This document shows, piece after piece, positions 1 through 34,939 of a DNA stretch of 34,939 bases (the stretch's first letter is position 1; every line of letters begins with the position of its first letter). The translations under genes were made by a program, and so were the position numbers. The notes beneath the pieces were generated by a model. That model saw only the letters and a program-made list of their open reading frames with translations, was not told the DNA's origin and did no database searches. Origin of the DNA: Thermoflexales bacterium (GTDB taxonomy: Bacteria > Chloroflexota > Anaerolineae > J036 > Brachytrichaceae); the NCBI GenBank assembly GCA_025057935.1, contig JANWUW010000082.1, forward strand, positions 1 to 34,939, read 5' to 3'.

Positions 1-428
1 GCTGCGCTCTTCGCCATGAAGACAATGGACTTCCAGCGCAAAAACCCAGCCTTGGGGAAGAGATAAGGCGTGCGCAGGTCGTGGAAGGTGACCACCACTG
101 GCACGCGGCGCTGCAGCGCCTTAGGCAGCAAGTTGATCGCAGGGTGCATGTGATACGCCGCAGCTTGGTACTGGATGTTCAGCACGTCAGGGCGATGCAC
201 GCGCAGGAACGCCTCGACGCGGCGCCGCGTTTGCCAATCCCAACGCGAGACGAGGCGGTGCACCGCGATGCCCTCAGTCTGTTCCACGAGCGCGCTGCCG
301 TTGACGAAGCGCGTGAGCACATACGGCGCATGACCTTTCGCAGCGAGCGCGCGTGCCAACTCGCGCGTGTAGTCCCCCACGCCTCCTTGCAGCGGCGGAT
401 ACTCTCCGCTCAGCAGCGCGATGCGCAT
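1..428 (-). CDS. GT4-family glycosyltransferase, N-terminal part (cut by window edge)
   Basis: I translated this from the minus strand; it runs open from an ATG at 428 to the left edge (142 codons), so the C-terminal catalytic half is missing. The N-terminus reads MRIALLSGEYPPLQGGVGDY, the glycine-rich first loop of GT-B fold family 4 glycosyltransferases, followed by a helix (TRELARALAAKGH) and later a VVVTFHDL stretch typical of the same Rossmann domain. Such enzymes move a sugar from a nucleotide-sugar to a lipid, glycan or small-molecule acceptor; the acceptor cannot be told. It starts 21 bp after the ATP-grasp gene and is probably co-transcribed with it and pyrG. No clear Shine-Dalgarno sequence is seen. 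The family call is firm, the substrate unknown. Confidence 0.85.
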   Translation of the reverse strand, partial: MRIALLSGEYPPLQGGVGDYTRELARALAAKGHAPYVLTRFVNGSALVEQTEGIAVHRLVSRWDWQTRRRVEAFLRVHRPDVLNIQYQAAAYHMHPAINLLPKALQRRVPVVVTFHDLRTPYLFPKAGFLRWKSIVFMAKSA

Positions 429-449
429 GGCTCGGTGTGCGAGAACAGC

Positions 450-1358
450 TCACACATCAAGGCGATAAGGCGTCTGCTGAGGTCGCGGTTCCAAGGCACG
501 GCGAATGCACAGGTCTGCCATTTTCTCCACGCACCAGCGGTGATACTCGTAGCCGGTGGAATTAATGTCCATATCGGGCGCTGGGTTCATGAAGTCGATG
601 GCGTAAGGCACGCCATCGCGGATCGCCCACTCAATGGTGTTCATGTCGTAGCCAAGCGCGCGCACGAGGCGCAGCGAATCGCGCACGATGCGCTCGTAAA
701 GGTCAGGCGGCAGATCGTGCCGCCCATAGCGGCGGTTGATCGGGTCATACTTCGCTACATACACCTCTTCCTGCCCAATGCACATGCAGCGCACGTAGTT
801 GTCCCACTTGATATATTCCTGCAGGATCATCGTGAGCAAGCCGCTTTCGTTGTAGCGCGCAAACAGCTCGTCCATCGAGTGCACCACATGCACGTTCTTC
901 CAGCCGCCCCCATGCGCGTCCTTGAGCACGACGGGAAAGCCGCCGAGATACTCCACATGCTCCGCCCACGGCACGGGGTAGATCAAATTGCGCAAGCTTT
1001 CGCTGTGCACAATGCCGGGCACGTAGTCCTTGTTGGGCAAAACAACGGTGCGCGGGCTCGGGATGCCGAGCTTAGTCGCTAGCGAGGCGCCGAAAAATTT
1101 GTCGTCGGCAGACCACATGAACGGGTTGTTCACCACGTATGTGCCTTGCAGCACAGCGTTCTTGAGGTAGGTGCGGTAGTAGGGCACTTCGTGAGAGATG
1201 CGATCCACGATCACGGCATACTCACATGGCTCGTTCATGCGCGTGCCGCCGAGCTTGGCGAACTCTGCGATCACGCCCGCCTTGCGCTCGTTGACCTCCT
1301 CGATGAATGCAGGCGGCCAAGACCACTCGCGACCGACGATGACTCCGATCTTCAACAT
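450..1358 (-). CDS. ATP-grasp (RimK/glutathione synthetase-like) ligase
   Basis: This 302-residue protein has the ATP-grasp layout: a pre-ATP-grasp Rossmann region (1-85), a DDK motif with the first ATP-binding lysine (K86), a second lysine in VVLKDAHGGG (K146) followed by the glycine-rich loop, an LQEYI strand (E181), and C-terminal metal ligands in IEWAI (E243) and AIDFMNPAPDMD (D255, N258). Enzymes of this type use ATP to activate a carboxylate and join it to an amine or thiol; the substrate is not evident. The start at 1358 has a strong AAGGAG Shine-Dalgarno. It lies 38 bp after pyrG and 21 bp before the glycosyltransferase, suggesting one operon. Alternatives are a D-Ala-D-Ala-ligase-like or amino-acid ligase role; I would not assign one. 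Confidence 0.85.
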   Translation of the reverse strand: MLKIGVIVGREWSWPPAFIEEVNERKAGVIAEFAKLGGTRMNEPCEYAVIVDRISHEVPYYRTYLKNAVLQGTYVVNNPFMWSADDKFFGASLATKLGIPSPRTVVLPNKDYVPGIVHSESLRNLIYPVPWAEHVEYLGGFPVVLKDAHGGGWKNVHVVHSMDELFARYNESGLLTMILQEYIKWDNYVRCMCIGQEEVYVAKYDPINRRYGRHDLPPDLYERIVRDSLRLVRALGYDMNTIEWAIRDGVPYAIDFMNPAPDMDINSTGYEYHRWCVEKMADLCIRRALEPRPQQTPYRLDV

Positions 1359-1396
1359 GCTTTTCGCTCCTTAGGTTGCTAAGAATTGCGGCTTTC

Positions 1397-3103
1397 TCAT
1401 GAGGCCTTTGATGTGGTAGGCGTGGGTTGCGCGTGCGAGACGGCTGGTTGCAACACTGCCTTGAACAGTGGCGCCCCCTGAGCAAACTGGATCGCAGCGC
1501 CGATGAACGCAAGAAAGAGCGGGTGCGGGCGATTGGGGCGGCTCTTGAATTCAGGATGGAATTGGCTGCCCACCATGAAGGGATGATCGCGCAGCTCCGT
1601 GACCTCGACCAGACGCTCGTCCGGCGACAGACCGCTGAACACTAGCCCTGCTTCGCCTAACGCGCGGCGAAACTCGTTGTTGAACTCGAAGCGATGCCGA
1701 TGGCGCTCTTGCACGGTGATAGGGGCGTCGGGCGGCAGACCCAGCGCCTGCGCGTAAGCGCGATGCGCGCGCGTGCCGGGCACAAGGCGACACGGGTACG
1801 CGCCGAGGCGCATAGTGCCGCCGAGGTCGGTGATGTCGCGCTGGTCGGGCAGCAGGTCTATCACTGGGTAAGGCGTTGTGGGGTTGAACTCAGTGCTGTT
1901 AGGCTCGCGGCTGTTAAGCACGTGGCGCGCAAACTCAATGCACATGATCTGCATGCCCAAGCACAAGCCGAGATAGGGCACTTGATTCTCGCGCGCGAAG
2001 CGCGCCGCGATGATTTTGCCCTCGATGCCGCGGTAGCCAAACCCGCCAGGCACGACAATGCCTGCCACTTGTCCCAAGATTTCCATGCCCTCGCCGCGCT
2101 CCAGCGCCTCACTGTTGATCCACTCGATTTTCACATCGCGACCGCTCGCGACGGCTGCATGGTAGAGCGCCTCGCGCACACTCATGTAGGCATCATGCAG
2201 CTCGACATACTTGCCGACGATGGCAATACGCAGGGGCGGCTTGGGTCGGCGCATCTCCGCGCACATCGCGCGCCACTCCGCCCAATCTGGCGCTCGGCAT
2301 TCGAGGTTCAAGCGCTCGCATAGGTAGTCGCCAAAGCCCATATCCTCCAGCATCAGCGGCACTTCGTAGAGGTAGGGTGTGGTGACCATCGGCAGCACAG
2401 CGCGCGGCTCAACGTCGCAGAAGAGCGCGATTTTTTGGCGAAGCTCGTCATCCACAGGGTAATCGCTGCGCGCGATGATGGCGTCGGGCAAGATGCCGGC
2501 GCTGCGCAGGTCGCGCACGCTGTGCTGAGTGGGTTTAGTCTTCAGCTCGCCAGTCGCGCCCACCATTGGCAGAAACGTGATGTGCACGTAGAAGGTGTTC
2601 TCACGCCCATAATCGCGGCGCATCTGGCGGATCGCCTCGAGGAACGGCATGGCTTCGATGTCGCCCACTGTGCCTCCGACCTCGACGATCACCACATCGG
2701 CGTTGCTGTTCTTCGCCACTAAGCTGATGCGCCGCTTAATCTCGTTGGTCACGTGGGGCACAACCTGAATGGTCTTGCCGAGGTAATCGCCTCGCCGCTC
2801 CTTGGCGATCACCTCGTTGTACACTTGCCCAGTGGTGGTGTTTGAGACACGCGTGAGGTTTTCGTCAATGAAGCGCTCGTAGTGCCCAAGGTCTAGGTCG
2901 GTTTCCGCGCCGTCTTCCGTTACGAACACCTCGCCGTGCTGATACGGGGACATCGTGCCTGGGTCCACATTCAGGTAGGGGTCGAGCTTCTGAATGGCGA
3001 CGCGCAGACCGCGCGCTTTTAACACGCGCCCGATTGCTGCTGCAGTAACGCCCTTGCCCACCGAACTCACAACACCGCCGGTGCAGAAGATGTACTTGGG
3101 CAT
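1397..3103 (-). CDS. pyrG: CTP synthase (glutamine hydrolysing)
   Basis: CTP synthase makes CTP from UTP, ATP and glutamine, the last step of de novo pyrimidine nucleotide synthesis in the cytosol. The 568-residue protein is of normal length. The synthetase domain (1-270) begins [18 protein letters not shown] with the P-loop (9-18, K18) and keeps [10 protein letters not shown] (141-150). The class I glutamine amidotransferase domain (from about 290) has the nucleophile elbow GLCLGMQ (C381) and the HPE motif (H516, E518), so both activities look intact. The start has an AGAGGAG Shine-Dalgarno. It heads a minus-strand run with the ATP-grasp and GT4 genes. Its promoter and an intrinsic terminator lie in a leader of about 135 nt, suggesting attenuation control. 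Confidence 0.98.
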
Positions 3104-3142
3104 GCGCTGCTATCTCCTCTAGCGCGATGTGTTCTGTGTCAC

Positions 3143-3177
3143 AAAAAAGCAGGGAGACGCTTTGTGCTTCTCCCTGC
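3143..3177 (-). terminator. Intrinsic terminator in the pyrG leader (attenuator candidate)
   Basis: Read on the minus strand, a perfect 9-bp stem (GCAGGGAGA at 3169-3177 read downward, TCTCCCTGC at 3149-3157) with an 11-nt loop is followed directly by six U. It sits between the pyrG promoter and the pyrG start, about 40 nt before the ATG, with no gene ahead of it on that strand. On the plus strand there is no U tract. A leader terminator is the natural reading. Confidence 0.7.
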
Positions 3178-3244
3178 GGGCTGTGTCGCTTCAACGCGAG
3201 GGACGCAAGACAGGAAGCGATCCGTCTCGGCGCCAGCATTGTGG

Positions 3245-3274
3245 ATTATACGCGCCCGCGCAACCCCGTTACAA
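3245..3274 (-). promoter_or_regulatory. pyrG promoter
   Basis: On the minus strand TTGTAA (3269-3274) and a perfect TATAAT (3245-3250) are separated by 18 bp. Transcription should begin near 3238, about 135 nt before the pyrG start. The initial transcribed bases are not the GGGC run used by the Bacillus pyrG reiterative-G mechanism. Confidence 0.7.
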
Positions 3275-3275
3275 T
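3270..3275 (+). promoter_or_regulatory. -10 box of the rpsP operon
   Basis: TACAAT on the plus strand, 29 nt before the rpsP ATG, giving a leader of roughly 20-23 nt that carries the GAGAGGA Shine-Dalgarno. A good -35 is not visible. The box shares five bases with the divergent pyrG -35. Confidence 0.5.
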
Positions 3276-3304
3276 ACAGAGCCTTTTGCGAGAGGACGAT
3301 AACC

Positions 3305-3679
3305 ATGGTTCGCATTCGACTTCGCCGTATCGGTTCTCGGAACCAACCGATGTACCGCATCGTGGTTGCCGACAAGGAGGCGCCGCGCGATGGCGCGTTC
3401 ATCGAAACGCTGGGCGTGTACAACCCTCGCACCCAGCCCGAGTTCATCGACTTCAAGGAGGATCGCGTATATCACTGGCTGCGCGTCGGCGCTCAACCCA
3501 GCGAAGCTGTGGCGCAGATCTTCCGCAAGACAGGCACCCTCGAGCGCTTTCAGCGCCTCCTCAAAGGCGAGCCTCAAGAGGCTTTGCTGGCAGAAGCAGC
3601 CGCTAGACTCCAAGCGTTGCGCCCGCCCAGCCTGCGCACGCGGATCGGCATTGAGCACAGCGCAAAATCCAAGAACTAA
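3305..3679 (+). CDS. rpsP: 30S ribosomal protein bS16
   Basis: bS16 is an assembly protein of the 30S body that binds 16S rRNA. The start is the ATG at 3305 (MVRIRLRRIGSRNQPMYRIV), preceded by a GAGAGGA Shine-Dalgarno; the open frame extends further upstream but without homology. Conserved bS16 features follow in order: VRIRLRRIG, the VADKEAPRDG loop, FIETLGVYNP and the KEDRVYHWLRVGAQPSEAV segment. At 124 residues it is longer than the usual 80-90 because of a C-terminal tail after about residue 85, as in many non-proteobacterial homologues. It heads an rpsP-khpA-rimM-dprA run; the next start is 12 bp downstream. Confidence 0.97.
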   Translation: MVRIRLRRIGSRNQPMYRIVVADKEAPRDGAFIETLGVYNPRTQPEFIDFKEDRVYHWLRVGAQPSEAVAQIFRKTGTLERFQRLLKGEPQEALLAEAAARLQALRPPSLRTRIGIEHSAKSKN

Positions 3680-3691
3680 GCGAGCGGCACC

Positions 3692-3922
3692 ATGAAAGCG
3701 CTCGTGGAGTATATCGCTCAGCAGCTTGTCCTCGACCCAAGCAGCGTCGTGGTCACCGAGCGCAGCAGCCGCGGCACCGTCTTCGTGCGCTTGCGCGTGC
3801 CGAAGGAAGAATTAGGGCGGGTCATCGGTCGGGAAGGGCGGCTTGCTAGCGCGATGCGCACCTTGTTGCGCGTCGCGGGCGCGCGCGTGCGTCGGCGCGT
3901 CGTGCTCGACATCACCGACTAA
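3692..3922 (+). CDS. khpA: KH-domain RNA-binding protein KhpA
   Basis: A 76-residue single KH-domain protein. The GxxG loop is visible in LGRVIGREGRLASAMRTLL, flanked by the expected strand and helix. KhpA proteins bind RNA, usually as dimers or with KhpB, and affect cell size, small-RNA and translation-related processes; they are commonly encoded between rpsP and rimM, as here. It follows rpsP by 12 bp and is separated from the rimM GTG by a single base, so translation is probably coupled. Family assignment is secure from motif, size and context; the specific RNA targets are unknown. Confidence 0.93.
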   Translation: MKALVEYIAQQLVLDPSSVVVTERSSRGTVFVRLRVPKEELGRVIGREGRLASAMRTLLRVAGARVRRRVVLDITD

Positions 3923-3923
3923 C

Positions 3924-4436
3924 GTGCCTCGAAATACCCTCGTCTCGATCGGCGTGGTGGCGCGTCCTCATGGCGTAGGGGGCGAACTGAAGCTGGAGAT
4001 CGTTCCGGCATATCTCGAAGCCCTGTTGCATGGAGTACAGCGCGTGTTTCTTGGACCAGCACGCCAACCCTACCGCATCCGCGCCGCGCGCCAACATCAG
4101 CGCGCGCTCCTCGTGCAGCTCGAAGGCGTGCACACACGCAACGATGCTGAGGCACTGCGCGGCGCTGAGGTGCTGGTGCACGCTGACGAGCTGCCTCCCC
4201 TCCCCAAAGGCGAATACTACGTCCACGAGCTGCTTGGCTTGCGCGTCTTCGACGTGGAAGCGCACGCTGAGCTCGGTGAGCTGACAGAGGTGCTCGCAAC
4301 AGGCAGCAATGATGTCTATGTGGTGCGCCGCCTGGATGGGCGCGAGTTGCTTTTGCCAGCGCTGCCCCAGGTGATCCTCAGCGTGGACTTGGAAGCCAGC
4401 GTGATGCACGTGCGCGTTCCCGAAGGGCTTGAGTGA
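3924..4436 (+). CDS. rimM: 16S rRNA processing protein RimM
   Basis: RimM is a 30S maturation factor that binds ribosomal protein uS19 and helps the 3' domain of 16S rRNA fold. From the GTG at 3924 it gives 170 residues: an N-terminal RimM barrel (SIGVVARPHGVGGELKLE, then a LVQLEGVHTRNDAEALRGAEVLV segment) and a C-terminal PRC-barrel-like domain (YYVHELLGLRVFD, GSNDVYVVRR, LLPALPQVILSVDL). I chose this GTG because it lies one base after the khpA stop and the upstream in-frame extension overlaps khpA and is not RimM-like. Unusually, the partner gene trmD does not follow; the next gene, overlapping by 8 bp, is dprA. Confidence 0.95.
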   Translation: MPRNTLVSIGVVARPHGVGGELKLEIVPAYLEALLHGVQRVFLGPARQPYRIRAARQHQRALLVQLEGVHTRNDAEALRGAEVLVHADELPPLPKGEYYVHELLGLRVFDVEAHAELGELTEVLATGSNDVYVVRRLDGRELLLPALPQVILSVDLEASVMHVRVPEGLE

Positions 4437-5526
4437 GGGCGTGTCGCACGCGGAGCTGCCATACTACCTAGCCTTTGCACGTGTGCGCGGCATCGGCGCG
4501 GTGCGCCTGCGCCGCCTCAAGACGCACTTCGGCACGCTACGAGACGCCTGGTACGCCAATGCGTTCGACCTCGCTGCAGCCGGACTAGAAGAGCGCCTCA
4601 TCGGCGCGCTGCTCTCGGCGCGCCGCTCAATCATCCCCGAGACAGAAGTGGAACGCTTAAAGCGCGCCGGCGCAACCGCACTAACGTGGGATGACGAGAC
4701 ATACCCACGCCTGCTGCGCGAGATTGACGAGCCGCCGCCAGTGCTCTTCGTTAAGGGCATGCTCACAGAAGCGGATCGATGGGCTGTGGCGCTCGTGGGG
4801 ACGCGCCGCGCGACAGTGTATGGCAAGCAAGTTGCTGAGATGCTCGCCGAGGGCTTAGCGCGCAACCACGTCACAGTGGTCAGCGGGCTGGCACGTGGTG
4901 TTGATGCTGCTGCGCATGAAGCTGCGCTGAAAGCGGAAGGGCGCACGATCGCGGTGTTGGGATGCGGAGTGGATATTGTGTACCCCGCTGAGCATCGTCG
5001 ACTAGCGGAGCGCATCGCGGAGCGCGGCGCATTGGTGAGCGATTACCCCCTCGGCACACCGCCCGACGCGCGCAACTTCCCGCCGCGCAATCGCATCATC
5101 AGCGGCTTGAGCCTCGGCGTAGTGGTCGTCGAAGCCGACGAGCAGAGCGGCGCGTTGATCACTGCGCAGTTTGCAGCGCAGCAGGGGCGCGAGGTCTTCG
5201 CAGTGCCGGGCAACATCCTCAATCGCTCCAGCCGCGGAACCAATCGCCTGATCCAAAACGGCGCAAAGCCAGTGCTCGACGTTGAGAGCATCCTCGAGGA
5301 GCTTAATCTCAGCGCTGTTGCTGAGCGCGTCGCTGTTGCAGCAATCGCCCCTGAGAACGACCTTGAGCGCCTGCTGCTCGCGCAGCTCTCTCACGAGCCG
5401 TGCGACGTGGACACCTTAGTGCGAAGCGTCGGTCTGCCGACCGAGGCGGTGATCGCGGCGCTGACGCTCATGGAGCTGAAAGGGCTAGTGCGCTCGGCAG
5501 GAGGCATGAGCTACGTGCTGGCGTGA
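4429..5526 (+). CDS. dprA: DNA-processing protein DprA (natural transformation)
   Basis: DprA binds incoming single-stranded DNA and loads RecA during natural transformation. The 365-residue protein has an N-terminal helical HhH-like part ([12 protein letters not shown], 19-30), the Rossmann-like DprA core with [11 protein letters not shown] (122-132), [16 protein letters not shown] (152-167), [13 protein letters not shown] (177-189), [10 protein letters not shown] (219-228) and SGALITA (240-246), and a C-terminal winged-helix segment. The likely start is TTG at 4429, overlapping rimM by 8 bp; GTG at 4441 is an alternative. It occupies the position that trmD usually takes after rimM. Confidence 0.95.
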
Positions 5527-5571
5527 GCGCCTCAGCGCGAGATGCGAGCGAAACACACTCCCGCATTGCCT

Positions 5572-5577
5572 TACAAT
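5572..5577 (+). promoter_or_regulatory. -10 box, leaderless start of quinone oxidoreductase gene
   Basis: TACAAT ends 8 nt before the ATG at 5586, placing the expected transcription start at or next to the start codon. No -35 or Shine-Dalgarno is visible. Confidence 0.6.
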
Positions 5578-5585
5578 CGCTTGCG

Positions 5586-6563
5586 ATGAAAGCCATCCGT
5601 GTTCACGAATACGGCAGCGCCGACGTGCTGCGCTGGGAAGAAGCGCCGTTGCCTGAACCTGGGCGAGGCGAAGCGCGCGTGCGCGTGCACGTCGCTGGAC
5701 TGAACTTCATTGACATCTACCAACGGCGCGGCTGGTACAAAACGCCGCTGCCGTTTGTGCCCGGGCAAGAAGGCGCCGGCGTGGTGGAGTCCGTCGGCGA
5801 GGGTGTAACTGAGGTGAAGCCCGGCGATCGCGTAGCGTGGACGATGAGCCTCGGCGCCTATGCCGACTACGCCGTCGTGCCCGCAGCGCGATTAGTGCCC
5901 GTGCCGGAGGGCATCTCGCTCCATCAAGCGGCAGCGATCCTGCTGCAAGGCATGACGGCGCACTACTTGGTGCATAGCACTTTCCCGCTGAAGGCAGGGC
6001 AGGTTGCGCTGGTGCATGCAGCCGCTGGCGGCGTTGGTCTGCTGCTCACGCAGTTGGCGCGTCGGTTGGGCGCGCGCGTGATCGCCACGGTGTCGAGCGA
6101 GGAAAAAGCAGCGTTGGCGCGCGAAGCCGGCGCGCACGACGTGATTCGCTACGATCAAGAAGACTTCGAGGCAGCCGTGCGGCGGCTCACTGAAGGCAAG
6201 GGCGTGGACGTGGTGTACGACTCAGTCGGCAAAGACACGTTCCTCAAAGGGCTAAACATCCTCAAGCCGCGTGGCTACATGGTGCTCTACGGACAATCCA
6301 GCGGGCCGGTCGAGCCGTTCGACCCGCAACTACTGAATCAGAAAGGCTCGCTTTTCCTCACGCGCCCTACACTGCTGCACTACACGTTGACGCGCGAGGA
6401 GCTGCTCTGGCGCGCCAACGATCTCTTTCGCTGGCTGCAGGAGGGGTCGCTCTCCTTGCGCATCGATCGTGTGTTTCCGCTAGTGCAGGCGGCAGAAGCC
6501 CATCGCTACATGGAAGCGCGCGCTACCAAGGGCAAAGTGCTGCTTGAGATCGTGCCTGAGTGA
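5586..6563 (+). CDS. NADPH:quinone oxidoreductase / zinc-free medium-chain dehydrogenase
   Basis: A 325-residue medium-chain dehydrogenase/reductase of the quinone oxidoreductase branch, which transfers hydride from NADPH to quinones or enones. The GroES-like domain has [16 protein letters not shown], the residues typical of the QOR family, and lacks the zinc-ligand cysteine cluster. The Rossmann domain has [17 protein letters not shown], the QOR nucleotide-binding signature, followed by [13 protein letters not shown] start it at ATG 5586 ([10 protein letters not shown]), the usual N-terminus; an open frame continues upstream into dprA without similarity. A TACAAT box 8 nt upstream suggests a leaderless mRNA. 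The phosphoribosyltransferase gene follows closely. The physiological substrate is not known. Confidence 0.93.
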
Positions 6564-6580
6564 CGCGACGAGAAATCGCC

Positions 6581-7144
6581 ATGGAGACCAAAGCGCAACC
6601 TACCGAGTTCTACACTGTGAACGTCGCTGGCGTGGAGCGGCGACTGCCGTTGATGGAGGTGGCGCCGGGTGTGCGCATTGCTGTGCTCAACATCCTCGGT
6701 GACACTGAGTTGGTGCAAGCGGCTGCGCGCGCGCTCGCGCCACGCATCCCCAAGGACGCCGAAGTGCTCGTGACGGCTGAGGCGAAGAGCATCCCGCTGG
6801 TGCACGCGCTCAGCGTTGAGCTCGGCAACTTGCCCTACGTTGTGCTGCGCAAGTCGCACAAGCCGTACATGGGCAACGCCATCTCCGCAGAGACGCTTTC
6901 GATCACGACCAACAAGCCGCAGACGCTGTTCCTTGACGAGAAGGATCGCGTCTTTGTCGCTGGCAAGCGCGTGGTGCTGGTGGATGACGTGATTAGCACG
7001 GGCAGCACACTTCAGGGCATGCGATTGATCATGCAGAAAGCCGGCGCGCATGTGATCGCCGAGGCGGCGATCTTCACTGAGGGCGATCGCGCGCGTTGGA
7101 CCAACGTGATCGCGCTAGGTCACTTGCCAGTGTTCACAAGCTGA
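6581..7144 (+). CDS. Phosphoribosyltransferase (adenine-type)
   Basis: A 187-residue type I phosphoribosyltransferase. The PRPP-binding signature VVLVDDVISTGSTL is complete, with the two acidic residues and the ST-G-ST loop, and an upstream flexible-loop region containing VVLRKSHKPYM. The family reversibly joins a nucleobase to PRPP; the sequence resembles adenine phosphoribosyltransferases, but it diverges from classical apt and could be a purine-operon-regulator-like relative. I start at ATG 6581; a GTG at 6560, overlapping the upstream stop as GTGA, would add seven residues and is a real alternative. Its 3' end overlaps the convergent pth gene by 11 bp. Confidence 0.85.
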   Translation: METKAQPTEFYTVNVAGVERRLPLMEVAPGVRIAVLNILGDTELVQAAARALAPRIPKDAEVLVTAEAKSIPLVHALSVELGNLPYVVLRKSHKPYMGNAISAETLSITTNKPQTLFLDEKDRVFVAGKRVVLVDDVISTGSTLQGMRLIMQKAGAHVIAEAAIFTEGDRARWTNVIALGHLPVFTS

Positions 7145-7748
7145 CCGAGGCGCTCGACGCCGGAGGCTGCGGCGTCGGCGCGTTGACCCAATTCATTGCA
7201 CGGTCGAGACCTTCGACCAGCCACAAGCGCACTGCCTCAGCAGCGCGGTCGAGGGCTTCTCGGAGCAGCGCGCGCTCTGCTGGCGTGAAATCCTGAAGCA
7301 CATAGTCTCGCGGCGCCATGCGCCCTGGCGGGCGTCCAATGCCAACGCGCAAGCGCGGAAAGTCCTCCGTGCCTAACTGCGCGATGATCGAGCGCATCCC
7401 ATTGTGTCCGCCTGCGCCGCCCTTGCCGCGCAAGCGCAGTTGCCCCGGCAGGAGATCGAGATCATCGTAGACGACTAGCACGTGCTGCGAGGGCAACTTG
7501 TAAAAACGCACAAGCGCACCCACGCATTCGCCGCTCAGGTTCATGAAGGTCATCGGTTTGACCAGCAGCACCTTGCGCTCGGCGATCTGCCCTCCTGCGA
7601 TTAGCCCTTTGAACATCATCTTGCTGAAGCGCAGGTTATGCTTGGCAGCAAGAGCATCGAGAACCATGAAGCCAACGTTATGGCGGTGGTTCGCATACTC
7701 GCGCCCGGGATTGCCAAGCCCAACAATGAGGCGCAGTGCGTCGTCCAT
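7134..7748 (-). CDS. pth: Peptidyl-tRNA hydrolase
   Basis: Pth cleaves peptidyl-tRNAs released from stalled ribosomes so that the tRNA can be reused. The 204-residue protein keeps the catalytic and substrate-binding residues: LIVGLGNPG (N13), HRHNVGF (catalytic H23), KPMTFMNLSG, VYDDLDLLPGQLRLR and GGAGGHNGMRSI. An alanine/proline-rich C-terminal tail of about 15 residues exceeds the core. It starts 5 bp after the upstream membrane-protein gene and probably shares its TACAAT promoter. The 3' end overlaps the convergent phosphoribosyltransferase gene by 11 bp. Confidence 0.97.
   Translation of the reverse strand: MDDALRLIVGLGNPGREYANHRHNVGFMVLDALAAKHNLRFSKMMFKGLIAGGQIAERKVLLVKPMTFMNLSGECVGALVRFYKLPSQHVLVVYDDLDLLPGQLRLRGKGGAGGHNGMRSIIAQLGTEDFPRLRVGIGRPPGRMAPRDYVLQDFTPAERALLREALDRAAEAVRLWLVEGLDRAMNWVNAPTPQPPASSASVSL
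7155..7177. other. Perfect hairpin at a convergent gene junction
   Basis: CGACGCCG and CGGCGTCG form an 8-bp stem with a 7-nt loop, 10 bp past the stop of the phosphoribosyltransferase gene and inside the 3' coding end of pth. There is no U tract on either strand, so it may be a weak or Rho-assisted 3' end or an RNA-stabilising stem. Confidence 0.4.
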
Positions 7749-7753
7749 GGTCT

Positions 7754-8380
7754 TCAGTCACGGAAGGGCTGCTCGCGCTCCGCGAGACGCAGCCAGCGCC
7801 CCACTAGCCGCTTGAGCAACAAGTAAGCGCCGAAAGCTAAAAAGGCAAGCAGCGTGAACTGCATGCCTCGGAAGAACGCGCCCGGCGCCGCCGCTACGAT
7901 CGCGCTGAGCGCTTGGAAGAGGTCGCGCGCAGCTCGAATTTCGCTGCTGCCGCTTTGAAGGGGAGTGGCTGTGCTCGCGGTTGGCGTGGGCACAGGAGCA
8001 TCCACCACGATCAAGTTGCGCACAAGGCTCTCACTCACGCTGCCATCGGCAGCGAACACCTGCAAGCGCAGCGCGTATGATCCTGGCGTCAACGGCCGTG
8101 TGTTCCACACGCCGAGCACACCATTCTCCACAGGCTGCACACTGCCTCCTAGCGAGATCCACGTCGCAAGGTCGGGCTCGAGGGCATACGCCAGCTCATA
8201 GCGCACGAATTGGGGATGCGTCGCCGTGCCTTGGATGGTGACGTGTTCGCGCAGTGGCTGATTGCTCGCGGGAACACCGATGCGCGCATAGGGATTTGGC
8301 GCTTGAGCCTGCGCCGCTGGCGCGAATGCCAACACTGCAAGCACCAGCGCCAGCAGCACACAACGCAGTGTGCAGCTCAC
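7754..8380 (-). CDS. Exported, C-terminally anchored protein of unknown function
   Basis: I do not recognise a named family. The 208-residue protein has an N-terminal signal sequence (hydrophobic LLALVLAVLAFAPAAQA, residues 9-25), then a region that looks like an Ig-like/bacterial surface domain (VTIQGTATHPQFVRYELAYA and PLTPGSYALRLQVFAADGS), a threonine/proline/serine linker (about 130-148) and a transmembrane helix near the C-terminus (about 170-190) with a basic tail. It is therefore probably anchored at the cell surface. The start is GTG 8380, 9 nt after a TACAAT box. It lies 5 bp upstream of pth, so the two are probably co-transcribed. Confidence 0.8.
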   Translation of the reverse strand: MSCTLRCVLLALVLAVLAFAPAAQAQAPNPYARIGVPASNQPLREHVTIQGTATHPQFVRYELAYALEPDLATWISLGGSVQPVENGVLGVWNTRPLTPGSYALRLQVFAADGSVSESLVRNLIVVDAPVPTPTASTATPLQSGSSEIRAARDLFQALSAIVAAAPGAFFRGMQFTLLAFLAFGAYLLLKRLVGRWLRLAEREQPFRD

Positions 8381-8389
8381 AAGGCTGCG

Positions 8390-8395
8390 ATTGTA
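8390..8395 (-). promoter_or_regulatory. -10 box, leaderless start ahead of the pth transcription unit
   Basis: TACAAT on the minus strand ends 9 nt before the GTG at 8380. No -35 or Shine-Dalgarno is visible. Confidence 0.6.
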
Positions 8396-8435
8396 CGAGC
8401 CGCTGCGCGGAAGAAATGCCTGCGTGACAGCGGAG

Positions 8436-8807
8436 TCAACGACACGTCACCGCTGATTCGCGCAAGCGCCCATTCGCATCAGGCGTGAAACATCTGCAAT
8501 ACTCCGCGTCGGTGCGCAGCGAAAGCCCTGCGCGCCATTCGAAGAGGATGAGCTGGGAGAGCGCACATTGCACGCCCTCTTGTGGCGCCTCCACCGGGCG
8601 CGTGTACAGCCAACCGATGCCAGCCGGCCCGCTCCGCTCGTGGATCATCCAAACGCGCGACTCGCGCAGCGGATCGCCGGCGTTGATCTCCAGCCCATCG
8701 GTTACGCCAAGGTAGTACACGAAGCCGAAGACGAACGGCGCCGAGAGCGAGAGAAACGCGATCACACCAACGCCAACGCGCTCCAACCACAAACGCAGAC
8801 GACTCAT
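8436..8807 (-). CDS. Small single-span membrane protein of unknown function
   Basis: A 123-residue protein that I cannot place in a family. It has a short basic N-terminus (MSRLRLWLERVG), one hydrophobic segment (about 12-35, VGVIAFLSLSAPFVFGFVYY) and a soluble C-terminal part expected outside the membrane, with four cysteines including a YCRC motif. The start codon lies 12 bp after the recR stop, so it is likely the last gene of the dnaX-ybaB-recR unit. Reality of the gene is supported by spacing and by a coherent membrane-protein pattern; the function is unknown. Confidence 0.7.
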   Translation of the reverse strand: MSRLRLWLERVGVGVIAFLSLSAPFVFGFVYYLGVTDGLEINAGDPLRESRVWMIHERSGPAGIGWLYTRPVEAPQEGVQCALSQLILFEWRAGLSLRTDAEYCRCFTPDANGRLRESAVTCR

Positions 8808-8819
8808 GACGCCGATACG

Positions 8820-9443
8820 TTAGACCTGCTGTCGCCCTTCTAGCGCGCGGCTCAGGGTTACCTCATCTGCATACTCGAGGTCGCCGCCCACCGGCAAACC
8901 GCGCGCCAAGCGCGTGATGCGCACATCGAACGGCGCCAGCTTGCGCTGGATGAACAGCGCGGTCATCTCGCCCTCCACTGTTGGGTTAGTGGCAAGGATC
9001 ACCTCACGCACAGGACGCCCCTTGGCTTCAGCGCGTTGCACTCGCGCGACCAGCTCGTTGATCTTGAGATCATCAGGACCGACGCCGTTGATTGGTGAGA
9101 GCACGCCGTGAAGCACGTGGTACATGCCGCGATAGACCTTCGCGCGCTCGAGCGCTGCCACGTCGAGCGGCTCCTCGACGACGCAGATCAAAGTGGGGTC
9201 GCGACTTGGGTCGGCGCAGATGGGGCAGGGATCGGCTTCCGTGATGTTAAAACACACCGAGCACAGGCGCGTGTGCGCCTTCAGATCGCGTAGGGCATCG
9301 GCGAGGCGCAGCGATACCTCCTCAGGGGCACGCAGCAAGTAGTACGCCAATCGCGAGGCTGTCTTCGGCCCGATGCCGGGCAGCGCCACTAATGCCTCGA
9401 TCAGCCGCGACACTGAAGGGGGAAGCGCGCTTGGGAGCGACAC
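8820..9443 (-). CDS. recR: Recombination mediator RecR
   Basis: RecR works with RecO (and RecF) to load RecA on gapped DNA. The 207-residue protein has the helix-hairpin-helix (LVALPGIGPKTASRLAYYLL), the four-cysteine zinc finger (LCSVC...DPCPIC) and a Toprim domain (ICVVEEPLDVAALE ... EVILATNPTVEGEMTALF), then the C-terminal Walker-like tail (RLARGLPVGGDLEYADEVTLSRAL). Length and order match the family. The start is GTG 9443, 13 bp after ybaB. This dnaX-ybaB-recR order is a classic bacterial operon. Confidence 0.98.
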   Translation of the reverse strand: MSLPSALPPSVSRLIEALVALPGIGPKTASRLAYYLLRAPEEVSLRLADALRDLKAHTRLCSVCFNITEADPCPICADPSRDPTLICVVEEPLDVAALERAKVYRGMYHVLHGVLSPINGVGPDDLKINELVARVQRAEAKGRPVREVILATNPTVEGEMTALFIQRKLAPFDVRITRLARGLPVGGDLEYADEVTLSRALEGRQQV

Positions 9444-9456
9444 GCGACAGAGAGAT

Positions 9457-9828
9457 TCAGAACAACCCTGGCAGGTTGATGTTCAACTCGCCTGTTACTG
9501 CTTCGAGCCGCTTCGCGGAGTACTCCTGCGAGGCGAGGATGGCTTCGTTGATCGCAGCGACCAGCGCGTCCTCGAGCATGGTCGGGTCATTCGGGTCAAT
9601 CAGCGCGGGGTCGATCTTGATGGATTGCACGCGCTGATGTCCGCTGATGGTGATGGTGATCGCGCCACCAGCAGCCGCGACGTTGATGAGTTCATGCTCC
9701 AGCGCCGCCTGCGTTGCTGCCATTTCTTCTTGCAGCTTCTTGATCTTCGCGACGAGATCAGGTTGGAGGGCGCCGCTTGGCGTAGCTGGCTGCGGGCGCC
9801 AATCTGCGCGTCGTCCTTTCGCCGGCAT
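9457..9828 (-). CDS. ybaB: YbaB/EbfC family nucleoid-associated protein
   Basis: A 123-residue member of the YbaB/EbfC DNA-binding family, small dimeric nucleoid-associated proteins. After a variable basic/proline N-terminus, the core begins LVAKIKKLQEEMAATQAALEHE (coiled helix), followed by the beta region with AAGGAITITISGHQRVQSIKIDPALI, and a helical end with VAAINEAILASQEYSAKRLEAVTG, matching the family. It starts 3 bp after the dnaX stop and lies upstream of recR, the usual context. The N-terminal extension of about 20 residues is longer than average. Confidence 0.93.
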   Translation of the reverse strand: MPAKGRRADWRPQPATPSGALQPDLVAKIKKLQEEMAATQAALEHELINVAAAGGAITITISGHQRVQSIKIDPALIDPNDPTMLEDALVAAINEAILASQEYSAKRLEAVTGELNINLPGLF

Positions 9829-9831
9829 GGC

Positions 9832-11388
9832 TCACTCTTGCTCTATCGCTTCCGATTGTGTGTGCTCGCTCGTGCGCATCCGACCACCCAGCTCACCTAC
9901 TTTGCGCGACAGAAGCGCATCTTCGTCAGTGGGGGGCGCCGAACCTTGCACGTGCACAATGAAATCATACTCCCCTTTGAACACCTCGTTGAGCACTTCA
10001 ATGAGGAGCGCCCGCGCGCGGGGAGCTTGAAGGCGATCCTGAACGATGGGGCTGGTAGCGACGAGATGGAAGACGTTGCTTACGACCGCTTGAACCTTGC
10101 AGGAATTCACAAGCGAGGCGACGAGCTTATCTCGCCGACTCATCTCATCCTTGACAAGCCTCCACTGCGAGGCGAGCTGCGCTGGGGTAGTGGCGAGCGG
10201 CGCTGCCAGCTTCGAGGTCGCGCCGGCAGCCGATCGGGAGGGCGTGGGCAAAGCGCCCTGCTTCTGCTTAACAGACGGCTCGATGTGCGAGCGAGGCGTG
10301 TCCCCTTCTGCTGTGGGGACGATGCACTCAAGGTAGGCTAGCTCCAGCGAGAGCTGCGGCTCAGCAATCTGGCGCATCTCGTTAAGAGCGTTGCTGAAGG
10401 CGCGCATGGCTCGCGTGAGCGTGGGCAGGTCGAAGCGTTGCACAAGCTGCTCCAAGACCACGCGCTCCGCCTCGCTGAATTCAAGTGGCGTCGCGCGCGC
10501 GCCGGCTTTCAGTTGCACCAAGGCGCGCAGCGCATCCAGCAATTGGCGAGCCACTTGCCGAGCGTCCGCGCCATGGTCAAGCGCAGTCTGGATCGCGTTT
10601 AGCCCCTTGGCAGCGTCGCGCGCTGCGAGCCCCTCGAGCATTGTGTGCACGAGCGCTGCATCGGCCGCGCCGAGCGCCTCACGCACGTCCTCGGGGGTGA
10701 TGCGCATGGAGTTAGAAGAGGCAAGCTGGTCGAGCAAGCTCACCGCGTCGCGCAGCGAGCCTGTGGCGTGGCGCGCGATGAGGCGCAGCGCGGCTTCATC
10801 CGCCTCAATGCCCTCAGCGTCGCACAGGTGGCGCAACCGCGCCACAATCTTGTCCACAGGCACGCGCCGGAAGTTGAAGCGCTGGCAGCGCGAGAGCACA
10901 GTGGCGGGGATCTTCTGCGGGTCGGTAGTGGCGAGGATGAAGATCACGTGTGGCGGCGGCTCTTCCAGCGTTTTGAGCAGCGCGTTGAACGCAGCAGTGG
11001 AGAGCATGTGCACTTCGTCAATGATGTACACCTTGTAGCGCAGCTCGCTGGGCTGGAAGTTCACGCGGTCGCGGATCTCGCGCACATCGTCCACGCTAGT
11101 ATGCGATGCGGCGTCGATTTCGATCACATCGAGCGCACGCCCCTCGGCGATCGCCTCTGCGATTTGGCGCGTGCGTGGGTCGTTGCGCGGCAAGCCTGCT
11201 AGGTTGACCTCCTTGGCGAAGATGCGCGCTGTGGTGGTCTTGCCGCAACCGCGCGAGCCAACGAAAAGGTATGCATGCCCGATGCGCCCACTGGCGATCT
11301 GGTTTTTCAGCGTCGTGGTGACGTGCTCCTGCCCCACCACCTCATCGAAGGTAGCGGGGCGCCACTTGCGATACAACGCCTGCGCCAC
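9832..11388 (-). CDS. dnaX: DNA polymerase III subunit gamma/tau
   Basis: DnaX is the ATPase of the clamp-loader complex. The 518-residue protein begins MAQALYRKWRPATFDEVVGQ and has Walker A GSRGCGKT (44-51), the Walker B DEVH (124-127), AFNALLKTLEEPP and sensor SRC (166-168), then the lid and collar domains and a low-complexity linker and tau-like C-terminal region from about 375. The segment after Walker A that normally holds the four zinc-binding cysteines (about 58-78) contains none, so the zinc module is lost. I saw no A-rich slippery heptamer, so no frameshifted gamma form is suggested. The GTG start at 11388 lies 6 nt from a TACACT box. Confidence 0.97.
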   Translation of the reverse strand: MAQALYRKWRPATFDEVVGQEHVTTTLKNQIASGRIGHAYLFVGSRGCGKTTTARIFAKEVNLAGLPRNDPRTRQIAEAIAEGRALDVIEIDAASHTSVDDVREIRDRVNFQPSELRYKVYIIDEVHMLSTAAFNALLKTLEEPPPHVIFILATTDPQKIPATVLSRCQRFNFRRVPVDKIVARLRHLCDAEGIEADEAALRLIARHATGSLRDAVSLLDQLASSNSMRITPEDVREALGAADAALVHTMLEGLAARDAAKGLNAIQTALDHGADARQVARQLLDALRALVQLKAGARATPLEFSEAERVVLEQLVQRFDLPTLTRAMRAFSNALNEMRQIAEPQLSLELAYLECIVPTAEGDTPRSHIEPSVKQKQGALPTPSRSAAGATSKLAAPLATTPAQLASQWRLVKDEMSRRDKLVASLVNSCKVQAVVSNVFHLVATSPIVQDRLQAPRARALLIEVLNEVFKGEYDFIVHVQGSAPPTDEDALLSRKVGELGGRMRTSEHTQSEAIEQE

Positions 11389-11394
11389 GTCTTC

Positions 11395-11400
11395 AGTGTA
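11395..11400 (-). promoter_or_regulatory. -10 box, leaderless start of dnaX
   Basis: TACACT on the minus strand ends 6 nt before the GTG start at 11388, consistent with transcription starting at the start codon. No Shine-Dalgarno is present. Confidence 0.55.
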
Positions 11401-11447
11401 GCACGGGGTGCTGCATCTGCCCTCCTGTGCGCTTTAGCGGCGCTCTC

Positions 11448-11453
11448 TACAAT
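11448..11453 (+). promoter_or_regulatory. -10 box, leaderless start of the TPR-protein gene
   Basis: TACAAT ends 8 nt before the GTG at 11462. It is divergent from the dnaX -10 box, with 47 bp between them. Confidence 0.55.
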
Positions 11454-11461
11454 TTCAGCCT

Positions 11462-12418
11462 GTGGGCAAGCTTCAGCAGAACATCGGCGCGCTCAACGAA
11501 GGCGACCGCCTGCGCGAGGCGTTGAGCCGCTGCGAGGTGGCTTTGGTCACGTTGACGCCCGAGCACGCGCGGCAACTGCTTGCCGACCTCGCCGAAGCGG
11601 AGCGGATCATCGCAGCGTTGCAAGCGACAGGCGCTGATGTGCGCGCCGAGCAGCTGCGCTTGGAGACCATCCGCACTCGCCTGTTGAGCCGAGCGCGCCC
11701 CTTCGTGCAGGCGCTCGGCGGGGTGCGCGCATATCGCGAATTGCGCGCGCAAGCGGCACCCCTCACACCGACGTTGCCGTGGTGGCGCCTAGACGACGTG
11801 CTTGCCGAGCAGCGCCGCGCCCGATGGAAGCGCGCTGCAGGTGCGCTCGTAGTGATTGCCATCTTTGCGGGGATCATCTACGCGCTGCGCGAGGTGCTTT
11901 TCCCGCCAAACCCCGCTGCCGATGCCATCGCGGCTGCGCAGCGTGCGCTCCAAGAAGGCGACGCCAACGCTGCGCTCGCCGCCATTGAAGCTGGATTGGC
12001 ACAAGCACCGAATCACCCGCAGCTGCTCATCTGGCGCGGGGTGCTGGTCGAGACTCAAGACCCGACTGCTGCAGCTGACGCCTTCGCGCGCGCGCAGGTT
12101 CAGCTCGGGGCGGATGATTTCCACATCGAGCGCGCGCAAGTGCGCCTCATCATGGGCGAAGCGGCGCACGCCGAAGCAGAGCTCTCGGAGCTCATCGCGC
12201 GCAACCCCGAGTTGCCCGTGGCGTACTTGGTGCGCGCCGCGGCGTATGAGGCGCAGCGCCGCTACGACCTCGCCGCACGTGACCTCGAACGCGCTGCGGA
12301 GGTCGCGCAACGCCTAGGCGATGACATTGCTTTTGCTACTGCGCGCGTGCGGCTCGGGTTGCTGTTGCAAGCACAGAGCGGCCTGCTCGCAGCTACGCCG
12401 TCGCCAGAAATGCGTTGA
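11462..12418 (+). CDS. TPR-repeat single-span membrane protein
   Basis: A 318-residue protein without a named family. The N-terminal 120 residues are helical and alanine/arginine/leucine-rich, suggesting a cytoplasmic coiled region. A single transmembrane helix lies at about 125-142 (AGALVVIAIFAGIIYAL), preceded by a basic cluster (RRARWKR) that favours an N-inside orientation. The C-terminal half is a series of TPR-like helical pairs (AQRALQEGDANAALAAIEAGLAQAPNHPQLL and repeats to about 300), probably outside the membrane, a protein-interaction platform. The GTG start is 8 nt from a TACAAT box. The 3' end overlaps the convergent aminotransferase by 26 bp. Confidence 0.82.
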   Translation: MGKLQQNIGALNEGDRLREALSRCEVALVTLTPEHARQLLADLAEAERIIAALQATGADVRAEQLRLETIRTRLLSRARPFVQALGGVRAYRELRAQAAPLTPTLPWWRLDDVLAEQRRARWKRAAGALVVIAIFAGIIYALREVLFPPNPAADAIAAAQRALQEGDANAALAAIEAGLAQAPNHPQLLIWRGVLVETQDPTAAADAFARAQVQLGADDFHIERAQVRLIMGEAAHAEAELSELIARNPELPVAYLVRAAAYEAQRRYDLAARDLERAAEVAQRLGDDIAFATARVRLGLLLQAQSGLLAATPSPEMR

Positions 12419-13502
12419 TCGCGTCGAGTAGCGCGCGGATGTCCTCCTCCTGCATGTCCGCCATGTGCGCGATGCGGAACGTCTTGCCTTTCAGCGCCCC
12501 GTAGCCATCAGAGATGTGCATGCCGCGCGCTTCAAGGTAACGGTTGAGCGCGCTCACGTCGATCCCGCGGGTGTTCTTCACACAGGTCACGGTGTCGGAT
12601 TCGTAACCAGCGCGCGGGAAGAGCGCGAAATGCTCGCGCGCCCATGCGCGCACCAGCTCTGCCATGCGCCGATGCCGCGCGAAGCGGTTCTCCAGCCCTT
12701 CGGCAAGCATGTCGTCGAGCTGCTTATCCAGCGCGAACATCAGCGAGATCGCAGGCGTCGCCGGCGTGTGGTTTTTCTGCAGGAACTGTTCGAGCTCAAC
12801 GAAGTCGAAGTAATACCCGCGATTCGGGACGCTCTTCGCCTTCGCCAACGCTCGATCGCTCACCGCCGCGAACGCCAAGCCGGGCGGCAAGCCGAAGCAC
12901 TTCTGCGAAGAGGTAAGCAGCACATCGAGACCTAAGCCGTCGAAGTCTATCTTCACACCGCCGAGTGAGCTGACTGCGTCCACGAGGATCAGCGTCTCCG
13001 GCGAGATCGCGCGCACTTCAGCGACGATCTCGGCAAGCGGATTGGTCAAGCCAGTGCTGGTCTCGTTGTGCACGATGGCGATCGCCTCGAAGGGTTTCTT
13101 GGAGGGATCGGCGCGGCGCGCGAGCAGCGCCTCTCGCACTAGCTCAGGCGTGATCGGCTCGCCGTCGGACACAGTGAGGCGCATGGTCGCCTTGCCGTTG
13201 CGCTCAAACACATCTGCCCAGCGCGCGCTGAAAGCGCCGCACACTGTGGCGAGCACCCCGCCGCGCGGATCATCGCTCACGCAATTGCGCGCTGCGGCTT
13301 CCCACAGCCCTGTGCCGCTCGAGGTGCTGAGGTACACGCGCTGCTGCGTGTAAAACACTTGGCGCAGCTTCGCTTGAATGCGCGCGAAGAGCGCCTCGAA
13401 TGCAGCGCCGCGGTGACCAATCATCCACTGCGCCTGCGCCTCGAGGATCTCTCTACGCACCTCGACAGGTCCGGGGATGAACAACCGAACGTGGTCGTGC
13501 AT
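12393..13502 (-). CDS. Class V aminotransferase (alanine-glyoxylate / serine-pyruvate type)
   Basis: A PLP enzyme of fold type I, 369 residues from the ATG at 13502. FIPGPVEV near the N-terminus, the cofactor aspartate in LILVDAVSSLGG (D175), and the Schiff-base lysine in LLTSSQKCFGLPPG (K201) are typical of the alanine-glyoxylate/serine-pyruvate aminotransferase and phosphoserine-aminotransferase-like branch, which shuttles amino groups among serine, alanine and glyoxylate. An upstream GTG at 13529 would add nine residues, but its codons contain the TATCAT -10 box, so I prefer the later ATG. The 3' end overlaps the TPR gene. The exact substrate pair cannot be fixed from sequence. Confidence 0.9.
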   Translation of the reverse strand: MHDHVRLFIPGPVEVRREILEAQAQWMIGHRGAAFEALFARIQAKLRQVFYTQQRVYLSTSSGTGLWEAAARNCVSDDPRGGVLATVCGAFSARWADVFERNGKATMRLTVSDGEPITPELVREALLARRADPSKKPFEAIAIVHNETSTGLTNPLAEIVAEVRAISPETLILVDAVSSLGGVKIDFDGLGLDVLLTSSQKCFGLPPGLAFAAVSDRALAKAKSVPNRGYYFDFVELEQFLQKNHTPATPAISLMFALDKQLDDMLAEGLENRFARHRRMAELVRAWAREHFALFPRAGYESDTVTCVKNTRGIDVSALNRYLEARGMHISDGYGALKGKTFRIAHMADMQEEDIRALLDAINAFLATA

Positions 13503-13511
13503 GACTTCGCA

Positions 13512-13517
13512 ATGATA
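13512..13517 (-). promoter_or_regulatory. -10 box, leaderless start of the aminotransferase gene
   Basis: TATCAT on the minus strand ends 9 nt before the ATG at 13502, favouring this ATG over the GTG at 13529. Confidence 0.5.
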
Positions 13518-13573
13518 CTCTTCGGGCACTTAGCTCGAAGATGCGAGGCTCTGTGCTCGAGCAAGGACAGGTT

Positions 13574-15013
13574 CTAAGTGCGCTCCGCGTCCCGCAGCGC
13601 GCACTGAGCCGCGTGCCACCCCGCCATGCCGTGCACACCGCCGCCAGGCGGCGTGGAGGCTGAACACAGGTACACACCTGGCAATGGTGTGCGATACGGG
13701 AAGCGCGCGAGCACGGGGCGCGCGTAAAGTTGTCGCCAATCTTGCAAGCCGCCGTTGATGTCGCCGCCGATGCAGTTCGGGTTCCAGCGTTCAAGCTGCA
13801 CTGCGGAGAACGTAGCGCGCGCCATCACGCAATCGCGAAAGCCCGGCGCGAAGCGCTCGATTTGCGCCTCGATGCGCGCGCTCATGTCGGCGTCGCAGCC
13901 ATTGGGCACGTGGCAGTATGCCCACGCCGTGTGATAGCCGCTCGGCGCGCGTGAAGGGTCGCACACTGTGGGTTGCACTACGATCACATAGGGTGATTCG
14001 GGCAAGTAGCCGCGCGCGACGGCGTCCTCGCTGCGCGCGATCTCCTCAAACGTGCCGCCGAGGTGCACCGTGCCCGCCTCGCGGCAAGACGCAGCGCGCC
14101 AAGGGATCGGCTCGCGGAGCGCGAAGTCCATCTTGAACACGCCGGGACCGTAGCGGTAGCGCGCGAGGCGCATGCGGTATCGCTGAGGCAGCGCTTCGCC
14201 CGCAAGCTGCACGAACTGGCGCGGCGTCACATCGCACAACACCACAGCCTCGGCGGGCAAGTGCTCCAGCGCGCGAATCGGTGTCTCGACTTGAAGCGTG
14301 CCTCCTAGAGCGCGAAGGTGCGCCACCAGCACGTCAGCCAAGCGCTGCGATCCGCCCACTGCCACGGGCCAACCGCTGAGATGGGCGTTAGCCGCGAGCA
14401 CTAAGCCGAACGCCGCGCTGATCGGCGCCTCTAGCGGCAGGCAGGCGTGGGCTGCGAAGCCGGCAAACAGCGCGCGTGCACGCGCTTCGCGGAAGTGCAA
14501 GTGCGCAAAAGCGCGCGCAGACAACACAGCACGCACACCGAATCGGGCGAGCGCACCGAAGGCGCGCGGCGGCAACGGCAGTGGGCCAAGCACTTGCGGC
14601 AGAAGTTGTGCCCAGTCCGCGATCAACGCTTGCATGAGGGAACGCCATGCTGCCCCATCGCGCCCGAGCGTCTCAACTGTCTCATCTAGTGCCGAGCTCA
14701 CTAGGGCCGCAGTGCCGTCGTCGAAAGGGTGCGCCAGCGCAAAGCGCGGCTGTGCTAGGCGAAAGCCGTATTGCGCCAGCGGGAGGCGACGCAGCGCAGG
14801 CGATTGATCAGCCAAACCCAGCACGCTCGCACCCACATCGTGAATGAAGCCGGGCAGCGTGAGCGCCTCTGAGCGCAAACTCCCACCGGGCTTGTCCTTC
14901 GCCTCATAGACGCTCACCGACCATCCTGCCTCAGCAAGCGCGATGGCTGCGACTAATCCATTCGGTCCGCTGCCCACCACCACCGCGCGGCGCTCACGCC
15001 AACCTTTGCGCAC
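13574..15013 (-). CDS. FAD-dependent oxidoreductase, phytoene-desaturase-like
   Basis: A 479-residue flavoprotein. The N-terminal dinucleotide-binding motif AVVVGSGPNGLVAAIALAEAGWSVSVYEAKDKPGG (about 10-44) and the following FIHDVGASVLG belong to the CrtI/phytoene-dehydrogenase-like superfamily; the C-terminus has PGVYLCSASTPPGGGVHGMAGWHAA, the matching FAD-closing motif. Many such proteins are not carotenoid enzymes (PYROXD2-like), and no carotenoid gene is nearby, so I name only the superfamily. The GTG start at 15013 lies 9 nt from a TACAAT box. It is divergent from the hydrolase gene. Confidence 0.88.
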   Translation of the reverse strand: MRKGWRERRAVVVGSGPNGLVAAIALAEAGWSVSVYEAKDKPGGSLRSEALTLPGFIHDVGASVLGLADQSPALRRLPLAQYGFRLAQPRFALAHPFDDGTAALVSSALDETVETLGRDGAAWRSLMQALIADWAQLLPQVLGPLPLPPRAFGALARFGVRAVLSARAFAHLHFREARARALFAGFAAHACLPLEAPISAAFGLVLAANAHLSGWPVAVGGSQRLADVLVAHLRALGGTLQVETPIRALEHLPAEAVVLCDVTPRQFVQLAGEALPQRYRMRLARYRYGPGVFKMDFALREPIPWRAASCREAGTVHLGGTFEEIARSEDAVARGYLPESPYVIVVQPTVCDPSRAPSGYHTAWAYCHVPNGCDADMSARIEAQIERFAPGFRDCVMARATFSAVQLERWNPNCIGGDINGGLQDWRQLYARPVLARFPYRTPLPGVYLCSASTPPGGGVHGMAGWHAAQCALRDAERT

Positions 15014-15022
15014 AGGGCTGAG

Positions 15023-15028
15023 ATTGTA
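15023..15028 (-). promoter_or_regulatory. -10 box, leaderless start of the FAD oxidoreductase gene
   Basis: TACAAT on the minus strand ends 9 nt before the GTG at 15013. No Shine-Dalgarno is seen. Confidence 0.55.
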
Positions 15029-15060
15029 GTGTGAGGGTGAACGCCAACGCGCGCTTGTGT

Positions 15061-15066
15061 TAGAAA
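15061..15066 (+). promoter_or_regulatory. Possible -10 box of the alpha/beta hydrolase gene
   Basis: TAGAAA ends 8 nt before the ATG at 15075, the same spacing as the clearer leaderless promoters. The hexamer match is weaker, so this is tentative. Confidence 0.35.
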
Positions 15067-15074
15067 TCGCCGCG

Positions 15075-15836
15075 ATGGCGGCGGAACCTGTGGTTTTGAT
15101 CGGCGGCTTTGGGTCACACTGGCGCGACTACCGGCGCGCCGGACGGTTGCTCGCCGAGGTCAGCGGTCGGCGTGTGTTCATCGTTAAGCTCACGCGGTTC
15201 TCTTGGCTGTTCGGCGGGTTGCTAGATTACGGCGCGCTGCTCAGCCGCACGCACGCGGCTGTGCTTCATGCCTTGCGGCAAACGGGCGCGTCGAAGGTGA
15301 TCCTAGTGGGTCACAGCGCTGGCGGCGTGATCGGGCGGGCATACCTCGGCGATCAATCCCTGCGCGCGCACCATCCTGCCTACCATGGTCATCAGCGCGT
15401 CTCTGCGCTGTACATGGTCGGCAGCCCGCTCAAGGTGGTGATCACCAACCCGCGTCACCGTGGGCTGCGCGCGGCAGCTTGGGTGGATCGAACCTACCCT
15501 GGCGCCTACTTTGCGGCACAAGGTGTGCAGTATCACGTCGTGCGCGGCAGGTTCATCGAGGGCAAGCGCGAGGGCTCGCTACGCCAGCGCGAGGCTTACT
15601 TCAACTACCGCTTCATCGCTGGCGACGGCGCACAATGGGGCGATGGCGTTGTGCCGCTCGCTCTGACCGAGCTAGAAGGCGCAACGCTGATCGAACTCGA
15701 GGGCGTCTCGCACTCGCCCAACTGGCCGCGTTGGTTCTTCGCCGACGCCGAGACGATCCGCGCATGGTGGCGCACGCCCATCCCAGAGACGATGGAGGAG
15801 CGCGTGTCGGCAATGCCGATGTTCGCTAGGGCGTGA
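15075..15836 (+). CDS. Alpha/beta hydrolase, lipase/PGAP1-like
   Basis: A 253-residue alpha/beta-fold hydrolase. The oxyanion-side motif VVLIGGFGSHWRDYRRAG near the N-terminus and the nucleophile elbow VGHSAGGVIGRAYLG (S81) are intact; an aspartate in WGDGVVPL and a histidine in EGVSHSPNWPRWFF are good candidates for the rest of the triad. This arrangement resembles esterases/lipases of the PGAP1/triacylglycerol lipase type. No signal peptide is visible, so it is probably cytoplasmic. GTG 15057 is an alternative start six codons upstream. The 3' end overlaps the convergent Kelch gene by 11 bp. The substrate is unknown. Confidence 0.85.
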   Translation: MAAEPVVLIGGFGSHWRDYRRAGRLLAEVSGRRVFIVKLTRFSWLFGGLLDYGALLSRTHAAVLHALRQTGASKVILVGHSAGGVIGRAYLGDQSLRAHHPAYHGHQRVSALYMVGSPLKVVITNPRHRGLRAAAWVDRTYPGAYFAAQGVQYHVVRGRFIEGKREGSLRQREAYFNYRFIAGDGAQWGDGVVPLALTELEGATLIELEGVSHSPNWPRWFFADAETIRAWWRTPIPETMEERVSAMPMFARA

Positions 15837-17235
15837 TCGGCTTGCCAGCCTGGAACGCTGGCAAGAAAGTGCGGAAGGTCAAGACCTCGTAGGCGTATGT
15901 GTCTGCAAGCGGCACGCCGCGCATGGCGCCGCCCAGCGCGTAAAGCGTCGTCGGCGAAGCAACCACGCCAACGTAGCGCCACTCACCCAAGCGCGTGAGA
16001 GGCATCTCGAACGAAGTCCAGCGGTTTTCGTCTACGTCGTAGCGCTCACTGAATCCTACGAACCCACTCAGCCCGCCTCCCACCACAAAGATGCGCCTGC
16101 CGATCGCTGCTGCGCCGTGCCCCGCGCGCGGCGTGATCATCGGCGCACAGGGCTGCCAAGTAAGCGGAGCGTTGAGGTCGAGCTGCTCGCACGTGGCAAG
16201 CTCACGCCGACCGTCGAAACCGCCCAGCGCAAACAGACGATGATCCACCACGACAGCAGCAAGCGCGCTGCGCGGCGCCTTGAGCGCAGGCAGCGCCGAC
16301 CAGCGCTGCGCCTGAGTGTCGAGGGCAAACACCGCTTGGCTCAAGCCCATGTCGGTGCGTCCGCCGAGAACAAAGAGCTTATCTTTGCTCGCTGCAACCG
16401 CGTGTCCCGTGAGCGGCACGGGCAAAGGCGGCGCTGATCGCCATGCCTGCGCGTCGAGGTCAAGCACTTCGACCTGCTGAGTTGGCTTGCCTGCTTCTGT
16501 TGTGCCGCCGACGACGAAGACCTGCCGACCCAGCGCGGCTGCGGCTGCGCCGGTCACCGCTGTGGGCTTGGGCGTCCCCACGCGCCACACATCCTGTTGC
16601 GCGTTGTAGATCAGCACCTCGGCACTCGATCGTCCGTCCACCTCACCACCGATGACGAAGATGTTGCCTTCGGCGAAGGCGACCGCGCTCCGCAGGCGCG
16701 CGCTGCGCATGGCAGCGCGTGCGTGCCATCGGCTCGGCTCTGCGCTGTTTTGGGCTTCGCCGCTGGTGCGCGCGCTGGTCTCAAGCGCGACGTTCTCAGC
16801 GAGCGTGCGCGTTGTTCGTTCCGGCGCTGGGAACCACAACCACACTGAAAGCAGCGCCGCAAAGATGCTGCCTGCGACCAGGAGGGCGCGTCGCCAGAGC
16901 GGGAGCGGCGGCGGAGGCAATGGATCGGGCGCGACCAACACCACGCGCTCTACGCGCGGTGCCTCGATCGTCTGCGAAGGTTGTGCCGACGCAGCCTCTT
17001 GCTCTGGCTGGAGCACCACCGCGCCAATGTCCACCCAGCCATTGCGCACGGCGATCATGCTGACCTCTGTGCGTGACTGCGCGCCGAGCTTGGTGAAGAT
17101 GTTGCGCAGGTGGACGCGCACTGTGTTGGGGCTGATGTAGAGCTTGGCTGCGATTTCCTTGTTTGCGGCACCCGTGGCTACCAAGCGCACAATCTCCAGC
17201 TCGCGCTCGGTGAGCGGCTCCCCATACTCAGCCAT
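15826..17235 (-). CDS. Membrane-anchored LuxR-type HTH regulator with six Kelch repeats
   Basis: A 469-residue protein with an unusual order of domains. Residues 5-66 are a LuxR/GerE helix-turn-helix (LTERELEIVRLVATGAANKEIAAKLYISPNTVRVHLRNIFTKLG), followed by a proline-rich linker, a transmembrane helix (117-135, preceded by WRR) and six Kelch repeats whose double glycines lie near 196, 243, 291, 338, 386 and 435, enough for a closed six-bladed propeller. The simplest model is a one-component transmembrane regulator: DNA binding inside, propeller sensor outside. No receiver or signal-input domain is present. It follows tilS by 12 bp but has its own TATAAT promoter. Confidence 0.9.
   Translation of the reverse strand: MAEYGEPLTERELEIVRLVATGAANKEIAAKLYISPNTVRVHLRNIFTKLGAQSRTEVSMIAVRNGWVDIGAVVLQPEQEAASAQPSQTIEAPRVERVVLVAPDPLPPPPLPLWRRALLVAGSIFAALLSVWLWFPAPERTTRTLAENVALETSARTSGEAQNSAEPSRWHARAAMRSARLRSAVAFAEGNIFVIGGEVDGRSSAEVLIYNAQQDVWRVGTPKPTAVTGAAAAALGRQVFVVGGTTEAGKPTQQVEVLDLDAQAWRSAPPLPVPLTGHAVAASKDKLFVLGGRTDMGLSQAVFALDTQAQRWSALPALKAPRSALAAVVVDHRLFALGGFDGRRELATCEQLDLNAPLTWQPCAPMITPRAGHGAAAIGRRIFVVGGGLSGFVGFSERYDVDENRWTSFEMPLTRLGEWRYVGVVASPTTLYALGGAMRGVPLADTYAYEVLTFRTFLPAFQAGKPITP
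15841..15865. other. Perfect hairpin at convergent hydrolase / Kelch-regulator junction
   Basis: CTTGCCAGC and GCTGGCAAG form a 9-bp stem with a 7-nt loop, just after the hydrolase stop codon and inside the 3' coding end of the Kelch gene. No U tract follows on either strand, so it is a possible bidirectional 3' end but not a canonical terminator. Confidence 0.4.
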
Positions 17236-17246
17236 GCCGTGCGGGG

Positions 17247-17274
17247 ATTATAGGGCGCTAGGGCATTCGGGCAA
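17247..17274 (-). promoter_or_regulatory. Promoter of the LuxR-Kelch gene
   Basis: TTGCCC (17269-17274) and TATAAT (17247-17252) on the minus strand are spaced 16 bp; the -10 ends 11 nt before the ATG at 17235, giving a very short or absent leader. The tilS stop codon TAA (17248-17250) is inside the TATAAT. Confidence 0.65.
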
Positions 17275-18288
17275 TTCGCGAGTGAGGAGCATCAGCGAGA
17301 AGCTACGCCGTGCTACGAGAATGCGCACGTCGCGGGTGAGCGCGATCGCGCCGCTGGCTGCTCCGCTATTGAGCACAGCGCGCGCCTCCTCAATGGCAGC
17401 AAAGGGAGGTGCGCTTGGCTGATCCTTCAGCAGCCGCACGGCTTCGCGCAAGGTGGCGCGTTGAAGACCTGGCAGCAAACCGCGCCATGCGCTGCGGTCA
17501 AACGTGACGCGCCCTGGCTCGACGCGGGCAACTCGGCTCAAGGTCTGCACGGCGCACAAGCGCACCACCTCAGCATCTTCCGCAGCAAGGTCTGCAAGCC
17601 GCGCTAGCGCGTGGTGGATGTTGGGGTTGAACGTTGCCATGAGCGGCAGCAGCTCGTGACGCACGCGGTTGCGACGGTAGCGCACGTCAGTGTTGGTGAG
17701 GTCGAGGCGCGGTTGCAGGCCAAGCAAGGCGCAGTAGCGCTCCGTCTGTGCACGAGTGATACGCAGCAGAGGGCGCACAGCGATCAGGTGGGGCGCGCCA
17801 GGCAGCGGCGCGACGGGGCGCATGCCCGCGAGACCGCTCACGCCTGTGCCGCGCAACAGGCGCAACAGCACGGTTTCCGCTTGGTCGTCAGCATGATGGG
17901 CAAGCGCGATAGCTTGGGCGTTGTGTTCGGCAGCCACACGCGCGAAGAAAGCATATCGCGCCCGCCGACCAGCGACTTCCACGGACACTCTCTGGGCAGT
18001 TGCGAGCGCTGCCACGTCTGCGCGTTCTACTGCACACGGCACGCTGCGTTCCTCCGCAAAGCGCTGCACGAACGCAGCATCGGCATCGGCATCAGCACCG
18101 CGCAGACCGTGGTTCAAATGCGCGACCACGAAATGCCAGCGCTCCCGCGCTACAAGCGCTGCGTCCGCCAGGCAGAGCGAATCTGGCCCGCCCGAGACGG
18201 CAAGCACAATGCCGCGCACTGTATTCGGCAACGTCGCCAACACGCGCTGCACTTCTAACCGCACCTCTGCCACGAGGTTAGGAATCAT
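17248..18288 (-). CDS. tilS: tRNA(Ile)-lysidine synthase
   Basis: TilS attaches lysine to C34 of the tRNA-Ile that reads AUA, changing both codon and amino-acid identity; it is essential in most bacteria. The 346-residue protein has the PP-loop ATP-binding motif VLAVSGGPDSLCL (SGGPDS 32-37), VAHLNHGLRGADADAD, ALAHHADDQAETVLLRLLRGTG and RPLLRITRAQTERYC, all hallmark TilS segments. The DLTNTDVRYRRNRVRHELLPLM segment completes the tRNA-binding part. The C-terminal domain is shorter than in E. coli (432 residues). No clear Shine-Dalgarno precedes the ATG at 18288. Confidence 0.96.
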   Translation of the reverse strand: MIPNLVAEVRLEVQRVLATLPNTVRGIVLAVSGGPDSLCLADAALVARERWHFVVAHLNHGLRGADADADAAFVQRFAEERSVPCAVERADVAALATAQRVSVEVAGRRARYAFFARVAAEHNAQAIALAHHADDQAETVLLRLLRGTGVSGLAGMRPVAPLPGAPHLIAVRPLLRITRAQTERYCALLGLQPRLDLTNTDVRYRRNRVRHELLPLMATFNPNIHHALARLADLAAEDAEVVRLCAVQTLSRVARVEPGRVTFDRSAWRGLLPGLQRATLREAVRLLKDQPSAPPFAAIEEARAVLNSGAASGAIALTRDVRILVARRSFSLMLLTRELPECPSAL

Positions 18289-18357
18289 CTTTTCGAGGAA
18301 CGAGCGCTGAATCGCTCAAGACAAAATCGAGACAAACCCATGTTAACGCTTTTTCGC

Positions 18358-18363
18358 TAAACT
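18358..18363 (+). promoter_or_regulatory. -10 box, leaderless start of the small membrane protein gene
   Basis: TAAACT ends 7 nt before the ATG at 18371. The same hexamer and spacing recur before the Trm112-like gene. Confidence 0.5.
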
Positions 18364-18370
18364 CACATGC

Positions 18371-18805
18371 ATGGTCGAGAAACGATACCCTATCCTCCGT
18401 GTCCTCGCCGTCTTGCTCAAAGTGGTCGGCATCATCTTTGGTGTGTTCACATTGTTCGGCACCTTGGGGGCTTGTCTTGCTGGTGCGCTCGCGGGGAGTC
18501 TGTCAGGGAACCTAGGCGAAAGCTTCGGCTTTGGCGATTTTGGGCAGCTCGGCGTGCTCGGCGGGCTCTTGTTTGGTCTCTACGTGCTCTTCATCGGTGG
18601 GATTTTGACGATCTCTCTGCTTGCTTCGGGAGAGCAAATTGATGTGCTGATCGCGCTGGAGGAAAACAGCCGCGCCATCCGCTTGATGATGGAAGACCAG
18701 CGCCGTGCTGCGCAGCCGGCGACTGCTCCGCCCACGCCGAGCTTCACACCCTCGATCACGCCGCGTCCTGCGCCACCATCCACGCCGTCCTCACCCACTG
18801 CTTGA
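18371..18805 (+). CDS. Two-span membrane protein of unknown function
   Basis: A 144-residue protein with no recognised family. Hydrophobic segments lie at about 9-45 (with a glycine-rich break, GACLAGALAGSLSGN) and about 60-86, followed by a charged helix (EQIDVLIALEENSRAIRLMMEDQRR) and a proline/threonine/serine-rich tail (about 115-144). The conserved-looking ALEENSRAIRLMM helix suggests a cytoplasmic coiled segment. It starts 7 nt after a TAAACT box and ends 30 bp before mutS2, whose possible -35 overlaps its stop codon. Confidence 0.75.
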   Translation: MVEKRYPILRVLAVLLKVVGIIFGVFTLFGTLGACLAGALAGSLSGNLGESFGFGDFGQLGVLGGLLFGLYVLFIGGILTISLLASGEQIDVLIALEENSRAIRLMMEDQRRAAQPATAPPTPSFTPSITPRPAPPSTPSSPTA

Positions 18806-18829
18806 GCGCCACCGCAACAACCTTACAAT
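18802..18829 (+). promoter_or_regulatory. Promoter, leaderless start of mutS2
   Basis: TTGAGC (18802-18807) and TACAAT (18824-18829) are spaced 16 bp; the -10 ends 6 nt before the GTG at 18836. The -35 includes the TGA stop (18803-18805) of the preceding gene. Confidence 0.6.
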
Positions 18830-18835
18830 CAGCGC

Positions 18836-21175
18836 GTGTTTGCCGAGCGTCATCTTGAAACGCTCGAGCTGCCGAAGATTCTGGAGCAGCTAGCGAAGCA
18901 TTGCACCTTCTCGCTAGGCGCCACTTTAGCGCGCGCTCTGCGCCCGAGCGACGACGCTGCAACCGTCCAGCGTTGGCTCGCGGAGACGCAAGAGGCACGT
19001 CAAGCGCTTAACCGCCTCGGTCAGCTCAGCCTCAGCAGCGCGCGCGACGTGCGTGAAGCAGTGCGGCTCGCCGCGCGCGGCGGCACGCTCGATGCGCCAA
19101 CGCTGCTTGCTATTCGAGACACACTGGAGAGCGGTCGAGCTGTGCAGCGCGCCTTCGCGCGCATGGATGCACTTTATCCGCACCTCATCACCCTTGTGCG
19201 CCCAATTGCGCCATGTCGCGCCATCGTGGAGGCGATCAAGCACGCGCTCGACGACGACGGCAACGTGCGCGACGAAGCTTCGCCGCAGTTGGCGGAGATC
19301 CGCCGCGAGCTGCGCGTTGTGCACGACCAGATCATCGCGCGCTTGCAGCGCATGATCGCTAATCCAGCGATTGTCGGCTTCTTGCAGGAGGCACTGATCA
19401 CCCAGCGCAGTGGGCGCTACGTGCTCCCCGTGAAGGCGGACTTCAAAGGGCGCATCCCAGGCATCGTGCACGACCAAAGCGCCAGCGGGCAGACGCTATT
19501 CATTGAGCCGCTGGGCGTTGTGGATTTGAACAACCAATGGCGCGAGCTGCAGCTCACCGAGGAGCGCGAGGTGCAGCGCGTGCTCACTGCGCTCTCCGCA
19601 CGCGTTGGCGCTGAGGCCGAGGCGATCACGCGCACTGTCGAGGCGCTTGCGTATTTCGATCTCGTGCTTGCCAAGGCGCGCTACGCCGAGGCACTCGGCG
19701 CAGCCGCGCCCACGCTCGTGGAGAAGCCTGCCCTACCGCGCTTGCATCAAGCACGCCACCCCCTGCTGAACCCGCGCACAGCCGTGCCGATCGACGTGCT
19801 GCCCGGTGAAAACGTGCGCGCCTTAGTGATCACTGGCCCAAACACAGGCGGCAAAACGGTCGCGCTGAAGACCATCGGCTTGTTCGCGCTCATGGCGCAG
19901 TGCGGGTTGCACCTCCCTTGTGCGCGAGCTGAGCTGCCGATCTACACCGCCGTTTATGCCGACATTGGCGACGAACAGTCCATCGAGCAAAACCTCTCCA
20001 CGTTCAGCGCGCACATGACCAACTTGCGCAGCTTCATCGAGCAAACCGACGAGCGATCGCTGGTGCTGCTTGATGAGCTTGGCGCAGGCACAGATCCAGC
20101 CGAAGGCGCTGCGCTGGCGCGCGCGCTATTGGAGTACTTGTTAGGGCGCGGTGCTTGGTGCGTCGTCGCCACGCACTACCCAGAGCTGAAGGCATGGGCT
20201 GCGCTGACGCCAGGCGCGGCTAATGCAAGCGTGGCTTTCGACGCTGAGACCTTGCGCCCGCTCTACGCACTGAGCATCGGCTTGCCTGGGCGATCCAACG
20301 CTTTCGCCATTGCCCAGCGCCTTGGCTTGCCCGCGCCGATCTTGGAAGCTGGGCGCACCTACCTCGACCAAAATCTGGCGCGCAGCGAAGACCTCCTCGC
20401 AGCAATCGCAGGCTTGCATCAACAAGCCGAGCAGGCGCTCGCGCGCGCCCGCCAAGCCCAGCAGGAAGCAGAGCAAGACCGCGACCGATGGCGCGCGCAG
20501 CGTGATGCCCTCGAGCGCGAGCGCGCGGCGATCTTCGAGCAGGCGCGCCAAGAAGCCCTGCGCGAGACCGAGCACCTCCGCGCCGAAGTGCGCCGCTTGC
20601 GCGCGCAGCTCATCGCACTGGGTGTCTCGCTAGAGCCGTTGAAGAGCATCGAGCGCGAGGTGGATCGGCTCGTCGCGCGTGCCCAGCAGGCGGCAGCACC
20701 CATGCGTGCAACCGTGACGCCGCCATTGCGCACGCTGCAGCCAGGCGCCACCGTGCATGTGCGCTCGCTCAATGCGATTGGCGAGCTGGTTGCGTTAGGC
20801 GACGGTGAAGCAGAGGTGCAAGTTGGGCGCGCGCGCCTGCGCGTCAAGCTGGGCGACCTTGAGCTAGCAGACGCGCCGCGCCCCAGCGCAGAGAAAGGCG
20901 AGGGAGTGTGCCTCCCACCACCGCCTCCTCCTAAGATTGAGCTGGACTTGCGCGGCATGACCGCCGAAGAGGGTGTAGCGCAAGTAGAGCGCTACCTCGA
21001 CCGCGCCGCGCGCGCAGGCATGCCGTTCGTGCGGCTGATCCACGGCAAGGGCACAGGCGCGCTGCGCCGTGCTGTGCGCGAGGCGCTCAAGGGCAATCGT
21101 TTGGTGCGCGCCTTCGAAAGCGGCACCGACGCTGAAGGCGGCGACGGGGTAACCATCGTCTACCTCAACGATTGA
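18836..21175 (+). CDS. mutS2: Endonuclease/ATPase MutS2 with Smr domain
   Basis: MutS2 is a MutS-family ATPase that acts on branched DNA and, in some bacteria, on collided ribosomes, rather than in mismatch repair. The 779-residue protein lacks the mismatch-recognition domain. It has the core and clamp region, the ATPase with Walker A GPNTGGKT (334-341), SIEQNLSTFSAHMTN, Walker B LVLLDELGAGTDPAEGAAL and ATHYPELK, a long coiled-coil (about 525-620), a KOW-like segment and a C-terminal Smr domain with ELDLRGMTAEEG and HGKGTGALR (H736). The start is GTG 18836. The feoB-like gene begins 28 bp downstream. Confidence 0.97.
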   Translation: MFAERHLETLELPKILEQLAKHCTFSLGATLARALRPSDDAATVQRWLAETQEARQALNRLGQLSLSSARDVREAVRLAARGGTLDAPTLLAIRDTLESGRAVQRAFARMDALYPHLITLVRPIAPCRAIVEAIKHALDDDGNVRDEASPQLAEIRRELRVVHDQIIARLQRMIANPAIVGFLQEALITQRSGRYVLPVKADFKGRIPGIVHDQSASGQTLFIEPLGVVDLNNQWRELQLTEEREVQRVLTALSARVGAEAEAITRTVEALAYFDLVLAKARYAEALGAAAPTLVEKPALPRLHQARHPLLNPRTAVPIDVLPGENVRALVITGPNTGGKTVALKTIGLFALMAQCGLHLPCARAELPIYTAVYADIGDEQSIEQNLSTFSAHMTNLRSFIEQTDERSLVLLDELGAGTDPAEGAALARALLEYLLGRGAWCVVATHYPELKAWAALTPGAANASVAFDAETLRPLYALSIGLPGRSNAFAIAQRLGLPAPILEAGRTYLDQNLARSEDLLAAIAGLHQQAEQALARARQAQQEAEQDRDRWRAQRDALERERAAIFEQARQEALRETEHLRAEVRRLRAQLIALGVSLEPLKSIEREVDRLVARAQQAAAPMRATVTPPLRTLQPGATVHVRSLNAIGELVALGDGEAEVQVGRARLRVKLGDLELADAPRPSAEKGEGVCLPPPPPPKIELDLRGMTAEEGVAQVERYLDRAARAGMPFVRLIHGKGTGALRRAVREALKGNRLVRAFESGTDAEGGDGVTIVYLND

Positions 21176-21190
21176 GAGCAGGTCGAAGCG

Positions 21191-21196
21191 TACAAT
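21191..21196 (+). promoter_or_regulatory. -10 box, leaderless start of the FeoB-core gene
   Basis: TACAAT ends 7 nt before the ATG at 21204, directly after the mutS2 stop codon. No -35 at a normal distance is visible. Confidence 0.55.
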
Positions 21197-21203
21197 CCAA
21201 GCA

Positions 21204-22598
21204 ATGCCCACAGCTCAAGAAGTGCTCCAGCAAGCTGAGCGACTGCGCCAAATGTTGCCAGAAGGCTTCCGCGACGCACTGGTGCAGTCGCTTTACGCCG
21301 AAGCGCAACACATCGCGCAGCGCGCGGTTCACGCCAAAGGCGAGCGACACTACGACCTTGACCAGCGCATCGACCGTTTAGTCACAGGGCCGGTCAGCGG
21401 CTTGTTGATCATGCTGCTGCTGCTCGCCGTGGTGATCTGGCTCACGGTCTCAGGCGCGAATGTGATCTCTGATGCACTGGCGGACGTGCTCTTCGCAATC
21501 GGCGATGCGGGACGCGGTCTCTTCAATCAGCTCGGCTTGCCTTGGTGGATCACGGGCTTCGTCTGGGATGGGGTTTACCTTGCGCTCGCGTGGGTGGTGT
21601 CGGTGATGTTTCCGCCGATGGCGATCTTCTTCCCGCTCTTCACCCTGCTCGAGGATCTTGGCTACCTGCCGCGCGTCGCGTTCAACATGGACTGGCTGTT
21701 CCAGCGCGTAGGCGCACACGGCAAGCAGGCGCTCACCATGGCAATGGGTCTAGGGTGCAACGCAGCTGGCGTGATCGCCACACGCATCATTGACTCGCCA
21801 CGCGAACGCTTGATCGCCATCCTCACCAACAACTTCGTTCCCTGTAACGGGCGCTTCCCAACGCTGATCATGTTGGCGACGGCGTTTGTGGCGGCTGGTT
21901 TCAGCGGCGCGCTTGCCGCCTTCATCGCGGCGGGTGCTGTGGTTGCTGTGGTGCTGATCGGGGTGGCTTTCACGCTGCTGATGTCGTGGTTGCTCTCGCG
22001 CACGCTGCTGCGCGGCGAAGCTTCCGCATTCACGCTCGAGCTGCCGCCCTATCGCCGCCCGAACTTCGCGCGCATCCTGTACACCTCGTTCATTGACCGC
22101 ACGATCTTCGTGCTGCTGCGCGCCATGAGCACCGCGGCGCCTGCAGGCGCAGTGATTTGGCTGCTGGGCAATCTCGGTGTGGACGGTCGCAGCCTCGCTA
22201 CCATCATCGCCCAAGCGCTGGACGGATTCGGACGGCTGTTTGGTCTAGACGGCGCAATTCTGCTCGCCTACATCATCGCGCTCCCCGCCAACGAGATCGT
22301 CGTGCCGACGCTGATGATGATCTACATGAACACTGGCGCGATGATCGAGCCTCCAGAGGGCGTCGAGGCGATCCGCGCGCTGCTCATCGGGCAACAAGGA
22401 TGGACGCTGCTCACGGCGATCAACCTCATGTTGTTCGCGCTGCTCCACAACCCCTGCGCCACAACCATCATCACCATCTACAAAGAAACACGCTCTGCCT
22501 TCTGGGCGGCGATCAGCGTGGTGATCACGCTGGGCACAGCGTTCCTCGTCACGTTCCTCGTTGCAACGACTGCGCGCGCGTTGGGGCTAGCCGCGTAG
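21204..22598 (+). CDS. FeoB-type ferrous iron transporter core without GTPase domain
   Basis: A 464-residue membrane protein matching the C-terminal permease of FeoB. After a helical remnant (1-50) comes LDQRIDRLVTGPVSG, the usual entry to the first FeoB membrane helix, then LGYLPRVAFNMDWLF (152-166), HGKQALTMAMGLGCNAAGVIATRIIDSPRERL (172-203) and NNFVPCNGRFPTLIM (209-223): the FeoB gate motifs with conserved Cys185 and Cys214. The G1-G5 GTPase and most of the GDI domain are absent, compared with about 700-770 residues for full FeoB. It may be a split FeoB whose GTPase is elsewhere, or a nucleoside-recognition-domain transporter of different substrate. No feoA or G-protein gene is in the window. 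Confidence 0.82.
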   Translation: MPTAQEVLQQAERLRQMLPEGFRDALVQSLYAEAQHIAQRAVHAKGERHYDLDQRIDRLVTGPVSGLLIMLLLLAVVIWLTVSGANVISDALADVLFAIGDAGRGLFNQLGLPWWITGFVWDGVYLALAWVVSVMFPPMAIFFPLFTLLEDLGYLPRVAFNMDWLFQRVGAHGKQALTMAMGLGCNAAGVIATRIIDSPRERLIAILTNNFVPCNGRFPTLIMLATAFVAAGFSGALAAFIAAGAVVAVVLIGVAFTLLMSWLLSRTLLRGEASAFTLELPPYRRPNFARILYTSFIDRTIFVLLRAMSTAAPAGAVIWLLGNLGVDGRSLATIIAQALDGFGRLFGLDGAILLAYIIALPANEIVVPTLMMIYMNTGAMIEPPEGVEAIRALLIGQQGWTLLTAINLMLFALLHNPCATTIITIYKETRSAFWAAISVVITLGTAFLVTFLVATTARALGLAA

Positions 22599-22615
22599 TG
22601 GACAGATGCTTGTGC

Positions 22616-22621
22616 GACAAT
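22616..22621 (+). promoter_or_regulatory. Possible -10 box of argS
   Basis: GACAAT ends 10 nt before the ATG at 22632. The first position departs from TANNNT, but spacing and the ACAAT core fit the pattern at neighbouring genes. Confidence 0.4.
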
Positions 22622-22631
22622 ACGCGGCTGT

Positions 22632-24380
22632 ATGCTGATCCGCGACGTCATTGCCCACAGCGTTGCCGAAGCAATTCGCGCAGCACAAACCGAGGGCGCT
22701 CTGCCAGCATTCGCAGTGCCGCAGGTCGCCGTCGAGCATCCGCGCGACCCAAAGCTGGGGCACTACGCCACAAATGTGGCGCTACACCTTGCGCGCGCCG
22801 CGAAGCTGCCCCCGCCGCGCATCGCCGAGATCATCGCTCGCTTCGTCAATCACCCAGCGTTCACGGCTGAAGCAGTCAACGGCTTCGTCAACTTCAGGCT
22901 CTCGCCGCGCTTTCTCGCAGAACAAGTCGCGCACATCCTCGAGCGAGGGGATCGTTGGGGCGACCTCGAGCTTGGCAAAGGGCGCAAGGCACAAGTTGAG
23001 CACGGCAGCGCCAACCCCACTGGCTATGCCACGCTCGGCACTGGGCGCAACGTGGTGATCGGCGACACACTGGCGAACACGCTCGAAGCGGCTGGCTACA
23101 CGGTGCATCGTGAGTGGTATGTCAACGATGCCGGCTCGCAAGTGCGCGTCTTCGGCGCGAGCGTCTTCGCGCGCTACGCGCAAGCGCTGGGGCACGACGA
23201 GCCAATGCCAGAGCACGGCTACATGGGCGAAGACGTCGCCGAGGTCGGTCGGCTGATCGCCGAGCGCGAAGGCGACCGCTTCCTGCATATGCCGCGCGAG
23301 GAAGCAATGCGCGCCGTCGGGCGCCTCGGCATTGAGCTGGTGATGGAACGCATCCGCCAGACGATGGCACGCCTCAACGTGCGCTTCGACAACTTCTTCA
23401 GCGAGAAGAGCTTGTGGACCAGCGGGTTGGGCTACGAGATGATCGAGCGCCTGCGCGCCAAGGGATTAGTGATCGAGCACGAGGGCGCGCTTTGGTTCAG
23501 CGAGGACGGCTCGCCAATTCGTAAAGGGCAGGGACAAAAGCGCAGCGACGATGCCTACGCTGAGGAGGAGCATGAAGCGCGAAGCGGTCCCCTGCCGGTG
23601 CAAGCCGTCCTCGTCCGCTCGCCGCAGGTGATCCCAGAGCCTGAGGAGCGCCCCACCTACTTCGCCAGCGACATTCCGTACATGTGGCACAAGGTGATGA
23701 TCCGCGGCTTCAACCCAGCGATCTACGTGTGGGGCGAAGATCATCAGGGCGACGTGCCACGCATGTATGCAGCCGCGCGCGCGCTGGGCATTCCTGAGGA
23801 CGCCATCCGCATCGTGATCTACCGCTTCATCACACTCGTGCGCGGCGGCGAGGAAGTGCGCATGGGCAAGCGCAAAGGCAACGCCTTGCTGATCGACGAC
23901 GTGCTCGACGAAATCGGCGCCGACGCCTTCCGCTACATCATGCTCTCGCGCAGCGCCGACACAAAGTTCAGCTTCGACATCGCACTGCTGCGTGAGCAGA
24001 ACGAGAAGAACCCGGTGTACTACGTCCAGTACGGGCACGCCCGCATCTGCTCGATCGAGGCGAAAGCGCGCGAGGAGCAGTGGGCGATCGACCCAACTGC
24101 GCCCTTGCATTACGATCACCCCGCGGAGCTAGCGTTGATCGCCAAACTGATCGAGTTGCCCGAAGTTGTGCACCTCGTTGCCACAAGCCTGCAGCCGCAC
24201 CACTACACGACCTATGCGCGCGAAGTGGCGCAAGCGTTCAGCAAGTTTTACGAAGAGTGCCGCATCAAGGGTGCCCCGCCCGACCAAGCCTTTGCGCGCC
24301 TGCAGCTAGCGCGCGCCACTCGCCTCACGCTCGCCAAGACGCTGCGTCTCATGGGCATGAGTGCGCCCGAACGCATGTGA
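22632..24380 (+). CDS. argS: Arginyl-tRNA synthetase with aberrant HIGH motif
   Basis: ArgRS charges tRNA-Arg. The 582-residue protein has the Add-1-like N-terminal domain, the class I core with SANPTG (126-131), a GDTLANTLEAAGYTVHREWYVNDAG segment (144-168), PTYFASDIPYMWHK, YVWGEDHQGDVPRM, the KMSKS-loop equivalent RMGKRKGN (410-417) and a DALR anticodon domain ending AKTLRLMGMS. The HIGH signature, normally HVGH, reads TLGT (134-137), with both catalytic histidines replaced; I rechecked this in the DNA. A region around 290-340 is longer than usual. Either the enzyme uses a variant active site or another ArgRS supplies the cell. Confidence 0.9.
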   Translation: MLIRDVIAHSVAEAIRAAQTEGALPAFAVPQVAVEHPRDPKLGHYATNVALHLARAAKLPPPRIAEIIARFVNHPAFTAEAVNGFVNFRLSPRFLAEQVAHILERGDRWGDLELGKGRKAQVEHGSANPTGYATLGTGRNVVIGDTLANTLEAAGYTVHREWYVNDAGSQVRVFGASVFARYAQALGHDEPMPEHGYMGEDVAEVGRLIAEREGDRFLHMPREEAMRAVGRLGIELVMERIRQTMARLNVRFDNFFSEKSLWTSGLGYEMIERLRAKGLVIEHEGALWFSEDGSPIRKGQGQKRSDDAYAEEEHEARSGPLPVQAVLVRSPQVIPEPEERPTYFASDIPYMWHKVMIRGFNPAIYVWGEDHQGDVPRMYAAARALGIPEDAIRIVIYRFITLVRGGEEVRMGKRKGNALLIDDVLDEIGADAFRYIMLSRSADTKFSFDIALLREQNEKNPVYYVQYGHARICSIEAKAREEQWAIDPTAPLHYDHPAELALIAKLIELPEVVHLVATSLQPHHYTTYAREVAQAFSKFYEECRIKGAPPDQAFARLQLARATRLTLAKTLRLMGMSAPERM

Positions 24381-24397
24381 AGCAAAACCACCAACCT

Positions 24398-24427
24398 CAT
24401 GGCAGGTCGTTGCAAATCCGTGCCATG
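24398..24427 (+). promoter_or_regulatory. Operator-like inverted repeat at the sugar-operon promoter
   Basis: CATGGCA (24398-24404) and TGCCATG (24421-24427) form a perfect 7-bp inverted repeat with a 16-nt spacer. The left half precedes and the right half follows the -35 TTGCAA, a good position for a repressor. Confidence 0.4.
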
Positions 24428-24437
24428 TCGCTACACT
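24410..24437 (+). promoter_or_regulatory. Promoter of the isomerase / Gfo-Idh operon
   Basis: TTGCAA (24410-24415) and TACACT (24432-24437) are spaced 16 bp. Transcription should start near 24444, leaving a leader of about 30 nt with an AGAGGGAG Shine-Dalgarno before the ATG at 24474, unlike the leaderless genes nearby. Confidence 0.55.
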
Positions 24438-24473
24438 GCAATTGATTCCTAATCTCCCAGAGGGAGTGACATC

Positions 24474-25475
24474 ATGGCACGACCGGTCACGCTTTTCACT
24501 GGTCAATGGGCAGACCTGCCCTTTGAGACAATCGTGGCGAAAGCCAAAGCGTTTGGCTACGACGGTGTCGAGCTTGCCTGCTGGGGCGACCACTTCGACG
24601 TCGAGAAAGCGCTCAGCGATGACGGCTATGTGCGCCGGCAGCGCGATGTGCTCGAGAAACACGGCATGCAGTGCTTCGCGATCAGCAACCACCTCGTTGG
24701 TCAAGCCGTGTGCGATCGCATTGACGAGCGCCACAAAGCCATCTTGCCGCCCCGCGTGTGGGGCGATGGAAAGCCCGAGGGCGTGAACGAGCGCGCTGCC
24801 GAGGAGATGAAAAACACGGCGCGGGCTGCAAAGCTCTTCGGCGTCACTGTGGTCAACGGGTTCACCGGCAGCAGCATCTGGCACTACGTCTACTCTTTCC
24901 CGCCTGTGTCCCCAGCGACGATCGACGCTGGCTTTGCCGACTTCGCAGCCCGTTGGAAGCCCATCCTCGACGTGTTCCACGAGAACGGCGTGCGCTTTGC
25001 GCTGGAAGTACACCCAACCGAGATCGCGTTCGACATCGCAAGCGCAGAGCGCGCGTTAGAGGCTATCGGCGGTCACCCCGCCTTTGGCTTCAACTACGAC
25101 CCCAGCCACTTCGGATATCAGGGCGTGGACTACGTGGGCTTCATCCGCAAGTTCCGCAACCGCATCTTCCACGTGCACATGAAGGACGTGTGGTGGAGCG
25201 ACGTGCCGACACAAGCCGGCGTGTTCGGCGGGCATACCGCCTTCGGAGACGCGCGCCGCTACTGGGACTTCCGCAGCGTTGGGCGCGGCAAGATCAACTT
25301 CGACGCGATCATCCGCGCGTTGAACGAGATCGGCTACGATGGACCGCTCTCGGTCGAGTGGGAGGACCCGGGCATGGATCGTGAGCATGGCGCGACCGAG
25401 AGCTGCGCCAATGTGCGCCGCTACGACTTCAAACCCAGTGCTCGTGCCTTTGACGCTGCCTTTGAACGCAAGTGA
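24474..25475 (+). CDS. Sugar phosphate isomerase/epimerase, xylose-isomerase-like TIM barrel
   Basis: A 333-residue TIM-barrel protein of the AP-endonuclease-2/xylose-isomerase-like superfamily, found in myo-inositol, hydroxypyruvate and keto-sugar metabolism. Likely metal ligands lie in [33 protein letters not shown] and SVEWEDPG, and the barrel start [34 protein letters not shown] is typical. A clear AGAGGGAG Shine-Dalgarno precedes the ATG. It is followed 28 bp later by a Gfo/Idh/MocA dehydrogenase, a common partnership in sugar or polyol catabolism. The sugar acted on is not evident from sequence. Confidence 0.9.
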
Positions 25476-25503
25476 CGAGAACCCCGCGCAAGGAGCAAAA
25501 GCC

Positions 25504-26694
25504 ATGCCAGAAGAAGTCGGTTTCATCACCATGGCTGGCCCTAAGGCGGAGCGCGAAGCGCCCACCTTGGGAGTTGGAATCCTCGGCTACGCCTTCATGG
25601 GCAAGGCGCATAGCAACGCGCTAAAGAAGCTGCCTTACATGATGTACCCGCCTGTCGCCGTCCCAAAGCTTGTCGCCATCGCTGGGCGCAACGCCGACGC
25701 TGTGCGCGAAGCAGCTAAACGCTACGGCTACCAGAAGGCATACACCGATTGGCGGCAGCTCATTGACGATCCCGAGGTGCAGGTGTTCGACAACAGCGGA
25801 CCAAACAACATCCACGCCGAGCCGAACATCGCTGCCGCTAAAGCCGGCAAGCACGTGATCAGCGAAAAACCGCTCGGGCGCAACGCGGAAGAGAGTTGGG
25901 AGATGTGGCAAGCCGCCAAGGCGGCTGGCATCAAGCACATGGTCGCGTTCAACTATCGCTTCGTGCCTGCCGTGCGCTTGGCGCGCGAGCTCATCGAAGC
26001 CGGCAAGCTAGGGCGCATCTACCACTTCCGCGCGGTGTATCTCCAAGAGTGGATCGCTGACGAGAACTTCCCCATGGTGTGGCGCCTTGACCAGAGCATC
26101 GCTGGCAGCGGCGCGCTGGGCGACCTCGGCTCACACATCATTGACCTAGCGCGCTTTCTCGTCGGCGAGCCGAAAAGCGTGATGGCTTTGACTAAGACGT
26201 TCATCACCGAGCGCAACGCTGACGGGCGGCGCGAAAAGGTGACGGTGGATGATGCATTCGTCGCGCTGGTCGAATTTGAAAACGGCGCCATCGGCACCCT
26301 CGAAGCCACACGCTTCGCGCCAGGTCGCAAGAACTACAACAGCTTCGAGATCAACGCCGAGAAGGGGAGTCTGCGCTTTAATCTCGAGAACTTGAATTAT
26401 CTCGAAGTGTTCATGCGCGATCAACCGCGCGAGATTCAAGGCTTCACCCAGGTGCTGGTGAGCGAGAGCTACCATCCTTTCTGGAAGTATTGGTGGCCGC
26501 AAGGACACATCATCGGCTGGGAGCACACTTTTGTGCACGAGTTCCACCACTTCTTCGATGCGATCGTGAACAACAAGGACGTGCGTCCCTACGGCGCTGA
26601 CTTTGAAGACGGCTACCGCAATGCAGTGATCTGCGACGCTATCCTGCAGAGCGCGCGCGAGCGCCGCCAAGTGGACATCCGCTACCAAGCCTGA
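25504..26694 (+). CDS. Gfo/Idh/MocA-family oxidoreductase
   Basis: A 396-residue NAD(P)-dependent sugar or inositol dehydrogenase. The Rossmann start LGVGILGYAFMGKAHSNALKK follows about 20 extra residues; the catalytic EKPL motif is present (121-124) and the C-terminal domain has GSGALGDLGSHIIDLARFLVGEP, the family's D...H pair. The real start is ATG 25504 with an AAGGAG Shine-Dalgarno; the open frame runs further upstream inside the preceding gene in another frame. It ends before a strong terminator at 26720, so the TIM-barrel gene and this gene form a two-gene operon. The substrate is unknown. Confidence 0.93.
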   Translation: MPEEVGFITMAGPKAEREAPTLGVGILGYAFMGKAHSNALKKLPYMMYPPVAVPKLVAIAGRNADAVREAAKRYGYQKAYTDWRQLIDDPEVQVFDNSGPNNIHAEPNIAAAKAGKHVISEKPLGRNAEESWEMWQAAKAAGIKHMVAFNYRFVPAVRLARELIEAGKLGRIYHFRAVYLQEWIADENFPMVWRLDQSIAGSGALGDLGSHIIDLARFLVGEPKSVMALTKTFITERNADGRREKVTVDDAFVALVEFENGAIGTLEATRFAPGRKNYNSFEINAEKGSLRFNLENLNYLEVFMRDQPREIQGFTQVLVSESYHPFWKYWWPQGHIIGWEHTFVHEFHHFFDAIVNNKDVRPYGADFEDGYRNAVICDAILQSARERRQVDIRYQA

Positions 26695-26719
26695 AGCCGA
26701 CGCTGCGCAATGCCAAAAC

Positions 26720-26760
26720 GCAACCGCCGAGCACACTGCGCTCGGCGGTTGCTTCTTTTT
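26720..26760 (+). terminator. Intrinsic terminator of the isomerase / Gfo-Idh operon
   Basis: GCAACCGCCGAGC and GCTCGGCGGTTGC make a perfect 13-bp stem with a 7-nt loop, followed by TTCTTTTT. It begins 25 bp past the Gfo/Idh stop. On the minus strand a weaker CGTTTT follows, so it may also serve the convergent gene. Confidence 0.9.
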
Positions 26761-26778
26761 ACAGGTCGAGGCGCGCAG

Positions 26779-28431
26779 CTAGCCCACTTTGACGTCGCCG
26801 CACAGATGCACCTTGATGCCCATGCCGGCAAACATGGCGGCTTTGGCAGCGAGGGCTTTATCGGCGCTCCTCGCATCGGGCGCATAGGCGACTTGAATAT
26901 GGTTCGATTTGTGTCGAGCCATCATCTGGTTGCGGGTCACGCCGTGCAGCACTGCGTGCATGATGGGCCATTGCGGTGTGGTCATTTGCCAGCGGCGTTC
27001 CGTCTCCTCGCGCGGCAACTCCACCACCGTCGCGCGCCCGATGTCGGCATGAAGCTCGCCGTTTTCGATGAACACGCGGCTCCACACGATCTCGCCTGGC
27101 TTGCTAACGCCCTTCAAGGTGCCGCCGCCGAGGCGGAAGTACATGGGCGGCTGGCGCTCGCTCACTGCACCTGCGTAGCCGCCGATGAAGTGCGAGGGCG
27201 GCGCAGCGCCGCTGATCTCGAACACCCACACAAAGGCGTCAAGTTTGTCATCTTTGTAGTGCTCGCCGTAGCGCAGGTCGTGCAGAGTGGTGGCGGGGTC
27301 AAACCCCATCGCCGTCCACACCCAGTTGGTCACCAGCGCATCTACGGCTGCGCCCTCGTCCACTTCGTTGAAGTGCGGCAGCGGGCGCCCCGGATACAGC
27401 TCTTCGCGCGTGCCACGGCGATACACAGGCGGGCGCTCAGCGTTGTTGAGCAGCCCCTCAGCGAGGTCGCTCGCAGGCGTCATGTCCTTCAAGCCCTGCT
27501 GATACTGAATGCCGATGGCGTCGCAGGAGAAATCCGCTGCTATGCGCACTGCAGCGATATACATCTTGAGCTGCTCACGAATTTGCCAGTCGGTGAGCTC
27601 AGTGGCTTCGTCAGTGCCGGTCTTGAAGGTCATGCCGCGCTCCTCGAGCCAGCGACGAGCCGCATCCGCTTCTTCATCGCTCACGTTGCGCATCTCGGCG
27701 ACTAAGGCGCTTTGGCTAAGGCGCTCTTTGTAAATGCCTGTAGGGTTGAGCAACTCGTCGTCAATGATGGCGTTGTACATGCCCATGCAGCCTTCGTCGA
27801 ACACGCCAATGATCGCCTTGCGGCGCTTGAGGTACTCCGCCAGCGCCAGCCCGAGCTTACGCTCCGCTGCGGGCAGGCGCTCGAGGTTAAGCGGGCGTAC
27901 GTGGCTCGTGTCGTGCTTGATGCGCCCCGTGCGCACCCACTGACGAATGCCTTTGCGGAAGAAGTCGTCTTCGAAAGTCTCGCTCCAGATCGTGCTGTAT
28001 TTCACGCCCATCTTGGTGAGGCTGCCGTTCAGATTGAGCATCCCCACCAAGCCGGGCCACTGCCCGCTCCAGTTAGCGACGGTGAGGATGGGACCGCGAT
28101 GATCGCGCAAGCCGGGCAGGATGTGATAGCTGTACTGCCACACCGCTTCGGCGACGATGAGCGGTGCATCAGGCGGGATGTTCGCAAACACATCCATACC
28201 CATGCGCTGGTTCCAGATGAAGCCATGCTTGAGCTCTGGGTCGTATGAATGCGCACGGATCACCTTGATGCCCTCTTTGGCAAACGCAGCGATCACGCGC
28301 TGCTCCATCTCCTCTTGCGCAGGCCAGCACACTTGATTTGCAGAGAGACGCAGGTCGCCATTTGCGATGAGGTAGGCTGTGTTCGGCTTCGCAGTCTTTG
28401 GTTTGGGAACCTTGGGAATGGCGTACGGCAT
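26779..28431 (-). CDS. L-fucose/L-arabinose isomerase-family protein
   Basis: A 551-residue protein of the L-fucose/L-arabinose isomerase superfamily, cytoplasmic aldose-ketose isomerases that use a divalent metal. Family-like segments include APLIVAEAVWQYSYHI, PILTVANWSGQWPGLVGML, GVFDEGCMGMYNAI (acidic metal-ligand region) and the SCDAIGIQYQQGLKDMTPASDLAEGLLN segment. The start is ATG 28431 (MPYAIPKV) with an AAGGAG Shine-Dalgarno; the frame is open further upstream, overlapping the MgtC gene. It lies 13 bp after that gene and converges on the other sugar genes. Which sugar it isomerises is not shown, and some relatives may not be isomerases. Confidence 0.85.
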   Translation of the reverse strand: MPYAIPKVPKPKTAKPNTAYLIANGDLRLSANQVCWPAQEEMEQRVIAAFAKEGIKVIRAHSYDPELKHGFIWNQRMGMDVFANIPPDAPLIVAEAVWQYSYHILPGLRDHRGPILTVANWSGQWPGLVGMLNLNGSLTKMGVKYSTIWSETFEDDFFRKGIRQWVRTGRIKHDTSHVRPLNLERLPAAERKLGLALAEYLKRRKAIIGVFDEGCMGMYNAIIDDELLNPTGIYKERLSQSALVAEMRNVSDEEADAARRWLEERGMTFKTGTDEATELTDWQIREQLKMYIAAVRIAADFSCDAIGIQYQQGLKDMTPASDLAEGLLNNAERPPVYRRGTREELYPGRPLPHFNEVDEGAAVDALVTNWVWTAMGFDPATTLHDLRYGEHYKDDKLDAFVWVFEISGAAPPSHFIGGYAGAVSERQPPMYFRLGGGTLKGVSKPGEIVWSRVFIENGELHADIGRATVVELPREETERRWQMTTPQWPIMHAVLHGVTRNQMMARHKSNHIQVAYAPDARSADKALAAKAAMFAGMGIKVHLCGDVKVG

Positions 28432-28444
28432 ACGAACGAACTCC

Positions 28445-28918
28445 TTAAGGATATGGAACTCCTTCCGTGGTTTCGGCTTTGGGCACTGGGCGCAGCCGCT
28501 CGCCCAGCGGCGCAAGCACTGCAAGCACGACAACAACGAGCAGCGCCGTAAGCGCGGCGATCACGTAGAGCGCTGCACCACATGCCATGCCGATCGCTGC
28601 GCTCGCCCAGATGCTGGCAGCAGTGGTCAGCCCATGCATGTGATAGCGATCGCGCCGCTGCAAAATGGCGCCGGCGCCGAGGAAGCCAATGCCGCTCACG
28701 ACCTGCGCGGCAACACGAGCTGTGTCGCTGCCAGGGAAAGCGTAGAACGAGAGCGCTGTGAACAGCGCCGCGCCAAGCCCGACCAGCATATGCGTGCGCA
28801 GACCAGCGGCATGTCCGTGGCGTTCGCGTTCGACGCCGATCAACGCACACAAGACAGCACCCGCAAGCACACGGAGAAATAGGCCTAGCTGCGCCTCGAG
28901 CGTAAGCGGCATGATCAT
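28445..28918 (-). CDS. MgtC/SapB-family membrane protein
   Basis: A 157-residue protein of the MgtC/SapB/YhiD family. It shows VLAGAVLCALIGVERERHGHAAGLRTHMLVGLGAALFTALS, the family's signature helix-loop-helix with the RE and GLRT residues, and four or five membrane spans in total (VSGIGFLGAGAIL, GLTTAASIWASAAIGMACGAALYVIAAL, VVVVLAVLAPL). MgtC proteins affect magnesium homeostasis and can inhibit F-type ATP synthase; the bacterial role here is unknown. I start at ATG 28918 (MIMPLTLEAQ), because a TATAAA box with a -35 sits 9 nt upstream; ATG 28987 is open but precedes the promoter. It is 13 bp upstream of the isomerase gene. Confidence 0.88.
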   Translation of the reverse strand: MIMPLTLEAQLGLFLRVLAGAVLCALIGVERERHGHAAGLRTHMLVGLGAALFTALSFYAFPGSDTARVAAQVVSGIGFLGAGAILQRRDRYHMHGLTTAASIWASAAIGMACGAALYVIAALTALLVVVVLAVLAPLGERLRPVPKAETTEGVPYP

Positions 28919-28927
28919 CAACTGCGT

Positions 28928-28956
28928 TTTATAGCCCTGCTGCGCCAAATCAGCAA
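28928..28956 (-). promoter_or_regulatory. Promoter, leaderless start of the MgtC-isomerase unit
   Basis: TTGCTG (28951-28956) and TATAAA (28928-28933) on the minus strand are spaced 17 bp; the -10 ends 9 nt before ATG 28918. Confidence 0.65.
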
Positions 28957-29081
28957 GGCGGGACGTGGCTAACAAAGCAGTTGGCACATCGTCACCCCGC
29001 CCCCTTGGAATCCGTTCTAGTAGGGCTGCGATCGACGATCGGTGAGCTACTCCTGCGGAGCACGTAGGACAGCATCTGTGC

Positions 29082-30053
29082 TCAACTCGGCTCGTGCCCC
29101 AGGTCTGCCGGCAACTCTGGGAGCAGTTCTAGGCGACCTCGGTACACGACAACCTCACCCTGCGCCCAGAGCGTGTCGCCAATCAGCAGTGTCTGTGAGA
29201 AGGGCAATTGAACCCACAGGTCGTCGAATACGACGACGTCGAGCGTGTGGCGTGCGTCATCCTCCAGCATGATGCGCATCCCAGCGCTGAAGGGGCGCAG
29301 CTCGGCGACCTGTGCGCGCACGCTGACCCAGCGACCTACCTGCTCGCGTGTGATGTCGTCGAGCCCAAAAAGCGCCTTGCGAGGCGGAGCAACGACTTTG
29401 ACATCGTCAGCGTTGCGCGCGAGCAGTTGCTTGGCGTCGCGGTATTCGCCGACGCCGCCGCTCACTTCGATCCACTCGCCCAAACGCACGAGGGGCGGCT
29501 CACCCCAAGGCGCAGGGCGCAGCGGGAACACCACGTCGGCGGCAACGTCACCGTCGCGCAAAGTGAAGATGCGCAGACCGGCTACATCGCGCACGCGGCG
29601 CACCTGTCCGCGCACGCGGACATGCTCGCCCAGCGCGGCGCGCGGAAGCTCTGCAAGAAACGTCTCTCGCGGTGACGAGCGTTCAATGCGCAGCAGCTCC
29701 GGAGCTGCGAGGATCAGCATCGCATCGTCTTCGCGCACGCGCAGCGTGCCTTCCACGTAAACACGATCCCCTGGCGCTGGAATGCGCCTCGCGCGCTGCA
29801 GTGCACTTGCGACCTGCCGATACGCCACTACGCGCACTTCGCCGCTTTCGTCGCGCAGGCGGAACGAGAGATAACCTTCTTCGACTTTCGGATGCGCTGG
29901 GATCGCGCCGCGCAGCCCAACAAAGGCGAAGTTCATCGCCGGTTGGACTGCGTCAGCGGTGATCACCGGGCGTGCGCTCAGCCGCGACGCCAACACCAAC
30001 GCAGACGTGCTGCTGATCGCGAGAAACAGCACCAGCAGCTTGATCAGCCGCAT
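29082..30053 (-). CDS. Exported protein with tandem OB-fold-like domains
   Basis: A 323-residue protein with an N-terminal signal or anchor (LIKLLVLFLAISSTSALVLA, 3-22). Three repeats with OB-fold-like beta patterns follow at about 40-115 (YLSFRLRDESGEVRVVAYRQ and GDRVYVEGTLRVREDDAMLIL), 135-215 (LGEHVRVRGQVRRVRDVAGLRIFTLRDGDVAADVVF) and 240-315 (VGRWVSVRAQVAELRPFSAGMRIMLEDDARHTLDVVVFDDL). Such folds bind nucleic acids or sugars, but the extracytoplasmic location argues against a standard nucleic-acid role. It starts 12 bp after the Trm112-like gene and is probably co-transcribed with it. I do not know its function. Confidence 0.8.
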   Translation of the reverse strand: MRLIKLLVLFLAISSTSALVLASRLSARPVITADAVQPAMNFAFVGLRGAIPAHPKVEEGYLSFRLRDESGEVRVVAYRQVASALQRARRIPAPGDRVYVEGTLRVREDDAMLILAAPELLRIERSSPRETFLAELPRAALGEHVRVRGQVRRVRDVAGLRIFTLRDGDVAADVVFPLRPAPWGEPPLVRLGEWIEVSGGVGEYRDAKQLLARNADDVKVVAPPRKALFGLDDITREQVGRWVSVRAQVAELRPFSAGMRIMLEDDARHTLDVVVFDDLWVQLPFSQTLLIGDTLWAQGEVVVYRGRLELLPELPADLGHEPS

Positions 30054-30065
30054 GTCTCGCTTGGG

Positions 30066-30311
30066 CTAATCCGCAGGCGGAGGAACAGGCAAGTCCTCAG
30101 GCTTGACGTGCATCCACCTCTCGCCCTCATCGATCAGCATGACGGGGATCCCATCTTTGATGGGGTACTTGCGCCTGCATTGCTCGCAGATCAACCAGTA
30201 CTCTTTGTAGAACGTGAGGCGCCCGGGGTCATCACCAGGCTGGCGGGTGCTGCTGCTGACGCAATAGGGGCATCGGAGGATCTCAAGTAGCTCTGCGCTG
30301 ATTGCAGCCAT
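30066..30311 (-). CDS. Trm112-like zinc-ribbon protein
   Basis: An 81-residue protein of the Trm112/YcaR type. Two cysteine pairs (CPYC, about 14-17; CEQC, about 42-45) form a likely zinc ribbon, and LLEILRCPYC with RRKYPIKDGIPVMLIDEG is the family's signature. Eukaryotic and archaeal Trm112 activates methyltransferases of tRNA, rRNA and release factors; the bacterial role is less certain. The start is ATG 30311, 7 nt after a TAAACT box; the longer open frame starting further upstream would include that box. It is 12 bp upstream of the OB-fold gene. Confidence 0.88.
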   Translation of the reverse strand: MAAISAELLEILRCPYCVSSSTRQPGDDPGRLTFYKEYWLICEQCRRKYPIKDGIPVMLIDEGERWMHVKPEDLPVPPPAD

Positions 30312-30318
30312 GTGCAAA

Positions 30319-30324
30319 AGTTTA
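30319..30324 (-). promoter_or_regulatory. -10 box, leaderless start of the Trm112-like gene
   Basis: TAAACT on the minus strand ends 7 nt before ATG 30311. The Uma2 stop codon TAA (30322-30324) forms the first half of this box. Confidence 0.55.
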
Positions 30325-30987
30325 ACGTAGTTGCTGAACGAAGGCAGCATGCGCTGCGCTGCGCAGACCTTCGTTCAGCCGCGTCAACATTGCGGCGAGA
30401 TCGCGCCGAAGGAGCGCAGGCACGTCGAGCCACAGGCCGGGGAACACCTCGCTGCGCAGCACGCCTTCGGCGTCGGGCTCGAGCGCTCGGTATCCCGTCG
30501 GCGTCAGCGTCCACCAGCTAAACGCGGCTTCGCTTACTTGCCACACAGCGTATTCCTGCACGCCGGCACTCTCGTACACGCTGCGCTTGACGCCGAGGTC
30601 GCGCTCAGCTGTGCTCACCGCGACTTCGATGACCAGCTCTGGGGCGCCTGCCAAAAAGCCTTCGCCGTCGATGTGCGCGCGCCCCGTGCGCAGCATGAGC
30701 ACAAGGTCAGGCTGGAGCTCGTTGTGCTCGTCAACCCGATAGGAGATGTTGTCCAGCGCTAGGGCGTCGGGGGTGTGAGCAGCATACACGCCGAGCCAGG
30801 TGGCAAGCAGCAGATGCGTCTGAGCATGCTCCAGCTTGAGCACTTTAGCGAGCGGCGGCACGTGGACGACGCCATGAATAAGCTCAGCTTTGAGCCTCGG
30901 CGCTGCAGCGTGTCGGCGCTCAAATTCGTCGCGCGAGAGAGGCTCGCCGGGAACAAGAGGCGGAACGAGCGCTTCGCCAGATGCCAT
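30322..30987 (-). CDS. Uma2-family protein (PD-(D/E)XK nuclease-like fold)
   Basis: A 221-residue member of the Uma2 family, which is common in Chloroflexi and cyanobacteria and has a restriction-endonuclease-like fold of unknown role. RLKAELIHGVVHVPPLA, DNISYRVDEHNELQPDLVLML and GAPELVIEVAVSTAERDLGVKRSVYESAGVQEYAVW contain the family's E, PD and E-x-V/K active-site pattern. I start at ATG 30987 (MASGEALVPPL), since a TACTAT box lies 10 nt upstream; a longer frame continues to 31146 but runs across the cdsA promoter. No antitoxin-like neighbour is present. Confidence 0.85.
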   Translation of the reverse strand: MASGEALVPPLVPGEPLSRDEFERRHAAAPRLKAELIHGVVHVPPLAKVLKLEHAQTHLLLATWLGVYAAHTPDALALDNISYRVDEHNELQPDLVLMLRTGRAHIDGEGFLAGAPELVIEVAVSTAERDLGVKRSVYESAGVQEYAVWQVSEAAFSWWTLTPTGYRALEPDAEGVLRSEVFPGLWLDVPALLRRDLAAMLTRLNEGLRSAAHAAFVQQLR

Positions 30988-30997
30988 GAGTGGCTCG

Positions 30998-31003
30998 ATA
31001 GTA
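30998..31003 (-). promoter_or_regulatory. -10 box, leaderless start of the Uma2-family gene
   Basis: TACTAT on the minus strand ends 10 nt before ATG 30987. No good -35 is seen. Confidence 0.45.
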
Positions 31004-31062
31004 ACATGAACCAAACCGCAGCGTGCCGCATACGTCCCGGCACGTGGGCGCTGCACCACTGC

Positions 31063-31068
31063 TATCAT
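31063..31068 (+). promoter_or_regulatory. -10 box, leaderless start of cdsA
   Basis: TATCAT ends 10 nt before the ATG at 31079. The in-frame ATG at 31067 overlaps the box, so it is unlikely to be the start. Confidence 0.5.
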
Positions 31069-31078
31069 GCGCAAAGCC

Positions 31079-31888
31079 ATGCAGATGACAGCCCGCGCGC
31101 TGCGCCTCAACGACGTTGTGCTGCGCTTAATCAGCGGCATCTTCATCGTGGCTCTGGTGTTGGGGTCAGGCTGGTTGAACTTGTGGGTTTTCGCAGCCGT
31201 GGTCGCCGTGGCGCTCGTGCTGGCGGGGTGGGAGCTTGGGCGGCTGCTGGTTCAAGCGGGGTATGCGGCCTCGCCGAGTGTGATCTTCTCGGCGGGATTT
31301 GCAGCAGCGCTCAGCCTCTACTTAAGCGCCCCATGGAACACACTGTGCCTCTCCGTGTTGTTGCTTGCCTCGCTGGCTTGGCAATTGCGCCGTTGGCGGC
31401 GGCGCACCGTGGGTGACTGGGCAGTGAGTTTTGCAGGTGGCTTCTACCTCGGTTGGACAGGCGGACACCTTGTGTTGGTACGACTGGGCGAACAAGGGTG
31501 GTCGTGGCTGCTGCTCACGTTGATCTCCGTATGGCTCTCAGACAGCGCGGCGTATGTCTTCGGGCACTTGCTTGGTCGCCATAAGCTCGCTCCGCACATC
31601 AGCCCAGGCAAGACGTGGGAGGGGTATGTCAGTGGCGCTATCGCCGGGCTGTTGGGCGGCGCGGCGATGGGCATGCTCACGCCGATCGGATTGCCACTGG
31701 GGCTGGTCACAGGAGGGCTAATCGGCACGTTGAGCGTGCTGGGCGACCTCATCGAGTCCATGATCAAGCGGCTGGCACACGCGAAAGACTCAGGCCACCT
31801 CATCCCTGGACACGGCGGCGTGCTCGATCGCCTCGATTCGTTGCTTTGGGCAGGGGTGATCGCATACTACGCGCGCGTGCTTCTGTGA
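31079..31888 (+). CDS. cdsA: Phosphatidate cytidylyltransferase
   Basis: CdsA makes CDP-diacylglycerol from CTP and phosphatidic acid, the branch point of membrane phospholipid synthesis. The 269-residue protein is largely hydrophobic with about seven to eight membrane spans and carries the CDS signature near its C-terminus: SVLGDLIESMIKRLAHAKDSGHLIPGHGGVLDRLDS, with the conserved KD, PGHGG and DR residues. The upstream SDSAAYVFGHLLGRHKLAPHISPGKTWEG segment is also conserved. I start at ATG 31079; ATG 31085 is an alternative and ATG 31067 is inside the -10 box. The function is confident. Confidence 0.95.
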   Translation: MQMTARALRLNDVVLRLISGIFIVALVLGSGWLNLWVFAAVVAVALVLAGWELGRLLVQAGYAASPSVIFSAGFAAALSLYLSAPWNTLCLSVLLLASLAWQLRRWRRRTVGDWAVSFAGGFYLGWTGGHLVLVRLGEQGWSWLLLTLISVWLSDSAAYVFGHLLGRHKLAPHISPGKTWEGYVSGAIAGLLGGAAMGMLTPIGLPLGLVTGGLIGTLSVLGDLIESMIKRLAHAKDSGHLIPGHGGVLDRLDSLLWAGVIAYYARVLL

Positions 31889-31948
31889 AGCAGTTAGCTG
31901 GCGCGCTGGTCACAACCACACGCGCGCTGCTCTTGGTCTAGACGAGCT

Positions 31949-31976
31949 GGTTGCGCTTTTTTGACCCTCGAGTACA
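31949..31976 (+). promoter_or_regulatory. Promoter of the secreted thioredoxin-like gene
   Basis: TTGCGC (31949-31954) and TACACT (31971-31976) are spaced 16 bp. Transcription would begin about 28 nt before the ATG at 32011, which has a GGGAGGA Shine-Dalgarno. Confidence 0.5.
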
Positions 31977-32010
31977 CTCGCCTGCACCAACTGAGTGCGG
32001 GAGGATACTC

Positions 32011-32706
32011 ATGAGTCGCGCGAAACGCTTCTTGCTGAAAGGCTTGATGCTAGCCCTTGGTCTCGCCCTTGCCTCGTCGCTGGCAGCGCCTGCTTCCGCG
32101 CAGCGCGGACGCAGGGCACCCGACTTCCACGTTCTTGATATCAATGGACGCGAAATCTGGCTAAGCAAGCAGCTCAGAGGCTGCGGCGTAGTGCTCTACT
32201 TCTTTCACTCACGCTGTGAGACATGTGCTAGGCTCTTGCCAAAGCTTGTAGAAGCACACCGAGAGTTTCGCGATAAGGGAGTGGTGTTCATCGGCATCGC
32301 AACTTTCGACGATGGCGTGCGCGAGTTCGTTGCTCAGCATGGGGTACCGTTCAGCGTAGTGACCGAACATGCCTATGCAATTGGGGAAGCGTACAAGGTC
32401 ACAGTTGAAGTTCCCCAGAACTCACCCACTTATCAAATGTGGGTTCAGGATGGGTCTATCGAGCCAGGCGAGAAGGTCTGGATCCATCTCCCAAGCAGTG
32501 TAGTACTCATCTCTAGAAACGGCATCATCCAGCTTGGTCCAGAAGAGTGGTCGTTAGGATCAGATGGCAGTTTGCGTCGTAGGCGCATTGACCCCCGAAC
32601 CGCCGAAACCCGCCCAGTTGCTGGTCCACCTACTGACGTGATGAGCGCAGTGCGCGCCATCGTGGCAGACAAGACTTGCAAGGTTGGGCGCGACGTGTTA
32701 CCATGA
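32011..32706 (+). CDS. Secreted thioredoxin-fold protein with CETC motif
   Basis: A 231-residue protein with a signal peptide (MSRAKRFLLKGLMLALGLAL..., predicted cut after ASA near 30) and a redoxin/AhpC-TSA-like thioredoxin fold. VVLYFFHSRCETCARLLPKLVEAHREF carries the active-site CxxC; FIGIATFDDGVREFVAQHGVPFSVV is the usual next strand and helix. Proteins of this type keep thiols reduced or oxidised outside the cytoplasm, for example in cytochrome maturation. The coding sequence is visibly less GC-rich than its neighbours (28 of 60 bases G/C at 32401-32460). The start has a good Shine-Dalgarno. It ends before a terminator at 32744. Confidence 0.85.
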   Translation: MSRAKRFLLKGLMLALGLALASSLAAPASAQRGRRAPDFHVLDINGREIWLSKQLRGCGVVLYFFHSRCETCARLLPKLVEAHREFRDKGVVFIGIATFDDGVREFVAQHGVPFSVVTEHAYAIGEAYKVTVEVPQNSPTYQMWVQDGSIEPGEKVWIHLPSSVVLISRNGIIQLGPEEWSLGSDGSLRRRRIDPRTAETRPVAGPPTDVMSAVRAIVADKTCKVGRDVLP

Positions 32707-32743
32707 TTGGCAGGTAAACTCCTCCGCTGCGTCCGCGGCATCG

Positions 32744-32789
32744 CGCCACACTGCAAGCGCAAACGCTCAGCAGTGTGGCGTTATTTGTT
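32744..32789 (+). terminator. Intrinsic terminator after the thioredoxin-like gene
   Basis: CGCCACACTGC and GCAGTGTGGCG form an 11-bp stem with a second small stem (AGCG-CAAA-CGCT) in the loop, followed by TTATTTGTT. It lies 38 bp past the thioredoxin-like stop and ahead of the chelatase genes. Confidence 0.7.
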
Positions 32790-32873
32790 CGACAAGCACA
32801 CCGCTTGGGTGAGGCATCTCGAATGAAGAAGCGAGCGTGGCACGTGCGTGTGATAGCATAGAAGCGCGGTTCT

Positions 32874-33980
32874 ATGACAATCATCTATCCCTTCACTGCC
32901 ATCGTCGGCCAAGAGCGGATGAAGCGTGCCCTGATCCTCAACGCGATCCATCCGCAGATCGGCGGCGTGCTCATCCGCGGCGAGCGCGGCACAGCGAAGA
33001 GCACCGCGGCGCGCGCGCTCGCTGCTCTCCTGCCTGAGATCGAAGTCTTCGAAGACGACCCCTTCTCTTGTGACCCGCATAACCCTGCCACCTACACCGA
33101 AGACCTCAAGCGCCGCATCGCTGCCGGCGACGTGCCAAAGATCATCAAGCGCAAAACCCGCTTCGTCAACCTCCCCGTGAGTGCTACTGAAGACCGCGTG
33201 GTGGGCACTCTCGACATCGAGAAAGCCATCCAGAAGGGCGAGAAACACTTCGAGCCGGGCATCCTGGCGATGGCAAACCGAGGCGTGCTTTACGTGGACG
33301 AGGTGAACCTGCTCGACGATCACATCGTGGATTTGCTGCTGGACGTGGCGGCGATGGGGGTGAACGTCGTAGAGCGAGAAGGAGTGAGCTTTTCGCACCC
33401 GGCGCGCTTCGTGCTGATCGGCTCAATGAACCCGGAGGAGGGCGACTTGCGCCCACAGTTGCTCGACCGCTTCGCGCTCTGCGTTGACGTGGTCGGCATC
33501 CGCGACCCGAAAGCGCGCATGACCATTCTGGAGCGACACCTTGCCTTTGAGTCAGACCCTGCCGGCTTTGTGCAGCAGTGGCAGCCCTACGAGCGAGCGC
33601 TTACACAGGAGATCGCTGAGGCGCGCGAGCGCTTGCCGCGCGTGCAGCACACGCAGCAAGACCTAGCGTTGATTGCCAACCTCGTCGCCTCGCTGGGCGT
33701 AGACGGTCACCGCGCCGATTTGGTGATTCTGAAGACAGCGCGCGCACACGCCGCCTTCATGGGGCGCGAGCACATCACAGAGCAGGACATCTTGATCGCT
33801 GCTGAGCTAGCGCTGCCGCACCGCCTCAAGCGTCATCCGTTTCAGGACACTGAGCAAGCGCTGGCGATGCTGCACGAGAAACTACGCCAGATCGAGCAAC
33901 AAACACAAGCCAACCACAAGCCGCAAGAACAGCTACCGCCTCAAGCGGGTGAAGAGGCAAAAAAAGCGAAGCGGGGCTGA
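32874..33980 (+). CDS. AAA+ metal-chelatase small subunit (ChlI/BchI-like); zero-frame product
   Basis: A 368-residue AAA+ ATPase of the magnesium/cobalt chelatase I type, which drives metal insertion into a tetrapyrrole by ATP hydrolysis. YPFTAIVGQERMKRALI is the usual start; Walker A is GERGTAKST (36-44), Walker B is GVLYVDEVNLLDDHIVDLLLDVAAMG (137-162) with DE at 142-143, and the sensor region is RFVLIGSMNPEEGDLRPQLLDRF (178-200). After about 340 a lysine/glutamine/proline-rich tail leads into the frameshift signal. Zero-frame reading stops at TGA 33978. Read through a -1 shift at codon 364 it becomes a roughly 688-residue fused I-D protein. The large subunit (CobN/BchH) is not in the window, so cobalt versus magnesium is open. 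Confidence 0.93.
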   Translation: MTIIYPFTAIVGQERMKRALILNAIHPQIGGVLIRGERGTAKSTAARALAALLPEIEVFEDDPFSCDPHNPATYTEDLKRRIAAGDVPKIIKRKTRFVNLPVSATEDRVVGTLDIEKAIQKGEKHFEPGILAMANRGVLYVDEVNLLDDHIVDLLLDVAAMGVNVVEREGVSFSHPARFVLIGSMNPEEGDLRPQLLDRFALCVDVVGIRDPKARMTILERHLAFESDPAGFVQQWQPYERALTQEIAEARERLPRVQHTQQDLALIANLVASLGVDGHRADLVILKTARAHAAFMGREHITEQDILIAAELALPHRLKRHPFQDTEQALAMLHEKLRQIEQQTQANHKPQEQLPPQAGEEAKKAKRG

Positions 33981-34013
33981 ACGACGGCGCGGAGACGTCG
34001 GACAGCCCCTCGC
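33959..34013 (+). other. Programmed -1 ribosomal frameshift signal
   Basis: The heptamer AAAAAAA (33959-33965) is in the correct phase, A AAA AAA, with both AAA codons (K363, K364) in the zero frame. Seven nt later, GGGGCTG (33973-33979) pairs with CAGCCCC (34003-34009); a 2x2 internal loop separates it from an inner stem CGACG (33982-33986) with CGTCG (33996-34000) and a 9-nt loop. Outer GCGA (33966-33969) can also pair with TCGC (34010-34013). The zero-frame TGA (33978-33980) lies at the end of the first stem arm. A -1 slip enters the VWA frame directly. Confidence 0.85.
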
Positions 34014-34939
34014 AGCCGATGCAGCAGACAGTGCCCGCCGTGCCGCAGAGCGCGCAGGATTGGGTCGGCGGGAAGAAGGTGGAGAGCGGTGCCACCTTTC
34101 GCACACGCAAGCTCAACACGCCGCTGGACAAACTCACGCGCAACGTAGCTGGCAAACGCAGCATGACGCGCACCAAACGCAAACGCGGTCGCTACATCAA
34201 AGCTGTGCCGCTGAGGGGGCGCGTGGAAGACCTCGCTTTCGACGCGACTTTGCGCGCTGCAGCACTGCATCAACAGGCGCGCCGCCGCGAGGCGCTGATG
34301 AGCAACGGAAGCGATGCAGCGCTGCCCGCCTTCTTCGTCCGCCCAGTGGACTACCATCGCAAAGTGCGCGTGCGCCGCGCAGCAAATTTGATCCTGTTCG
34401 TGGTTGACGCCTCGTGGAGCATGGCGGTTGCCGAGCGCATGGCAGCGACGAAAGGCGCAATCATGTCGCTGCTCACTGACGCTTATCAGCGCCGCGACCG
34501 CGTGGGATTGATCGTGTTCCAGAAGAACAGCGCCACGTTAGTGCTGCCGCCCACATCCTCCGTCGAGCTGGCGCAGAAGGCACTGCGCGAAATCCCTGTC
34601 GGCGGCAAAACGCCGCTCAGCGCGGGGCTGGCGCTGGCGCTGCATGTCGTGCAGCGCGAAAGGCGCCTGCACCCTGAGGTGATGCCGCTGCTCATTATCC
34701 TAACGGACGGCGCGGGCAATGTAAGCATCGGCAACCTGCCGCCGCAAGTCGAGGCGCATCGCATCGCCAACCAGATCCGCGACGCGTGCATCCGCGCTGT
34801 TGTCGTCAACATGGAGCACGCGGCGTTTGATCAAGGGCTTGCGCGCAAGCTCGCAGAGCAAATGGACGCGCGCTGCCTCTCGCTGCGCGAGCTACACGCC
34901 GACGTGCTCTACGAGGCAGTCAAGAAGGAGCTGCGGTAG
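33965..34939 (+). CDS. VWA metal-chelatase subunit (ChlD/BchD-like C-terminal part), probably reached by -1 frameshift
   Basis: A VWA-domain protein matching the C-terminal half of ChlD. From an ATG at 34019 it would be 306 residues; the frame is open from 33953 and, entered by the shift at 33965, adds SEAGLNDGAETSDSPSQP before that methionine. The region RKLNTPLDKLTRNVAGKRS, GRYIKAVPLRGRVEDLAFDATLRAAALHQ is ChlD-like, and the MIDAS is complete: DASWSM, T in GGKTPLS and D in ILTDGAG. There is no Shine-Dalgarno or -10 box at ATG 34019, which supports entry from the upstream frame. The stop TAG is the last codon of the window. Its partner ATPase sits immediately upstream. Confidence 0.9.
   Translation, partial: SEAGLNDGAETSDSPSQPMQQTVPAVPQSAQDWVGGKKVESGATFRTRKLNTPLDKLTRNVAGKRSMTRTKRKRGRYIKAVPLRGRVEDLAFDATLRAAALHQQARRREALMSNGSDAALPAFFVRPVDYHRKVRVRRAANLILFVVDASWSMAVAERMAATKGAIMSLLTDAYQRRDRVGLIVFQKNSATLVLPPTSSVELAQKALREIPVGGKTPLSAGLALALHVVQRERRLHPEVMPLLIILTDGAGNVSIGNLPPQVEAHRIANQIRDACIRAVVVNMEHAAFDQGLARKLAEQMDARCLSLRELHADVLYEAVKKELR

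Follow-up and report, generated by a model that had tools for sequence, protein, structure and literature searches.

The window analysed here, a stretch of 34,939 nucleotides from a Thermoflexales bacterium, contains an arginyl-tRNA synthetase (ArgRS) gene, argS, in which both histidines of the HIGH motif are replaced by threonine. By textbook accounts, class I synthetases are recognised by these catalytic histidines. Sequence comparison and a predicted structure make it likely that the encoded protein is the sole functional ArgRS of the organism and of its whole order, and that its catalysis follows the normal class I course although the HIGH motif is remodelled. The open reading frame at 22632-24380 (+) includes SANPTGYATLGTGRN, and the bases AGC GCC AAC CCC ACT GGC TAT GCC ACG CTC GGC ACT GGG CGC AAC translate to S-A-N-P-T-G-Y-A-T-L-G-T-G-R-N. 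A preliminary description of this DNA had reported the two threonines and an undisturbed frame, and retranslation bore out both, as the 582-aa frame reads through the motif; the two threonine codons lie within the 23010-23070 segment given there. In alignments with relatives, Thr134 and Thr137 fall on both histidines of HxGH, and R410-MGK-R414 falls on KMSKS (Table 1).

Table 1. Position of argS and of its sequence features in the window.
Feature	Position	Strand	Evidence and remarks
argS, arginyl-tRNA synthetase, 582 aa + stop	22632..24380	+	ORF; TIGR00456; PF03485, PF00750, PF05746; single copy
HIGH segment YATLGTGR, residues 132-139, replacing PLHVGHGR	23025..23048	+	translation, alignments
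Thr134, codon ACG, HIGH position 1 (usually His)	23031..23033	+	Thr in 28/28 genomes of the order
Thr137, codon ACT, HIGH position 4 (usually His)	23040..23042	+	order: Thr 19, Ser 5, Ala 4
Lineage-specific insertion, about residues 291-333	23502..23630	+	exceeds the length in other SANPTG-type ArgRS by ~32 residues
G-E-D-H, residues 368-371, ATP-side motif, usually GADH	23733..23744	+	Glu369 in 28/28 in the order; Ala in 85% outside
KMSKS loop RMGKR, residues 410-414	23859..23873	+	Lys413 and Arg414 retained; Ser to Gly at position 3; RMGKR throughout the order
DALR anticodon-binding domain	24024..24377	+	well conserved, Pfam 109.7 bits

Apart from the HIGH motif, the protein has the features of an ArgRS. 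It scores 346.2 bits against TIGR00456, exceeding the equivalog cut-off of 261.65, and three Pfam domains follow each other above their cut-offs (PF03485, residues 7-90; PF00750, 99-287; PF05746, 465-582). An AlphaFold model computed with 37 relatives has a mean pLDDT of 91.6; its best structural match is the Campylobacter ArgRS 3fnr (Z 36.8, 444 residues, 2.5 A), and the top 15 matches are all ArgRS, the 14 after 3fnr lying at Z 26-32. Residues E123, N128, Y343, D347, D370, H371 and R414 are unchanged in the alignment with all 37 diverse relatives. Arginine is presumably bound, as in the yeast ArgRS, by the E and N of the ExxxxN segment before HIGH and the Y and D of YxxxD, making E123, N128, Y343 and D347 the putative contacts here. 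From equivalog score, domains, fold and retained residues we infer an ordinary ArgRS, which, as a single copy in an essential role, would charge tRNA-Arg. The enzyme reads TLGT at the HxGH signature; HxGH is the usual signature and no test of ArgRS membership, because accepted enzymes such as TrpRS (TIGN) and IleRS2 (GXHH) also depart from it.

Canonical enzymes of the SANPTG type (3fnr, those of Bacillus/Priestia and the HxGH enzymes of Chloroflexota) share with the order the domains, the fold, SANPTG, a KMSKR-like loop with a lysine at position 4, and DALR. In contrast to them, the order has TxGT (or TVAA/TVAS) for HxGH, RMGKR for KMSKR, GEDH for GADH and the insertion ahead of the second half of the catalytic domain. 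The preliminary description had placed this insertion around residues 290-340, and it is real: the stretch W288-T342 spans 55 residues in the window enzyme and 48-78 in the order, versus mostly 23 (20-28) in other SANPTG-type ArgRS, with a low-confidence loop in the model at about 301-320. The KMSKS loop had also been listed as departing from consensus, and the serine to glycine exchange is indeed unusual, but the basic positions 1, 4 and 5 are retained, so that the loop is less deviant than had been implied. The basic residue at position 4 is supplied by Lys413, in a loop with a pLDDT of 60-75.

As to the surroundings of argS, the upstream region 18836-22598 holds a MutS2-like gene (MutS_V and Smr) and a frame for a membrane protein that matches Gate and FeoB_C domains but no FeoB GTPase domain. 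The product of the gene at 15826-17235 (-) combines Kelch repeats with a LuxR/GerE DNA-binding domain in one chain, an uncommon pairing.

The change of the motif extends through the entire order, the Thermoflexales/Roseilinea group of the Anaerolineae, for which 28 genomes were compared (G417 as a single contig, all others as drafts). A HIGH histidine is present at neither position in any of the 28, and a normal HxGH in close relatives, which the preliminary description had named as the finding that would speak for a sequence error, did not turn up. The Thr134 codon, read in 27 genes, is ACG in 13, ACC in 7, ACT in 4 and ACA in 3; the use of all four threonine codons indicates conservation at the amino-acid level rather than of the bases themselves. 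Position 136 is Gly in 19 and Ala in 9 genomes, and two sub-clades can be distinguished, one with YATIGTGR-like motifs and one with PLTVAAGR/PLTVASGR; in the sister genera with TVAA/TVAS (L069-L076), the His, Gly and His of HIGH are thus all substituted. Close argS pairs within the order have a dN/dS of about 0.06-0.14, indicating purifying selection on the gene, which the preliminary description had already held to be under selection. The invariant threonine with its varied codons, together with the low dN/dS, suggests that Thr134 is held by selection and that position 137 drifts among small residues. Further changes specific to the order are F124H, V125G, Y162W, A369E (GADH to GEDH), H374D and Q398R, some of which sit in ATP-side motifs and may contact ATP. 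H124 was considered as a replacement histidine (Phe elsewhere, His in 27 of 28 genomes of the order); the archaeal ArgRS of P. horikoshii has VEH together with HMGH, so that H124 is no clear substitute.

Outside the order, the Chloroflexota sample comprised 60 SANPTG-type ArgRS and 53 of other types. Among the former, 20 have HxGH, 23 the first histidine only, 3 the fourth only and 14 neither; the motifs without histidine are TVGS, TIGS, TAAS, TVGA, TLGR, SVGR, PVAA, TAVA, QVGN, TAGN and TVAN. HxGH is kept in all 53 enzymes of other types; ahead of HIGH these carry THK/THH or AK-type segments, and they have no lysine at KMSKS position 4. In a FastTree phylogeny of 115 rows the order forms one clade with a support of 100, adjoined by a TVGS enzyme of a neighbouring family (L098), and the state without histidines involves 11 changes, at least six of them forced by well-supported branches. 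Eight readable ArgRS of other phyla, from plasmid-borne argS, all have histidine at HIGH position 1, and in two of them the histidine at position 4 is absent (HIGG in Streptantibioticus, HMGN in Monoglobus). Partial or complete loss of HIGH is common in SANPTG-type ArgRS across Chloroflexota. The loss is therefore wider than the preliminary description had stated, being order-wide, including the motif glycine in the sister sub-clade, and belonging to a phylum-wide degeneracy in enzymes of the SANPTG type.

Other class I synthetases of the same genome have a normal HIGH motif in ValRS (HMGH), MetRS (HVGH), CysRS (HLGH) and GlnRS (HIGH). The GluRS reads HIGG, which is common in that family. The LeuRS (L173, compared with L192-L221) reads SVGH, with the first histidine replaced by serine, as in several other Chloroflexota; it is 62-68% identical, over two halves, to family f25 (G052, G012, G024), versus about 52-57% over the larger matched part for other Anaerolineae and most of the phylum, and was perhaps acquired by gene transfer. 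The IleRS of this genome and of the order (L171 / L222-L250) reads PMGVHH, and where the motif region is visible, in 26 of 29 loci, it is GVHH in 25 and GAHH in one (L241). The first HIGH histidine is thereby absent from three class I enzymes of this genome, ArgRS, IleRS and LeuRS.

In IleRS2, a GXHH motif has been linked to mupirocin hyper-resistance (PMC10485003). By this precedent, and with GVHH in the IleRS and SVGH in the LeuRS of the same genome, the ArgRS could be an active enzyme whose HIGH motif was altered by selection for escape from a naturally occurring ATP-site inhibitor, as has been proposed for IleRS2 and mupirocin. We consider this improbable: no known ArgRS inhibitor or producer is tied to the clade, and among SANPTG-type enzymes the losses turn up in many families and with many different residues, a scatter more suggestive of drift under relaxed constraint.

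Less probable still is the paralogue of reduced or altered synthetase activity that the preliminary description had offered; such a protein might be, for instance, a regulatory or modification enzyme, with another ArgRS charging tRNA-Arg. Both histidines of the catalytic signature are absent, PF00750 scores only 49.6 bits, and the NrtL proteins of Streptomyces represent an ArgS-related family of non-synthetases, whose model (NF045898) matches the window enzyme weakly. However, this match of 133.1 bits is below the NrtL cut-off of 340, whereas the ArgRS equivalog cut-off is passed. Moreover, a search with PF00750 gave a single match in the window's genome, which is 97% complete, and no second ArgRS there or in the other 27 genomes of the order, including the single-contig G417; each match in the 28 genomes falls in a gene homologous to the window ArgRS. 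The only other DALR_1 match in the window's genome has 23 bits and lies in a 1009-aa frame that, judged by its size, is probably GlyRS. A hidden second ArgRS is thus unlikely, and the order-wide change, the single copy and purifying selection favour the other reading that had been offered, an unusual active site of the clade. A sequencing, assembly or alignment artefact is refuted by the fixation of the motif in 28 genomes, many from different assembling groups, with synonymous codon variation and an intact frame; the fixation also argues against a chance change.

An active ArgRS with a remodelled HIGH motif is supported by the fixed change, the single gene copy, the purifying selection on it, the fold and the conservation of other active-site positions. 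The enzyme of the order would activate arginine with ATP and then charge tRNA-Arg. Earlier work indicates that the main role of HIGH is exerted on the phosphates of ATP during the transition state, and mutation of either histidine in TyrRS reduces activity (PMC5919687). Thr134 may substitute for the first HIGH histidine, with putative contacts to the phosphates, the helix and main-chain contacts of the HIGH region would be retained, and charge stabilisation would be borne by Arg410, Lys413 and Arg414. Compensation would be provided by KMSKS and by the second-shell changes H124, G125, W162, E369, D374 and R398.

Precedents for such an arrangement exist in part. Bacterial TrpRS functions with TIGN instead of HIGH (PMC10201369) and shares with the order a natural threonine in place of the first histidine, but it belongs to another synthetase subclass, has Asn at position 4 (Thr, Ser or Ala in the order), and its activity is proven. 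IleRS2 likewise has a natural change of HIGH and keeps activity, tolerating GXHH by means of a shifted motif (PMC10485003); there, however, the histidines are rearranged and the position of the catalytic nitrogen is preserved, whereas the ArgRS motif of the order has no histidine at all. Both histidines are also missing in the engineered change of HVGH to AVGA in the LeuRS of P. horikoshii, by which the full-length enzyme lost most of its activity, while a LeuRS urzyme performs better in their absence; much of the catalysis is attributed to backbone contacts (PMC10450160). In contrast to this severely impaired mutant, the ArgRS of the order is natural, fixed and encoded by an essential gene. 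As the AVGA and TyrRS mutants are impaired, compensation in the ArgRS of the order would have to be real. Since an entire order has its only ArgRS without them, even a natural enzyme of full length can probably do without the HIGH histidines.

The 115 rows of the tree point to a relationship between the two signature motifs. Rows without His or Arg at HIGH position 4 all have a basic residue at KMSKS position 4, Lys in 58 and Arg in one; conversely, rows with a non-basic KMSKS position 4 have His or Arg at position 4 of HIGH. No ArgRS among the 115 lacks both a His/Arg at HIGH position 4 and a Lys/Arg at KMSKS position 4. The five rows with Arg at HIGH position 4 form one clade, in which the KMSKS lysine is replaced by Thr; these Anaerolineae (L018, L019, L145, L157, L158) have RMSTR, which looks like a transfer of positive charge from KMSKS to HIGH. 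The pattern suggests the hypothesis, based on few independent events in the tree, that one basic or histidine group would have to come from either the HIGH or the KMSKS side. More generally, though the odds seem somewhat against it, the HIGH histidines may be dispensable for catalysis as a rule in SANPTG-type ArgRS: the KMSKS loop would have taken over stabilisation of the transition state, and charge at HIGH position 4 would be traded against charge at KMSKS position 4. If so, the TVAA/TVAS genera would supply the natural equivalent, with full activity, of the crippled AVGA mutants, and HIGH would have been relaxed in parallel in the ArgRS, LeuRS and IleRS of one lineage.

Nothing direct on an ArgRS lacking HIGH was found in the literature searched, mostly non-subscription papers. 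Altered HIGH motifs are known from TrpRS (TIGN) and IleRS2 (GXHH); here the loss is complete, fixed and in a single-copy ArgRS. An essential single-copy enzyme without both histidines, and in some genera without the glycine, offers a natural test of the contribution of HIGH and of its coupling to KMSKS, and the Chloroflexota provide graded natural variants for probing HIGH function. Many Chloroflexota would be misjudged if their synthetase genes were called active or dead from this motif.
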